From Streptomyces albogriseolus (GTDB lineage: Bacteria > Actinomycetota > Actinomycetes > Streptomycetales > Streptomycetaceae): DNA of 64,000 bases. Position numbers and translations under genes: made by a program. Where the stretch lies: positions 186,001 through 250,000 of the forward strand of contig BMVA01000003.1 in assembly GCA_014650475.1 (NCBI GenBank). Reading direction: 5' to 3'. Below, one piece after another: positions 1-64,000 of the stretch; the first letter of the stretch is position 1; each line of letters opens with the position of its first letter. The notes beneath the pieces were generated by a model, which was not told the origin of the DNA, made no database searches, and saw nothing but the letters and a program-made list of their open reading frames with translations.

Positions 1-3000
1 GAGCCCGCTCGACCAGCGGGCCGAGCCGGTCGCCGATCTCCTCCCAGCGTCCGGCGAATTCCCTCAGCACCCGCTCCAGCTCCTTCGAGAGCTGGGTGTA
101 GACGGGCCGGTCCTCCACCGCGCGCCGCTCCTCCAGGTGATAACGCAGCGCCTGGACCTGCTCGGCGGCGGCCTCACGCACCGGGAGGGTTTCGACGACC
201 TCGTCGAAATCGGGGGCGAGGATCGACACCGGCGGGATCTTCTGCTCGACCTCTTGGGCCTGAAGATGGTCGGCGATCAGCGCCCTCACCTTCCGGCCGT
301 AGCCGCGCATCGAGAAGCCGCCGCCAGTGTCGTCCCGGTAGTGGCGGCGGACCCGCATCTGCAGCACGGTCCACGCCCGCAGGTCCGGCAGGTACTCCAG
401 GGCGTCTTCATGCGGCAGGACACGGTTCACGGCATCCAGGAACGCACCGAGGCAGGTGTCGAAGGCGGCGCGGTCCTCCGGGTCCTCCAACGCCATCACC
501 GCGCGGGCGAGGGCGGCGGCAGTGGTCAGGCCGTCCGGGTCGACGCCCAGACGGCCGAGGAAGGCTCGGAAGTCCTTCGCCGTCCGCCTCAGCTCCGGGA
601 TCTCCCTCTCCATGCTGTGCAGCGAGTCCAGGGCGCTCGGGTTGCCCCGATACGCGGCCAGAGTCGCGCCCAGGTTGTTCAGCACGCCGTAGTAGTCGAC
701 CACCAGGCCCTCGGTCTTGCGGCGTGCGGTGCGGTTGACGCGGGCGATCGCCTGGAGCAGTTCGGCGTCGCGGATGGGCCGGTCCAGGTACAGGGCCTGC
801 TCGATGGGGGCGTCGAAGCCGGTGAGCAGCATGGATTTTACGATGAGGAACGCGATCGGCGGCTGCTCGGCCTCCTGGTCCCCGCCCCACACGAGGTCGC
901 TCCACGGGTTCATCCCGCCCACCGACCCGGCAGGCACGGGGTCGGGCTCGACGACCGGCCTGGCGATCCACGGGTTGTCCGGCGGCAGCTCGGGGAAGGG
1001 CGCCAGGAAGCGCGCGATGTGGTCCTGCTGCCGGTCCTCGTCGGTCCACTCCCGCCACAGCCCGTCCTTCTGCTCGGCCCCGGCGGAGATCACGGGCACG
1101 AAGTCGATCCGGCGCAGCAGCTCCTGGTACTGCCAGGCCCGCAGCAGCAGCGTCTCCTCGGCGGTGTACGTCTCCGGTTCCCGCCCCCGCAGCGCCTCAC
1201 GCCGACCGCTGTCGTCGAACTCCGAGACCCGGCGCAGCAGATCGGCCCGCGCGTCCCGCAGCGCATCCCGGTACAGAACCGCGGCCCGTCTGCTGACCGC
1301 GGCCACCTGGGCCTTGAACCCGCCGGTCAACGGCCCGGTGACGTAGTGCGCCAGCATGTCGGCGGCCTTGCGGCGGATCAGCGGCGTCGACTCGGCGACA
1401 GTCCGTGCGGACGGTGTGCCGTACTTCCTGCGCACCCGCTCGCGCTCGGACTCGTCCAGTGGCTCGATCAGGTCCTCGAAGCACTCGTCCATCCGCTCCC
1501 GGTCGCGCACCTCGGCAGTGGTGGCCCGCCCCTCGTAGCGCACGGGGACGACGACCCCGTCCCGTTCGGCCTCGGTCATGCGGTACGTGTCGAGGAACTC
1601 CGGCGCGCCACCGGGCAGGCTGCTGGGCTCCAACCCGAAGATGCGCCCGGTGTCGTCGAGCCGGCCTCGCATGAGCGGCGTGCCGGTGAAGCCGATCCGG
1701 GCAGCGTTGGGCAGGGCCTTGCGCAGGCAGGCGTGGAGGACGGAGGTGTGGGACCGGTGCGCCTCGTCGACCAGAACGACCACGCGGTCCCCGTCACTGC
1801 ACTCCGGGAAGATCCGCTCGGCGCGGCGTAGTGTCCGCTCGTCCGGGGCGGGGTCGGCGACCTCCTCGGCGTCCTCCCCCGCCGCCACGCGCCTGCGCGC
1901 CTTCTCGAAGTCCTCGGCCAGTGCCCGGTCCTCCCCGTCGGCCATGTCACCCGTTCCCTCCCCGGAACCGGGCGCCAGGTCACCGAGGAACTTCTGGATC
2001 GTCGCGAACACCACCATCCGGCCACCGGGCCTGCCCGCCTTGGCCAGCAGGTGTTCCAGGTCGGTGCGCGACTTGGCCTGCACCACCTTGGAGTCGCTCA
2101 GTTCCACCGCCTTGCGCAGCTGCCGCTGGAGGTCGGTGCGGTCGGTGACGGCGACCAGGGTGATGCCGTTGAGGGCGGGGTCCCCGCTCATGTGGAGGCG
2201 ACGGGCGAGGAACTGCATGGTGAAGCTCTTGCCGGCGCCCTGGGTGTGCCAGACGACACCGCCCCGCTCGTCGCGGTCGCGTCCGGTGACGCGTCGGCTG
2301 GGGCGGGTGCGCAGCCGCTGGACGATCTTCTCGGTGGCCCGGTACTGCTGGTGGCGGCAGACCACCTTCGCCGTTCCGGACTTCCGCTGCGCCGTACTCG
2401 CCCGGCGGTTGTCGTCGTTGTCGTCGCCGAGCGGCTTCTCGAAGACGTAGTGCCGCACGATGTTCAGCAGGCTGCCCGGCCGGAGCACCATGGCCGTCAG
2501 CCGGTGCTGGAGTGTGGGCTGCTCGTCCGGTCCGAGCAGGCCCCAGCCGCGCAGTTCGCGGCGCAGTGCCGCCGTTCCGTCGTCGCCGGGTACGGCGGGG
2601 TCGGCGTAGTCGGGGGTCAGGCTGCGCCACAGCGCGTAGTGCTCCTCGGAGGAGGAGTACGTGCCGAGCGCGGCCTCCCTCCCGTCGGCGGCGACGAGCA
2701 ACTGCACCGGAGCGAACAGGTGCGGTACGCCTCTCGGGGCGCCGGCGCCCTGCCGGGTGTCGTCGTCCAGGGGGCGGCCGGTGTAGGCGCGCAGGTCGCG
2801 GACGGCCCGGCCGAGCGGGTCGCGGACGTACGGCGACTTGCACTCCACGACGACCAGCGGGATGCCGTTGACGAACAGCACGAGGTCCAGCACGGCCGGC
2901 CTGCCGTCCGCGTCGTGCACCCGCAGCTGGTCGACGACGAGGTAGTCGTTGCGGGCGAGGACCTCCTCCCGGCTCCCCTCCAGCGCCTCCTGCGACCAGT

Positions 3001-3361
3001 CCACGAACTGTGTCTTGAAGTCCTTGTCGCCCGGCCCTGGTTGCAGGATGCCGTGCAGGAGGAGCGTGGTGGCGTCCCGGTTGGCCTGGGCCAGCGATCC
3101 TGCGGCCACATGGCGGGCGGCGGAGCGCAGCCTGGCGACGGCCTGTTCTGCCGGCGTGTCGTTCGTCATCCAGGGCGAGTTGCGCCGTACGGCCGCGCGC
3201 AGCCGCTTCTCCAGCAGCACCGTCCGGAAGTCGTCCCGCTCGCCCTCGTCCCGCAGCCGGGCACCCTCGATGTGCTGCCACCCCATCGCCTTGAGGTGGT
3301 CCAGGAGCGGCCGTTCGGCCTCGTCCTTCTCGGCCGTCCCCCCGACCGCTCCGGCAGCCAT
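1..3361 (-). CDS. hsdR: Type I restriction enzyme, R (endonuclease/translocase) subunit, C-terminus beyond window
   Basis: This is the motor and nuclease subunit of a type I restriction-modification complex. It translocates DNA using ATP and cleaves when HsdM/HsdS meet unmethylated sites. The ATG at 3361 is preceded by GGGGAGG about 8 nt upstream, and the frame stays open to base 1, so the gene runs off the left edge. The N-terminal PD-(D/E)XK nuclease shows D159 and the E173-C-K175 triad. The helicase motor has Walker A TQGAGKS near residue 370, DEAH at 532-535 and the motif-III-like FTGTP about 20 residues later. The reading frame is intact. It is separated from hsdM/hsdS by about 4.2 kb of accessory genes, an unusual layout for an hsd locus. 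Family assignment is firm; recognition sequence cannot be inferred. Confidence 0.95.
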   Translation of the reverse strand, partial: MAAGAVGGTAEKDEAERPLLDHLKAMGWQHIEGARLRDEGERDDFRTVLLEKRLRAAVRRNSPWMTNDTPAEQAVARLRSAARHVAAGSLAQANRDATTLLLHGILQPGPGDKDFKTQFVDWSQEALEGSREEVLARNDYLVVDQLRVHDADGRPAVLDLVLFVNGIPLVVVECKSPYVRDPLGRAVRDLRAYTGRPLDDDTRQGAGAPRGVPHLFAPVQLLVAADGREAALGTYSSSEEHYALWRSLTPDYADPAVPGDDGTAALRRELRGWGLLGPDEQPTLQHRLTAMVLRPGSLLNIVRHYVFEKPLGDDNDDNRRASTAQRKSGTAKVVCRHQQYRATEKIVQRLRTRPSRRVTGRDRDERGGVVWHTQGAGKSFTMQFLARRLHMSGDPALNGITLVAVTDRTDLQRQLRKAVELSDSKVVQAKSRTDLEHLLAKAGRPGGRMVVFATIQKFLGDLAPGSGEGTGDMADGEDRALAEDFEKARRRVAAGEDAEEVADPAPDERTLRRAERIFPECSDGDRVVVLVDEAHRSHTSVLHACLRKALPNAARIGFTGTPLMRGRLDDTGRIFGLEPSSLPGGAPEFLDTYRMTEAERDGVVVPVRYEGRATTAEVRDRERMDECFEDLIEPLDESERERVRRKYGTPSARTVAESTPLIRRKAADMLAHYVTGPLTGGFKAQVAAVSRRAAVLYRDALRDARADLLRRVSEFDDSGRREALRGREPETYTAEETLLLRAWQYQELLRRIDFVPVISAGAEQKDGLWREWTDEDRQQDHIARFLAPFPELPPDNPWIARPVVEPDPVPAGSVGGMNPWSDLVWGGDQEAEQPPIAFLIVKSMLLTGFDAPIEQALYLDRPIRDAELLQAIARVNRTARRKTEGLVVDYYGVLNNLGATLAAYRGNPSALDSLHSMEREIPELRRTAKDFRAFLGRLGVDPDGLTTAAALARAVMALEDPEDRAAFDTCLGAFLDAVNRVLPHEDALEYLPDLRAWTVLQMRVRRHYRDDTGGGFSMRGYGRKVRALIADHLQAQEVEQKIPPVSILAPDFDEVVETLPVREAAAEQVQALRYHLEERRAVEDRPVYTQLSKELERVLREFAGRWEEIGDRLGPLVERA

Positions 3362-3685
3362 GCCCTACGCCTCCCCATGTCCCGGTGACCCGTGAGAGGC
3401 CCATTGTGGGTCAGGGCGGAGTCGGTTCACCTTGCCCGAGCGTCACGATCACTACTCACGCTGTTGATGAATCAGGGCACAAGTCTCTTTTGAGCCAACA
3501 GCGCTGACGTGACATGGACCGAACCACGAACCCCGGACAGTCAAGCGAGCTTCCCGTCACAGTGGACTATGAAGATGAGCTGCGTCAGCTATCCTGACGG
3601 ACGAGGGGTGGGCGGCTGAAACTCAGGTGTCGGCCGCGCAGGGCATCGCTGTGCGTAGGGCACAACGAGAAAAGTGGGGGCAGAT
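3362..3685. other. Divergent intergenic region between hsdR and a small plus-strand gene
   Basis: These 324 bases contain no convincing coding frame. They are less GC-rich than the flanking genes (around 3460-3560) and must carry the promoters for hsdR on the minus strand and the small gene on the plus strand. I could not pick out a convincing -10/-35 pair or a strong palindrome. Confidence 0.5.
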
Positions 3686-4033
3686 ATGGGAAACAGCTAC
3701 GAGGAACTCCGTGCGGCCGTTGCGGCCGACGGTGGTCTGCACGTCATCACCATGGGTGCGCTCCGCGACATCGAGGGGGTCCGCCGGCTGGGCAACCGGG
3801 TGCTCGGCACGATCTCCGGGCAGCTGTCGTCCCATGGAATGGGCCATCTCCCCAAGGAACTGCCCGCCAACCAGGACAGTCCGGTCCGTGTCTACCTTCT
3901 CGGAACCCCGATCGCCGAGGTCGTCGACGCCGTCCACCACCCGAGCCTCAAGGGTGACGAGACACTGCGCGGCGTCGGCGGCTCCGAGGCACGCGCTCAG
4001 CTTCAGAAGATCCGCGAGATCATCGGCGGCTGA
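3686..4033 (+). CDS. Small protein of unknown function in the restriction island
   Basis: A 115-residue soluble protein that I do not recognise. The ATG at 3686 follows a GGGGG stretch with about 6 nt spacing; an in-frame GTG 12 bases upstream is a less likely start. It has no signal peptide, membrane segment or cysteine. The sequence alternates short helical and beta-like stretches, with a conserved-looking GMGHLPKELP segment near the middle (about residues 52-61). It lies 91 bp upstream of the half-length HsdS gene on the same strand, so the two may be co-transcribed and form a plus-strand unit inside an otherwise minus-strand island. That suggests, but does not show, a role with the restriction system. 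Confidence 0.7.
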   Translation: MGNSYEELRAAVAADGGLHVITMGALRDIEGVRRLGNRVLGTISGQLSSHGMGHLPKELPANQDSPVRVYLLGTPIAEVVDAVHHPSLKGDETLRGVGGSEARAQLQKIREIIGG

Positions 4034-4124
4034 CCCGAGCGCATCACCCTGGCCCCGTTCCAGCGGGTTCACCAGAACCTCCCGAATGTGATCGGCACGG
4101 CAACAGCGAGGACGGACCGCCGAA

Positions 4125-4757
4125 ATGCCCCCCAGTCAAGCCCACCGCCTCATCGACCTCTGCGAGATCGTCTCCGGGCCGTCCGGGCAGCAACTGGGAA
4201 GGCTTTCCACCAGACCGGAGGGCGTCCCTGTCGTCTCGCCCTCCGATCTGACAACCGAACACAAAGTCGACGCAAGCAACATCAAACATGTCAGCCGCTG
4301 GACCGCGGCTGCTCTCGAACGGTTCCAGTTGCGCAAGGGAGACCTGGTCTACGTACGCCAGGGGACACCCGGAGGAGCCCTGGGCAGGACAGCCCTCATC
4401 GGTTTCGCGGAGGCGACGTGGCTCTTCGGTGCCGCCTGCCTGCGCATCAGGCCGAGAAGCGCGGCGGTCCTGCCCCAGTACCTTCTCCACTACCTCGGGC
4501 ATCCGCTCGTCCACGGCCGGATCACCTCACAGGCACACCAGAGCGGAACAGTCGAGACCCTTCCTTCTCGGGCGCTCGCCATGACACCGGTCTTCGTTCC
4601 TTCACTGGGACGACAGCGGGCCATCGCCGGGGCACTGAACGAGATCGACACGCAGATCGAGGCGCACAGGCAACTGATCGAAAAACACGATGCGCTCCGA
4701 CAAGGCCTCTTGATGGACCTGCTCAGTGACGCGTTCGCGAAGCCGGGTACACCATGA
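4125..4757 (+). CDS. Half-length type I restriction specificity (HsdS-like) protein
   Basis: This 210-residue protein has one target-recognition domain followed by one conserved helical region. A complete HsdS has two of each and is about 400 residues. The C-terminal stretch RQRAIAGALNEIDTQIEAHR and the following helix match the HsdS spacer that docks HsdM. Single-TRD HsdS proteins are known to dimerise into functional specificity units. It may therefore supply an alternative specificity for the HsdM/HsdR of this island, or be the remnant of another system. It lies on the strand opposite to the full hsdS (7558-8736), with no hsdM of its own nearby. The frame is intact from ATG to TGA. Confidence 0.85.
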   Translation: MPPSQAHRLIDLCEIVSGPSGQQLGRLSTRPEGVPVVSPSDLTTEHKVDASNIKHVSRWTAAALERFQLRKGDLVYVRQGTPGGALGRTALIGFAEATWLFGAACLRIRPRSAAVLPQYLLHYLGHPLVHGRITSQAHQSGTVETLPSRALAMTPVFVPSLGRQRAIAGALNEIDTQIEAHRQLIEKHDALRQGLLMDLLSDAFAKPGTP

Positions 4758-4796
4758 GATCGGCAGGTCCTTCCACGAGCCGCGCGTTGCTCGCGC

Positions 4797-5060
4797 TCAC
4801 CCGAACCACACGATGTTGCAGACGTAGACGCACTCGTGTCCGGGAACGGCGAGGAATTGGAGGAAACCACGTCCACCGAACAGTGGGAAGTTCCTCAGCC
4901 CTCCGGGCCTGTCCTCCGGCCTGCTGCCCGCCAGCTCGGCGTCACGTCCGAGCGCGGCCAGCTCGGTGGCGATCCGTTCCACCTCTGCGACCACACCGAC
5001 GGGAAGGCCGCCGGTCAGGTGCTCCTCACTCGGGTTGTAGTCCCATTTCCAGTCGCTCAT
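4797..5060 (-). CDS. RelE/ParE-like small protein, putative toxin of a TA pair
   Basis: An 87-residue protein whose ATG overlaps the stop of the upstream 125-aa gene (ATGA, 5057-5060), so translation is probably coupled. Its pattern fits the RelE/ParE fold: an N-terminal Trp/Tyr-rich strand, a helix beginning LPVGVVAEVERIATELAALG, then basic and hydrophobic strands ending in HECVYVCNIVWFG. No catalytic residue can be assigned from the sequence alone. The second position of a coupled pair suits a toxin. The longer frame running through to 6161 is not used, because it would overlap three better-supported genes. Confidence 0.7.
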   Translation of the reverse strand: MSDWKWDYNPSEEHLTGGLPVGVVAEVERIATELAALGRDAELAGSRPEDRPGGLRNFPLFGGRGFLQFLAVPGHECVYVCNIVWFG

Positions 5061-5434
5061 AGCCCGGCTTCGGCCTCGGCGTCCGCATGGATCTTCCTGA
5101 TCTCGGCCATGGCGTCGGTCGGATCCTCCGCCCCAGCGCTCACCAGCTCTTCCAGATGGCGTAGGCGGGCGGCCCGCGAGGGATAGCGCTGGATCGCCAC
5201 GAAGACACCCCACGTACGGACGAACGTACGCAGCGGCGCGAACGACTGGAGTTCCTGGGCGCGCGTAGTGGCGCTGACAAGATCGCTCACGAACGTCGGC
5301 ATTCGGCTCGGCGTCAGGGTCTCGACGGCGGTCCGCAGCGCCCCGGGCGTGAGCGCGGGCATGGGGATGAGCGGCTCGTCGGCCTGTGGTTCCGCGGGGA
5401 GGGCGGTCACGGCGTGCTCCTGGTCGGTGGACAT
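5057..5434 (-). CDS. DUF6247-like protein, putative antitoxin partner
   Basis: A 125-residue protein resembling the actinobacterial DUF6247 family, as judged by recall of the pattern WGVFVAIQRYPSRAARLRHLE followed by an acidic helical tail. It is first of a two-gene unit whose second member resembles RelE/ParE. The N-terminal 30 residues are proline/acid-rich and probably disordered; the rest looks mostly helical. No DNA-binding motif is obvious, so an antitoxin role is inferred from gene order and coupling rather than from a recognised domain. Confidence 0.7.
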   Translation of the reverse strand: MSTDQEHAVTALPAEPQADEPLIPMPALTPGALRTAVETLTPSRMPTFVSDLVSATTRAQELQSFAPLRTFVRTWGVFVAIQRYPSRAARLRHLEELVSAGAEDPTDAMAEIRKIHADAEAEAGL

Positions 5435-5554
5435 TCGCTGTGTTGTCGACGGTACTCGCAGGCGTCAGGAAGACGAAGAGATACGCATGGTCTGCGGCTG
5501 TGTGGGCGACACCCTGTTGACCGGTGTGCCGCCCACACGCGAAAGGATCCGACT

Positions 5555-5836
5555 CTACGGCCGGTGAGCTCCGTCGCCGCCCACCACAGCCTTGCGACAG
5601 TCGGGCCGCTTGCTCTCCGGCACGATGAGGGCGGCGGTGTCGTCGTCGAGGGCGTAGCAGAGCTGGGCGTGCAGCACTTCGGCCTCGGCGGGGGTGAGCT
5701 TCAGCTTCACGTCCGAGTCGAAGACCCCGTCCCGGCGCAGCCAGAGGTCGATGGCGATGGTTCCGTCGCCTTGTCGGCGGACGGGCTTGCTGGGGACGCG
5801 GTTCACCTGGATCCGCGCGTTTGGCGTCGCGCCCAT
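5555..5836 (-). CDS. Small protein of unknown function, coupled to the 137-aa gene
   Basis: A 93-residue soluble protein starting at the ATG that shares one base with the stop of the upstream gene (TGATG at 5834-5838). It has a lysine/threonine-rich region KLKLTPAEAEVLHAQLCYAL near the middle, then an acidic helix. Similar small proteins accompany XRE/DUF397 loci in streptomycetes as far as I recall, but I know of no function. A longer frame starting at 5896 is less likely, because it would overlap the upstream gene substantially. Confidence 0.65.
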   Translation of the reverse strand: MGATPNARIQVNRVPSKPVRRQGDGTIAIDLWLRRDGVFDSDVKLKLTPAEAEVLHAQLCYALDDDTAALIVPESKRPDCRKAVVGGDGAHRP

Positions 5837-6249
5837 CAGGCCGCCACCCCCAGGGACACGGCGGAGGTGCCGATGCGGTGACCGTGGATGACCCACGGCC
5901 CGACGTCGATTCCGTCGAGGGCGAGGACGAGGGCGGCACGGCGTTCGACCTGCCTCTGCCGCCGTTCATGAGCGAGCAGGTAGGGACGGACGAGGGGGCC
6001 GGCGTCGTCGAGCGGGACGGAGTCGTCCGACCGCCTTCCGGTCCTGGACGTCGTCCTTTGCGCGAGGAGTTCGGCCAGGACGGGTACGGCAGCGCGGTGG
6101 ACGAACAGCCGCAGGCCGGAGAGGGTGCGCGGGGCCGCGTGGGCGGGCCCGAGCCGACCACGACGCCGGCGCCGGCCGGTGGCGGGAAAGAGGAGGGCGA
6201 GGATCAGGGCGAGTGCCCGTTCGAGGGCATGCCGGATAGGCTTGGACAT
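5836..6249 (-). CDS. Arg-rich small protein of unknown function near an XRE/DUF397 pair
   Basis: A 137-residue basic protein. The ATG at 6249 is preferred over upstream starts because the preceding codons look non-coding. The N-terminus is one hydrophobic/amphipathic stretch (LERALALILALLFPATG) followed by an arginine cluster. The C-terminal half carries LVRPYLLAHERRQRQVERR and ends with a GIDVGPWVIHG segment that I have seen in small streptomycete proteins without a known role. It overlaps the next gene by one base, so the two are probably translated together. Confidence 0.65.
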   Translation of the reverse strand: MSKPIRHALERALALILALLFPATGRRRRRGRLGPAHAAPRTLSGLRLFVHRAAVPVLAELLAQRTTSRTGRRSDDSVPLDDAGPLVRPYLLAHERRQRQVERRAALVLALDGIDVGPWVIHGHRIGTSAVSLGVAA

Positions 6250-6444
6250 GTTGACGCTCCTATGCAGCGTTGACCTGCCCCGGGGTGGTGGCTCACCGCC
6301 GGGGCGTTTCTGTGTGCTCGCAACTTGCCCGACAGTCACAGACTGATTGACGAGCACTACACACAGTACGCGCACGATGATGCGCGAGACAACATGTTGC
6401 ATGAAGTCCGTGAAGTGGCATATGCCGGACGGACCTCATAGGCG

Positions 6445-6636
6445 TTACGTAGCGAAGTGGTCGAACTCGCCGGCCTTGGCTCCTTCCAGAAAGGCCCGGA
6501 GCTTGCGGCGCGTGGTCCGCACCACCACGTCCGGGTCGTCTCCCTCACGCAGGAAGACCCACCCGTCGCGTTCCGCGACCTCTATGCAACTCCCGGTGTC
6601 CGCCGAGAAGGACGACTTGCGCCAGTGAAGTTCCAC
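6445..6636 (-). CDS. DUF397 protein, small partner of the XRE regulator
   Basis: A 63-residue DUF397 protein with the family hallmarks: the W-R-K-S-S-F-S start, GSCIEVA, and a C-terminal LRAFLEGAKAGEFD. Such proteins sit next to WhiJ-like XRE regulators and are thought to modulate them in Streptomyces development. It starts with GTG at 6636, only 12 bp after the stop of the XRE gene, so the two form one transcription unit. Confidence 0.9.
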   Translation of the reverse strand: MELHWRKSSFSADTGSCIEVAERDGWVFLREGDDPDVVVRTTRRKLRAFLEGAKAGEFDHFAT

Positions 6637-6648
6637 CGGATCCCTGCC

Positions 6649-7500
6649 TCAGATCTCTTCCGCAACCTGCCGGATGAAGTCGATCGACTCCCCTGCCTCC
6701 AGGGCGCGTTCACGCATCCGGTCGAGTACGGAACGGTAGTTCACCAGGTAGGTCTCGGCATGCAGGAAGGTGACACCGGTGGGTACGTCGATCTGCACGG
6801 TGTCCAGCTGCGGTACCGGACCGCAGGCGTAGAGCGTCGAACTGCCCGCGTTGGCGAAGCCTCCGGCCCTGAACGGCACCACCCTTACAGCTACGTTGGG
6901 CCGCTCGGCTTGCCTGAGTAGATGCTCGATCTGCCGCAGCAGGACACGACGATCTCCGAATCGCATCCGTAGCGCTGACTCATGGACCAGGAACTCGCAG
7001 GGCGGCGGGTCCGAGCGGTCAAGGATCTGCGCTCTTCTCAGCCGGAAAGCAACATGCTGCTCCAGATCAGTCGGCGACATGGGCGGAACCGCTTCCGCGA
7101 AGATGCCGCGCATGTAATCGGGCAATTGAAGCAGCCCCGGCATGTGCATGATCTGGGCGGAACGCAACGCCGCTGCGTGGTGCTCCATCTCCGCGATGTC
7201 CAGCAGCCCGGCGGGCAGGGCACCCCGGTACTCGTCCCACCAGTGCGGCCCACGCTCCCGGGCCATCTCTGCGAGCGCATCGATGTACGAGGCATCCGGG
7301 CAACGGTAGTTGGCTGCCCATACTCGGACGCGGTCGCTGCTCACTCCCGATCGGGCCGACTCCGTATTGCTCACCGTGGTCCGGTCGGTACGGTGCACCG
7401 TGGCGGCCTCGTTGATCGTCATGCCGATGTGCTCGCGCATCCTGCGCAGCTCGGCTCCGAGACGACGCTGCCGCTCGGTGGACGGCTTCCTGACGGGCAT
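6649..7500 (-). CDS. WhiJ-type XRE regulator with DUF5753 domain
   Basis: A 283-residue regulator. The N-terminal XRE helix-turn-helix lies at about residues 10-65 (RRMREHIGMTINEAATVHRT). It is followed by the ~180-residue DUF5753 region with the typical ARERGPHWWDEYRG, PGLLQLPDYMRG and R-x-R-R-x-Q-I-L patterns. The downstream DUF397 gene makes this a WhiJ-like module. Regulators of this type usually have developmental or locus-specific repressor roles. It may control part of the defence island, since it sits directly downstream of hsdS, but no operator was identified. Confidence 0.92.
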   Translation of the reverse strand: MPVRKPSTERQRRLGAELRRMREHIGMTINEAATVHRTDRTTVSNTESARSGVSSDRVRVWAANYRCPDASYIDALAEMARERGPHWWDEYRGALPAGLLDIAEMEHHAAALRSAQIMHMPGLLQLPDYMRGIFAEAVPPMSPTDLEQHVAFRLRRAQILDRSDPPPCEFLVHESALRMRFGDRRVLLRQIEHLLRQAERPNVAVRVVPFRAGGFANAGSSTLYACGPVPQLDTVQIDVPTGVTFLHAETYLVNYRSVLDRMRERALEAGESIDFIRQVAEEI

Positions 7501-7557
7501 GACAACTCCTGCGCCTAACCAGATGCCATCTTCACTGAGTAGCTTCGGCCCTTCTCT

Positions 7558-8736
7558 TCAGCGAGCTTTTCCAGCGATCAAATCCCCGACGAGAGTGTAC
7601 TGAAGAGACGTGATCTTTTCACGACCCAAACGCTCAAACTGCTCAGTTTCCGCCAAGCTCTCCAGTGCTGACATGATCACCTTTTGATCGCCAATTGGGG
7701 GAACCCTCAAAGAATACTCTCCCAAATCTTCCCTATTCAACTTAGGAATGCCCGTTCGCCCGGAAACTCGATCTGCAAATTGCGAGAATTTCGATCCCAG
7801 CAGGGCAGCGCATAGATACTCCGGCAGCACCTCCGGAGATGACCGCAGAGGATACATGTCAGCCGAGCACGTTCCCTCGAAATCAGAAACAACCACCTTC
7901 CTCAACGCGGGGCGAATTTTACTTAGGATGACATCACCTGGCCGTACCACATATTTTCCGCTGATTGCCCCCTGTTCCGCTGCGCTGAGTCGAGCAATGA
8001 TCCGACCTGTAGAGGACTCCACGTGGTCAGGAGCCAATAGCTGCTGACTAGCATATGGAAGCCTTGTAGGATCGACCTGACCAGAAGGTAGCCGAGCCAA
8101 CTCGGTCAACTTCCGCAGGGGCCACGACACGTCTCCGGCGGACTCGAACTTATCCCACAGGGCGGATCGAACTGAGTGCAACTTTCCAATTTTCGCCTCG
8201 GAAGAGCGACGCTTCTCATTCACCGCACCTAGCACTCCAATCACTCGACGCTGCCGGGAAATAGAGATAAGCGGGAACGGGATTTTGGCGAATCTATCTC
8301 CACCGAGATGCGCAATACTCGTCGTCTTTTTCGCAACCTGGGCGAAGGTTCCATCTCTTAGCCATTGCGTAAATATGGCCTGAGCGTACTCAGGAATGAC
8401 ATGCACCCCAGCCCTGAAGCGGATAAGAGTGTTCTGGAAGTAGTACTCGCCCGGACGCCCGTCATAAATGGCACTGCGACCGACCAGTTCAAGACTCTGC
8501 CCTTCATTCAGAAGAATGTCTCCGGGCTCCAAGCCATACCTTTTTCGTTCCAGAGCATTGAAGCTCATAAACTTCACATCTGAATAGTCAATCCAACCAT
8601 CGAGCACGTTGGCGACGCGCAAGTACGGGGCATGAGATCCGTCGTCTCGACTGCTCGCCGGCGAAAGCTGCTTTCCCATGCGCACATCGCCAATCTCTCC
8701 GACCGGAACCCAACGGAATTCCTGCTCAGTCGACAT
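7558..8736 (-). CDS. hsdS: Type I restriction enzyme, specificity subunit
   Basis: A full-length 392-residue HsdS with two target-recognition domains (roughly residues 1-150 and 200-350), separated and followed by conserved helical spacers (RQRRVIGVLGAVNEKRRSSE and DQKVIMSALESLAE). It sets the bipartite recognition sequence of the HsdM/HsdR complex. Its start overlaps the hsdM stop by 11 bases, so it is translationally coupled. Base composition is strikingly lower in GC, with relaxed third positions, compared with the surrounding genes. This points to horizontal acquisition or exchange of the specificity module. Confidence 0.95.
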   Translation of the reverse strand: MSTEQEFRWVPVGEIGDVRMGKQLSPASSRDDGSHAPYLRVANVLDGWIDYSDVKFMSFNALERKRYGLEPGDILLNEGQSLELVGRSAIYDGRPGEYYFQNTLIRFRAGVHVIPEYAQAIFTQWLRDGTFAQVAKKTTSIAHLGGDRFAKIPFPLISISRQRRVIGVLGAVNEKRRSSEAKIGKLHSVRSALWDKFESAGDVSWPLRKLTELARLPSGQVDPTRLPYASQQLLAPDHVESSTGRIIARLSAAEQGAISGKYVVRPGDVILSKIRPALRKVVVSDFEGTCSADMYPLRSSPEVLPEYLCAALLGSKFSQFADRVSGRTGIPKLNREDLGEYSLRVPPIGDQKVIMSALESLAETEQFERLGREKITSLQYTLVGDLIAGKAR

Positions 8737-11413
8737 AGCCCAACTCCCTCAGGAAACCGTCCAGCTTCTCCGTCGCCACCTCGCACCGTTCCTCAATGTC
8801 ACGAAGCGACACGAGGTACTTCCGCTCCCATCCCATGCAAGCATCAAGCAAATCCCGTCGCCTACGCAGCACATGCCCCTCTAGCTTGGACGTCAGATCG
8901 TCATGAAGGATGCCCAAAACAATGTCGCGGGCTCGGTCATCGTTCAGGCTTTTCCGCGCTTTATGCAGTCGAGGTGTCGGCCGGTACACAGACTCGTCCT
9001 CTACCGCTACGACCAACTCGGTCTGTTCCGAGGAGTTCTTCAACTCCTTGGACTTCTTCTTCGCGGAGGTTGCCGACGCACCCCCCATCCCCTCAAACGG
9101 ATAGAAGTCCTCCTCCAGCGTCTTCACCGCCTTGTTCGCCGCCGTGCGTTCCCGCTTCAGCTTCTTCAGGTCCGCCTCGCTCAGCAGCGCTTCCGCGATC
9201 GCCGGGTCGAGGCCCGGGGCCTCCCCATCACCGTCGGTCTCGGCGCCGTCCTCCGCGCCCCCCGCCGCCGCAGCCGCCCGCGCGGCCTCCGCCTCCTCCG
9301 CAGCCTTCAACTTCGCGTCCAGTTCCGCCTTGCGGGCGTCCGCGTCCGCGAGTTCCTTCAGGAAGTCGGGGACGAGACGTGCCACCACCTTGTGCGCGTA
9401 CGCCTGGCGCCGCTCCGCCGCCGAGCGCTTGCGGGCGCCACCGGTCCACGGGTCGGGCTCCGGCTCCAGCATGGTCTCGACCGTCTCGACCCAGCCGTCG
9501 ACGACTCCCCGGAAGCCGTTCCCCGCCAGGGCCTTCAGCTCGTTCTTCGCGTCCTGCCACCACCCGGCGACCGCGCCGGCCAGTGCGAAGCGGTCCAGCA
9601 CGCCCACCCCGAGCAAGGTGTCGCGGAAGGAGTCGATGAGATCGGCCCGCAGCCGGGCCAGCTGGGCCCGCTTCTCGAACTCGGTGCGGTCGTCACCCTC
9701 GCAGGGGGCCAGCGCGGCGATCTTCTCCGTCTCCGTCGCCCACCACTTCTCGAACGCCTCCGACAGCTCCTTCTCACGCGCCGCCGCCAGCTCGGTCAGG
9801 CGGTCCGCGTCGGGACGCCGGCCTTCGGGCAGGAAGTCGACGTACTCGGGGTCGTCCGGGCGCTCGGCGAACAGGTCGGTCAACTGGATGCCGTACGCAT
9901 CCAGCAGCTGCTTCTTCTCCGGCGCCTCGATCTCCGCGCGGGGCACCCCGCCCACCAGGTGGGCCCGTACGTCCTGCGGCTCCGGCGGCGGGGTGTTGTC
10001 CACGTACCGGCGGATGTTGAGGTTGTACTTGTTGTCCCGGAGTTCCTTCCGCTCCACCCAGCGGGCGAAGCGCGGCACGTCCTCACCGCCGTGGAAGGTG
10101 GAGACGATCTTCTCCACGTGCTCCGGGAGCAGCACGTTCTGCGCCCGCTCGGCGTGGAATTCGCGGTCGGCGTTGATGAAGAGGACCTTGTCCTCGCGCT
10201 CCGGCCGCTTACGCCCGCGCGAGCGCAGCACCAGGACGCAGGCCGGGATGCCGGTGCCGTAGAAGATGTTCGACGGCAGGCCGATAACCGCCTCCAGCAG
10301 GTCGGCCTCGATGAGCTTGGCCCGGATCCTCTCCTCCGCGCCGCCGCGGAACAGCACACCGTGCGGCATGACCGTGAAGACCGAGCCGCCCCGGCGCTCC
10401 ACCATGTGCAGCATGTGCTGGAGGAACATCAGGTCGGCCTTGCCCTTCTCGGACGTCTGGCCGTACGGCATCCGCTCCTCGATGTCGAGGATCTGGTCGG
10501 CCTTGTAGTCCATGGAGAACGGCGGGTTGCTGAGCACGATGTCGTACGACTCGTCCAGGTGCGCGGGACTGGTGAGGGTGTCCCCGATACTCAGGCTGAA
10601 GTCGACGGCCCCGTGGAACAGCATGTTCATGGTGGCCATGACCCAGGAGCCGTTGTTGGCGTCCTGGCCGGCGAGCGCCAGATCCTCGGTGTCACCGCCG
10701 TGCTCCTCGATGTACTCCTTGGCGTGGATCAGCATGCCGCCCGAGCCGACACACGGGTCGTACACCCGCTGGCCCGCTCGGGGCCGCGCCAGCTCGACCA
10801 TCATCCGCACCACCGCACGCGGGGTGTAGAACTCGCCGCCCTTGGCGCCGGCCGAGTCGGCGAAGTCCTTCAGCAGGTACTCGTAGGCGGCGCCGATGAC
10901 GTCCGGGAACTCGAAGTCCTCACCGCGCAGCCGCATGCCGCCGAAGTGCTCGATGAGTCCCTGGAGCCGTTTGTCGGCGAGCTTGGCCGCCGCCGTGCCG
11001 GTGCCCCCGCCGCCACCGATGCGGTTGAAGTTCACGTGGTCGAAGAGGTGGCGCAACCGAGGGTTGTCGGCCTCCATCGCGTCGAGCGCGGGCTGGAGGT
11101 GCTTGGTCGCCACGTCGTCCACCGCACCGGCCAGCTTGCTCCAGCGAGCGGCCTTGGGGACGTACATCACATTGCGGGCGGTGTACTTGGCCGGCTCCTC
11201 GGCCTCCTCCTCCGCCTCCTCGCGCGTGGCCCCCGCTGCCATCTCCTCGGCGATCACCTTCTCCCGGACCGCCTCGAACTCGTCGTTGGCCCGCTTGAGG
11301 AAGAGCAGGACGAGCAGGAAGTCGCGGTACTCGGCGGCGTCCATGGTTCCGCGGAGGATGTCCGCGGCGGCGAAGAGGTGACGCTCCAGCTGTTCGAGCG
11401 TGATCCTGGCCAC
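8726..11413 (-). CDS. hsdM: Type I restriction-modification methyltransferase subunit
   Basis: This N6-adenine methyltransferase modifies host DNA and forms the core of the restriction complex. The N-terminal HsdM helical domain is followed by the SAM-binding motif I DPCVGSGG (residues 219-226) and the catalytic NPPF motif (296-299). At 895 residues it is much longer than the classical ~520-residue HsdM. The extra C-terminal region includes an Ala/Glu-rich coiled-coil-like and acidic stretch around residues 690-735. The last ~110 codons (roughly 8726-9060) have the lower GC of hsdS, while the rest is high GC, so a composition boundary falls inside the gene. No frame disruption is seen. Confidence 0.95.
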   Translation of the reverse strand: MARITLEQLERHLFAAADILRGTMDAAEYRDFLLVLLFLKRANDEFEAVREKVIAEEMAAGATREEAEEEAEEPAKYTARNVMYVPKAARWSKLAGAVDDVATKHLQPALDAMEADNPRLRHLFDHVNFNRIGGGGGTGTAAAKLADKRLQGLIEHFGGMRLRGEDFEFPDVIGAAYEYLLKDFADSAGAKGGEFYTPRAVVRMMVELARPRAGQRVYDPCVGSGGMLIHAKEYIEEHGGDTEDLALAGQDANNGSWVMATMNMLFHGAVDFSLSIGDTLTSPAHLDESYDIVLSNPPFSMDYKADQILDIEERMPYGQTSEKGKADLMFLQHMLHMVERRGGSVFTVMPHGVLFRGGAEERIRAKLIEADLLEAVIGLPSNIFYGTGIPACVLVLRSRGRKRPEREDKVLFINADREFHAERAQNVLLPEHVEKIVSTFHGGEDVPRFARWVERKELRDNKYNLNIRRYVDNTPPPEPQDVRAHLVGGVPRAEIEAPEKKQLLDAYGIQLTDLFAERPDDPEYVDFLPEGRRPDADRLTELAAAREKELSEAFEKWWATETEKIAALAPCEGDDRTEFEKRAQLARLRADLIDSFRDTLLGVGVLDRFALAGAVAGWWQDAKNELKALAGNGFRGVVDGWVETVETMLEPEPDPWTGGARKRSAAERRQAYAHKVVARLVPDFLKELADADARKAELDAKLKAAEEAEAARAAAAAGGAEDGAETDGDGEAPGLDPAIAEALLSEADLKKLKRERTAANKAVKTLEEDFYPFEGMGGASATSAKKKSKELKNSSEQTELVVAVEDESVYRPTPRLHKARKSLNDDRARDIVLGILHDDLTSKLEGHVLRRRRDLLDACMGWERKYLVSLRDIEERCEVATEKLDGFLRELGYVD

Positions 11414-11502
11414 GTTACGGCTCCCTGTTCACGTGTGACGAGTGGTGGGGGTGGCGACGGCCGACGGAGTGCGTCGGGCGACCGCGTGTGCACCCATGCA
11501 GC

Positions 11503-12252
11503 CTAGTAGCCGCTGAGGAGCAGTCCGTCCTCCACGAAGCGCCATACGTCCGTGTACGGGTCCCAGCTATGGGGATGTGTCGTGGAGTAACCGTCGTTGA
11601 TCTTCTGGGCGTGTTTCCTGGCCGTTCTGTACCGGCTGAGGGCGTCGTCGGTGGCGGGGGTGAGTACCTGCTCCTCCCGCACATGCTTCGACTGCTGCGC
11701 GGTGACCGTCCGCACCCCGCGCCCGTACGTCGCCGCGAACCCGGGGCGTGAGCGCAACCGGCTGTTGGCGTCGTTGCAGACTCCGCCGAAGGTGGCCGTG
11801 TAGTTGGTGTAGTGGAGCAGCCGCCACAGTTCGAAGCACGGGTGCGAGTAGGCGACGCGGACGCCCTCCTTCTCCGCAAGGCTGAGGGCCTCGGGGATTC
11901 CCTGGTGGTCGTCGCGGTCGAAGAGGACCCACACCTGGGGCCAGTTCCAGTCCTTGTCGCGCCGGAGCCCGGCGTCCTTCGCCTCGCGCTCGACCTTGCG
12001 CAGGGTGCGGACGGCGTCCTGGACCATCCGTAATGGCTTGCGATGCTTGCCCTCGACGTTGGGGTTCGCGATGTGGTGCTGCACTGTCCGGCCGGATTCA
12101 GCCCACGCTCCGTTGCGGACGATGATGTCGATGTACTCGGGCTCGGTTACCTCGCCCTCGGTGTAGATGTACACCTGGCGCGCCCGGCTCCCCCGGCCCT
12201 TCGCGGCGCCCTTCCTGCGGGAGACGCTGTCCCCTCCCCGTGCCCTCGCCAT
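11503..12252 (-). CDS. rloB: RloB-family protein (AbiLii-like)
   Basis: A 249-residue RloB-family protein. After a basic N-terminus it has YIYTEGEVTEPEYID (family signature EGE-x-TEPEY), then WVLFDRDDH, consistent with a TOPRIM-like metal-binding fold, and FELWRLLHY. The family is the second component of RloA/RloB and AbiLi/AbiLii abortive-infection systems, where it acts with an ABC-type ATPase. Its ATG shares one base with the stop of the ATPase gene (TGATG at 12250-12254), indicating coupled translation. A longer frame to 12582 runs through the ATPase gene and is rejected. Confidence 0.88.
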   Translation of the reverse strand: MARARGGDSVSRRKGAAKGRGSRARQVYIYTEGEVTEPEYIDIIVRNGAWAESGRTVQHHIANPNVEGKHRKPLRMVQDAVRTLRKVEREAKDAGLRRDKDWNWPQVWVLFDRDDHQGIPEALSLAEKEGVRVAYSHPCFELWRLLHYTNYTATFGGVCNDANSRLRSRPGFAATYGRGVRTVTAQQSKHVREEQVLTPATDDALSRYRTARKHAQKINDGYSTTHPHSWDPYTDVWRFVEDGLLLSGY

Positions 12253-13553
12253 CAGAGCCCTTCCGTCCCCGTCCGTACGTCGTCGTCCGCCGGGCCCTCG
12301 CCCAGCGCGGCCGTCTCCTGAGTACGCAGCAGCCGTCGCCCGACCTGCCCCTCCGACACCTTCGGTACGGCCCCGAAGGACCCGGCGAGATAGGAGGACA
12401 TCAGGTCTTCCTCCGCCGTCGGTTCCCAGTCGGCGACCGAGGTCAGGCTCGTGGCACCGCGCTCGTCCTTCTCGGTGAGCCAGATCTGGCCGGGGTGCAA
12501 CAGCCGTCCGCCGCCCGGGGTCCGCAGAAGGGAGAGATCGTGGGCGGTGAAAATGAGCTGCGCTCCCTTGCGGTTGAGCCATGGAGCCTGGAAGAGGCGT
12601 ACGACCTCGGCGGCGAAGCGTGAGTGGAGGCTGGCGTCGAGTTCGTCGACGAGGAGGACCGCTCCGGTGTCGAGGGCGAGCAGCAGGGGGCCGATCAGGG
12701 CGAACCAGGAGCGGGTCCCCCAGGACTCCGCCTCCCAGTCGAGCGCGGTCCGCTCACCCCCGCCCTCGTGGATGAGCCGTACCAGAGGCTTCCCGGAGGA
12801 AGTCCGTTCGACCTCCACTCCGGCAATGCCCAGATCGGCGACCTTCAGGAGTTCCTCGGCCCGGAGCCGGAAGCCCCCGTCCTGCAGCAGCCGCAGGGCG
12901 GTGTAGTCCTCACGCTGAGCCCGCTCGGTCTCGGGCGTGACATCCCAGAAGTTGTTCTTGAACCAGTCGAAGACCGGGGTGAGCTGCTCATGCCCGTCGT
13001 TCGCGGCGCGTGTCAGGAGCAGGGCGTCCCGACGTGTCGTGCGGGCCAGTCTGGCGCGGTCGCGAAGCCGGTCACCGGGGAAGTCGAAGCTCTTCTCACG
13101 GGCGGCGTCCCGCTCGAACCACACCTGGCGGCGGCCCTTGGGATAGGCGTAGAGCCACTCGGCCTCCACCCGGTGCTGTCCGAGTTCGAAGCCGTACGTC
13201 CAGCGCACTCCGTCGACGAGGACGAAATCCGCCTCGTACAGGGAGGTCTCGGCGGCGGCCTTCGGATCAAGAGCGAACTCGTCGCGTGGGATGCCGTCGT
13301 AGGACGTCCAGTCGGCGTACGAACGCAGCACACAACGTCGCATGTTCCGTAGGGCGGCGATCAGGTTCGACTTGCCGGAGGCGTTGGGACCGAAGACGCC
13401 GAGGACGGTGTGGACGGGGAGCCGCCGGCCGTCGGAGAGTTCCGTCTCGCGTGCGGTGGCCCGCTCGTTCTCGTCGTCCTCGGGCGCGACGAACGACAGT
13501 TCCTGCTCGTCGCGCAGGGACCGGACGTTGGCCACCCGGAATCTCAGCAGCAT
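12252..13553 (-). CDS. rloA: RloA-like AAA/ABC-type ATPase (AbiLi-like)
   Basis: A 433-residue ATPase of the AAA_15/AAA_21 (RloA/AbiLi) type. Walker A is GPNASGKS at residues 55-62, after the typical first strand MLLRFRVANVRSL. Walker B is VLLVDELDAS near residue 300, and the H-loop FTAHDLSLL lies about 36 residues later. It is coupled to rloB and lies directly upstream of hsdM in the same orientation, matching the original description of rlo genes as restriction-linked ORFs. The pair likely provides phage defence that complements the type I system; the trigger and target are unknown. Confidence 0.88.
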   Translation of the reverse strand: MLLRFRVANVRSLRDEQELSFVAPEDDENERATARETELSDGRRLPVHTVLGVFGPNASGKSNLIAALRNMRRCVLRSYADWTSYDGIPRDEFALDPKAAAETSLYEADFVLVDGVRWTYGFELGQHRVEAEWLYAYPKGRRQVWFERDAAREKSFDFPGDRLRDRARLARTTRRDALLLTRAANDGHEQLTPVFDWFKNNFWDVTPETERAQREDYTALRLLQDGGFRLRAEELLKVADLGIAGVEVERTSSGKPLVRLIHEGGGERTALDWEAESWGTRSWFALIGPLLLALDTGAVLLVDELDASLHSRFAAEVVRLFQAPWLNRKGAQLIFTAHDLSLLRTPGGGRLLHPGQIWLTEKDERGATSLTSVADWEPTAEEDLMSSYLAGSFGAVPKVSEGQVGRRLLRTQETAALGEGPADDDVRTGTEGL

Positions 13554-13596
13554 CCCGCTTCCTTCGCGACGGTCACAAGGGGCGCCCCTTCCGAGC

Positions 13597-13633
13597 GAGA
13601 TGGCCGGCCGGGGTCACCCGTACCGGCCATCTC
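13597..13633 (-). terminator. Terminator downstream of purA
   Basis: An 11-bp perfect stem (GAGATGGCCGG at 13597-13607 with CCGGCCATCTC at 13623-13633) surrounds a smaller GGGT/ACCC stem in the loop. It lies just downstream of the purA stop on the minus strand and upstream of rloA. It may insulate the island from purA transcription. Confidence 0.7.
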
Positions 13634-13664
13634 ATCAGATCTCCAAGTCCTCCGGAAGGAGAAC

Positions 13665-14948
13665 TCAGAGGAACGAGTTGATCTCGATCGTCTCGGTACG
13701 GCCCGGGCCCACGCCGATCGCGGAGATCGGGGCGCCGGACATCTCCTCCAGGGCCTTCACGTACGCCTGGGCGTTCTTCGGCAGGTCGGAGAAGGACTTC
13801 GCCTTGCTGATGTCCTCGTTCCAGCCCGGCAGCATCTCGTAGACCGGCTTCGCGTGGTGGAAGTCCGTCTGCGAGTACGGCAGCTCCTCGACGCGCCGGC
13901 CGTCGATCTCGTAGGCCACGCAGACCGGGATCTGCTCCCAGCCGGTGAGCACGTCGAGCTTGGTGAGGAAGAAGTCCGTCAGGCCGTTCACCCGGGTCGC
14001 GTAGCGGGCGATCACCGCGTCGAACCAGCCGCAGCGGCGGTCACGGCCGGTGGTGACGCCCCGCTCGCCGCCGATGCGGCGCAGCGCCTCGCCGTCCTCG
14101 TCGAACAGCTCCGTCGGGAACGGTCCCGCGCCGACGCGGGTGGTGTACGCCTTGAGGATGCCGATGACCCGGCTGATCTTCGTCGGGCCCACGCCCGCGC
14201 CCGTGCAGGCGCCGCCCGCGGTCGGGTTCGACGAGGTGACGAAGGGGTACGTGCCGTGGTCGATGTCGAGCAGGGTGCCCTGGCCGCCCTCGAAGAGGAC
14301 CACCTTGTCCTGCTCCAGCGCCTCGTTCAGCACCAGCACGGTGTCGGCGACGTACGGCGCCAGCTTGTCCGCGTAGCCCAGCAGCTCCTCGACCACCTGC
14401 TCCACGGCGATCGCGCGCCGGTTGTAGAGCTTCGTGAGCATCTGGTTCTTGACGTCGAGGGCCGCCTCGACCTTCTGGGTGAGGATCGACTCGTCGTAGA
14501 GGTCCTGCACCCGGATGCCGACGCGGTTGATCTTGTCGGCGTAGGTCGGGCCGATGCCGCGGCCGGTGGTGCCGATCTTCCGCTTGCCGAGGAAGCGCTC
14601 GGTCACCTTGTCCACCGTCACGTTGTACGGCGTGATGATGTGCGCGTTTCCGCTGATCAGGAGCTTCGACGTGTCGACGCCGCGCTCGTTCAGACCGCTC
14701 AGCTCGGAGAGCAGGACCGACGGGTCGACGACGACGCCGTTACCGATGACCGGCGTGCAGCCGGGGGAGAGGATCCCGGAAGGGAGCAGGTGAAGGGCGT
14801 ACTTCTGATCGCCCACGACCACCGTGTGGCCGGCGTTGTTGCCGCCCTGGTAGCGCACCACATAGTCGACGGAACCACCGAGCAGGTCCGTCGCCTTTCC
14901 CTTGCCTTCGTCACCCCACTGAGCACCGAGCAGCACAAGTGCGGGCAC
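13665..14948 (-). CDS. purA: Adenylosuccinate synthetase
   Basis: This enzyme catalyses the GTP-dependent joining of IMP and aspartate to make adenylosuccinate, the first committed step from IMP to AMP. At 427 residues it has the usual family length. The N-terminal P-loop-like GDEGKGK (residues 12-18), the GGNNAGHTV substrate loop, GIGPTYADK and [10 protein letters not shown] are all present. It starts with GTG at 14948. As a housekeeping gene it marks the start of the core chromosome to the right of the defence island. It is divergent from the DAG-kinase-like gene. Confidence 0.98.
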
Positions 14949-15072
14949 GCGCGTACACCCCTTCCGGGCGGGGCATGTCCAAGGTCAGGGGCGCACACGG
15001 AGGATCTCCGCCGCGTGCACCGCGACCACCGTTGGCCGCCAACCGTCGGACCGGATGCCCCGGAATAGACGA

Positions 15073-15101
15073 AGCCCCTGGCGCAATAGCGCAAAGGGGC
15101 T
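15073..15101. promoter_or_regulatory. Strong hairpin in the purA/DAG-kinase divergent region
   Basis: AGCCCCT (15073-15079) pairs with AGGGGCT (15095-15101), and inside it GCGC (15081-15084) pairs with GCGC (15089-15092) around an AATA loop. It lies about 125 bp upstream of purA and 34 bp upstream of the plus-strand gene. It could be a leader structure for either gene, or a terminator-like attenuator. No known purine riboswitch sequence was recognised. Confidence 0.5.
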
Positions 15102-15134
15102 CTTGCACAAAGATGCTACCCGAGGAAGCGAGGC

Positions 15135-15995
15135 ATGGCCGAGGTGGCGACTTCCGGGACTTCTTCCGCGACGTCCGATCAGCTCCTGGTGGTCATCGAT
15201 CCGGTCGCCCGGCGGGCGGACGGCGAGTCGGTCCGGATCGCACGGGACGTGCTCCGCGCGGGTGCGGCGGGCGCGAAGGTGTGCCTGCCGGACGGCCCCG
15301 AGGAATTCGCCCGGGCGCTCGCCCGGCGCGGCTCGCGGCGTCCGGTGGTGGTGGGCGACGACCGGGCGCTGGTGCGCGCGGTGGAGCTGCTGCACCGGCG
15401 GCGGGAGCTGGCCGGGTGCGCGCTGTCCCTGGTGCCGGTGGGCGGTTCGGTGTCGCTCGCCCGGGCGCTGGGCGTGCCGTGCGGGGCGGTGGCCGCGGCG
15501 CGGGCGGTGCTGGACGGGGCGGAGCGGCGGATGGACCTGCTGGTCGACGACCGCGACGGCGTGGTGCTCGGCGCGCTGCGGATCCCGCCGCTCAGCTCCC
15601 CGTCCCCCCTGCGGCACTCCCCCGACGGGGTGACCCACCCCTGGCTGCGAACCTGCCGCTCCCTGGTGCGCACGCTCGCGCCCGCCCGGCCGCCCGCCGC
15701 ACCCGGGTCGGGGCCGACGCGGCTGCGGGTGGAGGTGGACGGGGAGACCCTTGTCGACCTGCACCAGTCGGTGGAGGCCGTCTCGGTCGTCCCCGGCGCC
15801 TCGGGCACGGCCCGCGTGGAGGTCCGCCCGGCCTCCGTCGGCGCGGAGGCGTCCCCCCTCTCGGCGGAGGGCAGCACGATCACCGTGTCGGGCGCGCATT
15901 TCCGCTACCGGGCGGACGCGGTGGTGTCGGGACCGGTGCGGACGCGGACCTGGGAGGTGCGGGAGGGGGCCTGGGGGCTGACGGTGCCGGCGTGA
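15135..15995 (+). CDS. Diacylglycerol kinase-like (DAGK_cat-type) protein
   Basis: A 286-residue protein resembling the diacylglycerol/lipid kinase catalytic family. It has an N-terminal LLVVIDPVARR strand, a DDRALVRAVELLHRR region where the family normally has its GGDGT-like motif, and a late VEVDGE strand. The glycine-rich GGDGT itself is not visible (the equivalent seems to be VGDDRALV), so catalytic activity is uncertain. The start is ATG at 15135 with GAGGAAG upstream. It is divergent from purA, a pairing seen in other Streptomyces chromosomes as far as I recall. Confidence 0.7.
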   Translation: MAEVATSGTSSATSDQLLVVIDPVARRADGESVRIARDVLRAGAAGAKVCLPDGPEEFARALARRGSRRPVVVGDDRALVRAVELLHRRRELAGCALSLVPVGGSVSLARALGVPCGAVAAARAVLDGAERRMDLLVDDRDGVVLGALRIPPLSSPSPLRHSPDGVTHPWLRTCRSLVRTLAPARPPAAPGSGPTRLRVEVDGETLVDLHQSVEAVSVVPGASGTARVEVRPASVGAEASPLSAEGSTITVSGAHFRYRADAVVSGPVRTRTWEVREGAWGLTVPA

Positions 15996-16031
15996 GCCGC
16001 CTCCGGACCGGCACTCGCCGCGTCGGACCTA

Positions 16032-16559
16032 CTACAGCCCGGGAGCTGATCCCGGGTCCTCCCCGGCACCGCCGAACAGCTTCTGCCGGTGCCCGTGCCA
16101 GCGCTCCATCATCGCCTCGACCTCCTTCTCCACGAACTCGAAGAAGGCCAGCGTCTCCGCCAGCCGTCGGCCCGCCGGGGTGTCCCCTCCCAGACTGGCG
16201 ATGCCGTCCCGCAGGGCCCCCTCCCAGCGCCTGATGACGGCCTCGCGATTGGTGAGGGCCTCGTACCACTGGTCGCCGTGGACCCGGTAGCGCTCCCGGC
16301 GGGAGCCCGGTTCACGCTCGCGGGACACCATGTGCTGGCGCGCCAGGTAGCGCACCGCCCCCGACACCGCGGCCGGTGAGATCCTGAGCCGCTCGCCCAG
16401 TTCGGCGGAGGTCATGACCCCGGTGTCGGACGCGAGCAGGGCCGCGAAGACGCGGGCGGGCATCCGCGGCAGCCCGGCCTCCACCAGCTGCGCCGCGAAG
16501 TGCTCGACGAACCGCGAGACCGCCTCCGGGTCCCGGACCGTCCCGCCCGGTTCCGCCAT
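16032..16559 (-). CDS. GbsR/MarR-family transcriptional regulator
   Basis: A winged-helix repressor of the GbsR/MarR group. The HTH is around LTSAELGERLRISPAAVSG, the wing follows at MVSREREPGSRRERY, and a helical C-terminus contains the family-typical FFEFVEKEVEAMMERW. The ATG at 16559 is preferred over a GTG 30 bases upstream because GGAGAGG lies 7 nt before it. The gene is divergent from an ABC exporter, and a perfect palindrome sits between them. That is the standard layout for a local repressor of a drug exporter. Confidence 0.9.
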   Translation of the reverse strand: MAEPGGTVRDPEAVSRFVEHFAAQLVEAGLPRMPARVFAALLASDTGVMTSAELGERLRISPAAVSGAVRYLARQHMVSREREPGSRRERYRVHGDQWYEALTNREAVIRRWEGALRDGIASLGGDTPAGRRLAETLAFFEFVEKEVEAMMERWHGHRQKLFGGAGEDPGSAPGL

Positions 16560-16626
16560 GTCCGACCCTCTCCCCTGCTCAGGCGCCACCGGCTCAGTCT
16601 AGTCAGCGTTTATACGCTTCCTTAAC

Positions 16627-16642
16627 TTCACAAATCTGTGAA
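16627..16642. promoter_or_regulatory. Candidate operator for the GbsR/MarR regulator
   Basis: A perfect inverted repeat TTCACA-AATC-TGTGAA lies in the 102-bp divergent gap, 20 bp upstream of the ABC-transporter ATG. It is flanked by a second, slightly asymmetric repeat TACGCTT (16613-16619) / AAGCGTA (16645-16651). The sequence is AT-richer than its surroundings. Position and symmetry suit a dimeric MarR-type repressor controlling both directions. Confidence 0.7.
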
Positions 16643-16661
16643 CGAAGCGTACGTTCCAGGC

Positions 16662-17606
16662 ATGACGAAGGCCATCTCCGTGTCCGGGCTGCGCAAGTCG
16701 TTCGGCCGGACCCACGCGCTGGACGGGCTCGACCTGAGCGTCGAGACCGGCGAGGTCCACGGCTTCCTCGGCCCCAACGGCGCCGGCAAGTCGACCACCC
16801 TCCGTGTACTGCTCGGTCTGCTGCGCGCCGACTCCGGCACCGCCGAGGTGCTGGGGCACGATCCGTGGCGCGACGCCGTGGCGCTGCACCGCCGTCTCGC
16901 CTACGTCCCCGGCGACGTGGAGCTGTGGCCGGGGCTGACCGGCGGCGAGGCCATCGACCTGCTGGCCCGGCTGCGCGGCGGGCTCGACGAGCGGCGCCGC
17001 GCCGAACTCGTCGAGCGGTTCGACCTCGACCCGACCAAGAAGGGCCGCGCCTACTCCAAGGGCAACCGGCAGAAGGTCGCCATCGTCGCCGCGCTCGCCT
17101 CCGACGCCGAACTGCTGCTGCTCGACGAGCCGACCGCGGGGCTCGACCCGCTGATGGAAGTCGTCTTCCAGGACGTCATCGCCGAGGCCAAGGCGGCCGG
17201 AAGGACCGTATTGCTCTCCAGCCACATCCTGGCCCAGGTGGAGAAGCTCGCCGACCGCGTCAGCATCGTCCGCCAGGGCCGGACCGTCCAGTCCGGCACC
17301 CTCGGCGAGCTGCGCCACCTGACCCGCACCACCGTCGAGGCGGAGACCGAACGGCCCGCCGCGGACCTCGCCCGCCTGCCCGGCGTCCACGACCTGCGGA
17401 CCGTCGACGAGGCCACCGGCCGGATCCACTTCACCGTCGACGGCGCCCACGTCGGCGCCGCCGTCCGCGCGCTCAGCGACCTCGGCGTGCGCAGCCTGGT
17501 CAGCCACCCGCCCACCCTGGAGGAGCTGATGCTGCGCCACTACGGCGACGAGCTGGCCGCCAACGGGCACACCACCGGACAGGTCACGAACGGAGAGCCG
17601 CGATGA
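16662..17606 (+). CDS. ABC exporter ATP-binding protein
   Basis: This is the nucleotide-binding subunit of a drug-type ABC exporter. Walker [10 protein letters not shown], an unusual signature loop SKGNRQK in place of LSGGQ, Walker [13 protein letters not shown] and the [12 protein letters not shown]-loop region are all visible. The ATG at 16662 is used; an in-frame GTG at 16638 lies inside the candidate operator and is less likely. The stop overlaps the permease ATG (ATGA at 17603-17606). Substrate is unknown, and the adjacent GbsR/MarR gene suggests inducible export. Confidence 0.93.
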
Positions 17607-19264
17607 CCTCCGTCACCGCCGGCCCCGGCACCCGGGCGCCCGCCGCACCGGTCGCGGGCGGCAACGCGCTGGCCGGCACCCGGATCCTGATCCGCTTCGC
17701 CCTGCGCCGGGACCGGGTCCGGCTCCCGGTGTGGATCCTGGCCCTGTTCCTCTCCACCCTCATGACGGCGAACAGCTTCAGGACGCTCTACAGCGACCCG
17801 GAGGACCGGGCGAACGCCGTCAGAAGCGTGGACAGCCCGGCCGGCCTGGCCATGTCCGGCCCCCGCCACTACCTCACCGACGACGGCTTCGGCTCCATCC
17901 TCAGCCACCAGATGATCGGCTTCACGGCCGTCCTCGTCGGCCTCATGAGCGTGCTGATCGTCACGCGGCACACCCGCGCGGAGGAGGAGACGGGCCGCGC
18001 CGAGCTGGTGCGCTCGGCCGTCGTCGGCCGGCACGCCCACCTCGCCGCCGCCCTGGCCGTCGCCGCCCTGGCCAACCTCGCGCTCGCCCTGCTGCTGGCC
18101 CTCGGCCTGGCCGGCCTCGGGATGGAGGGCATCGACACCGCGGGCTCGCTGGTCTACGGCTTCGCCCACGCCGCCGCCGGTCTCGTCTTCGCCGCCGTCG
18201 CCGCGGTCACCGTCCAGGTCACCGCGCACACCCGCGGGGCGTCCGGGACGGCGCTCGCCGTCATCGGCATCGCCTACGTGCTGCGCGCCGCCGGCGACAG
18301 CGGCACGAACGACACCCTGTCCTGGCTGTCCCCGATCGGCTGGGTGCAGCGCAGCTACCCGTACGTCGACGACCGCTGGTGGCCGCTGCTGCTGTGCCTG
18401 CTGTGCGCGACGGGGTGCGCGGCGGCGGGGTTCTGGCTCTCCACCCGCCGGGACGTGGGCGCGGGACTGCGTCCGCAGAAACCGGGCAGCCCCACCGCCT
18501 CCGCCGCGCTCACCACACCGGTCGGCTTCGCCCTGCGCCTGCACCGGGGCCTGCTGGCCGGCTTCGGCGCCGGCCTGTTCCTGATGGGCGCGATGTACGG
18601 GTCGATCCTCGGGGACGCCGAGGACATGCTGGCGGGCATCGACGAGATCGAGGAGGCCCTGGAGCGCATCGGCGGGGCGAGCGTCGCCGAGTCCTTCGCC
18701 TCGATGGTCATGGTCGTCCTGACGGTCGTGGCGTCGGTGTACGTCGTGATGGCGGCCCTGCGCCCGCGCTCCGAGGAGACGGCGGGCCGCGCCGAGCCCC
18801 TGCTCGCCACCGGCCTCTCACGCTCCCGCTGGGTCGGCGGCCATCTGGCCGTGGCCATGGGCGGCGGCACGGTCGTCCTGCTGCTGGCCGGGCTCGGCTT
18901 CGGCCTGGCCGGGGCAGCCTCGACCGGTGACGCCGGGCTGGTGCCCGACCTGACGGGCGCGGCCCTCGCGTACGCACCGGCCCTGTGGGTCACGGTCGGC
19001 GTGGCGGTGGTCCTCTTCGGCTGGTTCCCCCGGGCGAGCCAGGCGGCCTGGGTCGTGCCGGTGTACGCGTTCGTGGTCGGCTATCTCGGCCAGATCCTCC
19101 AGTTCCCGGACTGGATGAACAACCTCTCCCCCTTCGGCCACATCCCCCGCCTGCCCGCCGCCGGCATGAACTGGACCCCGCTGTTCCTGCTGACCCTCGT
19201 CGCCGCCGCCCTGGTGTGGCTGGGCCTGACCGGGTTCCGCCGCCGGGACCTGGAGACGAAGTAG
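17603..19264 (+). CDS. ABC exporter permease
   Basis: A 553-residue integral membrane protein with about 12 predicted membrane segments, arranged as two similar halves (from residues ~30 and ~315). This fits the polyketide/tetronasin-type ABC-2 exporter permeases of actinomycetes. It is translationally coupled to the ATPase by a 4-base overlap. The first ~20 residues are Ala/Pro-rich and cytoplasmic. A longer frame beginning at 16865 is a shadow of the ATPase gene. Confidence 0.93.
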
Positions 19265-19295
19265 CCGTCAGGGTGCTGATCGGCCGAGCGGGTGA

Positions 19296-20516
19296 TCAGC
19301 CCACTTCCACGGCCAGCCCCTCCAGTCCCCTGATCACGAAGTTCGGCTTGCGGACGGGTTCCGCGGCCAGGCGGAGGGTGGGGGCCCGCTCCAGGAGGGA
19401 CGTCATCGAGGCGGCCAGTTCGATGCGGGCCAACGGGGCGCCGATGCAGTAGTGGATGCCGGCGCTGAAGGAGATGTGCGGGTTGTCGCGGCGGGTGAGG
19501 TCCAGGCGCGACGGGTCGGCGAAGACCGCCGGGTCGTGGTTGGCGGAGCCGAACAGCATCGCGATCTCCGCGCCGCGCGGGATCACCTGGCCGTCGATCT
19601 CGATCTCGTCCAGCACCCAGCGCTCGAAGAGCTGGAGCGGGGTGTCGTAGCGGAGCAGTTCCTCGACCGCGGTGGGGACGAGGGAGTGGTCGGCGCGCAG
19701 GGCGGCGAGCTGGCCGGGGTGGCGGAACAGCGCCCACCAGCCGTTGACCGTGGAGTTCACCGTCGCCTCGTGGCCCGCGTTCAGCAGCAGCACACAGGTG
19801 GCGATCATCTCCTGCTCGGTCAGCCGGTCGCCCTCGTCGTGGGCGGCGATCAGACCGGAGATCAGGTCGTCGCCGGGGTTCTTGCGGCGTTCGGCGATCA
19901 GGTCGCGCAGGTAGTCCGAGAACTCGACCGACGCGCGGACCGCCTTCGCCGCCGCCTCCTCGGACGGGTTCAGCTCGTACATCCCGCAGATGTCCGCCGA
20001 CCAGGGGCGCAGCGGCGCACGGTCGGACTCCGGGATGCCCAGCATCTCCGCGATCACCGCGACCGGCAGCGGCTCGGCGACGTCCCGCAGCAGGTCGCCG
20101 CCGCCCGCCGCGACCAGCCCCGCCACCAGGTCGTCCGCGAGCTCGCGCACGTACGGCCGCAGACGGTCGACCGTGCGCGGGGTGAACGCCTTGGACACCA
20201 GGCGGCGGATGCGCGTGTGGTCCGGCGGTTCCAGGTCGAGCATGCCGTGGTCGTTGAGCGTGTGGAACGGCTCGTGCTCCGGCGGGGGCGGCGTGCGGCC
20301 GAACTCCTCGTGGCTGAACCGGTGCAGGTACGTCCGTCCCAGGCGGCGGTCGCGCAGCAGCGCCGAGACGTCCGCGTGGTGCGCGACGAGCCACTGGTCC
20401 GTCGGCTCGAAGTACCGCACCCTGCCCTGTTCCCGCAGCCACGCGTAGGCGGGGTACGGGTCGGCGACGAACGCGGGGTCCCACGGGTCGAAAGCGAGGT
20501 CGGAAGGAGCTGCCAT
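19296..20516 (-). CDS. Cytochrome P450
   Basis: A 406-residue soluble bacterial P450 (class I, needing ferredoxin). The heme loop SFSAGIHYCIGAPLARIE carries the proximal thiolate C357. The K-helix EELLR (E-x-x-R) and the I-helix oxygen-activation region LLNAGHEATVN are present. It resembles CYP107/CYP105-type enzymes that hydroxylate secondary metabolites or xenobiotics. No ferredoxin or biosynthetic gene is adjacent, so the substrate is unknown. It converges with the exporter permease 31 bp away. Confidence 0.96.
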   Translation of the reverse strand: MAAPSDLAFDPWDPAFVADPYPAYAWLREQGRVRYFEPTDQWLVAHHADVSALLRDRRLGRTYLHRFSHEEFGRTPPPPEHEPFHTLNDHGMLDLEPPDHTRIRRLVSKAFTPRTVDRLRPYVRELADDLVAGLVAAGGGDLLRDVAEPLPVAVIAEMLGIPESDRAPLRPWSADICGMYELNPSEEAAAKAVRASVEFSDYLRDLIAERRKNPGDDLISGLIAAHDEGDRLTEQEMIATCVLLLNAGHEATVNSTVNGWWALFRHPGQLAALRADHSLVPTAVEELLRYDTPLQLFERWVLDEIEIDGQVIPRGAEIAMLFGSANHDPAVFADPSRLDLTRRDNPHISFSAGIHYCIGAPLARIELAASMTSLLERAPTLRLAAEPVRKPNFVIRGLEGLAVEVG

Positions 20517-20569
20517 GGACGGACGGTAGACCGCCGCCCCGCCCTCTGACCAGGGGTGCCGGGTGTCCG

Positions 20570-21004
20570 TCAGACGGCGCCGAAGTCGGGGAGGGTGACC
20601 GTGCCGTCCTCGGCGAGCGGGAGGCCGGGGTTGTGGGCGACCTCCCAGACGTGGCCGTCGGGGTCGGTGAAGGCGCCCGACCGGAAGCCGATCTCGTTGA
20701 GAACGGCCTGCTTGGTGACCGTCCCGCCGGCGCGGTCCGCCGCCGCGAGCACCGCGTCGACCTCGGCGTCGGAGCGGACGTTGTGCGCGAGGACGATGCC
20801 GCCGAACCCGCCCGGCGTGCCGGGTTCGAGGCCGGAGTCACGCGCCAGCTTCTCCCGGCTCCACAGGACCAGGCCGAGACCGCCCGCCTGGAAGAAGACG
20901 GTCTCCTGGACCTCCTGGCCCCGCCAGCCCAGGGCCTCGTAGAAGGCCTTCGCGCGGGCGAGGTCGGTGACCCCCAGCGTGATCAGGGTGATGCGCTGTT
21001 CCAT
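20570..21004 (-). CDS. VOC-family (glyoxalase/bleomycin-resistance fold) protein
   Basis: A 144-residue protein with two beta-alpha-beta-beta-beta units typical of the vicinal-oxygen-chelate superfamily: ITLITLGVTDLARAKAFYEALG at the start and AFTDPDGHVWEVAHNPG near the end. The ATG at 21004 is preferred to an upstream GTG. Members bind divalent metals and act as lyases, dioxygenases or antibiotic-binding proteins; which applies here cannot be told. Confidence 0.88.
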   Translation of the reverse strand: MEQRITLITLGVTDLARAKAFYEALGWRGQEVQETVFFQAGGLGLVLWSREKLARDSGLEPGTPGGFGGIVLAHNVRSDAEVDAVLAAADRAGGTVTKQAVLNEIGFRSGAFTDPDGHVWEVAHNPGLPLAEDGTVTLPDFGAV

Positions 21005-21041
21005 GCGCCCCACCCTAGGCCGCGCCCGGGCCGGGCCCGGC

Positions 21042-21707
21042 TCAGCCCGGCGTGACCAGACGCGCCTCGTACGCGAAGACCGCCGCCTGGGTGCGGTCGC
21101 GCAGGCCCAGCTTCACCAGGATGCGGCTGACGTGGGTCTTGATGGTCGACTCGGCGACCACCAGCCGCTCGGCGATCTCCGCGTTCGACAGGCCCTGGGC
21201 GATCAGCACCAGCACCTCCGTCTCCCGCTCGGTGAGGTCCCCGTACGCGGCCTGCACGGACGGCAGCACCCGGGGCGCGTCGGACAGCTTGGAGAACTCG
21301 GTGATCAGCCGCCGGGTGACCGACGGGGCGAGCAGCGCCTCGCCGGCCGCGACGACCCGCACACCGTCGGCGAGCTGACGCGCGGAGGCGTCCTTGAGGA
21401 GGAAGCCCGAGGCGCCCGCGCGCAGCGCCTGGTAGACGTACTCGTCCAGGTCGAAGGTGGTGAGCACCAGCACCTTCGCCGCGCCGTCCGCCGCGACGAT
21501 CTCCCGGGTCGCCTCGATGCCGTTCAGCTCCGGCATGCGGATGTCCATCAGCACGACGTCGGGGGCGAGTTCGCGGACCTTCTCGACCGCCTGCCGGCCG
21601 TTGACGGCCTCGCCGACGACCTCCATGTCCGGCATCGCGTTGAGCAGCACCGAGAAGCCCTCGCGCACCATCATCTGGTCGTCCGCGATCAGCACGCGAA
21701 TGGTCAT
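21042..21707 (-). CDS. NarL/LuxR-type response regulator, first paralogous TCS
   Basis: A 221-residue response regulator. The receiver domain (residues 1-120) has DD near residue 9, the phospho-acceptor in PDVVLMDIRMPEL and the conserved K in LLKDAS. The C-terminal LuxR HTH is LTERETEVLVLIAQGLSNAEI. Its ATG overlaps the stop of the histidine kinase by 4 bases. It is closely similar to the regulator at 23176-23838. Confidence 0.95.
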   Translation of the reverse strand: MTIRVLIADDQMMVREGFSVLLNAMPDMEVVGEAVNGRQAVEKVRELAPDVVLMDIRMPELNGIEATREIVAADGAAKVLVLTTFDLDEYVYQALRAGASGFLLKDASARQLADGVRVVAAGEALLAPSVTRRLITEFSKLSDAPRVLPSVQAAYGDLTERETEVLVLIAQGLSNAEIAERLVVAESTIKTHVSRILVKLGLRDRTQAAVFAYEARLVTPG

Positions 21708-23098
21708 GCGTCACCCTCGTTCACCATGGTGACCGGCAGGAACACCGCGACCTCGTAGCCGCCGTCCTCGGTCGGCCCGGCGGTCATCTCGCCGTTCAGC
21801 ATGGCGACCCGCTCCCGCATGCCCGTGATGCCGTGACCGGCCCCGGGCGACGGCTTCACCAGGCTCGGCCCGGGCATCGGGCCGTTGACGACCCGGACCC
21901 CGAGACCGCCGAGAACGTACCCGATCTCCACCCGGGCGCTCGCGCCGGGCGCGTGCCGCAGGCTGTTGCTCAGCGCCTCCTGCACGATCCGGTACGCCGA
22001 CAGCTCCACGCCGGGCGGCAGCTCCCGCACCGCGCCGGTGACCACCTTCTCCACGGTCAGCCCGGCGTCCCGCACGTTGACCAGCAGGGCGTCCAGGTCG
22101 GCGAGGGTGGGCTGCGGGGCGTCGGGGGCCTCGTAGTCCTCGGCGCGGACCACGCCGAGGATGCGGCGCAGCTCGGTGAGGGCGGCGACGGCGTTCTCCC
22201 GGATGGTGGCGAAGGCGCGCTCCAGCTCCTCCGGCGGGTTCTCCACCCGGTACGGCGCGGCCTCGGCCTGGATGGCGACCACCGACATGTGGTGGGCCAC
22301 CACGTCGTGCAGCTCACGGGCGATGGTGGTGCGCTCCTCCAGCAGGGTGCGCCGGGACCGCTCCTGCGCGGTGACCGTCTGCTGCGCGGTCACCTCCTGC
22401 TGGGCGGTGTGCCGGACGTGCCACAGACAGACCACGAGCAGCGCGAACGCCGACGTGACCAGCATCGGCCCGCCGTTGGTGTAGTAGTACGACCCGCCGA
22501 TGAAGATGTCCGAGAGGATCGCGTACGCGGCGGTGACGACCCACATCCAGACGGCGGTGCGGGGCCGGGTGCGCAGCGCGACCACCACGAGCACGGTGAG
22601 GTGACTGACGAACGCGCCGGGCATCCACGGCCAGTCGGAGCCGCCGCCGTTGAGCAGCGCGGTCACCGGGCTCACCGCGATGGACAGCCAGAACGCGCCG
22701 ACCGGCCGGGTCAGCGTGGCGACCACGGGGAGTGCGCACAGCAGACCGGTCAGCAGGGCCCTGGCGTCCCCGCCGGGTTCGCTGCCGGAGACTGCGCCGA
22801 TCAGCAGGGTGAGCAGGGCGATCGCCCCCACCACCGCGTGCGGCAGCCGTTCCGCGGCGGTGCGTATCCGCGTGGGCAGCCGGCGCAGGAGCGGGCCGGT
22901 CGTCGGCCTGGGCCCCATCGGGCGGTAGGCGAAAGGGTCGTGGAACAGGTCCTGGCGCAGCCCCTGCAGGGCGTTCTGCGCCAGCCGGTACTCCGGGCTG
23001 CGGTACCCGTCCCCGGTGCGCGGGGCTCCGGCGGGCTGCTGGTGCGTCGTCTCGGTCACGCTCACACGGTAGGCCGACCGGGTGGTGGCGGTCGTCAC
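21704..23098 (-). CDS. Sensor histidine kinase (DesK/NarX-type), first paralogous TCS
   Basis: A 464-residue sensor kinase. About six membrane segments lie between residues ~90 and 225. The HisKA_3 box RTTIARELHDVVAHHMSV carries the phosphorylated His, and the HATPase domain ends with GAGHGITGMRERVAML. The start is uncertain: GTG at 23098 has no clear ribosome site, and an in-frame GTG at 23065 would give MSVTETT. Lack of a large extracellular domain suggests sensing of membrane state or a membrane ligand. Confidence 0.92.
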   Translation of the reverse strand: MTTATTRSAYRVSVTETTHQQPAGAPRTGDGYRSPEYRLAQNALQGLRQDLFHDPFAYRPMGPRPTTGPLLRRLPTRIRTAAERLPHAVVGAIALLTLLIGAVSGSEPGGDARALLTGLLCALPVVATLTRPVGAFWLSIAVSPVTALLNGGGSDWPWMPGAFVSHLTVLVVVALRTRPRTAVWMWVVTAAYAILSDIFIGGSYYYTNGGPMLVTSAFALLVVCLWHVRHTAQQEVTAQQTVTAQERSRRTLLEERTTIARELHDVVAHHMSVVAIQAEAAPYRVENPPEELERAFATIRENAVAALTELRRILGVVRAEDYEAPDAPQPTLADLDALLVNVRDAGLTVEKVVTGAVRELPPGVELSAYRIVQEALSNSLRHAPGASARVEIGYVLGGLGVRVVNGPMPGPSLVKPSPGAGHGITGMRERVAMLNGEMTAGPTEDGGYEVAVFLPVTMVNEGDA

Positions 23099-23124
23099 CG
23101 TGGAGACGCATTCCGGGGCGTCCG

Positions 23125-23136
23125 TCTCAGGTACTA
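23125..23136 (-). promoter_or_regulatory. 12-nt motif shared by both TCS operons
   Basis: TCTCAGGTACTA (plus-strand reading) lies just upstream of the first sensor kinase. The identical 12-mer occurs at 27484-27495, upstream of the hydrolase-acyltransferase-TCS2 unit. Same orientation relative to the genes in both cases, so a shared promoter element or response-regulator site is plausible. Confidence 0.45.
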
Positions 23137-23175
23137 CGCAGGCCGCGCGGCGTTACCCGACGGTACTCGCGGGCC

Positions 23176-23838
23176 TCAGTAACCGGAGGGACGCACCAGC
23201 CCCGACTCGTAGGCGAAGACCGCCGCCTGGGTGCGGTCGCGCAGGCCCAGCTTCACCAGGATCCGGCCGACGTGCGTCTTCACCGTCTGCTCGGCCACCA
23301 CGAGCCGTACGGCGATCTCCGCGTTGGACAGGCCCTGCGCGATCAGCGACAGCACCTCCGTCTCCCGCTCGGTGAGGTCGCCCACCCTCCGGCGCAGGGG
23401 CGTGCGGGGCCGCGGGTCCAGGCGGGAGAACTCGGCGATCAGCCGGCGGGTGACGCCCGGCGCGAGCAGCGCGTCCCCGGCCGCCACCACCCGGACCGCC
23501 TCGGCGAGCTGCTCGGCGGAGGCGTCCTTGAGGAGGAAGCCGGAGGCGCCCGCGCGCAGCGCCTCGTACACGTACTCGTCGAGGTCGAAGGTGGTCAGCA
23601 CCAGCACCTTCACCTCGGGGTGGACGGCGGTGATGCGGGCGGTGGCCTCGATGCCGCCGAGTTCGGGCATGCGGATGTCCATCAGGACGACGTCCGGGAC
23701 GATTTCGCCGACCTGCCCGACCGCCTCGATCCCGTTCACCGCCTGGCCGACGACCTCGATGTCGGGCTGGGTGTTCAGCAGCACGGTGAAGCCCTGCCGC
23801 ACCATCTGCTGGTCGTCGGCGATCAGTACGCGGATCAT
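23176..23838 (-). CDS. NarL/LuxR-type response regulator, second paralogous TCS
   Basis: A 220-residue response regulator with the same layout as its neighbour: receiver with PDVVLMDIRMPEL, then the LuxR HTH LTERETEVLSLIAQGLSNAEI. Its ATG at 23838 overlaps the upstream kinase stop (ATGA). Near identity in the HTH suggests the two regulators could recognise similar DNA. A longer frame to 24918 is an antisense-quality extension through the kinase gene and is not used. Confidence 0.95.
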   Translation of the reverse strand: MIRVLIADDQQMVRQGFTVLLNTQPDIEVVGQAVNGIEAVGQVGEIVPDVVLMDIRMPELGGIEATARITAVHPEVKVLVLTTFDLDEYVYEALRAGASGFLLKDASAEQLAEAVRVVAAGDALLAPGVTRRLIAEFSRLDPRPRTPLRRRVGDLTERETEVLSLIAQGLSNAEIAVRLVVAEQTVKTHVGRILVKLGLRDRTQAAVFAYESGLVRPSGY

Positions 23839-25175
23839 GCGGTGCCGTCCTGGGGGAGGGGGTCGGTGGCGGGCGGTGCGGACACGGGGAGGCGGGCCTC
23901 GACGCGGTAACCGCGCCCGGACCAGGGGCCGGCGGTGAGGGTGCCGCCCAGCATGACCGCCCGCTCCCGCATGCCGAGCAGCCCGTGCCCGGCCCCGGCG
24001 GACGGCTGCGGCTCCCGGGTGGGCTCGGTGTTCGCGACCTCCACCCGCAGGGCGCCCGGCCCGTAGGCGAGGGTGACGTGCGCGGTGGCGCCGGGCGCGT
24101 GCCGCAGCACGTTGCTCAGCGCCTCCTGCACGATCCGGTACGCCGACAGCTCCACGCCGGGCGGCAGCGGACGGCGCGCGCCGGTGACCTCGGTGGTCAC
24201 GGTGAGTCCGGCGGCGCGGGTGTTCTCCACGAGCGCCTCCAGCCGGCCGAGGGTGGGCTGCGGGGCGTGCGGGGCACGCCCCGACCCGTCGGCCGGGTCG
24301 GCGGCGGCGGGGTGCTCGGAGCGCAGCACGTCGAGGACCCGGCGCAGTTCGGTGAGCGCCTCGACGGCGTTCTGCCGGATGCCGGCGAGGTTCTCCTTCA
24401 GCTCGTCGGACGGGTCCCGCACGAGGTGCGGGGCGACCTGCGCCTGAATGGAGATCACCGACATGTGGTGGGCCACCACGTCGTGCAACTCCCGTGCGAT
24501 GCGGTTGCGTTCCTCCAGGAGCGTGCGGCGGGCGCGTTCCTCGGCGGTGAGCGTGGTCTGCCGGCCCAGTTCCGCGCGGGCCTCGCGACGCCCGCGCAGA
24601 GCGGCGCCGAGGACGACGGCGACGGTGAAGAGCACGGCGGCGAGCTGGCCGGTCGGCTGGTACTCCACCGCGCCCACCAGCCCCTGCACGACGTAGGTGG
24701 CGAGTGCGGTCAGGGCCAGCGCCTCCGCCGAGACCCGGGTCGGCACCCGCAGGGCCAGCAGCAGCAGCACCAACAGGTGCGCGATCAGCCCCGCGGCCGA
24801 CCAGGGCCAGGTGAACGTCTCGCCGTCCACGGTCATCACCGCCCGCACGGCGAACGCCGCCACCAGCATGGCCGCCAGCGACATCCACCAGGCGAGCACC
24901 GGGCGCCACAACGCGCACACCATCGCGCCGGCCTGGCCCAGGGCGACCAGGAAAGCGAACCCGGCATCGAGCCCGCCGTTGTCGCTCAGCTGGGCCGCGT
25001 CACCGAGCAGCACACCGAGTGCGGCCAGCCAGACGACCCCGTGCGGCAGCCACCGCAGCCATGTCGACGGCGGCATGGGGTCGGCCCGCGCGGTCATCAG
25101 GTCGTCGCGCAGGACGCCCAGCCACCGCCGTATGTGCTCCACCCCCGTGTCCACCACACCGTTCAGCCTAGACAT
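23835..25175 (-). CDS. Sensor histidine kinase (DesK/NarX-type), second paralogous TCS
   Basis: A 446-residue kinase with several membrane segments in the first ~190 residues, the HisKA_3 box RNRIARELHDVVAHHMSV, and a HATPase domain ending GAGHGLLGMRERAVML. Its start overlaps the acyltransferase stop by 8 bases, so it is the third gene of a four-gene coupled unit: hydrolase, acyltransferase, kinase, regulator. The signal is unknown; partnership with membrane and secreted enzymes hints at envelope sensing. Confidence 0.93.
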   Translation of the reverse strand: MSRLNGVVDTGVEHIRRWLGVLRDDLMTARADPMPPSTWLRWLPHGVVWLAALGVLLGDAAQLSDNGGLDAGFAFLVALGQAGAMVCALWRPVLAWWMSLAAMLVAAFAVRAVMTVDGETFTWPWSAAGLIAHLLVLLLLALRVPTRVSAEALALTALATYVVQGLVGAVEYQPTGQLAAVLFTVAVVLGAALRGRREARAELGRQTTLTAEERARRTLLEERNRIARELHDVVAHHMSVISIQAQVAPHLVRDPSDELKENLAGIRQNAVEALTELRRVLDVLRSEHPAAADPADGSGRAPHAPQPTLGRLEALVENTRAAGLTVTTEVTGARRPLPPGVELSAYRIVQEALSNVLRHAPGATAHVTLAYGPGALRVEVANTEPTREPQPSAGAGHGLLGMRERAVMLGGTLTAGPWSGRGYRVEARLPVSAPPATDPLPQDGTA

Positions 25176-26361
25176 GAGGGGCCCGCTCGGTCGTCGGGCG
25201 GTGCGCGCGGACCACCCTCGACGGCCGTACCCGCCTGAGCGGACGGCCCCCGCCCCGCTCCCAGGTGCGGAACGCCGCCCCGCACACCGCGAGGGCGAGG
25301 GCGAACGCCGCCAGCCAGGGCAGCCGGGCGGCGACCCAGCCGAGACCGTCCGGGACGGTGTGCAGACCGGGCAGCGGGCCGGCCGGGAGAAGGGCGGCGG
25401 TGGCGGCCATCAGGGCGGTCTGATGCCACAGGAACACCGTCATCGCGGACAGGTTGACCAGCGCCACCGCCGCCCACGCCAGGGGCCGCCGCATCGCGCG
25501 CCGCAGCCGGTCCCGCAGCAGCAGCGCGAGCCCGCACTGGGCGAGGCCGAAGGTGACGGCGGCCAGGGTCGGCGGATCGAGGTTGGACACCTCCGCGCCC
25601 GGCACCCCGACCATCGCGGCCGGATAGCCCGCCCACGCGACCAGCGCCGCCGTCGCCGCCGTGCCGCCGCCCAGCAGCACCCACCCGGACGTACGGCCCT
25701 CCAGCTCGCCCCGGGTCCAGGCCGCGCCCAGCGTGTACGGCACCAGCCAGCCCGCGGCGAGGTTCAGCCATCCCAGCCCGTCGGACGCGCCGAGGCCGAA
25801 GCGGAGCACGTCGACGTGGAGGACGACGGCCAGCGGCCACAGCGGATGCAGCCGGGCGACCAGCGGGGTCGCGGCGGTGAGGGCGGCGAAGACCAGCAGG
25901 AACCACATCGGGGACAGCGCCAGCTTCACCAGCGTCCGCACGGTCGCGTACTCGGCGTCGGACAGCAGCAGCGCGAGCGTCACGACCGTCCACAGGCCGA
26001 GGACGGCGACGACCGGCCCGAACAGCCGCGCCAGCCGGGCGTGCAGCCAGCGGTGGTACGGCGTCCCCCGCTCCCGCGCCGAGGCGTACGAGCGGGTCGC
26101 GACGTGCCCGCCGACCAGGAAGAACACGGCGAGGGTCTGGAAGGTCCAGGACACCGGGGCCAGCCAGGGCATGTGCTGCAGCGGGCTGGCGGTGCGCAGG
26201 GTGCGGCCGTCCGCGACCAGCGCGGTGACCAGCCAGTGCCCGAGGACCACACCGAGGACGGCGAAGGCCCGTAAGGCGTCCACGGCGCGGTCGCGGTGGG
26301 CGGGGGTGGCCGTGTCGATGCGGGCGGCGGTGTCCCGCATCGCGACGACGAGGCGGGTCAT
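25168..26361 (-). CDS. Acyltransferase 3 family membrane protein
   Basis: A 397-residue polytopic protein of the acyltransferase-3 family, with about 10 membrane segments. The family-typical early residues VDALRAFAVLGVVLGHWLV (R and catalytic-site H) are present, as is FFLVGGH. Such enzymes O-acylate sugars, peptidoglycan or lipids at the membrane. The ATG at 26361 overlaps the hydrolase stop (ATGA). The longer frame up to 27471 is a shadow. Confidence 0.9.
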   Translation of the reverse strand: MTRLVVAMRDTAARIDTATPAHRDRAVDALRAFAVLGVVLGHWLVTALVADGRTLRTASPLQHMPWLAPVSWTFQTLAVFFLVGGHVATRSYASARERGTPYHRWLHARLARLFGPVVAVLGLWTVVTLALLLSDAEYATVRTLVKLALSPMWFLLVFAALTAATPLVARLHPLWPLAVVLHVDVLRFGLGASDGLGWLNLAAGWLVPYTLGAAWTRGELEGRTSGWVLLGGGTAATAALVAWAGYPAAMVGVPGAEVSNLDPPTLAAVTFGLAQCGLALLLRDRLRRAMRRPLAWAAVALVNLSAMTVFLWHQTALMAATAALLPAGPLPGLHTVPDGLGWVAARLPWLAAFALALAVCGAAFRTWERGGGRPLRRVRPSRVVRAHRPTTERAPHV

Positions 26362-27374
26362 CGGGTCACCTCCTGGGTGTCGCCGAGGACGATCCGGGTC
26401 AGGTTGGCCAGGGACGGGGAGCCGGGGGCGAAGTAGTCGCTGTGTCCGCCGTCGCCGGCCGCGAAGACCCGGGCGCCGTACTCCTCGGACACGGGGTCGG
26501 TGCCGAAGCCGACGGTCGTGCCGAACAGGCCGGCGTCGAGGTGCGGGACGTGCTCGACCCAGTCGTCGGCGCCGCGCGCGGCCCACACCCGGGCGCGGGT
26601 GCGCAGGCCGGCGGCCGTGTCGGCGCCGGTGCCGGGGCTGCCGAGGAACACCAGGTCGTCGACGTCGAGTCCGGCGGCGGCCCGCGCGCAGACGACGGAG
26701 CCGTAGGAGTGGCACAGCAGGGAGACGCGTGCGCGAGGGGCGGCGACTGCCCGCACGTCTCCTATGAACGTGCGCAGTTCGGGAGCGGCCTCCTCCGCGC
26801 GGCCGGTCGTGGTGACCGAGGGGCTGAGCGTGCCGGGCGTCTCGTAGCCGAGCCATGCGACGACCGCTGTGCGCACCCCCGTGGGCGCTTCCCGTGTCAG
26901 CCGCTGGTGCAGGGCGAGGGCGGTGGCGCGGAAGCGGCCGTAGGTGTCGATGCCGGTGTCGGAGCCGGGGACGAGCACGGCGACGCGGTCGGCGTGCGCG
27001 AGGTCGCCGAGCACCTCGGTGACCAGCCCGGCCCCCCGTCCGTCGAAGTGCAGCAACTGGCCCCGGGCGACGCGTCGTTCGGCTGTGGCTCGCTTCCGGT
27101 ACCCGTGGTCCGCCGCCGTGCGGGCCGCCTCGGCCGCGTTGGCCCGGTGGGCGGCGTAGGTCGCGTCGAGTCCGGCGACGGCCGGGGGCGGGACCTGGGC
27201 GGGCGGCGGCGCGGGCGCCTGTGGGCGCGCGGCCCCGGCGAGGGGCACGGCCACGGCGGCGGCGACCAGCAGGGCGAGCAGCCCGCGCCGCGTCCGGTTG
27301 GCCGGACGGTGTGCCGGGCCCTCCGGCCCGTCCGGTCCCGTGTCCGGAGTCCCCCGCTCGCGCCCCTGCTCCAT
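26358..27374 (-). CDS. Exported DUF1023 alpha/beta-hydrolase
   Basis: A 338-residue protein with a basic N-terminus and one hydrophobic segment (residues ~30-48, LLALLVAAAVAVPLAG), consistent with a signal peptide or anchor. The DUF1023 hydrolase domain has the nucleophile elbow LLCHSYGS (G/C-H-S-x-G), and a late GGHSDYFAPGS supplies the histidine. Likely acts outside the membrane. It is the first gene of the unit leading into the second TCS. Confidence 0.88.
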   Translation of the reverse strand: MEQGRERGTPDTGPDGPEGPAHRPANRTRRGLLALLVAAAVAVPLAGAARPQAPAPPPAQVPPPAVAGLDATYAAHRANAAEAARTAADHGYRKRATAERRVARGQLLHFDGRGAGLVTEVLGDLAHADRVAVLVPGSDTGIDTYGRFRATALALHQRLTREAPTGVRTAVVAWLGYETPGTLSPSVTTTGRAEEAAPELRTFIGDVRAVAAPRARVSLLCHSYGSVVCARAAAGLDVDDLVFLGSPGTGADTAAGLRTRARVWAARGADDWVEHVPHLDAGLFGTTVGFGTDPVSEEYGARVFAAGDGGHSDYFAPGSPSLANLTRIVLGDTQEVTR

Positions 27375-27483
27375 CGTCGCCGCTTCCTTCCCGTCCGCCC
27401 GGCCATCGGGCGTGCCAGGAAGGGAAGTTACGGAGCGTGGTCCGTAACCCGCGTCCCACCGGGGGACTCATCCGCGGGGTAGC

Positions 27484-27495
27484 TCTCAGGTACTA
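27484..27495 (-). promoter_or_regulatory. Second copy of the 12-nt motif upstream of the hydrolase-TCS2 unit
   Basis: TCTCAGGTACTA, identical to 23125-23136, sits about 110 bp upstream of the DUF1023 hydrolase start. Confidence 0.45.
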
Positions 27496-27541
27496 GGGGT
27501 ATGACCGGGCCCCCGGTGAAGGGGAGTTGCAGGCGCCGCCC

Positions 27542-28411
27542 TCACCACGCGAGCTGGGCGATCTCCTCCGCGACGATCGCGCAGGCGTCCGCCGCGGGAT
27601 CGATGAGCGGGAAGTGGCCGACGTCCGGCAGCAGGGTCACCCCGACCACCTCACCGGCCTTCGCCGCCGCGTCCGCGTACGCCTCGGCGACCGCGTGCGG
27701 GACGTCGATGTCGGCGCGGCCCTGGACGAGGGTGGTGGCGATGCCGGTGGGCAGCAGCAGCGCCGGGTCGGCGTGCGGCCTGCGTTCGGCGAAGTGGTCG
27801 TCGCCGCCCAGCAGTTCGCGGACCGCGCCGTCGCACACGCCCAGCTTGTCGGCGACCTCGAGGTCCGCGATGGGGGCGAGGGCGACGACCCCGCGCAGGG
27901 GCGCCGGGGCGTCGGTGCGCCAGGGCGAGCCGACGGGCAGGAGGTGCCGGGCGGCGGCCCACAGGGCCAGGTGTCCGCCCGCGGAGTGGCCGGTGAGGAC
28001 GATGCGGCGCGGATCGCCCGCCGGGAGCAGCTCACGTATCAGCCCCGGCAGGGCGTCCAGCGCGGCGGCGACGTCGTCGAAGGTGTCGGGCCACCGCCCG
28101 GCCACCGCGTCGCCGCCGTCCGCCCGCGTCGCACCGCGCCGGTACTCGACACTGGCCACGGCGAAGCCGCGGTGCGCCAGGAACGCGGCGAACGGGCTGA
28201 CATGACGCCGGTCGTAGGGGGTGCGCCAGGCGCCGCCGTGCAGCACGACGACCACCGGCGCGGGTCCGCTCCCGCCGCGCGGCGCGTAGAGGTCGATGAC
28301 GTGATCGGGGTCGTCGCCGTAGGCCGCCGTGGCGTCCGGGTCGACCGGCGGGTGGGAGAAGGCCGACTTCTCCTCGGCGGCGGCCCGGGCGGCTGCGACG
28401 TCGTCCGTCAT
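27542..28411 (-). CDS. Alpha/beta-hydrolase, probable arylformamidase (KynB-like)
   Basis: A 289-residue alpha/beta-hydrolase with the oxyanion motif HGGAW, the nucleophile elbow GHSAGG, and the late DVGHFPLIDP supplying His. It lies directly after kynA-kynU, where hydrolysis of N-formylkynurenine is needed between the two enzymes. Arylformamidase is therefore the best guess from context, though general esterase activity is possible. A terminator separates it from kynU, so it has its own promoter. The frame extension to 29602 is a kynU shadow. Confidence 0.8.
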   Translation of the reverse strand: MTDDVAAARAAAEEKSAFSHPPVDPDATAAYGDDPDHVIDLYAPRGGSGPAPVVVVLHGGAWRTPYDRRHVSPFAAFLAHRGFAVASVEYRRGATRADGGDAVAGRWPDTFDDVAAALDALPGLIRELLPAGDPRRIVLTGHSAGGHLALWAAARHLLPVGSPWRTDAPAPLRGVVALAPIADLEVADKLGVCDGAVRELLGGDDHFAERRPHADPALLLPTGIATTLVQGRADIDVPHAVAEAYADAAAKAGEVVGVTLLPDVGHFPLIDPAADACAIVAEEIAQLAW

Positions 28412-28537
28412 GCTCCAACCTCTCAGCGATACAACGTGGTTCGACCGGACCGGGCGTGTACGCGGCCGTTCGGGCGGGACGGTACCAGCACTCCGCCCGC
28501 CCTCCTCACCGGGAGGCCCCGCCTGACCGGCGGGAAC

Positions 28538-28565
28538 GGGGCCGGGACGGTCCCGTCCCGGCCCC
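28538..28565 (-). terminator. Terminator downstream of kynA-kynU
   Basis: GGGGCCGGGACGG (28538-28550) and CCGTCCCGGCCCC (28553-28565) form a 13-bp perfect inverted repeat with only 2 nt between the arms. It begins 8 bases past the kynU stop on the minus strand, as expected for a factor-independent terminator in streptomycetes, where a U-tract is often absent. Confidence 0.8.
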
Positions 28566-28572
28566 GGCCGGC

Positions 28573-29802
28573 CTAGCGCAGCTCCTCGGCGAGCACCCGC
28601 GCGGCCCGTTCCACGTCGGCGAAACCGACGTAGAGCGGGGTGAATCCGAAGCGGAGCACGTCCGGGTGGCGGAAGTCGCCGACCACGCCCCGGTCGATCA
28701 GCCGCCGCATCACAGGACCGGCGTCGGCGCAGCGCAGGGCGACCTGGCTGCCCCGCTCCGCGTGCGGCAGCGGGGTGAGGCACTCCACCCTGTCCTCGGG
28801 GACGTACTCCCCGACGCACTCCAGGAAGAAGTCGGTCAGGGCGAGGGACTTGGCGCGCACCGCCTCGACCGTCACCCCGTCCCACACCTCGAGCGCCGCC
28901 TCCAGGGCGAGCATGGAGAGGATGTCCGGGGTGCCGACCCGCCCCCGCACCGCGCCCTCCGCCGGCGCGTAGTCGGAGCGCATCCCGAAGGGCTCCGCGT
29001 GCGAGTTCCAGCCGGGCAGCGGGGAGTCGAAGCGGTCCTGGAGGTCCGCCCGCACGTACAGGTACGCGGGCGAACCGGGGCCGCCGTTCAGGTACTTGTA
29101 GGTGCAGCCCACGGCCAGGTCCACGCCGTGCGCGTCCAGGCCGACCGGCAGCGCGCCCGCGCTGTGGCACAGGTCCCAGACGGCGTACGCGCCCGCCGCG
29201 TGCACGGCCGCCGTGAGCGACGGCAGGTCGTGCAGCCGCCCGGTGCGGTAGTCCACGTGGTTGAGCAGCACGGCCGCCGTGCGCTCCCCGAGCGCGCCCG
29301 GCACCTGCGACGGTTCCACGGGCCGCAGCGTGCAGCCGGTCATGCGGGCCGCCGACCCGGCGATGTAGCCGTCCGTGGGGAACGTGGTCGCGTCGACCAG
29401 GATCTCGTCCCGGCCCGGGCCGGCCTCCTGGGCCAGCCGCACCGCGCCGACCAGCGCCTTGAACACGTTGACGCTGGTGGAGTCGCCCACCACGATCTGC
29501 CCGGCCGCCGCGCCGACCAGCGGGGCGATCCGGTCGCCGATCCGCTCCGGCGCCGTCCACCAGCCGCTCTCCGTCCACGAGCGGATGCGCATCTCGCCCC
29601 ACTGGCGGCCGACCACGTCCGCGACCCGGCCGGGCACCGCGACGGGCAGCGCGCCCAGCGAGTTGCCGTCCAGGTAGACCGCGCCGTCGGGCCCGTCGAG
29701 GACGAACTCCGCGCGCTTGGCGGCGAGTTCGTCCCCGGCGTCCAGCTTCTCCGCCTTCTCCGTCAGCTCCGCCTTCTCCGCCTTCTCCATCGGCTCAGAC
29801 AT
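28573..29802 (-). CDS. kynU: Kynureninase
   Basis: A PLP enzyme cleaving kynurenine to anthranilate and alanine. It is 409 residues, with VYLDGNSLGALP at the start of the core, the cofactor-binding WDLCHSAGALPV and the Schiff-base lysine in GCTYKYLNGGPGS. An N-terminal 20 residues with repeated AEKAE-like units precede the conserved part. Start overlaps the kynA stop by 8 bases, so the two are one unit. Anthranilate produced can feed tryptophan or secondary metabolism. Confidence 0.97.
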   Translation of the reverse strand: MSEPMEKAEKAELTEKAEKLDAGDELAAKRAEFVLDGPDGAVYLDGNSLGALPVAVPGRVADVVGRQWGEMRIRSWTESGWWTAPERIGDRIAPLVGAAAGQIVVGDSTSVNVFKALVGAVRLAQEAGPGRDEILVDATTFPTDGYIAGSAARMTGCTLRPVEPSQVPGALGERTAAVLLNHVDYRTGRLHDLPSLTAAVHAAGAYAVWDLCHSAGALPVGLDAHGVDLAVGCTYKYLNGGPGSPAYLYVRADLQDRFDSPLPGWNSHAEPFGMRSDYAPAEGAVRGRVGTPDILSMLALEAALEVWDGVTVEAVRAKSLALTDFFLECVGEYVPEDRVECLTPLPHAERGSQVALRCADAGPVMRRLIDRGVVGDFRHPDVLRFGFTPLYVGFADVERAARVLAEELR

Positions 29803-30625
29803 AGGACCGCGCCGTCCACAGCTCGGGGAAGACGCTCTTCTGCGCCCGCTTCTCCAGCCACGCCACTCCGGCGGACCCTCCTGTTCCGGTCTTGGCGCCC
29901 ATGGCCCGGCGGGTGGCGACCAGATGGTCGTTGCGCCAGCGCCACACCAGTTCGGCGACGTCGGTCAGCGCCTCGCCGAGCCGTGCCACCTCGTCCCGCT
30001 CGTCGCCCGCGTAGACGGCCGTCCAGATCTCCTCGACCGCAGGCGACGGCTCGTACTTCCGGGACACGTCGCGCTCCAGCACCTCCTTCGGCACGGGGTG
30101 GCCGCGCCGGGCGAGGAACCGCAGCACCTCGTCGTACAGGCTGGGCTCGTGCAGGGCCTTCTCCAGCTCGGCGTGCACCCGCGGCGCTCCCCGGTGCGGC
30201 ACCAGCATCGACGCGGACTTGTCGCCGAGCAGGAACTCCATGCGCCGGTACATCGCCGACTGGAACCCGGACCCCTCGCCGAGGGCGCCCCGGTAGGAGT
30301 TGAACTGCGCCGGGGTGAGCCCGGCCAGCGGCCGCCAGGAGGCGTTCAGCGCCTCCAGTTCGCGCCGTGAGCGGCGCAGCGCGTCGAGCGCGGTCGGCAC
30401 GTCGTCCCGGCGCAGCGCCTGCGCCGCGGTCTCCCACTCGTGCACGATGACGGTGAACCACAGCTCCATCACCTGGGTGGTGACCAGGAAGACCATCTCT
30501 CCGGGATCGTCCGAGAGAGTGTGCTGGAGGTGGGTGAGGACGTCCGCCTTGACGTAGTCCTCGTACGGGGTCGTGCCCTGGAAGTCGAGATGCGGGGTCT
30601 CGGGCTCGTGAGCCTCGTGGGACAT
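29795..30625 (-). CDS. kynA: Tryptophan 2,3-dioxygenase
   Basis: Heme enzyme opening the indole ring of tryptophan to N-formylkynurenine, the entry step of the kynurenine pathway. 276 residues with the family start LDFQGTTPYEDYVKADVL, VTTQVMELWFTVIVHEWE (heme-pocket region), FNSYRGALGEGSGFQSA and the C-terminal WRWRNDHL heme-ligand-bearing helix. It heads the kynA-kynU unit. Confidence 0.97.
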   Translation of the reverse strand: MSHEAHEPETPHLDFQGTTPYEDYVKADVLTHLQHTLSDDPGEMVFLVTTQVMELWFTVIVHEWETAAQALRRDDVPTALDALRRSRRELEALNASWRPLAGLTPAQFNSYRGALGEGSGFQSAMYRRMEFLLGDKSASMLVPHRGAPRVHAELEKALHEPSLYDEVLRFLARRGHPVPKEVLERDVSRKYEPSPAVEEIWTAVYAGDERDEVARLGEALTDVAELVWRWRNDHLVATRRAMGAKTGTGGSAGVAWLEKRAQKSVFPELWTARSYV

Positions 30626-30733
30626 CGCTGTCTCCTGAAATGTACTCCGGGTAGCGGTCCGCCCCTGCCGTTACCGGCACGGGGGCCCCGGTCCCCACGG
30701 TGCATCCTGCGCAATCGTCCCCCACCACCGCAA

Positions 30734-30758
30734 GGCCCGCCCGCCGAGCGGGCGGGCC
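30734..30758 (-). terminator. Terminator after the DUF3151 gene
   Basis: GGCCCGCCCGC (30734-30744) and GCGGGCGGGCC (30748-30758) form an 11-bp stem with a CGA loop, and an outer CACCAC/GTGGTG pair can extend it. It lies downstream of the DUF3151 stop and upstream of kynA. Confidence 0.75.
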
Positions 30759-30790
30759 CCGTGGTGATCACATTCCGTTTTCCGGCCGGT

Positions 30791-31204
30791 TCAGCCCAGG
30801 ACCTGGGCCGCCGTCGGCGAGGAGTCCTTCAGGAACTGGGAGCAGCGCTCGTACTCCTCCTGCTCGCCGATCGCCTGCGCGGCGCGGGCGAGGGCGTGCA
30901 GGGCGCGCAGGAAGCCGCGGTTCGGCTCGTGCTCCCACGGCACCGGGCCGTGGCCCTTCCAGCCGTTGCGGCGCAGCGCGTCCAGGCCGCGGTGATAGCC
31001 CGTGCGGGCGTACGCGTAGGACTCGACGACGCTGTCCCGCTCGAACGCCTCGTCGGCGAGCCGCGCCCAGGCCAGCGAGGAGGTCGGGTAGCGGCCCGCG
31101 ACCTCGGCGGCGGTGGCGCCGGACGCCAGCAGCTCGCGCGGCTCCGGGTCGTCGGGGAGGTGGGTCGGGGGCGGGCCCCCGAGGAGGTTCTCGTGAATGG
31201 ACAT
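30791..31204 (-). CDS. DUF3151 family protein
   Basis: A 137-residue actinobacterial DUF3151 protein with the signature start NLLGGPPPTHLPDD and the internal YPTSSLAWARLADEAF, looking like a TPR-type helical repeat protein. No function is known. An ATG at 31222, sharing a base with the MFS stop, would add six residues; the start at 31204 matches the family's usual N-terminus better. Probably co-transcribed with the MFS gene. Confidence 0.88.
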   Translation of the reverse strand: MSIHENLLGGPPPTHLPDDPEPRELLASGATAAEVAGRYPTSSLAWARLADEAFERDSVVESYAYARTGYHRGLDALRRNGWKGHGPVPWEHEPNRGFLRALHALARAAQAIGEQEEYERCSQFLKDSSPTAAQVLG

Positions 31205-31221
31205 GGGTCCAGTCTCGTACA

Positions 31222-32691
31222 TCAGACGGCGCGGCTCCCCCGGCGCGGGTCCGCCTCCAGCGGGGGCACGGCCACACTGCCGTGGGTACGGCACTCGGGA
31301 CGCCGGCAGCCCGGCGCGGGACGGCGCACGGTCGCCGCGGCCAGGACCGCGCCGATCACCAGGACACCCGCACACAGCAGCATCGCCCGGTCGAACGCGG
31401 CGTCGAACTGCGCCGGCTGCCGGAACGCCTCCGGCCCCATCCCGGCGAGCAGCGGCAGCGCGGCCACCGCCAGCAGTCCGGCGGCCCGAGCGGCCGCGTT
31501 GTTGACCCCGCTGGCCAGGCCCGCCCGCGCGGTGTCCACGGACGCCAGCACGGACGCCGTGAGCGGCGCGACCAGGGTGACCATGCCGAGGCCCAGCACC
31601 AGCAGCGCGGGCAGCACGTCGGCGGCGTACGAGGCGTCCGGCCCGACCCGCAGCATCAGCAGCACCCCGGCCGCGCACAGCAGCGGGCCGACGGTGAGGG
31701 GCAGGCGCGGCCCGATCCGGTCGGCCAGCTCGCCCGAGCGGGCGGAGAGCAGCAGCATCAGGGCGGTCGTCGGGAGCAGCGCGGTGCCGGCGGCGAGGGC
31801 GGACCAGCCGACGACCACCTGGAGCTGCAGCGCGGCGAGGAAGAAGAACCCGCCGAACGCCGCGTACACGCACAGGGTGACGCCGTTGATCGCCGAGAAC
31901 TGGCGGGACGCGAAGATCTCCAGCGGCATCATCGGGCCCGGCCGCCGCTTCTCCACCAGCACGAACCCGACGGCGGCGGCGAGCCCCGCCACCGCGGACA
32001 CCACGACCAGCGGCGACCCGTCACCGGCCCCGATCAGCGCGTACGTCACCAGTGCGAGGGCGACCGCGCCGAGCGCCGCGCCGAACACGTCGAAGCGCCC
32101 CTCCGCCGTGCCGCCCGACGACTCGGGCACATGGCGCACGGCCACCGGCGCGCACAGCAGGGCGAGCGGCACGTTGATCAGGAACACCCAGCGCCAGCCC
32201 GGCCCGTCCACCAGCCAGCCGCCGAGGAACGGTCCCACGGCCGCCCCGATGCCGCCGAAGCCGGACCACAGGCCGACCGCGCGGCCCCGGTCGTCGGGGT
32301 GGAAGGACGCCTGGATCAGCGCGAGCGAGCCGGGGGTCAGCAGCGCCCCGCCCGCGCCCTGGAGCGCCCGGGCCGCGATGAGCACGCCCTCGTCCGGCGC
32401 GATCCCGCACAGCAGGGAGGCGGCGGCGAACCACAGCACGCCGACGACGAACACCCGGCGCCGCCCGAACCGGTCGCCGAGCGCCCCGCCCAGCAGGATC
32501 AGCCCGGCCAGCGTGACCAGATAGGCGTTGACGGTCCACTGGAGCGCGGCGAGGTCGGCGTCGAGGTCCTCGCCGATGCGCGGCAGGGCGACGTTGACGA
32601 CGGTCGAGTCGAGCAGGGCCATGCCGGAGCCGAGGACCGTGGTGAACAGGATCCACCTGCCCTGCGGGGACGCCAGCCGGACATCGGGCAT
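31222..32691 (-). CDS. MFS drug exporter, DHA2-like
   Basis: A 489-residue major-facilitator protein with 14 predicted membrane segments. Motif A appears as GALGDRFGRRRVF between TM2 and TM3, and motif C-like GGIGAAVGPFLGGWLV in TM5, both typical of drug:proton antiporters. The substrate is unknown; no dedicated regulator is adjacent. Confidence 0.94.
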   Translation of the reverse strand: MPDVRLASPQGRWILFTTVLGSGMALLDSTVVNVALPRIGEDLDADLAALQWTVNAYLVTLAGLILLGGALGDRFGRRRVFVVGVLWFAAASLLCGIAPDEGVLIAARALQGAGGALLTPGSLALIQASFHPDDRGRAVGLWSGFGGIGAAVGPFLGGWLVDGPGWRWVFLINVPLALLCAPVAVRHVPESSGGTAEGRFDVFGAALGAVALALVTYALIGAGDGSPLVVVSAVAGLAAAVGFVLVEKRRPGPMMPLEIFASRQFSAINGVTLCVYAAFGGFFFLAALQLQVVVGWSALAAGTALLPTTALMLLLSARSGELADRIGPRLPLTVGPLLCAAGVLLMLRVGPDASYAADVLPALLVLGLGMVTLVAPLTASVLASVDTARAGLASGVNNAAARAAGLLAVAALPLLAGMGPEAFRQPAQFDAAFDRAMLLCAGVLVIGAVLAAATVRRPAPGCRRPECRTHGSVAVPPLEADPRRGSRAV

Positions 32692-32708
32692 ACCCGGAGC
32701 ATACGGAA

Positions 32709-32738
32709 GAGCCCGGCACCTGGGCAGGTGCCGGGCTC
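32709..32738 (-). terminator. Terminator downstream of fba
   Basis: GAGCCCGGCACCTG (32709-32722) and CAGGTGCCGGGCTC (32725-32738) form a 14-bp perfect stem separated by GG. It lies 25 bases past the aldolase stop, between it and the MFS start. Confidence 0.85.
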
Positions 32739-32763
32739 GACGCGTGCGGGTCGGGCGCGCGGG

Positions 32764-33795
<1,032 letters not shown>

Positions 33796-33943
33796 CTGTC
33801 CGCTCCTTAAGAGTGCGGTGTGGGGTGCTGCGTACTGTCGGCCCTGACCTGGAACCTTGGATGCGACGTCATTGTCGGTCACATCCTTCCAGACTCGGCC
33901 GGAACGTCCATGCCGCCGTCCGCCCTGTGGTCGGCGGGGCCGG

Positions 33944-34492
33944 TCAGTCCAGGCCGAGCTCGTCCTTGGAGAAGGCGAACAGGTACGGCACCCCGGCGCC
34001 CTCGCGGATCTTCTCGGCGGCTCCGGTGGCCCGGTCGACGATCGTCGCCACGCCCACGACCTCGGCGCCGGCCTCGCGCACGGCCTCCACGGCGGTGAGC
34101 GGGGAGCCGCCGGTGGTGGAGGTGTCCTCCACCACCAGCACGCGGCGGCCCTTGATGTCCGGGCCCTCCACACGGCGCTGCAGACCGTGCGCCTTGGCGG
34201 CCTTGCGCACGACGAACGCGTCCAGCGTGCGGCCGCGCGCGGCGGCGGCGTGCAGCATGGCGGCGGCAACGGGGTCGGCGCCCATGGTCAGCCCGCCCAC
34301 CGCGTCGAACTCCAGCTCCTCGGTCAGGTCCAGCAGCACCTGCCCGACCAGCGGGGCGGCCTCGCCGTCGAGGGTGATGCGGCGCAGGTCGACGTAGTAG
34401 TCGGCCTCCAGACCGGAGGAGAGGGTCACCTTGCCGTGTACCACGGCCTTGTCCTTGATCTGCTGCAGCAGCGCGCCGCGCGTGTCCGTCAT
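33944..34492 (-). CDS. pyrE: Orotate phosphoribosyltransferase
   Basis: Enzyme of pyrimidine synthesis joining orotate to PRPP to give OMP. 182 residues with FVVRKAAKAHG, the PRPP-binding motif VLVVEDTSTTGGS and LTMGADPVA. The gene is 10 bp downstream of the epimerase gene on the same strand and likely shares its transcript. Confidence 0.96.
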   Translation of the reverse strand: MTDTRGALLQQIKDKAVVHGKVTLSSGLEADYYVDLRRITLDGEAAPLVGQVLLDLTEELEFDAVGGLTMGADPVAAAMLHAAAARGRTLDAFVVRKAAKAHGLQRRVEGPDIKGRRVLVVEDTSTTGGSPLTAVEAVREAGAEVVGVATIVDRATGAAEKIREGAGVPYLFAFSKDELGLD

Positions 34493-34502
34493 GCCTGTCA
34501 GC

Positions 34503-35291
34503 TTAAAGCCGGGTCCAGGTCCAGGTCGTGGAGGCCTCCAGCGGCTCCAGCGGCGTGACCAGGCGCGGGTGGGTGTTCAGCCCGTCCGGCGGCCCGGTCT
34601 GCGGTTCCACGCAGACGGCCTCGGCCTGCTCGTCGTAGACCACGACCCACTCCTCGCGGCTGGTCACCTTCAGCCGGAGCTGCCCCGGCCAGGTGAGGGT
34701 GACGTCCACGCCGCCGGGCATCCCGAAGCAGTCGTCCCACGGGCCCGGCCGGGGGTCGACGCGCCGCCCGGTGGGCAGGTGGTCCTCCCCGCGCTCCTCC
34801 TGCCAGGCGGGCTCGAAGCCGAGGGTCACGTCCTCACCGCCGAGGTTGCGCAGGAACCACGGGTGCCAGCCGAGCTGCGCGGGGAACGACGAGCCGTGCG
34901 TCTCGACGCTCATCGTCAGCGTCAGCGACTCCTCGGTGAGCGCCACCTGCTGGGTGACCCGCCCCGGGTACGGCCACGGATCCGTGAGGTCGTACGTCAG
35001 CACGGCCTCGTCCGTGCTGGTGCGGGCGGTGCGCCAGGAGGCGTTGCGCGCGGTGCCGTGGATGGCGTGCGGAGGCGCGTTGAGCGGCATCTGCCGCACG
35101 GCGGCGCCGTCCCGGAACCGTCCGTCGCGCAGCCGCCCGCACCAGGGGACCATCGGGAAGCAGCCGTACCGCTCCCCCTGCCGCAGCAGCTCCACACCCC
35201 CGAGCCGCAGCCCGCCGACCCGCCCGCCGTTCCCCGGCAGCACGTCCACCTCCGCGTCACCCGCGGTCAGCGTGATGTGTTCGTCACTCAC
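34503..35291 (-). CDS. Aldose 1-epimerase-like protein
   Basis: A 262-residue galactose-mutarotase-like protein starting with GTG. PMVPWCGRLRDGRF and HAIHGTARNASW (catalytic His pattern) and LGWHPWFLRN match aldose epimerases, which interconvert sugar anomers. Lies just upstream of pyrE and may be co-transcribed. Confidence 0.9.
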   Translation of the reverse strand: MSDEHITLTAGDAEVDVLPGNGGRVGGLRLGGVELLRQGERYGCFPMVPWCGRLRDGRFRDGAAVRQMPLNAPPHAIHGTARNASWRTARTSTDEAVLTYDLTDPWPYPGRVTQQVALTEESLTLTMSVETHGSSFPAQLGWHPWFLRNLGGEDVTLGFEPAWQEERGEDHLPTGRRVDPRPGPWDDCFGMPGGVDVTLTWPGQLRLKVTSREEWVVVYDEQAEAVCVEPQTGPPDGLNTHPRLVTPLEPLEASTTWTWTRL

Positions 35292-35338
35292 GCCTCGACC
35301 CTACTGGGGCGATCACCCACGTGGGGCGGGAGCAGGCG

Positions 35339-36331
35339 TCAGCGGCGGCGGCGCAGGGCTCGGATCGCGACGACAGCCGAGGCGACCGCCAGGGCGGCCG
35401 CGGGGGCCGCCCAGCGGAGGGGGGTGGGGGACGTGACCGTCTGGGGTGCGGGGACCGGGGCGTAGCGGCCGCGCGGGGGTGCGTGGTCGACCTCCTCGGC
35501 GCTGCGGCCGATCATCGTGCGCCGCGCGTGCGCGGCTTCGGCGAGGGAGTCGTCATCGTCGTCGCGGAGCGGGCGTCCGTCGATCCCGCCCGGGAGTCCC
35601 GCGTCCGGGGCCTCCGGCTCGAGGGCGGCTCCGTCGTCCGCCGGGGGCGCCGCTTCCGTCTCGGGCCCGGTTTCCGGAGCCGCTCCGGGTTCCGCCGTGA
35701 GGTCGCCCTCCGAGCCGGCTCCGGTCTCCGTGCCGGACTCCACGTCCGGAGCGGCGTCCGACGGGGACGCGCTCGCCCGTTGCGGTGGTGGCGGAGCCGC
35801 GTCCTCCGCGTCGGGGGTGGTCTCGAAGTCCGTCGTGGCCCGGGGTTCGAAGTCGCCGGCCGCCAGGTGTTCCGGCGATCCGAGGGGGCCCGGCGGCTCC
35901 GCCGTCTCCTCCGCCGCCGCGGCCAGGTTCTCCGCGAAGCGGTTCAGCAGGCGGGTGACCGCCGAGGTCACCGCGTCCTGCGGGAGGTCCGTGACGCGGC
36001 CGTCCGCCGTGGCGGTCCCCGTGACGACGAGCGCCGTACCGGCGTCGGCGGGGCGCGGGGTCAGCCGCAGGGACAGCCGTACCGTCCCGTTGCCGCGGGC
36101 CTCGGCCGCCTCGCCCTCGACGGTGTACGAGCCGTCGTCCGCCCGGGACACCCGCACCGACCCGCGGTAGGTGATGGAGGAGCCGCCGATCCGTACCTTC
36201 AGCCGCCCGGTGACGGGTTCCGCACCGGCGTCGTGCTGGAGCCCGGGCACCGCCCGGGCGACCCGCGCGGGGTCGTCCAGCACCTCGCTGAGCCGCTGCG
36301 CCTCGACCGGAACGAACACCTCGTGCTCCAT
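35339..36331 (-). CDS. CoxG-like SRPBCC protein with acidic linker and C-terminal anchor
   Basis: 330 residues. The first ~150 form an SRPBCC/CoxG domain (MEHEVFVPVEAQRLSEVLDD, then GSSITYRGSVRVSRADDG), a lipid/hydrophobic-ligand-binding fold. Residues ~160-285 are a long acidic, Pro/Ala-rich linker. A single membrane segment (AAPAAALAVASAVVAI) and an arginine tail end the protein, so the domain is tethered on the cytoplasmic face or tail-anchored. CoxG itself helps anchor carbon-monoxide dehydrogenase, but no cox genes are near. Function unknown. Confidence 0.85.
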   Translation of the reverse strand: MEHEVFVPVEAQRLSEVLDDPARVARAVPGLQHDAGAEPVTGRLKVRIGGSSITYRGSVRVSRADDGSYTVEGEAAEARGNGTVRLSLRLTPRPADAGTALVVTGTATADGRVTDLPQDAVTSAVTRLLNRFAENLAAAAEETAEPPGPLGSPEHLAAGDFEPRATTDFETTPDAEDAAPPPPQRASASPSDAAPDVESGTETGAGSEGDLTAEPGAAPETGPETEAAPPADDGAALEPEAPDAGLPGGIDGRPLRDDDDDSLAEAAHARRTMIGRSAEEVDHAPPRGRYAPVPAPQTVTSPTPLRWAAPAAALAVASAVVAIRALRRRR

Positions 36332-36393
36332 GAGTGCGGAGCCTACCCACGCGACGCCGTACCGCACCCCCGTCCGCGCGAAGTCGCGGCGCG

Positions 36394-38094
36394 TCAGTCG
36401 CCGTACCGGGGGTGGACCAGGGTGGACGGCGGGAGTCCGGCGACGCGGGTGCGTTCCGCCGCTCGGACGTCTGCGGCGAGGGACGCGTCGGTGAGCGTCC
36501 GGGGCCGGGGTCCAGCCGGGGCGAGGCGGGGCCGCGGGGCGTGCCGGTCGGCGGCCAGCACGAACCCCCAGTCGCGGTGGGCGCGGGCCGTGTCCGCGGG
36601 CCCCCGGTCGGGTCCGGCGGCGAACCCGGCCTGCCGTCCGCGCACCCGGTACGCGGTGGTGCGCAGACCGGCCGCGCACAGGGTGGCGTCGAGGGTCCAG
36701 AAGTCGCGGGGCCGGGAGGCGACCGCGCCCCCGTGCACCACGAGCCGCCCGCCCGGCGCGAGCGCCTGCCGGGCCAGCCCGTAGAACTCCTGTGCGTACA
36801 GCTTGGTGCTGGCGGTGATGCCGGGGTGCGGCAGGTCCGACACCACGACGTCGTACGCGGCGACGGGCGCCGTCCGCAGCCAGTCGAAGGCGTCGGCGGT
36901 GACGACGTGGACGCGCGGGTCGTCGAGGGAGTGCGCGTTGAGCCGGGACAGGGCGGGATCGTGGCGGGCCAGCCGCACCACGCCCGCGTCGAGCTCGACG
37001 ACGTCCACCCGCCGTACGCCGGGATGGCGCAGCACCTCGCGGACGGCGAGCCCGTCGCCGCCGCCGAGCACCAGCACGCGCGCGTGGCGTCCGGTCATCG
37101 CGGGGTGCACGAGGGCTTCGTGGTACCGGAGTTCGTCCCGGCCGCTGACCCGCAGCCGCCCGTCGAGGAACAGGTTGAGCGGCCGTCCGTCGCGCCCTCC
37201 GGTGAGCAGCACCTCCTGCACGTCGGTGTGCACGGCGACCCGGACGTCCGCGCCGTAGAGGGCGTGCCGGGCGGCCCGTTCGAAGTCGTCGACGAGGACG
37301 GCCGCCGAGGCGAGCAGGGCGAGCACGCAGACGTTGGCGGTGAGGAGGAGACGGCGGGCGCGCCGGGTGAGGTCGTGCCGGAACAGGCCGAGGACGAGCG
37401 CGCCGCCGACGACCGCGTTGACCGAGCCGGTGATGAGCGCGCCCGTCAACTGGCCGAGAACGGGGAGGAGGAGAAAGGGGAAGGCGAGCCCGCCGACCAG
37501 CGCGCCCACGTAGTCCGCGGCGGACAGGTCGGCCACCGCGCCGCCCGCGTCCTGCCGCCGGATCCGCTGGATCAGCTCCATCAGCAGCGGCACCTCGGCC
37601 CCGATGAGCAGCCCGGTGGCGAGGGAGAAGGCGACGAGCAGACAGCGCGGGCCGCTCGCCCACACCCCGCCCCAGTCGCCGGTCCAGGCGAACACCGCGT
37701 ACAGCGCCATCGCGCTGCCCCCGCCGACGAGGGCGAGCGCCGCCTCGACCGCGCCGAACCCGGCCGCCGCGTGCCGCCGCAGGCGTTTGGCGGCGAGCGA
37801 GCCGATGCCCATCGCGAAGACCATCACGGACAGCACGACGGAGGTCTGGGCGACCGAGTCACCCATCAAGTACGCGGCGAGCGCGACGAGTTCCAGCTCG
37901 TACACCAGCCCGCACGCCGCGCAGACGAACACTCCCGCGAGGACCAGCCACCGTCCCGTGCCCTGCCGCACGGGCAGCGGGATCGCGCTCCCCGCGTCGC
38001 CCGCACCGTCCGCGCCCTTCCGCCGGGGACCGTTCGGCCCGCCCCGGTCCTGCGGGGAGCCGGAGGGAGGAGCGGGGGCCTGCGGATCGATCAC
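36394..38094 (-). CDS. Membrane-fused spermidine synthase-like protein
   Basis: 566 residues, GTG start. About seven membrane segments (residues ~45-275) precede a spermidine-synthase-type Rossmann domain with [26 protein letters not shown] and VVSDLPHPG. Classical SpeE is soluble and ~290 residues; this two-part form is widespread in actinobacteria and its substrate is not established. The aminopropyl-transfer acidic residue appears as D in VVSDLPHP. Confidence 0.88.
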
Positions 38095-38153
38095 CCGAGG
38101 GACGTTACGTCACGCACTCATTGCACAACGTCACCCACACGCGTGAAGTTTGT

Positions 38154-38687
38154 TTACGCCCGCACGGCACCGGCGTGCGCGGCGACACGCGCTCCGACCC
38201 GTGTGCGGGTGGCCACGAGCTGGCCCTCCTGCGGGTAGGCGTGCCAGGTGCGCCAGTGGAACTGGCCCTCGTGACAGCGGGCGAGCATCGCCGTGAAGGC
38301 GTGCGGGCTGCCGGGGAAGACGCCGGCGAGGCCCTGCGGGTGGTCGGAGACCAGGGCGAGCAGCTCCTGCGCCCGGCCGGCGAAGGCGACCGGAGGGAGG
38401 ACTTCCACCCGGGCGGCGAACTCGTACTCCCAGTCGTCCACCCGCTTGGCCACGCCCAGCGGGAGGGGCGTGCTGCTGCCCGGGATGCACGCCACCGTCT
38501 CCGAGCAGAGGCCCCGGTCCTCCTCCAGCAGCACCTGGTGGGAGGCGCCGAGCAGTCTCAACTGCAGTCTCACTCCCTGGAGTTCCAGGTCGAGGGAGGC
38601 CAGTGCCGGAAGCGGCTCGCGGCCCAGGGCCCAGGCGAGATCGGACGCGCGCGTATCTGAATAGGCGGTGTTCAGGGTCGTGAGCAT
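38154..38687 (-). CDS. DUF2617 family protein
   Basis: A 177-residue actinobacterial DUF2617 protein (LNTAYSDTRASDLAWALG; LELQGVRLQLRLLGASHQVL). The ATG at 38687 with GGAG 7 nt upstream is preferred over the longer frame. No catalytic motif is recognised and no function is known. Confidence 0.88.
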   Translation of the reverse strand: MLTTLNTAYSDTRASDLAWALGREPLPALASLDLELQGVRLQLRLLGASHQVLLEEDRGLCSETVACIPGSSTPLPLGVAKRVDDWEYEFAARVEVLPPVAFAGRAQELLALVSDHPQGLAGVFPGSPHAFTAMLARCHEGQFHWRTWHAYPQEGQLVATRTRVGARVAAHAGAVRA

Positions 38688-39072
38688 GGATCGGCTCCGC
38701 AAGCACACAGGAGAGAGATACGGGTCCGCACACCCCGGGGACCGGGGACTCGGCCCGTCAGCCCGGTCGCCCGGCCGGAAGAGGTCCGCGGGGAGATCCG
38801 ATGGCTGCGCTGGTTGATTTATAGGGAATCATGAACTGTGCCGCCACCACAGCGTTTTTACCCAACTTCGTGGGCTTTCCATCCCTGGGGGGCTCCCCAG
38901 CTCACCTGTTCAACTACAGCGTGCGCTCCCGGTTTCGGCTCACCACGGCGCACAACACACCGACTTGGACGCAGCGTTCACCACCGCCGACACACCACAG
39001 CGGGGTCCGCCCCAGGTGCGGACCCCGCTGCCGCGGATGCGTTCTCCCGAAGTGGAGCCGCGCTGCCCCGTG
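38688..39072. other. Intergenic region with low-GC stretch
   Basis: Without a convincing gene. It contains an AT-richer stretch at about 38810-38880, presumably the DUF2617 promoter region on the minus strand, and the terminator at 38998-39030. Weak plus-strand frames here lack codon bias and ribosome sites. Confidence 0.6.
38998..39030 (-). terminator. Terminator after the Cys/Gly-rich protein gene
   Basis: CAGCGGGGTCCGC (38998-39010) pairs perfectly with GCGGACCCCGCTG (39018-39030), with a 7-nt loop. It sits about 40 bases past the stop of the 80-aa gene. Confidence 0.8.
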
Positions 39073-39315
39073 TCAGCCGCCTCCACCGCCGCATCCGCCC
39101 CCTCCGCAGGACGACCCGCCTCCGCAGGACGAGCCTCCACCGGAGGACGATCCACACCCCGCGCCGCCCCCGCTGTCTCCGGCCCACCAGCCTCCGGAGC
39201 TGCTGCCGGACTGGCTGCTTCCGCTCCCCGAGCCCGCTCCGGAGCCCCGGGACGCCCGCACGGCGAACGTCACGAGCAGGACGAACCCGACAACCAGGAT
39301 AATGCCGACAACCAT
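39073..39315 (-). CDS. Small membrane protein with Gly/Ser/Cys-rich tail
   Basis: 80 residues. A single membrane segment (about 3-19, VGIILVVGFVLLVTFAV) is followed by a Gly/Ser-rich tail containing WW at 43-44 and cysteines at 54, 64, 70 and 75, ending in a run of glycines. An excellent ribosome site AAGGAGG 8 nt before the ATG supports expression. The tail is low-complexity, so domain searches will not help. Possible roles include a surface or metal-binding protein; none is shown. Confidence 0.8.
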   Translation of the reverse strand: MVVGIILVVGFVLLVTFAVRASRGSGAGSGSGSSQSGSSSGGWWAGDSGGGAGCGSSSGGGSSCGGGSSCGGGGCGGGGG

Positions 39316-39551
39316 GGCGCCACCCTCCTTCCCGTTCCCCCCGTGATCCCCCGCGGCATCCCCCCGTGGGTGCCCGGCTCACGGTGTGACCGGGACATGC
39401 CCTCCCCGATTCCGCGCCAAAGCAGAGTTGAGCAACTCCAGAGGTTTCCCGCCGGGAGACTGGCCGGCGCCCGGTCCTGGTTGCCCAGTGCCGTACTTCT
39501 GCAGGGGACATGCCCTAAGGTCGCGCTGTTCCTGGGGAGGGGTGGCGCGAG

Positions 39552-39722
39552 GTGCGTGCTGTGCGGTGGGCCGTGGTGTGCGTGGCGGGGATGCTGGCGT
39601 TGGCCGTCAACGGCACGCCGGTCCCTGCGGAGTACAACGGCATCCTCATGGACGGCGCGGCCTTCACCGAACTGCTGGAGAGCGTCGAGCGCGCCACGCT
39701 GTGGGAGGCCGACCGGACGTGA
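39552..39722 (+). CDS. Short secreted-type peptide, 56 aa
   Basis: A small gene starting with GTG at 39552, with GGGGAGG 11 nt upstream. The first ~27 residues are basic then hydrophobic (VRWAVVCVAGMLALAVNG) like a signal peptide, leaving a ~30-residue acidic mature part with TELLESVERATLWEADRT at the C-terminus. It sits 70 bp before the aminotransferase on the same strand. I do not recognise it. An alternative GTG at 39561 would shorten it by three residues. Confidence 0.55.
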   Translation: MRAVRWAVVCVAGMLALAVNGTPVPAEYNGILMDGAAFTELLESVERATLWEADRT

Positions 39723-39792
39723 ACGCCCGGCGGGGCGACGCGTCGGCGCCGGTGAGTTGAGGACGTTGCCGATCCGGCGGAGGATGGCCCGT

Positions 39793-40980
39793 ATGACCTC
39801 CAGTGATCGTCCTCTTCTCAACCGTCGGCTCGCGGAGTTCGGGACGACGGTCTTCGCCGAGATGTCGGCGCTGGCCCTGCGCACCGGGGCCATCAACCTC
39901 GGGCAGGGGTTCCCCGACACGGACGGCCCGGAGGAGGTCCGGGAGGCCGCCGTGCGGGCGCTGCGCGACGGGCGCGGCAACCAGTACCCGCCGGGGCCCG
40001 GCATTCCCGAGCTGCGCACCGCGATCGCCGCCCACCAGCAGCGCCGGTACGGCCTGTCCGTCGACCCCGACACCGAGGTGCTGGTCACCGCCGGCGCCAC
40101 CGAGGCGATCGCCGCCTCGCTGCTGGCGCTCGTCGAGCCCGGCGACGAGGTCATCGCACTGGAGCCGTACTACGACTCCTACGCGGCCTGCATCGCCATG
40201 GCGGGCGGCACCCGTGTCCCCGTCACGCTGCGGCCGGGTGAGGGCCGCTTCCGGCTGGACCTGGACGAACTGCGCGACGCCGTCACCGACCGCACCCGCC
40301 TGCTGCTGATCAACACCCCGCACAACCCGACCGGCACGGTCCTCACCCGCGAGGAGCTGGCGTCGATCGCCGAGCTGGCCGTCGAGCGGGACCTGCTCGT
40401 CGTGACCGACGAGGTCTACGAGCACCTGGTGTTCGACGGCGCCGAGCACATCCCCCTGGCGTCCTTCCCCGGCATGCGGGACCGCACGGTCACGATCTCC
40501 AGCGCGGGGAAGACCTTCTCGTTCACGGGCTGGAAGGTCGGCTGGATCACCGCCTCCCCCCAGCTGGTCAGGGCGGTCCGCTCCGCCAAGCAGTACCTCA
40601 CCTACGTCTCCGCGGGCCCGTTCCAGTACGCGGTCGCGGAGGCCCTCGCCCTGCCGGAGTCGTACTTCACCGGCTTCCGCGCGGACATGCTCGCCAAGCG
40701 GGACGTCCTCGCGGCGGGCCTGGAGAAGGCCGGACTGACCGTCTACCGCCCGTCCGGCACCTACTTCATCACCGCCGACATCCGCCCCCTGGGCGAGACG
40801 GACGGCATCGCCTTCTGCCGCGCCCTCCCGGAACGCGCGGGCGTCGTCGCCATCCCCACAGCCGTCTTCTACGACCACCGGGAGATGGGAGCGCCGTTCG
40901 TCCGCTTCGCCTTCTGCAAGCGTGCGGATGTGTTGCGCGAAGCGACCGCCAGACTGTCCGGCCTGCGCGATCGCACATAG
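39793..40980 (+). CDS. PLP-dependent class I aminotransferase
   Basis: A 395-residue fold-type I aminotransferase. NLGQGFPDTDGPEEV, NTPHNPTGTVLT, the YYDSY substrate loop, and the cofactor lysine in SSAGKTFSFTGWKVGW are clear. The ATG at 39793 is chosen because GGCGGAGG lies 9 nt upstream. Closest in motif to methionine/kynurenine/glutamine-type aminotransferases rather than strict aspartate aminotransferases. The nearby kyn genes make kynurenine a possible substrate, but that is only context. Confidence 0.93.
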   Translation: MTSSDRPLLNRRLAEFGTTVFAEMSALALRTGAINLGQGFPDTDGPEEVREAAVRALRDGRGNQYPPGPGIPELRTAIAAHQQRRYGLSVDPDTEVLVTAGATEAIAASLLALVEPGDEVIALEPYYDSYAACIAMAGGTRVPVTLRPGEGRFRLDLDELRDAVTDRTRLLLINTPHNPTGTVLTREELASIAELAVERDLLVVTDEVYEHLVFDGAEHIPLASFPGMRDRTVTISSAGKTFSFTGWKVGWITASPQLVRAVRSAKQYLTYVSAGPFQYAVAEALALPESYFTGFRADMLAKRDVLAAGLEKAGLTVYRPSGTYFITADIRPLGETDGIAFCRALPERAGVVAIPTAVFYDHREMGAPFVRFAFCKRADVLREATARLSGLRDRT

Positions 40981-41026
40981 TCAGCCCGTCCGCGCCCTCA
41001 AGGAACGACACCCTTGCTGAAAAGCA

Positions 41027-41109
41027 TGAACACTTCGGCTTTCGCTGTTCAGGCGTCGCTCATCTGAGTGGTCGAACGACATTTCGGCGTCCACTGTTCA
41101 CGCCGTTCA
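41027..41109. promoter_or_regulatory. Repeated TTCA elements upstream of the TetR gene, candidate operator
   Basis: TGAACA (41027-41032) faces TGTTCA (41046-41051), and CTGTTCA/GTTCAG elements recur at 41094-41100 and 41105-41110, just before the TetR start. The arrangement would suit autoregulation but spacing is irregular. Confidence 0.35.
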
Positions 41110-41123
41110 GCACAGTGGCCGAC

Positions 41124-41753
41124 ATGAGCTCGCGTTACAGCTACGGTCCCAACCCCCACAGCACCGGGCATGTGATCAGCACGGTGCGCACCCTCATGCG
41201 CACCGGCGGTCTGGACGTGTCCCTGACCGCCATCGCCCGCGCCTGCGGCACCACACGGGCCTTCCTCTACAGCAACTGGAAGACCGCCTCCGCACTTCAC
41301 CTGCGCGCGCTGCGGTCGGAACTGGCGCAGGCCTTCGAGGCGGCGCAGCGCACCTGCCCGAGCGACGGCACCGTTCCGGGCATCACCGCGCACCTGACGG
41401 AGGTCGTCCGCACCGTCCGACGTCACCCGACCACGGCGGCCGTCGCACGCTCCGCCCCTGAGGTCTTCTCGGCGGCGTACACGGCGGCGAAGGGCCCGCT
41501 GACGCAGGACGCGGTGGAACGCATCGCCGACCTGCTGCACCCCCTCCACCCGCACGGCGGCGTCTGGGGCGATTCCGAACTGGGCTCCAGGCCCTGGAAG
41601 ATCCTGTGGATCGCCCGGCCGGCCGCCCTGTGCCCCGACGCCGTCGGCGACCGATGCCGGGAGGACACCCTGGACAACGCCTTCGCCGCACTGCTGCGCG
41701 ACCTGCTCGCACCCTGGCGCGAAAGCGGTCGACTCAGGGACGGCGGGACTTGA
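41124..41753 (+). CDS. TetR-type transcriptional regulator
   Basis: A ~209-residue TetR-like regulator. The HTH lies at about residues 20-60 (LTAIARACGTTRAFLYSNWK), followed by a helical ligand-binding domain. A GTG at 41115 is an alternative start. It lacks an obvious divergent target; the stop overlaps the downstream DUF397 gene tail-to-tail by about 20 bp. Its own upstream repeats suggest autoregulation. Confidence 0.82.
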   Translation: MSSRYSYGPNPHSTGHVISTVRTLMRTGGLDVSLTAIARACGTTRAFLYSNWKTASALHLRALRSELAQAFEAAQRTCPSDGTVPGITAHLTEVVRTVRRHPTTAAVARSAPEVFSAAYTAAKGPLTQDAVERIADLLHPLHPHGGVWGDSELGSRPWKILWIARPAALCPDAVGDRCREDTLDNAFAALLRDLLAPWRESGRLRDGGT

Positions 41754-41946
41754 GGTCGCCTATGAAGGCGACCCAGGAGGCGCCTTGGAAACACAGGGCC
41801 GGCCCCTGCGGGACCTTGCTGTCACGCACGGGGACGACGCCGGGGAGTCCGCCGGCCACCTCCACGCAATTGCCGCCCTCCTGATTGCTGTAGCTGCTCC
41901 TGCGCCACTCGGCGACGCTCAGATCGGGACGGGACGTTCGCTCCAC
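41734..41946 (-). CDS. DUF397 protein of the second WhiJ-type locus
   Basis: A 70-residue DUF397 protein (EWRRSSYSNQEGGNCVEVA, then VPVRDSKVPQGPALCF, WVAFIGDLK). It starts with GTG at 41946 inside the upstream XRE gene and overlaps it by 125 bp in another frame, which is far more than the usual few bases in such pairs. Confidence 0.9.
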   Translation of the reverse strand: MERTSRPDLSVAEWRRSSYSNQEGGNCVEVAGGLPGVVPVRDSKVPQGPALCFQGASWVAFIGDLKSRRP

Positions 41947-42766
41947 GATGGTTGTCCTCCCTCACGGATCGGATCATGTCGAGCGACATGAGCGGGGGCA
42001 GAGCTGCCGCCCGCAGCCGATCGTAGGTCAGGCAGAACCGCTTCACCTCGTCCGGATCCTCGATCAGTTGGCCGTAGTGCGCGCCTTCCGTGTAGGCGAC
42101 CTCCGTGCCGTCCGGCAGGGTCAGGACGGTCAGGGAGCCGCCCATGGCTTCATGCTCCCCCTGGCCATACGGCAGTACCTGCACGGTGATGTGCGACGCG
42201 TCGCTGGTACTGATCAGCCGGTCCAACTGCTCTTCCATCACAGCCCGGCCGCCGACGGGGCGCCGGAGCACCGCCTCGTCGAGGACCACCCACAACTCCG
42301 GGCGGTCGCTCGTGACGAGACGCCTCTGCCGTCCCATGCGCGCGGCGACCCGCTCCTCCAACTGCTCCTCACTGTCGAGCGTCCGGCCGACCTTCAGCAC
42401 GGCTCGCGCGTACGCCTCCGTCTGCAACAAGCCAGGGACGACATGCGCCGCGTATTCGCGGACGGCCACCGCCCGCTCCGAGTACTCCATGAACTTCCGC
42501 GACCAGTCCGGAAACGCCTCCCGGTACACGTACGGCCACAGCTCGACGAGGAGGTCGTCCGCACCAAGGACGGCATCCAACGCACGGGCCAGTTCCAGCG
42601 TCGGCTTCGCCCCCGACGCCCGCTCGATCTGCGTGATCCGGGTGCTCACCACGTGGACCAGCGCACCGAGTTCGGCCTGCGTGAGCCCGGCCGCCGTCCG
42701 CAGTCTCCGCACCCGCGCGCCGAACAGCGCGGCCATCGACGCACTGGGGTCAATTCCGTTGGCCAA
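41822..42766 (-). CDS. WhiJ-type XRE regulator with DUF5753, second locus
   Basis: About 314 residues. XRE HTH in RRLRTAAGLTQAELGALVHV, then DUF5753 with VVPGLLQTEAYARAVL and ITVQVLPYGQGEHEAMG. The TTG at 42766, with GGAAG 7 nt upstream, gives the familiar MANGIDPSAS start; ATG 42736 is the alternative. Beyond the normal end (near LDMIRSVRED) the frame continues for ~45 Arg-rich residues inside the DUF397 gene, suggesting loss of the ancestral stop. Divergent from an RsbW-like gene. Confidence 0.88.
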   Translation of the reverse strand: MANGIDPSASMAALFGARVRRLRTAAGLTQAELGALVHVVSTRITQIERASGAKPTLELARALDAVLGADDLLVELWPYVYREAFPDWSRKFMEYSERAVAVREYAAHVVPGLLQTEAYARAVLKVGRTLDSEEQLEERVAARMGRQRRLVTSDRPELWVVLDEAVLRRPVGGRAVMEEQLDRLISTSDASHITVQVLPYGQGEHEAMGGSLTVLTLPDGTEVAYTEGAHYGQLIEDPDEVKRFCLTYDRLRAAALPPLMSLDMIRSVREDNHRGANVPSRSERRRVAQEQLQQSGGRQLRGGGRRTPRRRPRA

Positions 42767-42890
42767 AGCGTCACTTCCGTTTCTTATGGCCTGAAAGGTA
42801 AGCCTGCTCCCCCTGTCGAGCGTAGGCCGGAATGACGAATCCTGACCACGGAACGTGACAGAACGCTTACGGAGAAGGACGGAGTGCGCC

Positions 42891-43358
42891 GTGCTCACAG
42901 GAACGATCGCCCAGGACCGGGAACTGCCGACGGCCACCGCACAGTTCTCCTCCTCGCCGCACGGCGCGCGGCTCGCCCGGCGGTTCGCCGTCCGGAGCCT
43001 GGAGGGGTGGGGGCATCCGCCGGCGTCGGACGTGTCGTGCACGCTCGCCCTCGTCGTCGGGGAGCTGGCGGCGAACGCCGTGTGCCACGGCCGTGTCCCC
43101 GGCCGGGACTTCGGTCTGCGGCTCGTGCTCGACGAGACGGCGGGCCTGGTCCGCGCCGAGGTCGCGGACGCCGCCGCGGACAAGCGGCCTCCCCTGGCCA
43201 CCCCCGTGGTGCCGCCCGAGGGCGAGTCCGGCCGGGGTCTGTTGCTGGTGGACGTCCTGGCCGAGCGCTGGGGCTGGGAACCCCGGGAGCCCGTGGGCAA
43301 GACGGTATGGGCGGAGTGCGCCCTGGGCGGCCCCGGGACAGTGCGGGAGGAGGTGTGA
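42891..43358 (+). CDS. RsbW-like ATP-binding protein (HATPase_c)
   Basis: A 155-residue GHKL ATPase of the anti-sigma/RsbW type: N-box GELAANAVCHG, and the G-box GESGRGLLLVDVLAERWG. GTG at 42891 is chosen because GGAG lies 6 nt upstream; an earlier GTG at 42855 is possible. With the divergent XRE and DUF397 genes it completes the three-gene layout known from the whiJ/abaA-type loci of Streptomyces. No sigma factor is adjacent. Confidence 0.88.
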   Translation: MLTGTIAQDRELPTATAQFSSSPHGARLARRFAVRSLEGWGHPPASDVSCTLALVVGELAANAVCHGRVPGRDFGLRLVLDETAGLVRAEVADAAADKRPPLATPVVPPEGESGRGLLLVDVLAERWGWEPREPVGKTVWAECALGGPGTVREEV

Positions 43359-43497
43359 GAGAGCCCGGCGCACACGGCCGGCCGGAGGTGCGGGTGAGTG
43401 CCGTCGCGCCGGCGGTGAGTACCGGTACTCATGCCGGGGCACGGCCCTGCCGGTCACTCTGGTGATCACCGATCCGTACCGGCTCGAAGGGCCTCCC

Positions 43498-44148
43498 ATG
43501 CCGATCTCTGCCCGCTTCCGCCCGCGGCGGCTCCTCGCCCTCGCCACGGACAGCCTGCCCGCCCGTGCCTACCTCGGCCTCGTCGCCCTCGGCGTCGTGG
43601 TGCTCTTCCTGGCCCCGGACAGCCCGTACGCCATGGCGCCGGCGCTGCTCACGGCGCCGCTCTCCTTCCTGCCCGTGGTCCTGCCCTTCGGGGCCGGTAC
43701 GGCGGGGGGCGGGGCGGCCGAGGTGGCGGCGGCCGTGCTGTACGGCGGGTGGCTGCTGCTGTGCGCCCTGGTGAACGCCGCCGCGTTCGGCGCGCTCGCC
43801 CGCAGGCCGGACCGGGCGCCCGCGGCGCGCCCTCGGCGGACGCTGCTCGCGGCCGCCGTCGACAACTGGCCCGCACGGGCCTACGTCGCCGTGGTCGCGG
43901 CGGCCCTGGGCACCTTCCTGTACGCCGTGCTGCTGTCGCCGGACCCCGGGTTCGCGGGCATCTGGCCCCTCATCGCGGCGGCACCGCTCAGCTTCCTCGC
44001 CGTGGCGGTGTCGGCGCCCGCCGAGTACTCGCTCCCCTGGCTGGGCACGCTGGTCTTCTCCGTCGGCGTGGCCCTGGCCGGGCTGGTCAACGCCGTGCTC
44101 ATCGGACGCCTCGCCCGCAGGATCGGGGGCCCGCCGAGCCGCGGCTAG
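43498..44148 (+). CDS. Membrane protein with internal duplication
   Basis: A 216-residue membrane protein made of two similar ~100-residue halves. Each begins LLALATDSLPARAYL / LLAAAVDNWPARAYV, then a hydrophobic helix, then a second helix with APLSFLPV / APLSFLAV. About six membrane segments in all. Function unknown. Its stop and that of the convergent DUF1707 gene share the four bases CTAG (44145-44148). Confidence 0.82.
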   Translation: MPISARFRPRRLLALATDSLPARAYLGLVALGVVVLFLAPDSPYAMAPALLTAPLSFLPVVLPFGAGTAGGGAAEVAAAVLYGGWLLLCALVNAAAFGALARRPDRAPAARPRRTLLAAAVDNWPARAYVAVVAAALGTFLYAVLLSPDPGFAGIWPLIAAAPLSFLAVAVSAPAEYSLPWLGTLVFSVGVALAGLVNAVLIGRLARRIGGPPSRG

Positions 44149-44753
44149 CCGCGTGCCCGGTCGTTCGCCAGCCTCCGCCGCTCCCAGCGGTTCGGGTGGC
44201 GGACGACCACGCCCGCCATGCCGCCGGAGCCGGTGACGCGGAGCAGGGGGGTGCCCGGGAGGCGGTCGGGGGTGGTGGTGTCCTTCAGGCCGCCGATGCC
44301 GGGGTCCAGGGCGCCGGTGTCGGCCGCCCAGCCGTCGGGGACGACGATCGTGACGCCGGCCGCCTCGCCGTACGCCTCCACGGTGACCTCGGGCAGCCGG
44401 CACTCGGCGCGGCTGAAGTCGAGCTTCACGCCGCCCAGCCCGCCGCGGGCGATCACATGCGCGGGGACGTCCCAGCGGCCGGGGCCGCGGGACGCTCCCT
44501 GAAGACCGCCCTTGACCTCCAGCGACGGCAGGTCGGCGGGCGCCGGCGGCCTCGGCAGGTCCGCGGTGAGGGCGTCCAGCTCGGCGTAGGTCTTCGCGGT
44601 CAGCGCCCGCTCCAGCCGCTCGTCCAGCTCGTCGAGGTCGATGCGCCCCTCGGCGGCCGCGTCGCGCAGCTGCTCCACCACCGCCTCGCGGTCGTCGTGG
44701 GAGGCGCGCAGGCCGCCTCGGTCGTCGTCACGGGGGGCCGGCTCGGCTGTCAT
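44145..44753 (-). CDS. DUF1707 (SHOCT-like) protein
   Basis: A ~202-residue protein. The DUF1707 domain (RASHDDREAVVEQLRDAAAE, then DLDELDERL) occupies about residues 14-65. A beta-rich C-terminal part (VKLDFSRAECRLPEVTVEAYG) resembles the cell-wall-active-antibiotic response domain. Found widely in actinobacteria, sometimes linked to envelope stress. The start at 44753 skips an N-terminal extension of doubtful coding quality. Confidence 0.85.
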   Translation of the reverse strand: MTAEPAPRDDDRGGLRASHDDREAVVEQLRDAAAEGRIDLDELDERLERALTAKTYAELDALTADLPRPPAPADLPSLEVKGGLQGASRGPGRWDVPAHVIARGGLGGVKLDFSRAECRLPEVTVEAYGEAAGVTIVVPDGWAADTGALDPGIGGLKDTTTPDRLPGTPLLRVTGSGGMAGVVVRHPNRWERRRLANDRARG

Positions 44754-44800
44754 GACCCCAAGAATAGGCGGGCCCGGCGGGGCGGAGGCGGACATGAGAG

Positions 44801-44847
44801 AGCCCGGCCCCGCGACCGGCCGCACGGGCCGGCCTCCGGGCCGGGCT
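44801..44847 (-). terminator. Terminator downstream of the YbjN gene
   Basis: AGCCCGGCC (44801-44809) pairs with GGCCGGGCT (44839-44847), enclosing a CCGGCC/GGCCGG inner stem (44816-44821 / 44827-44832). It lies past the YbjN stop on the minus strand. Confidence 0.7.
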
Positions 44848-44901
44848 GGGCTCCCTTACGGCGTGCGCCCGGCCGGCGCCGCCGCTCGCGCGCGAGGACG
44901 C

Positions 44902-45432
44902 CTACGCGTCGTCGTCGGGCTTGTCCGCGTCGTTGATCTCCTGCTCCAGGCCGAGCTGCTCGACGAGCCACTTGTCGAACTCGATGGCGGCCCGCACCCA
45001 GCTGACCGTCGAGGAGACGAAGTGCTCGAGGCTGACGCCCATGCCGATCAGCATCTGCGCCTCACCGATGAGACGGACCGTGCCGTCGTCATGGGTGTGC
45101 GTGTACACCTTGGGCCACAGCGTGCGCCGGTTCCAGTCGTCGACGGACTCGAGCAGCTGGGGCTTCTCGTCGATCTGGTGCGGCCGGTCGTAGAACGTCC
45201 GGACGGAGAAGATCTGCTGGTCGCCTTCCCCACGGAACATGAAGTACGTGCGGAACTGCTCCCACGGCGCCGCGAGGTCACCCTCGTCGTCGACGACGTA
45301 CTTGAGCTCCATCTGGTCGAGGAGCTGCTTCACGAGGTCCTGATCCGGGACGACGGGGCCCGCCGGTCCTTGGGGCTGCGGCTCGGGCTGCTGGCCCCCG
45401 AAATTCGGAATCGAGGACGGGTCGATGGTCAC
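44902..45432 (-). CDS. YbjN-domain protein
   Basis: A 176-residue protein with a YbjN/TY3S-chaperone-like fold: LVKQLLDQMELKYVVDDEGD, then FRTYFMFRGEGDQQIF and GEAQMLIGMGVSLEHF, followed by an acidic tail. GTG at 45432 with GAAGGGAA about 7 nt upstream is chosen over a longer frame. Function is not established for the actinobacterial proteins. Confidence 0.85.
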   Translation of the reverse strand: MTIDPSSIPNFGGQQPEPQPQGPAGPVVPDQDLVKQLLDQMELKYVVDDEGDLAAPWEQFRTYFMFRGEGDQQIFSVRTFYDRPHQIDEKPQLLESVDDWNRRTLWPKVYTHTHDDGTVRLIGEAQMLIGMGVSLEHFVSSTVSWVRAAIEFDKWLVEQLGLEQEINDADKPDDDA

Positions 45433-45558
45433 CGTGAATTTCCCTTCGTACGGATCCCGCCATCCTCCCCCATGCGGGGAGGGGGGTGGCAAGCCCCGAC
45501 GGGCCTGTCAGCCGAGGGCTGACTCGATCCGGTCAGGTCCTGGGTACCCGTAAAGGCT

Positions 45559-45606
45559 CCGGGCCCAACGTGCGCGCGGAAGATCCGCACGTCACGCCGG
45601 GCCCGG
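45559..45606 (-). terminator. Terminator downstream of clpB
   Basis: A two-part stem: CCGGGCCC (45559-45566) with GGGCCCGG (45599-45606), and ACGTGCG (45568-45574) with CGCACGT (45586-45592). It begins about 17 bases past the clpB stop. Confidence 0.75.
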
Positions 45607-45622
45607 GAACCGGAACCGGAAC

Positions 45623-48220
45623 TCAGAGTGTCTTGCCCGTGGCGGGGCCGACGATCAGCCCGTCGCCGACACGGTCCACCCGGACCGTGTCGCCGTCCTT
45701 GATCTCGCCGGACAGGATCTCCTTGGCGAGCCGGTCGCCGATCGAGGTCTGCACCAGGCGGCGCAGCGGCCGCGCGCCGTACGCCGGGTCCAGGCCCTCC
45801 TCGGCCAGCCACTGAAGCGCCTCGGGCGTGATGTCCAGGGTGAGCCGCCGCTCGGCGAGCCGCCGGCCGAGCGCGTTGATCTGGAGCGCTGCGATCCGCT
45901 CCAGCTCGGCCTTGGTGAGCGCGGAGAAGACGACCAGGTCGTCCAGGCGGTTGAGGAACTCCGGCTTGAACGACGCCCGGACCACCTCCAGCACCTGCTC
46001 CCGCTTCTCCTCCTCGGAGCTGAGCGGGTCGACCAGGTACTGGCTGCCCAGGTTGGACGTCAGCACCAGGATGGTGTTGCGGAAGTCCACCGTGCGGCCC
46101 TGGCCGTCGGTGAGACGGCCGTCGTCGAGCACCTGGAGCAGGATGTCGAAGACCTCCGGGTGCGCCTTCTCCACCTCGTCGAGCAGCACCACGCTGTACG
46201 GCCGGCGCCGCACCGCCTCGGTGAGCTGGCCGCCCTCCTCGTAGCCGACGTAGCCGGGGGGCGCGCCGACCAGCCGGGCGACGCTGTGCTTCTCGCTGTA
46301 CTCCGACATGTCGATGCGGACCATCGCCCGCTCGTCGTCGAAGAGGAAGTCCGCGAGCGCCTTGGCCAGCTCGGTCTTGCCGACACCGGTCGGGCCGAGG
46401 AACAGGAAGGAGCCGGTGGGCCGGTCCGGGTCGGACACCCCGGCCCGCGAGCGCCGCACGGCGTCGGAGACGGCGCGCACGGCCTCGGTCTGCCCGATCA
46501 GCCGCTTGCCGATCTCGTCCTCCATGCGCAGCAGCTTCTGGGTCTCGCCCTCCATCAGACGGCCGGCCGGGATACCGGTCCAGGAGGCGACGACGTCGGC
46601 GATGTCGTCGGCGCCGACCTCCTCCTTGACCATGGTGTCCTTGGCGACCTCTTCCTCGGCCTCGGAGGCGGCCTCCAGGTCGCGTTCGACGGCCGGGATC
46701 TCGCCGTAGAGCAGCTTGGAGGCGGTGTCGAAGTCGCCGTCGCGCTGGGCGCGTTCGGCCTGGCCGCGCAGCTCGTCCAGCTTCTCCTTCAGCTCACCGA
46801 CGCGGTTGAGGGACTGCTTCTCCTTCTCCCAGCGGGCGGTGAGGCCGCGCAGCTCCTCCTCCTTGTCGGCGAGGTCGCGGCGCAGCTTCTCCAGACGCTC
46901 CTTGGACGCCTGGTCCGTCTCCTTGCTCAGCGCCAGCTCCTCCATCCGCAGCCGGTCCACGGCGCGCTGGAGCTCGTCGATCTCGACGGGCGAGGAGTCG
47001 ATCTCCATGCGCAGCCGGGAGGCGGCCTCGTCGACCAGGTCGATGGCCTTGTCCGGCAGGAAGCGGGAGGTGATGTACCGGTCGGAGAGGGTGGCCGCGG
47101 CGACCAGGGCGCTGTCGGCGATCTGCACCTTGTGGTGCGCCTCGTAACGGCCCTTGAGGCCGCGCAGGATCGCGATGGAGTCCTCGACGGACGGCTCGGC
47201 GACCAGCACCTGCTGGAAGCGCCGCTCCAGCGCCGGGTCCTTCTCGATCCGCTCGCGGTACTCGTCCAGCGTGGTCGCGCCGACCATGCGCAGCTCGCCG
47301 CGGGCGAGCATCGGCTTCAGCATGTTGCCGGCGTCCATGGCGGAGTCGCCGCCGGCGCCCGCGCCCACGACGGTGTGCAGCTCGTCGATGAACGTGATGA
47401 TCTGCCCGTCGGAATCCTTGATCTCCGCGAGCACGGTCTTCAGCCGCTCCTCGAACTCGCCGCGGTACTTGGCGCCCGCGACCATCGCGCCCAGGTCGAG
47501 CGCGACCAGCCGCTTGTTCTTCAGCGACTCGGGCACGTCGCCCTTGACGATCCGCTGGGCGAGGCCCTCGACGACGGCGGTCTTGCCGACGCCCGGCTCA
47601 CCGATCAGCACGGGGTTGTTCTTGGTACGGCGGCTCAGCACCTGCACCACCCGCCGGATCTCCTGGTCCCGTCCGATGACGGGGTCCAGCCTGCCCTCGC
47701 GGGCGGCGGCGGTCAGGTCGGTGCCGAACTTCTCGAGGGCCTTGTACTGGCCCTCCGGGTCGGGAGTGGTCACCCGGCGCGCTCCCCTCGCCTTCTGGAA
47801 GGCCTCCTGCAGCTTGTCCGCGGTGGCGCCCTGCCGGGACAGTACCTCCCCGGTGGCCCCGCCCTTGGCGGCGATGCCGATCAGCAGGTGTTCGGTGGAC
47901 AGGTACTCGTCGCCGAGGTCCTGGGCGCGGGACTGGGCGTCCGCGACGACGGCGAGCAGCTCACGGCTCGGCTGGGGCGGCGCCACCGTGGATCCGGTGA
48001 CGCTGGGCAACCCGGCGAGGACGCGCTCGGCCCCGGCGCGTACGGCGGCCTGGTCGGCGTCGACCGCGGCGAGCAGGTCCGTGATGTTCTCGTTCTCCTG
48101 CCCGGCGAGCAGGGCAAGCAGCAGGTGCGCGGGGGTGAGGTCGGGGTGCCCCTCGGTCACGGCCCGGTTGCCGGCGGCGGCCAGTGCGTCCCGGCTCCGG
48201 TTGGTCAGCTCGGCGTCCAC
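45623..48220 (-). CDS. clpB: ClpB disaggregase chaperone
   Basis: An 865-residue AAA+ unfoldase that, with DnaK, rescues aggregated proteins. N-domain, then two ATPase modules: GEPGVGKT with [13 protein letters not shown] in the first, and GPTGVGKTE with [13 protein letters not shown] in the second. A coiled-coil middle domain lies around residues 410-520. The start is GTG at 48220 with AAGGAGGAG upstream; longer frames to 48772 run into the divergent gene and are rejected. A perfect HspR operator lies 74 bp upstream. Confidence 0.97.
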
Positions 48221-48293
48221 GTGTCCGTTCTCCTCCTTGGTGCCCTTCGTGACCCTCGGCGTGTTCGTGGCTGACTCTGCCAACGTCCACAAA

Positions 48294-48314
48294 CTTGAGT
48301 CTATTCCACTCAAG
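48294..48314. promoter_or_regulatory. HAIR operator (HspR binding site) upstream of clpB
   Basis: A perfect HspR-associated inverted repeat: CTTGAGT (48294-48300), 7-nt spacer, ACTCAAG (48308-48314). It lies in the gap between clpB and the divergent PPOX-like gene, so HspR may affect both. On the clpB strand its TTGAGT half resembles a -35 box, which fits repression by occlusion. Confidence 0.95.
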
Positions 48315-48352
48315 GTGCTTCCCGCGAGTGTCCCAGGGCTAAGTTCCGGGGC

Positions 48353-48769
48353 ATGACCCTCACGTATTCGGTGGATCCGGGCGATCCGGACGCCTCGTAT
48401 CTCAGCTTCTGGCGCGAGCGGCACCTGTGCACGCTGACCACGCTCCGTCCGGACGGCACGCCGCATCTGGTACCCGTCGGGGTCACCTACGACCCGGAAC
48501 AGCTGCTCGCCCGGGTGATCACCAACCGGACCAGCGCGAAGGTCCGCCACATCCGGGCGGCGGGGGACGAGGGCGCGCCCGTCGCGGTCTGCCAGGTGGA
48601 CGGCAGACGGTGGGCGACGCTGGAGGGACGCGCGCGGGTGCGCACGGAGCCGGAGCGCGTCCAGGACGCGGTGCGGCGGTACGCGGAGCGGTACGGGCGG
48701 ACGCCGGGGCCCAACCCGGACCGGGTGGTCATCGAGATCGCGCTCACGCGGGCGATGGGGCGCGGCTGA
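48353..48769 (+). CDS. PPOX-class FMN/F420-binding oxidoreductase
   Basis: A 138-residue split-barrel protein of the pyridoxamine-phosphate-oxidase-like class: [19 protein letters not shown], then [17 protein letters not shown] and [10 protein letters not shown]. Many actinobacterial members use F420 rather than FMN. The start is 39 bp from the HAIR operator of the divergent clpB, so heat-shock coupling is possible. Confidence 0.88.
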
Positions 48770-48874
48770 CACGTGCGCCTGAGGGCGCCTGAGGGCGCCT
48801 TGACGCGCACCGCGCGGCGACGGCTTCCGGCCATCACCCGATCCCGCCGATACCCGGAAATGTCCCCCAAAGCT

Positions 48875-48915
48875 GCAGCGGCGTCACCGTGTTCAGGTCA
48901 CGGTGACGCCGCTGC
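48875..48915. terminator. Bidirectional terminator between PPOX and Rieske-like genes
   Basis: GCAGCGGCGTCACCGTG (48875-48891) and CACGGTGACGCCGCTGC (48899-48915) form a 17-bp perfect stem with a 7-nt loop, between two convergent genes. Confidence 0.85.
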
Positions 48916-48958
48916 GGGGGGAAGCACCTGCGCGATCTTTTACGACGGGGGAATCGCG

Positions 48959-49294
48959 TCAGGCACTGCGGGGGGTGGCCGAGATGGTCCGGGGGGGCTG
49001 GGAGTCGGGCTCCACCTGCCGGTGGTCCCGCTGGTCCAGGTTCACAAAGATCATGCCGTACCGGATGGCACACCGGACGGGCTTCGGCGCTCCCCTGGGC
49101 CGGCGCAGGCACCGGTACGCCCGCACGTCGTCGTCCTCCTCGCGGGTGACGACCACGGGCTCACCGAAGACGGTCACCATCAACGAGTCACCGCTGTGGG
49201 GGATGGCGGTGACCAGGTCGATGAAGTGCCATCCGGACCGGTAGGCGGTCGCCATCTCGCGCCGGAAGGAACGATCGTCGGGTGGCGTGGTCAT
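48959..49294 (-). CDS. Truncated Rieske-like protein lacking a complete iron-ligand set
   Basis: A 111-residue protein. The pattern WHFIDLVTAIPHSGD, FGEPVVVTREEDDDVRAY and IRYGMIFVNLD resembles the N-terminal Rieske domain of ring-hydroxylating oxygenases. The first cluster motif C-x-H is CLR at 62-64 (His replaced by Arg), and the loop that should carry C-x2-H is missing, so it probably cannot hold a [2Fe-2S] cluster. The ATG is 3 nt after the stop of the upstream 68-aa peptide gene, so the two are likely co-translated. The Rieske link is my inference from pattern, not from a search. Confidence 0.6.
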   Translation of the reverse strand: MTTPPDDRSFRREMATAYRSGWHFIDLVTAIPHSGDSLMVTVFGEPVVVTREEDDDVRAYRCLRRPRGAPKPVRCAIRYGMIFVNLDQRDHRQVEPDSQPPRTISATPRSA

Positions 49295-49297
49295 CTC

Positions 49298-49504
49298 TCA
49301 GCCCCAACTGCTGTCGTCAGTGGTGCGGGGAGCCACAGGACCCCAGCTGCTGTCCGGGGGCAGGGCCGTCCCCGTCGCGATCGCTCCCCAGCTGCTGTCA
49401 GCCCGGACGTCACCCTCCGCGCCGGCCAGGCCACTCAGCACTCCGAAGGCCATGACGGCGGAGAAGGCGGCGACTAGTACCGAGCGAAGCGTTCTCTTGT
49501 GCAT
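49298..49504 (-). CDS. Secreted peptide with three DSSWG repeats
   Basis: A 68-residue precursor. Residues 1-29 form a classical Sec signal peptide (basic start, hydrophobic core, AGA cleavage site). The ~39-residue mature part contains DSSWG at 36-40, 51-55 and 64-68, the last at the very C-terminus. No cysteines. A GTG at 49522 would add six residues. Tandem short repeats after a signal peptide are typical of precursors cut into small signalling or modified peptides. It is the first gene of a two-gene minus-strand unit, divergent from LuxR-type regulators. Confidence 0.75.
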   Translation of the reverse strand: MHKRTLRSVLVAAFSAVMAFGVLSGLAGAEGDVRADSSWGAIATGTALPPDSSWGPVAPRTTDDSSWG

Positions 49505-49634
49505 GGTCGGCTTCGTCCTCACTCGAAAGTCACCCTTCCCCCGTCACATAAGACGATGGCTCATTCGGGCACGTCATGGCCACACAATCGGTGCATCATG
49601 TTCCTGCATGTTCAGGACCCTGGGGGGTGGAGAT

Positions 49635-50627
49635 TTGACTACAAATCGGACCAACGGCGCACATCCCCATGCGGTGACCGAATTGTGCGAGGCCGGGAGC
49701 AGGTTGTACGGCGACGCCCTCCGCGCGGGCCGCATCCCGCGCGCGGACGTGGAACCCGCTCCCTGCCTCATGGAACTGGCCCTGCTGCACCCCGATCCGG
49801 ACGACCCGAACTGGCTGCGGCCGGTGTCGCCGGCCGTGGCACTCGCCCAGCGGCTCAATCCCCTGGAGCGGGAAATCACGGAACGCCGGCGGATGTCGAT
49901 CGAACTCGCCGACGCGTTCGAGCCGTTCATGGCCCTCAGCGCCCAGGCGACCATGAGCACCGAATCGATGACCGTGCTGGAGGGGTTCGACCGGATCAAC
50001 GCCGCTCTCGACCTGGCCACCTCCCAGTGCCGCTCCGAGATGCTGACCGTGCAGCCCGGCGGCCGCCGCCTGGAGCACACCCTGGCCCAGGCGCTGGAGC
50101 GCGACCGGCAGATGACCGAGCGGGGGGTGCGCATCCGGACCCTTTACCAGCACACCGCCCGGCACAGCCCCGAGACGCTCGCCTACGTGGCGCGGTTCGA
50201 CACCGCGAAGGTGGAGTACCGCACCATCGACGAACTGGTGGAGCGGCTGATCATCTGCGACGAGACCGTCGCCTTCATCCCCATCCGCGAGGACCGGCAG
50301 GTGGCCCTGGAGCTGCGCCACCCGGGCCTGGTGCGCTACCTCATCAAGGTCTTCGAGTTCATGTGGACCCGAGCGGTCTCGCTCGACGCGGGCGCACCCT
50401 ACGAGCCGGCGCCGGACGGTCTCACGGAGGTGCAGCACTCCATCGCCAAGCTCCTCGTGGAGGGCCACGTGGACGAGGCCATCGCCCGCCGGCTCGGCAT
50501 GAACGTCCGCACCTGCCGGGCCCACATAGCCAAGCTGGCCGCCACCCTGGGCAGCGGCAGCCGGGCCCAACTGGGCTACCTCATCGCCCAGTCCGGGATC
50601 CTCGACGAGGACGGCGGCCCCCGGTGA
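49635..50627 (+). CDS. LuxR-type regulator 1 of a three-paralogue group
   Basis: About 330 residues. N-terminal region with LCEAGSRLYGDALRAGR, a central TrmB/PLD-like sensor-like region (LTVQPGG...LYQHTARHSPETLAYV... FIPIREDRQVALELRHPGLV), and a C-terminal LuxR HTH (EAIARRLGMNVRTCRAHIAK). The start is unsure: TTG at 49635 gives MTTNRTNG, ATG 49608 is the alternative. Its stop overlaps the next gene by 4 bases. Divergent from the DSSWG-peptide gene. Confidence 0.85.
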   Translation: MTTNRTNGAHPHAVTELCEAGSRLYGDALRAGRIPRADVEPAPCLMELALLHPDPDDPNWLRPVSPAVALAQRLNPLEREITERRRMSIELADAFEPFMALSAQATMSTESMTVLEGFDRINAALDLATSQCRSEMLTVQPGGRRLEHTLAQALERDRQMTERGVRIRTLYQHTARHSPETLAYVARFDTAKVEYRTIDELVERLIICDETVAFIPIREDRQVALELRHPGLVRYLIKVFEFMWTRAVSLDAGAPYEPAPDGLTEVQHSIAKLLVEGHVDEAIARRLGMNVRTCRAHIAKLAATLGSGSRAQLGYLIAQSGILDEDGGPR

Positions 50628-51622
50628 CCGGCGCGCCGCACGCGGAGCACGGAGCGGACGAGCTGTGCCCGGAGGGGACCGGGCTGTACGAGCGGGCCCT
50701 GCGTGAGGGCCGGCTGGACGCGGGCGAGGCCCAGGCGGCCCCCTGCGCGGTCGACCTGGGCCTGCTGCGGCCCGCCGTGGACGACCGGGACACCCTGGAG
50801 CCGCTGCCCCCGGCGGTCGCCCTGCAACGGCTGCTGCGCCGCTCCGGGGAGCGCATCGCGGCGGAACGGCGCCGCGAGGAATGGCTGGCCGAGACCTTCC
50901 ACGCGCTCATGCGCACCGGTGACGGGCCGCACGGCGAGGCGAGCACGCCCATGCTCTCGCTGCTCAGCGGCCTGGACCGGATCAACGGCGCCATCGCGCA
51001 GGCACTGGCGGAAGGCACCCGGGAAGTCCTCTGCGTCCAGCCGCCGAACCACTACCAGACGTCCGAGTACGCGAGGACGGCCCAGGCCGCGGCCATGGTC
51101 CGCGACCAGCAGTTCCTCGACCGCGGCGGCAGGATCCGGGTGATCTACCCGCACACGCAGCGGCACATCCCCCTGGTCGTCGCCCGGTACGAGCGGCTGA
51201 GGGGCGACGCCCAGGCCCGCACCATGGACGAGGTCACCGGCCGCATGATCATCGTGGACCGGACGGTCGCCTTCATCCCCGGTGACGACGAGGGGCACTC
51301 CGACATCGCGCTGGAGATCCGGCACCCGGCGGTCGTCGACTACCTGGTGAACATGTTCGACCGCTTCTGGCGCCTCGCCACCCCCATGCACCCCCAGACC
51401 GTCCAGCCGCCCTCCCTGGGCGGTGTCACGGCCCGGCAGCGGGCCATCGCGCGGCTGCTGGTCGAGGGGCACACCGACGCCGTCATCGCCGACCGGCTGG
51501 GCATGAACATCCGCACCGCGCGCGTCCACATCGCCAAGCTCGCCGCCACCCTGGGCAGCCAGAGCCGGGCCCAGCTCGGCTACCTCATCGGGCAGTCCGG
51601 GATTCTCGACCGGACAGAGTGA
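50624..51622 (+). CDS. LuxR-type regulator 2 of a three-paralogue group
   Basis: 332 residues, GTG start overlapping the stop of regulator 1 (GTGA). Same three-part layout: LCPEGTGLYERALREGR, the VQPPN/VIYPHTQRHIPLVV/FIPGDDEGHSDIALEIRHP middle, and the HTH AVIADRLGMNIRTARVHIAK. The sensor-like part has diverged more than the HTH (VQPGG became VQPPN), which suggests a different ligand. Its 3' end overlaps the convergent third regulator by 38 bp. Confidence 0.88.
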   Translation: MTGAPHAEHGADELCPEGTGLYERALREGRLDAGEAQAAPCAVDLGLLRPAVDDRDTLEPLPPAVALQRLLRRSGERIAAERRREEWLAETFHALMRTGDGPHGEASTPMLSLLSGLDRINGAIAQALAEGTREVLCVQPPNHYQTSEYARTAQAAAMVRDQQFLDRGGRIRVIYPHTQRHIPLVVARYERLRGDAQARTMDEVTGRMIIVDRTVAFIPGDDEGHSDIALEIRHPAVVDYLVNMFDRFWRLATPMHPQTVQPPSLGGVTARQRAIARLLVEGHTDAVIADRLGMNIRTARVHIAKLAATLGSQSRAQLGYLIGQSGILDRTE

Positions 51623-52616
51623 CCGCGGGGCCCCGGGGCTTGTCCAGACCCGCCTGTGCGATCCGCACCCCCAACTGCGTGCGGCTCGCGGCCCCCAGCG
51701 TCTCCGAGAGGCGGGCGATGTGCGCCCGGCAGGTGCGGACGCTGATGCCGAGGCGTTCGGCGATGACCGCGTCCTGGTGGCCCTCCGCGAGGAGCGCGGC
51801 GATGGACTGCTCGCGGTGCGAGATGCCCTCGATGCCCGTGTCGGGGAGCGGCGCGGTCAGCGGGATGGCGAGCCGCCACAGCCGCTCGAAGACGGTGCCC
51901 AGATACTCCACCAGCGCCGGATGGCGCAGCTCCAGCGCCATCGTGCGCTCGGCGTTGGCGGGGATGAAGGCGACCGTGCGGTCGAAGAGGATGAGCCGCT
52001 CGATGACCTCGTCCAGCGTGCGCGCCTCCACCGCGTCGCCCATCAGCTCCAGATAGCTGAGCAGCCCGTGCCCGTGCCGGGCGACATGGGTGTACAGGTC
52101 CCGCATCCGCACGCCCCGCCCGCGCAGCGCCATCGCCCGGTGCAGGCCCTCCGACAGCTCGGCCTCGCGCCGGATGCCGCCGGGCTGGACGGTGAGCACC
52201 TCGGTGGTGCACGCCTGCGTCGCCTCGTCCATCGCGGCCTGGATACGGGCCAGCCCGTCCAGCACACGGATCGCGGGGCCCTCCGACGATCCGCCCGCGG
52301 CCGGCACCTGGCGGCCGAGACCGGCGTACCACTCGAAGGCGGCGACCGCCGAGCCGACGCGGCGCTGACTCGCCCTCACCTCGTCGTACATGCCGCGCAG
52401 CAGCCGGGTCATGACCTCCTGCGGGGAGGTGGGGACCAGCCAGTCCATGTCGTCCGGGTCGGGGTGCAACAGGGCCAGCTCCAGCAGGCAGGGCACCCGC
52501 TCGGCCTCCCGGCGCGGCAGCCGTCCGCGCCGTACGGCCCGGGAGTACACGCGGTCCCCGGCCTCGCACAGTCGGTCAGCACCGTGCGGATGCTCGTCCG
52601 CCCCGTGCCCGGCCAT
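51585..52616 (-). CDS. LuxR-type regulator 3 of a three-paralogue group
   Basis: 343 residues on the opposite strand with the same layout: LCEAGDRVYSRAVRRGR, then VQPGGIRREAELSEGL and FIPANAERTMALELRHPALV, and HTH AVIAERLGISVRTCRAHIAR. The ATG at 52616 is preferred because sequence upstream lacks the conserved start. It overlaps regulator 2 tail-to-tail. The three genes look like duplicates kept together around the peptide locus. Confidence 0.88.
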   Translation of the reverse strand: MAGHGADEHPHGADRLCEAGDRVYSRAVRRGRLPRREAERVPCLLELALLHPDPDDMDWLVPTSPQEVMTRLLRGMYDEVRASQRRVGSAVAAFEWYAGLGRQVPAAGGSSEGPAIRVLDGLARIQAAMDEATQACTTEVLTVQPGGIRREAELSEGLHRAMALRGRGVRMRDLYTHVARHGHGLLSYLELMGDAVEARTLDEVIERLILFDRTVAFIPANAERTMALELRHPALVEYLGTVFERLWRLAIPLTAPLPDTGIEGISHREQSIAALLAEGHQDAVIAERLGISVRTCRAHIARLSETLGAASRTQLGVRIAQAGLDKPRGPAVTLSGRESRTAR

Positions 52617-52744
52617 CGCCCATCCCACCCCCGGTTCAGCGTCTTTCCGCAGCGCAACTATGCGCGGCCGGAACCTGCTGTGCAACACGGGACAGGCCGC
52701 CGTGCCGGGCCGGGGACCGGCCGGTGGCCGGATTCGTACGGGGG

Positions 52745-53851
52745 TTACTTGAGCCCGATCTCCGCGCACGCGTCCTTGAACTCGCCGGTGCAGATGTCGG
52801 ACACCTCGTAGAAGCCGTCGGCGAGGACGGTGTCCTCCAGGTTGTCCTGGGTCAGCGCGACCACCGGCACCAGCTGCGCCGGGATGTCCTGGTCGGTGGG
52901 GCTGTCGACGCGGTCGCGGGTGAGCGCGTCGAACTGGATGTCGCGGCCCTGGACCTTCGCCACGGCCATCTCCGCGGCGTTCTCGGCCTCTTCGGGGTAG
53001 GACTTGTAGACGCTCATGTACTGCTCGCCGGTCACGATGCGCTGCACGGCGGCGAGTTCCGCGTCCTGGCCGGTGATGGGCGGCAGCTTGGTGACGCCGG
53101 CGGCGCGCAGCGCCTTGACGATGCCGCCCGCCATGCCGTCGTTGGCGGAGTAGACGCCCTCGATGTTCTCCACGCCGATCTCGCCGATCGCCTCGGCCAT
53201 GTTCTTCTCGGCGTTCTTGGGGTCCCAGTCCTTGGTGTCGAAGGACTTGGCGATGGTGACCTTGCCCTTGAGCTCGGACAGCGCGCCGGCCTTGAACTGC
53301 TTGGCGTTGGGGTCGGTGGACGAGCCGTTCATCATCACGACCTTGTCGGTGATGGACAGGTCGCCGCCGAGCGCCTCCAGCAGGGAGCGTCCCTGCACCT
53401 CGCCGACCAGGGCGTTGTCGAAGGAGATGTAGGCGTCGATCGGGCCCTCGGCGAGCCGGTCGTAGGCGATGACCGGGATGCCGGCCTCCTTGGCCTTGGC
53501 GACGCTCTCCGCGATGCCGTGCGAGTCCACCGCGTCCAGCACGATGACGTCGACCTGCTTGTCGATCATGCGCTGCATCTGGGAGGCCTGCTTGTCGGCG
53601 TCCGCCTCGGCGTTGGCGTACTCGACCTTGCCCTTGTTGTCCGTGAGCGCCTCCACCTTCTTCTTGAAGATGGGGTAGTCGAACTGCTCGTAGCGCGTGT
53701 TGGCCTTCTCCGGGAGGAGCAGGCCCACCGTGATGTCGTCGCCCTTGGCGGGGCTGGCGTCGTCGCTGCTGCCCGTCGCGTCGAGCATGCCGCAGCCTGC
53801 GAGCGTGACGGACATGGAGACGGCGGCCACGGATATGGCGATACGACGCAT
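52745..53851 (-). CDS. Sugar-type ABC substrate-binding lipoprotein, orphan
   Basis: A 368-residue periplasmic-binding-protein-like lipoprotein. Lipobox SVTLAGC, with Cys lipidation, then the ITVGLLLPEKANTRYEQFD start typical of the xylose/ribose (XylF-like) group, and DVIVLDAVDSHG. No permease or ATPase gene is next to it, so it either works with a transporter encoded elsewhere or acts as a sensor. ATG 53851 is used. Confidence 0.92.
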   Translation of the reverse strand: MRRIAISVAAVSMSVTLAGCGMLDATGSSDDASPAKGDDITVGLLLPEKANTRYEQFDYPIFKKKVEALTDNKGKVEYANAEADADKQASQMQRMIDKQVDVIVLDAVDSHGIAESVAKAKEAGIPVIAYDRLAEGPIDAYISFDNALVGEVQGRSLLEALGGDLSITDKVVMMNGSSTDPNAKQFKAGALSELKGKVTIAKSFDTKDWDPKNAEKNMAEAIGEIGVENIEGVYSANDGMAGGIVKALRAAGVTKLPPITGQDAELAAVQRIVTGEQYMSVYKSYPEEAENAAEMAVAKVQGRDIQFDALTRDRVDSPTDQDIPAQLVPVVALTQDNLEDTVLADGFYEVSDICTGEFKDACAEIGLK

Positions 53852-54067
53852 GCGAGGGCTCACTTCAGGTGCGTTTTGGACGTGGGCACAGCTTTGCGGC
53901 CCATGTGACTGAAAAGCCAACGCTTCGGCGTCCATCGCGTCAAGAGGCAGCCACTTAACGAGATGGACACGACACGGGGCGCTGAACTCGTGAAAGTCCT
54001 GCGGACGGACCGCGAGGATCACCTGGACACGCAGGCATACCATAGCCACAGGTGTGGTCGTGCATAA

Positions 54068-54110
54068 GAGAAGGGGCCCGTGGGTTCGGCGAACCCACGG
54101 GCCCCTTCTC
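54068..54110 (-). terminator. Terminator of the dnaK-grpE-dnaJ-hspR operon
   Basis: A 20-bp perfect stem: 54068-54087 pairs with 54091-54110 around a GGC loop, with core GGGGCCCGTGGGTTC. It lies 24 bases past the hspR stop. Confidence 0.93.
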
Positions 54111-54134
54111 GGCGAAGTCGGCCTCGCGCGCGCG

Positions 54135-54587
54135 TCAGTCGGACTGCTGCTGGCGCTTGGGGCGCCAGACCACCAGCGCGCTGGTCTGCTGCACCTCCTG
54201 GTAGGGCACCAGGTCACGGCGGTACGAAGCGTGCACGGCGGCCTCGCGCTGACGCATGGCCGCCGCCGCGCCGTCGAGCGCGTCCTCCAGTTCGGCCACA
54301 CGGGCCTGGAGGGCGGCGACCTGGTTCTCCAGTTCGATGATGCGCTTGATTCCGGCCAGGTTGATGCCCTCGTCCTGCGACAACTGCTGCACCTGACGGA
54401 GCAGTTCGATGTCACGGGCCGAGTAGCGACGGCCCCGGCCGGCCGTACGGTCCGGCGACACGAGTCCCAGACGGTCGTACTGACGCAGCGTCTGCGGGTG
54501 CAGCCCGGAGAGCTGGGCCGCCACCGAGATGACGTAGACCGGGGTGTCCTGGGTCAGTTCGTACGGGTTGCGTCGACGGCCGTCCAT
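54135..54587 (-). CDS. hspR: HspR heat-shock repressor
   Basis: A 150-residue MerR-like repressor of the dnaK and clpB units, binding HAIR sites with DnaK as co-repressor. HTH in YVISVAAQLSGLHPQTLRQY, then GRGRRYSARDIELL and a coiled-coil tail. The ATG at 54587 is 4 bp past the dnaJ stop. The C-terminal DDD-type or basic tail (RPKRQQQSD) is short. Confidence 0.96.
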   Translation of the reverse strand: MDGRRRNPYELTQDTPVYVISVAAQLSGLHPQTLRQYDRLGLVSPDRTAGRGRRYSARDIELLRQVQQLSQDEGINLAGIKRIIELENQVAALQARVAELEDALDGAAAAMRQREAAVHASYRRDLVPYQEVQQTSALVVWRPKRQQQSD

Positions 54588-54591
54588 CGCA

Positions 54592-55764
54592 TCAAGCTCC
54601 CTTCGCGGCCTGGAACAGCTCCGCCCGCGGATCCTGGTCCGCGGTTGCCTCGCGATACGCCTCAAGGGCGTCACGAGCCTTCCCCGACAGGTCCTTGGGA
54701 ACACTCACCTCGACGGTGACCAGCAGATCACCGCGGGTGCCGTCCTTGCGGACCGCTCCCTTGCCGCGGGCGCGCAGGGTGCGCCCGTTGGGCGTGCCCG
54801 GCGGCAGCTTCAGCGTGACCGGCGGACCGCCCAGCGTCGGGACCCGGATCTCGCCCCCGAGGGCCGCCTCGGGGTACGTCACCGGCACCGTGACCGTCAG
54901 GTTGTCGTCCTTGCGGCCGAACACCGGGTGGGCGCCGACGTGCACGACGACATACAGGTCGCCCGCGGGGCCGCCCCGCTCGCCGGGCGCCCCCTTGCCG
55001 CGCAGCCGGATCCGCTGGCCGTCGCTGACCCCCGCGGGGATGCGCACCTGCATCGTCCGCGAGGACTTGGCCCGCCCGCTGCCCTTGCAGACCTCGCAGG
55101 GCTCCTCCGCGATCAGGCCGCGGCCCTTGCAGTCCGGGCAGGGGTCGGTCAGCGAGAAGCCGCCGCCGGAGCCCCGCGCCACCTGTCCGGTGCCGACGCA
55201 GGTCGGGCACACGCGCGGTGTGCCGTTCTTGTCGCCGGTGCCCGAACAGGCCTTGCAGGGCGACTGCGACGACATCCGCAGCGGGACGGTCGCGCCCTCG
55301 ATCGCCTCGGTGAAGCTGAGCGTCACCTCGGACTCGATGTCCTGGCCCCGGCGCGGCTGGGTCCGTGTGGTCCCCGGGCCGCCCCGGTTGAACAGGCCCC
55401 CGAAGACGTCACCGAGCCCGCCGCCGAAGCCGCCCGCCTGGCCGCCGGCCTGACCCCCGAAGAGGTCGCCGAGGTCGAAGTTGAAGGTGCCGCCGCCCGC
55501 GCCCGGCCCCGGACGGAACCCTCCGTTGCCGAAGAGGGCGCGCGCCTCGTCGTACTCCTTGCGCTTCTTGGGGTCGCCGAGGACGTCGTTCGCCTCGGAG
55601 ATCTCCTTGAACCGCTCCTCCGCCTTGGCGTTCCCCTTGTTGGCGTCCGGGTGGTACTCGCGGGCGAGCTTCCGGTACGCCTTCTTGATCTCGGCCTCGG
55701 TGGCGTCCTTGGGGACGCCGAGGACCTTGTAGTAGTCCTTCTCGATGAAGTCCTTGGTGCTCAT
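54592..55764 (-). CDS. dnaJ: DnaJ co-chaperone
   Basis: 390 residues. J-domain with HPD at 38-40, Gly/Phe-rich linker (about 75-125), and four zinc-finger repeats ([32 protein letters not shown]), then the C-terminal substrate domain. It activates DnaK ATPase. This is the dnaJ in the dnaK operon, between grpE and hspR. Confidence 0.97.
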
Positions 55765-55800
55765 CCCCGACGTCCCTCCTTCCCTGCGTCAGCTGTAACG

Positions 55801-58406
<2,606 letters not shown>

Positions 58407-59444
58407 TTATCCGCTCCTTACACGCAACCGCTCGCTGACCTGCGACGACGCACTGGCGACGCGTTGACGCGGACGGAAAACAGGGGTGACGGGACGCCGC
58501 ACCAGCACCAGGACGAGCACCGCGGCGGCCGCCGCGACCCACCATGCCGCCCCCGGGGACAGCCTGCCGGTGTGCACGCACACCGCGACCAGCGCCCCTC
58601 CCGCGGACCCGGCGCCCAGCAGCACGGGCACCGCGCGGGGCGCGAGGCCCAGCCGCCGCAGCCGGTGCCCGATGTGGTCGGGGCGCCCACGGGTCACCGC
58701 CCGGCGGTCGAGCCGCCGCCCGAGTACCACCAGGGCGGCGTCCGCACACCCGATCGCCGCCAGCGCGTACAGCACGGCCGCTCCCGCGCCGACTCCCTGC
58801 CCGGCCCGCACGAACACCGCCGACGAGGCCAGCACGAAGCCGGTGAACAGCGCGCCGGCCGCCCCCAGGCCCGCCCGTGCGGGGAACCAGTTGTGCAGCA
58901 GGAACCCGGCGAGGGCGGCGGCCAGCACGCCCAGCAGCGCGGCCAGGCCGTCCATCAGCTCGGCCGTGGCGCACGCGGCGGCCCCGAACGCGCCCACCGC
59001 GCCGACCGTGCCGGCCAGTCCGTCGGCGTGGTCCAGCGCCCGGAAGGCGGCGGTCGCGACGACGATCCAGCCCACGGCCGCCACCCCCGCGGCCACGCCG
59101 GTCTCCTCGTACGGCACGACGAAGGCCGCGGCGACCGCCGTTCCGGCCGGCGCGACCCACCACCGCAGGCGCCGGAGGTCGGCGGCCAGCCCGAGCAGGG
59201 CGACACAGCCGGCGGCCACGGCCATCCGGCCCACCCCGGCGCCGAGGGGCAGCAGACCGGCGGCGTCGGCGCCGGCCGCGACCAGGACGGTGGCGAGCGC
59301 GACGGCCGTTCCCCCGGACAGCGGCAGGGGCCGGCGCCGCCTGCGGTCGGTGATCCCGAGACGCAGGGCGGGGACCCGCAGCACCCCGGTGAGGAGGGCG
59401 GAGAGCAGCAGTGTGGCGGCGGCGGCGGCGATCCCGTAGAGCAC
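58407..59444 (-). CDS. MraY/WecA-like membrane protein, catalytic residues degenerate
   Basis: 345 residues with about 10 membrane segments, aligned to the UDP-sugar:undecaprenyl-P glycosyl-1-P transferase family. The DD motif is LGLAAD (84-89), with the first Asp replaced by Ala. DHADGLAG (138-145) is kept, but the metal-binding FMGDxGS equivalent is GLGAAG (192-197), with Asp replaced. The late R-x-x-x-D-x-x-H-type motif appears as RPDHIGH (254-260). It therefore may not be an active transferase. Its end is 2 bp from the second HAIR-like site. Confidence 0.8.
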   Translation of the reverse strand: MLYGIAAAAATLLLSALLTGVLRVPALRLGITDRRRRRPLPLSGGTAVALATVLVAAGADAAGLLPLGAGVGRMAVAAGCVALLGLAADLRRLRWWVAPAGTAVAAAFVVPYEETGVAAGVAAVGWIVVATAAFRALDHADGLAGTVGAVGAFGAAACATAELMDGLAALLGVLAAALAGFLLHNWFPARAGLGAAGALFTGFVLASSAVFVRAGQGVGAGAAVLYALAAIGCADAALVVLGRRLDRRAVTRGRPDHIGHRLRRLGLAPRAVPVLLGAGSAGGALVAVCVHTGRLSPGAAWWVAAAAAVLVLVLVRRPVTPVFRPRQRVASASSQVSERLRVRSG

Positions 59445-59585
59445 GGATATAAGTTAGGGGCGTATCGACCGATTTGGCGTGAATAACACGATCGGATCCC
59501 GGACGCCATCCGGGGCGTGTCACACGCCGCCCGCATAGGCAACCCTCAGCGATTCAGATCACCCCGCGCCCGGCTACAGTGCGGC

Positions 59586-59606
59586 CTGAGATGGGGGTAG
59601 TCTCAG
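59586..59606. promoter_or_regulatory. Palindrome upstream of the EtfD-like gene
   Basis: CTGAGA (59586-59591) and TCTCAG (59601-59606) with a 9-nt spacer. Confidence 0.4.
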
Positions 59607-59620
59607 ACGGACTGCATAAG

Positions 59621-59634
59621 TTACCGCTTAGTAA
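59621..59634. promoter_or_regulatory. Candidate TetR-type operator upstream of the EtfD-like gene
   Basis: TTAC-CGCTTA-GTAA lies 94 bp upstream of the EtfD-like ATG. TetR-type regulators of fatty-acid degradation often bind such TTAC/GTAA palindromes; the link is inference. Confidence 0.45.
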
Positions 59635-59727
59635 TCTCGGGGAAGCCGGACGGGAGCCGGACGGCACACCCCGGTGAACCCCCCGACAAACCGCCCCCTG
59701 AACCCCTCGCAGGCCCGAGGAGCCCCC

Positions 59728-62010
59728 ATGCAACTCGCCGCGATCATCGTGTCGCTGGTCCTGACCGTGGTCGGCGTCGCGCTGCTCGCACGCGCGATCG
59801 GCCAGTTCGTCCGGTACTTCAAGCTGGGCCAGCCGGTCCCGGCCGGCACCCGGACCGACAACCCCTACCAGCGCAGTGTGACCCTGGTGCGGGAGTTCCT
59901 CGGCCACACCCGCATGAACAGGTGGGGCGTCGTCGGCATCGCCCACTGGTTCGTCGCCGTCGGCTTCCTGACCCTGCCGCCGACGCTCGCCCAGGCCTTC
60001 GGCCAGCTCTTCCAGGCCGACTGGGTGCTGCCGGTCATCGGCGGCTTCCTGCCGTTCGAGATGTACATCGAGTTCATCGGCGTCATGACGGTCCTGGGCA
60101 TCGCGGTGCTGATCGTGATCCGTCTGCTCAGCCTGCCGTCCCGGCCCGGCCGCAAGTCCCGCTTCGCCGGCTCCAAGGCCGGCCAGGCGTACTTCGTCGA
60201 GTACGTGATCCTCACCATCGGCCTCGCCATCTACGTGCTGCGCGGCCTCGAGGGCGCCCTGCACCACGTCGACAGCTACGAGGCGGCGTACTTCGCGTCG
60301 TACCCGCTGGTGCAGGCCTTCGACGGGCTGTCCGTCGGGACGCTGCAGAATCTGGTCTACCTGGCCGCCATGATCAAGATCGGGACGTCGTTCGTCTGGA
60401 TGATCGTCGTCTCGCTCAACACCAACATGGGTGTGGCCTGGCACCGCTTCCTCGCCTTCCCGAACATCTGGTTCAAGCGCGACGCCCGCGGTGGGACCGC
60501 CCTCGGCGCCCTGCAGCCGATGACCTCCGGCGGCAAGCCGATCGACTTCACCGACCCCGGTGACGACGACGTCTTCGGCGTCTCCCAGGTCGAGCAGTTC
60601 TCCTGGAAGGGCCTGCTCGACTTCTCCACCTGCACCGAGTGCGGCCGCTGCCAGTCGCAGTGCCCCGCCTGGAACACCGGCAAGCCGCTCTCCCCGAAGC
60701 TGCTGATCATGTCGCTGCGCGACCACGCGCACGCCAAGGCCCCGTACCTGCTGGCCGGCGGCGGCAAGACCATGGAGGGCGAGGAGAAGGCCTCCGAGGA
60801 GCAGCTCAAGGACGTGCCCGCCGCCGCCCTCGCCGAGGCCGAGCGGCCGCTGATCGGCACCGCCGAGGAGAACGGCGTCATCGACCCGGACGTCCTGTGG
60901 TCCTGCACCACCTGCGGCGCCTGCGTCGAGCAGTGCCCGGTGGACATCGAGCACGTCGACCACATCGTCGACATGCGCCGCTACCAGGTGATGATCGAGT
61001 CGGCGTTCCCGTCCGAGGCGGGCACGATGCTCAAGAACCTGGAGAAGAAGGGCAACCCCTGGGGCCTGGCGAAGAAGCAGCGCCTGGAGTGGCTCAAGGA
61101 GGTCGACTTCGAGGTCCCGGTCGTCGGCAAGGACATCGAGGACCTGTCCGAGGTCGAGTACCTGTACTGGGTCGGCTGCGCCGGCGCCCTGGAGGACCGC
61201 GCCAAGAAGACCACCAAGGCCTTCGCGGAGCTGCTGCACATCGCGGGCGTCAAGTTCGCGATCATGGGCGGCGACGAGAAGTGCACCGGTGACTCCGCCC
61301 GCCGCCTCGGCAACGAGCCCCTGTTCCAGGAGCTCGGCATGGAGAACGTCATGTCCCTCAACGCCGCCTTCGGCGAGGAGATGGACGACGACGGCAAGGT
61401 GACCGAGGAGTCGCGGAAGCCGAAGTCGGCGAAGAAGATCGTCGCCACCTGCCCGCACTGCCTCAACACCCTCGGCAACGAGTACCCGCAGCTCGGCGGC
61501 GACTACGAGGTCATCCACCACACGCAGCTGCTGCAGCACCTGGTGGACGAGGGCAAGCTGATCCCGGTCACCCCGGTCGAGGGGCTCATCACCTACCACG
61601 ACCCGTGCTACCTGGGCCGCCACAACAAGATCTACACGCCTCCGCGCGAGATCATCGGCAAGGTCCCGGGCCTGCGCAACGAGGAGATGCACCGCCACAA
61701 GGAGCGCGGCTTCTGCTGCGGCGCCGGCGGCGCCCGGATGTGGATGGAGGAGCGGATCGGCAAGCGCATCAACAACGAGCGCGTCGACGAGGCCCTGTCC
61801 CTGAACCCGGACATCATCTCCACCGCCTGCCCGTTCTGCCTGGTCATGCTGACCGACTCGGTCAACGGCAAGAAGAACGAAGGCAAGGCCAAGGAGTCGA
61901 CCCAGGTCGTCGACGTCGCCCAGCTCCTCCTGGAGTCGGTCAAGACGCCGATCGACCCGGCGGGCGAGGAGGAGCAGGAACCGGCTCCTGAGCCGGAGCC
62001 CGTGAAGTAG
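59728..62010 (+). CDS. EtfD-like membrane Fe-S oxidoreductase
   Basis: 760 residues. An N-terminal NarI-like membrane part (about six segments within residues 1-250), then two [4Fe-4S] ferredoxin motifs (CTECGRCQSQCP and CTTCGACVEQCP), and two CCG/HdrD-type domains (VGCAGALE, CPHCLNTLG, HDPCYLGRHN, CCGAGGARMW, CPFCLVML). This architecture matches mycobacterial EtfD, which passes electrons from electron-transfer flavoprotein in fatty-acid oxidation to the quinone pool. ATG 59728 with GAGGAG upstream is used. Monocistronic. Confidence 0.9.
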   Translation: MQLAAIIVSLVLTVVGVALLARAIGQFVRYFKLGQPVPAGTRTDNPYQRSVTLVREFLGHTRMNRWGVVGIAHWFVAVGFLTLPPTLAQAFGQLFQADWVLPVIGGFLPFEMYIEFIGVMTVLGIAVLIVIRLLSLPSRPGRKSRFAGSKAGQAYFVEYVILTIGLAIYVLRGLEGALHHVDSYEAAYFASYPLVQAFDGLSVGTLQNLVYLAAMIKIGTSFVWMIVVSLNTNMGVAWHRFLAFPNIWFKRDARGGTALGALQPMTSGGKPIDFTDPGDDDVFGVSQVEQFSWKGLLDFSTCTECGRCQSQCPAWNTGKPLSPKLLIMSLRDHAHAKAPYLLAGGGKTMEGEEKASEEQLKDVPAAALAEAERPLIGTAEENGVIDPDVLWSCTTCGACVEQCPVDIEHVDHIVDMRRYQVMIESAFPSEAGTMLKNLEKKGNPWGLAKKQRLEWLKEVDFEVPVVGKDIEDLSEVEYLYWVGCAGALEDRAKKTTKAFAELLHIAGVKFAIMGGDEKCTGDSARRLGNEPLFQELGMENVMSLNAAFGEEMDDDGKVTEESRKPKSAKKIVATCPHCLNTLGNEYPQLGGDYEVIHHTQLLQHLVDEGKLIPVTPVEGLITYHDPCYLGRHNKIYTPPREIIGKVPGLRNEEMHRHKERGFCCGAGGARMWMEERIGKRINNERVDEALSLNPDIISTACPFCLVMLTDSVNGKKNEGKAKESTQVVDVAQLLLESVKTPIDPAGEEEQEPAPEPEPVK

Positions 62011-62022
62011 GACGCAGCGGGT

Positions 62023-62054
62023 CGAAGGGGCCGCCCCGAGGGGCGGCCCCTTCG
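62023..62054. terminator. Bidirectional terminator after the EtfD-like gene
   Basis: GAAGGGGCCGCCC (62024-62036) pairs with GGGCGGCCCCTTC (62041-62053), extended by one C-G pair, loop CGAG. It lies between two convergent genes. Confidence 0.88.
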
Positions 62055-62061
62055 GCGTTCC

Positions 62062-64000
62062 TCAGCCGGCGCGGGCCTCGGGCCCGTACGGGACCGGGGG
62101 GAGGGCGGCCGGTAGTTCCGTGCGGCGGGTGATGCCGAGTTTGCGGTAGGCCGCCGTCAGGTGGGTCTCCACCGTGCGGCGGGCCAGGTGGAGGGACGCC
62201 GCGATCTCCGCGTTGGTACGGCCCTCGGCCGCCAGGCCGGCTATGCGGCGTTCGCTGTCCGTCAGGGCGGCCGGACCCGTGCGGGGAGCGCCGGGGCGAC
62301 GGGCGCCGCCCTCGTGGAGGAGGTCCTCCGCCACGCCGCGCAGCCGCACCGCGCCGAGCCGCTCCGCGTGTTCCACCGCCTCGTGCAGCACCTCCCGCGC
62401 TTGGGAGCGCTCCCGGAAGGCGAGCAGCAGCCTGCCGTGCGCGATCAGCGCGGCGATCAGCTCGGCCCCGCCCGGCGTCCCCCGCAGCAGTCCGACCGCC
62501 CGCGCCGTGAGCCGCAGGCCCCGCCGGCCGCCCGTCGCCTCGCCCAGCATCCGCAGCGCCCGGCCCCGCACCCGCGCGGTGCCCCACGCCTCGGCGAGCC
62601 GTGTCTCCTCCTCCGCCAGCTCCAGCGCCTCGCGCGACCTGCCCAGCGCGAGCAGGCACTCGGCGGCGCCCACCCGCCACGGCGACTGCACGGACAGGTG
62701 CGCCTCGCGGGACGCCTGGCGCCGCCCGCACTCCAGGAAGTCCTCCAGCGCCTCGGCCGGCTGCCCGGAGGCCGCCCGCAGCACCGCCCGCGCGTACAGG
62801 AAGCGGTGGGTGCGCCAGGAGTCCGGGGCGGTCAGCAGGTCGAAGCCGTCCGCCAGCCGGGCGGCCTCCTCCCGCCGGCCCGTCTCCACCAGCGCGATCA
62901 CGGCCTGGGTGTGCGCGCTGGTGGGGCCGGGTCCGGACGACAGGATCCCCGAGGCGCGGGCGCGCGGTTCGGCCAGGACGGCGTCGTAGTCGGCGCGGGC
63001 CGCCGCGACGTCCACCCGCATGTCGGTGAGGATGTGGTGCATCGGGTGCAGCAGGAACGACGCCAGCGGGTCGAGCGCCCGCCGGACCAGCTGCTCGGCC
63101 TCGTCCAGCTCGTCCGCCCAGTGCGCCACGAGCGCGGCCATGCCGTACAGGAACGGCACGGCGAGCGGGTCGGCCGGGCTCCCGGTGAGCGCCCGGACCC
63201 GCTCCATCGCCTCCCGCGAGGAGATCAGCCCCGCCGTCGCCCCGTGCCGCACGGCCAGCATGCGGTACGCCGCGTCCAGCAGGTCGGGCCCCTCGTCGTC
63301 CGGCGCGGGCGGGACCGGCTCGTGGCCGGCGCGCGCCGTGTGCGGGGTGGCGTCGGACAGCAGCACGGTGACCGCGCGCAGCGTCCGCACCAGACCGGGA
63401 CGCCCCGCCAGCCGCCGCTCCTCCTCCCGCAGCATCCGCCGCGCCGCCACGACGTCCCCGCTGCGGGCCAGCGCCGTGGCCAGGGCGACCGTCGCCCGCA
63501 CCCGGTCCCGCGAGCCGCCGGGCAGCCGTACGGCCTGGGCGAGCCGGGGCAGCCCGCCGGACGGGTGGGCGGCGCACTCCAGGGAGCCGAGCTGGATCAG
63601 GACGGTGGCCCGGCGGACGGGCTCCATCGGCTCGTCCAGGGCGCGCCGCAGGAACGCCACGGCGCAGCGCGGCCGGCCGGCGCGGACCTCCTCGGCCGCC
63701 GCGTCGAGCAGCACGTCCACGGCCCACGGCTCGGCCACCGCGGCGCCGTGGTGCAGGTGCCGGGCCACCGCACCGACCGGGGCGCCCTCGCGCATCAGCT
63801 CCTCGGCGGCGGCCCGGTGCGCCTCCCTGCGGCGCCCGCTCGTCCAGCCGCTGAGCACGGCGTCCCGCAGCAGCGGGTGGGCGTACCGGTGCAGTCCGTC
63901 CGTGTCCCGGCGCAGCAGGCCGAGGCGGGTCATCGCGGTGAGCCAGCCGGTGACCCGGTCCGGGTCGGCCTGCGCCATGCGGGCGACGGTCCGCGCCTGG
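62062..64000 (-). CDS. Large LuxR-type regulator (LAL-like), N-terminus beyond window
   Basis: The visible ~646 C-terminal residues contain TPR-like helical repeats and end with a LuxR HTH (LTDSERRIAGLAAEGRTNAEI, then LHLARRTVETHLTAAYRKLG). The frame stays open to base 64000, so the expected N-terminal AAA/NB-ARC ATPase part of LAL regulators lies outside. Such regulators often activate nearby operons, but no target is visible. Confidence 0.9.
   Translation of the reverse strand, partial: QARTVARMAQADPDRVTGWLTAMTRLGLLRRDTDGLHRYAHPLLRDAVLSGWTSGRRREAHRAAAEELMREGAPVGAVARHLHHGAAVAEPWAVDVLLDAAAEEVRAGRPRCAVAFLRRALDEPMEPVRRATVLIQLGSLECAAHPSGGLPRLAQAVRLPGGSRDRVRATVALATALARSGDVVAARRMLREEERRLAGRPGLVRTLRAVTVLLSDATPHTARAGHEPVPPAPDDEGPDLLDAAYRMLAVRHGATAGLISSREAMERVRALTGSPADPLAVPFLYGMAALVAHWADELDEAEQLVRRALDPLASFLLHPMHHILTDMRVDVAAARADYDAVLAEPRARASGILSSGPGPTSAHTQAVIALVETGRREEAARLADGFDLLTAPDSWRTHRFLYARAVLRAASGQPAEALEDFLECGRRQASREAHLSVQSPWRVGAAECLLALGRSREALELAEEETRLAEAWGTARVRGRALRMLGEATGGRRGLRLTARAVGLLRGTPGGAELIAALIAHGRLLLAFRERSQAREVLHEAVEHAERLGAVRLRGVAEDLLHEGGARRPGAPRTGPAALTDSERRIAGLAAEGRTNAEIAASLHLARRTVETHLTAAYRKLGITRRTELPAALPPVPYGPEARAG

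What the first reader, a model, noticed from the sequence alone, without database searches (positions are those of the whole stretch)
48959..52616. Possible undescribed peptide system: DSSWG-repeat precursor, degenerate Rieske-like protein and three LuxR-type paralogues
A Sec-type precursor carries three DSSWG repeats, the last at its exact C-terminus. It is followed 3 nt later by a 111-aa protein that looks like a Rieske domain with both ligand motifs lost. Directly divergent are two coupled LuxR-type regulators with the same sensor-plus-HTH layout, and a third paralogue converges on them. Repeats after a signal peptide plus dedicated regulators suggest a secreted signal cut into short Trp-containing peptides and sensed by the LuxR proteins. 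I know of no described system with these parts.
Basis: partly seen in the sequence, partly recalled or inferred. Interest (0 to 1): 0.78.

Follow-up and report, generated by a model that had tools for sequence, protein, structure and literature searches.

The report
Streptomyces peptide signal with matched receptor
Most sampled Streptomyces genomes carry a short tryptophan-containing peptide repeat beside one gene regulator whose sensing part has changed in step with it, which points to an undescribed peptide language that may help control antibiotic production.

Summary
A small exported-type precursor with DSSWG repeats, a Rieske-derived 111-aa protein and a divergent LuxR-type regulator (LuxR1) form a unit found in most sampled Streptomyces genomes. 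In 181 of 181 collected loci the precursor carries [D/E/N]-x-x-W-x units of 38 tetrapeptide types; the same finder at five other gene starts gave 0-4 hits each. LuxR1 residue 136 follows repeat position 2 in 177 of 177 loci: Ser-Met, Thr-Val/Leu, Ile/Leu/Val-Val/Ile, Pro-Leu. Both change together 33 of 33 times on a clpB tree and 19 of 19 on LuxR1's own tree; no other column scores above 0.42 against 1.00. In loci fetched later the rule held 29 of 29. LuxR2 and LuxR3 do not track the peptide. The sensor is PLD/TrmB-like as predicted. An S. coelicolor-type locus ends in DTIWS; its LuxR1 is probably SCO3664, where insertions raise actinorhodin over 50-fold (PMC6585502). Export, trimming, re-import and binding are inferred.

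The parts
49298..49522 (-). Signal-peptide precursor, 74 aa (GTG start; the first ATG gives 69 aa): basic N-region, hydrophobic stretch, then three DSSWG units, the last at the C-terminus
   Evidence: control
49385..49399 (-). DSSWG unit 1
49340..49354 (-). DSSWG unit 2
49301..49315 (-). DSSWG unit 3, exact C-terminus
48959..49294 (-). Rieske-derived 111-aa protein without intact cluster ligands; probably translationally coupled to the precursor
   Evidence: gap to the precursor stop -10 to +5 nt in 181 loci
49635..50627 (+). LuxR1: TrmB-like N-terminal part, PLD/TrmB-fold sensor (about residues 108-253), C-terminal LuxR/GerE HTH; proposed peptide receptor
50040..50042 (+). Codon of LuxR1 residue 136 (Met here), follows repeat position 2 (Ser here)
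49962..49964 (+). Codon of LuxR1 residue 110 (Glu here, an exception; usually His with Asp and Asp with Asn at repeat position 1)
50295..50297 (+). Codon of LuxR1 residue 221 (Arg here), associated with repeat position 5
49591..49633 (.). Strongly conserved DNA in the shared divergent promoter (limits approximate), holding TTCCTGCATGTTCAGGA at 49601-49617; candidate operator, only exact copy in the genome
50624..51622 (+). LuxR2, paralogue; neighbour, not tuned to the peptide; copy number varies between species
51585..52619 (-). LuxR3, paralogue; neighbour, not tuned to the peptide

Best explanation
A peptide-pheromone and receptor pair specific to Streptomyces. The precursor is exported and trimmed to a short core around [D/E/N]-x-x-W-x (DSSWG here). 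The peptide returns to the cytoplasm through an oligopeptide permease encoded elsewhere and binds the PLD/TrmB-like sensor of LuxR1, where residue 136 forms the pocket for residue 2, residues 110 and 145 face residue 1, and the 143-149/221 region faces residue 5. Binding changes the activity of LuxR1 at the shared divergent promoter and elsewhere; in S. coelicolor the output includes repression of actinorhodin. Lineages differ in peptide/receptor specificity. The Rieske-derived protein is a conserved cytoplasmic accessory, most likely a partner of LuxR1 or of the precursor. Shown by computation: the conserved unit, the variable repeats, the co-change of residue 136 with position 2, the predicted sensor fold. 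Inferred: export, trimming, re-import, physical binding, the contacts of positions 1 and 5, direction of regulation, role of the Rieske-like protein.
Against: No peptide, binding or export has been observed. In the window no transporter or protease lies between clpB and hspR apart from a sugar-type periplasmic binding protein. Position 1/residue 110: about 6.4 of 7 supported pairs on the clpB tree but only 1 pair on LuxR1's own tree; position 5 Pro/221 Gln: 10.8 of 11 and 1; position 5 Val/221 Gly: 4.2 of 9 and 0 of 4. The window itself is an exception at 110. On the multistate co-change score only position 2 stands out (0.81); positions 1, 3 and 5 reach 0.58, 0.57 and 0.51 with other columns than 110 or 221, and flanking positions up to 0.51. 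Two Rieske-like columns have NMI 0.48 and 0.45 with position 2, though little co-change. The candidate operator is found only here. The AlphaFold model has pTM 0.52, the full-length TrmB matches have rmsd of 9-18 A, and whether the coupled residues meet in one pocket was not tested. The small (-3,-1) site test for signal peptides was lax and had no control.
Confidence: 0.78

Rival explanations
1. LuxR1 reads the repeat inside the producing cell: the unexported precursor or its fragments bind LuxR1, so that the pair monitors export or membrane state rather than other cells.
For: The same covariation would arise. No importer is linked in the window. Rieske-like gene and precursor are tightly coupled (gap -10 to +5 nt), which allows a cytoplasmic assembly.
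Against: Signal-peptide shape in the 167 RTKP-start precursors; repeated units in one precursor and changes of type between near relatives are typical of secreted signals (recalled), less so of an internal sensor.
Confidence: 0.13
2. The repeats are a secreted antimicrobial or other effector peptide, possibly modified with help of the Rieske-derived protein, and LuxR1 is only its product-sensing autoregulator.
For: Rieske origin of the neighbour; variable cores behind a conserved N-terminal part resemble RiPP precursors (recalled).
Against: The Rieske-like protein has Arg in place of both His ligands in 181 of 181 loci and in four deep-branching genomes also lacks a Cys, so oxygenase chemistry is unlikely. 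In the window no further modifying enzyme or exporter stands between clpB and hspR apart from a small pyridoxamine-phosphate-oxidase-type gene; the relatives were searched only for the window's own eight genes, so other genes there are not excluded.
Confidence: 0.07
3. The match of peptide and receptor is linkage: neighbouring genes are exchanged together between species without any recognition.
For: The genes are adjacent, and the position 1 and position 5 matches fall to 1-2 independent pairs on LuxR1's own tree, as exchange of whole cassettes would give.
Against: Residue 136 co-changes 19 of 19 times on LuxR1's own tree while the best other LuxR1 column scores 0.40. The Rieske-like gene, which lies closer to the repeats than LuxR1, reaches at most 0.23 and 0.29, LuxR3 0.26 and 0.29, ppox 0.29 and 0.18, clpB 0.26 and 0.28 on the two trees.
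Confidence: 0.02

Closest known systems
RRNPP peptide quorum-sensing systems of Firmicutes (Rap, Rgg, NprR, PlcR, PrgX)
   Same: Small precursor with a signal peptide next to a 250-500 aa cytoplasmic receptor/regulator (criteria read in passages of PMC10075063); short linear core, sometimes at the exact C-terminus; specificity types (the last two recalled for RRNPP)
   Different: No TPR found in the receptor: a PLD/TrmB-like sensor with a LuxR HTH; found here only in Streptomyces; a Rieske-derived third protein; up to 12 repeat copies
TrmB/TrmBL2 transcriptional regulators of archaea
   Same: Predicted fold of LuxR1 residues 12-250
   Different: TrmB has a sugar-binding domain (title of PDB 2f5t); LuxR1 has an added C-terminal LuxR HTH and tracks a peptide
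LuxR-type AHL receptors
   Same: C-terminal GerE/LuxR HTH
   Different: No autoinducer-binding domain found; peptide rather than acyl-homoserine lactone
BldK-imported 655-Da peptide signal of S. coelicolor
   Same: A Streptomyces extracellular peptide tied to differentiation (passage in PMC9640686)
   Different: No link shown: unmodified DTIWS is 620.28 Da; the original paper is not held

Membership tests
RRNPP | Propeptide of 10-100 aa | tested here: met
   74 aa in the window; 54-154 aa, median 72, in the 167 loci with an RTKP start, so some relatives exceed 100
RRNPP | Propeptide exported by Sec and trimmed | tested here: inconclusive
   N-region net charge median 5, hydrophobic stretch, small (-3,-1) site in 167 of 167, a lax test; no SignalP, no experiment
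RRNPP | Receptor of 250-500 aa | tested here: met
   330 aa
RRNPP | Receptor with TPR repeats | tested here: not met
   No TPR family at E<=1 in the Pfam scan; the sensor part is predicted as alternating strands and helices
RRNPP | Propeptide and receptor genes adjacent | tested here: met
   Divergent neighbours; LuxR1 upstream of the Rieske-like gene in 100 of 100 fetched neighbourhoods, one of them cut short (L072)
LuxR AHL receptors | Autoinducer-binding domain | tested here: not met
   For LuxR1 only HTH families and one weak DUF at E<=1
Phospholipase D enzymes | HxK(x)4D catalytic motif | tested here: not met
   0 of 177 LuxR1 rows
TrmB family | wHTH, coiled coil and PLD-like effector domain | tested here: inconclusive
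Rieske proteins | CxH...CxxH cluster ligands | tested here: not met
   Cys kept, both His are Arg in 181 of 181
Rieske proteins | Sequence relationship | tested here: met
   21 of 21 PDB profile matches at E<=1 are Rieske-type oxygenases, 6 of them below 0.001; GbcA model E 3.3e-07
Rieske proteins | Rieske fold | tested here: inconclusive
   Model pLDDT 65; best Foldseek match NdmA at E 0.45

The most novel reading that the evidence does not exclude
A genus-wide language of Streptomyces: at least 38 tetrapeptide types read by a new class of peptide receptor (TrmB/PLD-like sensor with LuxR HTH), with specificity set largely by one residue, used to recognise kin and to gate antibiotic production; in S. 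coelicolor the signal is DTIWS and the receptor SCO3664.
Probability: 0.6. Interest if true: 0.95.

Novelty: new variant of a known kind. Interest (0 to 1): 0.87.

Why it matters
Streptomyces make many of our antibiotics, and signals in their phylum are described as typically small molecules made by enzymes (PMC10075063, passage). A ribosomal peptide signal with a traceable receptor code would let silent antibiotic clusters be addressed with cheap synthetic peptides, would show a peptide receptor fold outside the TPR class, and would give a testable system for kin recognition in soil bacteria. The specificity rule makes direct predictions for further sequenced species.

Tried and rejected
All three LuxR proteins as receptors: rejected for LuxR2 and LuxR3 on residue matching and, for LuxR3, distance. 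Position 3 of the repeat as main specificity site: weak coupling; residue 145 is never Arg or His with Lys or Arg at position 3 (14 of 14), a small set. Position 5 Val/221 Gly: no support on LuxR1's own tree (0 of 4). A wider regulon by operator search: 12 sites with up to 3 mismatches against 10 for the reversed control pattern, so no signal. Presence outside Streptomyces: in 150 genomes of the family 32 matched, 30 Streptomyces (the window's own included) and 2 weak hits in frames of 431 and 455 aa, as for oxygenases; in 296 of the class 33 matched, 23 Streptomyces and 10 weak ones in frames of 258-646 aa; the first look scored only part of the candidates in each genome. Other LuxR1-like genes (L306-L315, 10 loci): no ORF with two identical [DEN]xxW units nearby, but that rule would miss single-copy precursors, as it did for L301-L304. 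Identity with the BldK 655-Da signal: no support. In print: the searches listed no paper that describes the system by title or abstract start; the library holds open-licence papers only, and listings were not read through.

Rows dropped: of 181 loci, 4 were left out of the tree and residue analysis because LuxR1 was cut or overlong (L072, L175, L201, L240; 177 used); 167 remain after dereplication. The first, stricter precursor finders missed 15 of 101 and 30 of 181 loci; these were recovered by reading frames and by a looser rule whose false-positive rate was then measured. Of the 168 genomes with a Rieske-like match, 100 neighbourhoods were fetched; the 80 named loci are the best 80 of 539 and overlap partly with these. 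For the later test I used 14 of the 17 loci L264-L280 (3 came from genomes already used), 5 of the 15 loci L301-L315 (those with a Rieske-like gene) and the 12 loci L324-L335, of which L335 had no LuxR1 upstream and L334 a residue not in the rule. 5 of these 30 have a LuxR1 at least 99% identical to a row used.
Full report
What is there. The finding's elements are at the stated places. A 74-aa precursor (49298-49522, minus) has a basic start, a hydrophobic stretch and three DSSWG units, the last at its end. Three bases on lies a 111-aa gene (48959-49294). On the other strand LuxR1 (49635-50627) starts 112 bases from the precursor start and overlaps LuxR2; LuxR3 converges. On the two sides stand a ClpB-type gene, a small pyridoxamine-phosphate-oxidase-type gene (ppox), a periplasmic-binding-protein gene (sbp), a MerR-type gene that I call hspR, and dnaJ (Pfam; the names clpB and hspR are mine from sequence and position). 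The nearest named locus is S. althioticus (Rieske-like 96%; LuxR1 96%).

Distribution. The Rieske-like protein matched 168 of 199 Streptomyces genomes at E<=1e-3; 10 of the 168 are weak (E above 1e-20), and 4 of those 10 proved to be deep-branching genomes with precursor and LuxR1. The precursor itself, short and variable, matched 106 of 199. I fetched 100 neighbourhoods: all have the Rieske-like gene, by which they were chosen, and a LuxR1-type gene divergent from it. No strong match turned up outside the genus in 150 genomes of the family and 296 of the class, samples that include Streptomyces. The genome of the window holds three proteins of this LuxR kind over full length, all here.

The repeat. 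In 181 of 181 loci an ORF ending close to the Rieske-like start carries the motif [DEN]-x-x-W; the same rule at other gene starts gave 2/177, 0/67, 1/178, 1/89 and 4/178. Copy number runs from 1 (45 loci) to 12; 127 of 136 multi-copy precursors have a single 4-mer; 500 of 509 Trp residues beyond the N-terminal start lie in the motif. There are 38 leading 4-mers, within pentamers such as DSSWG, DTVWS, NSSWP, DSKWD, EPSWG, DIGWV. Near relatives can differ: two loci with clpB DNA 98.9% identical carry DSKWD and DTVWD.

The receptor. Peptide type correlates with the N-terminal 250 residues of LuxR1 (rho 0.54, 0.52 with clpB distance held; 161 loci) and less with its HTH (0.30), the Rieske-like protein (0.30) and clpB (0.21); in the 130 loci that also have LuxR3 the values are 0.42 for LuxR1, 0.15 HTH, -0.10 LuxR3, 0.06 Rieske-like, -0.10 clpB. 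Column by column, residue 136 follows repeat position 2 in 177 of 177. The pattern is one of size: small Ser with large Met, Thr/Ile/Val/Leu mostly with Val, Pro with Leu and, seen once later, Phe with Ala. On trees the two traits, coded as Ser or other and Met or other, change together 33 of 33 times (clpB) and 19 of 19 (LuxR1 itself, five codons removed); independent pairs 26 of 26 and 12 of 12. Among 627 and 636 columns of five proteins the next best scores were 0.42 and 0.40, both in LuxR1; the best in the other four proteins was 0.29. Weaker matches: position 1 with residue 110 (Asp-His 126 of 136, Asn-Asp 20 of 22) and with 145 (Asn with Met/Val/Ile/Leu in 23 of 23); position 5 with 221 (Pro-Gln 44 of 44, Asp-Arg 32 of 32). 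These have few independent changes on LuxR1's own tree, and one (Val-Gly) fails there. Mutual information of the flanking positions is lower (0.31-0.41) than of positions 1, 2, 3 and 5 (0.47-0.79), which suggests a five-residue unit; the stricter multistate co-change score singles out position 2 alone (0.81; flanks up to 0.51).

Test on further loci. The rule fixed on the first set was applied to 30 loci fetched afterwards: 29 of 29 with a residue covered by the rule were right, among them four deep-branching genomes (Rieske-like 36-42% identical) with a single C-terminal DPAWD or DPTWG and Leu136; one locus has the uncovered Phe. 20 of the 30 have a LuxR1 under 95% identical to any row used, 5 at least 99%. 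One more locus, a second Rieske-like copy, has no LuxR1 upstream.

S. coelicolor. G648 carries a ketosynthase 100% identical over 206 aa to that of PDB 1tqy (actinorhodin), so I take it as S. coelicolor or a very close strain. Its locus (L330, L336) has a single C-terminal DTIWS and Val136. LuxR2 and LuxR3 can be 327 and 394 aa, the lengths listed for SCO3665 and SCO3666 (PMC3282765, table passage); clpB is SCO3661 and hspR SCO3668 (PMC2631018, passages). With ppox not found there, the six genes Rieske-like, precursor, LuxR1, LuxR2, LuxR3 and sbp fit SCO3662-SCO3667, which makes LuxR1 SCO3664 and the precursor SCO3663; this is inference, as no annotated record was at hand. Mini-Tn5 insertions in SCO3664 ('regulator') are among those that raised actinorhodin more than 50-fold (PMC6585502, section 7 read); a complementation plasmid for it is listed, but its outcome is not in the text I could read. 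SCO3662 and SCO3663 occur in no held paper.

Regulation. A stretch of about 40 bases in the shared promoter is strongly conserved in the 177 loci aligned. Its core has no second copy in the genome beyond the control level, so direct targets beyond the locus are unknown.

Reading. A peptide signal and its dedicated receptor is the simplest account. That LuxR1 has evolved to recognise residue 2 of the repeat is close to certain; recognition of the other core residues is likely; export, trimming and return to the cell rest on analogy with RRNPP systems. LuxR2, LuxR3 and the Rieske-like protein remain without a tested role.

Noticed in passing
L101 (G033) and L301-L304: LuxR2-type genes are tandemly multiplied in some species (four in L101 beside LuxR1; three or four LuxR genes in tandem in L301-L304), a sign of turnover in this regulator family.
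   Followed up: partly
48959-49294 and relatives: The Rieske-derived protein keeps both cluster Cys but has Arg for both His in 181 of 181 loci, and of the aligned proteins only clpB is better conserved; whether the Cys pair binds a metal is open.
   Followed up: partly
49591-49633: Strongly conserved non-coding DNA between LuxR1 and precursor, with an inverted repeat TCCTG-N6-CAGGA and a partial direct repeat CATGTTC; unique in the genome.
   Followed up: partly
L335 (G661:C1:212812-213132): A second, 64-69% identical Rieske-like copy without a LuxR1 upstream.
   Followed up: no
L306-L315: More distant relatives of LuxR1 (29-43% identical) elsewhere in Streptomyces genomes; their ligands are unknown.
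   Followed up: partly
L334: Repeat class DFGWD with Ala136 in LuxR1; fits size compensation but is a single case.
   Followed up: no
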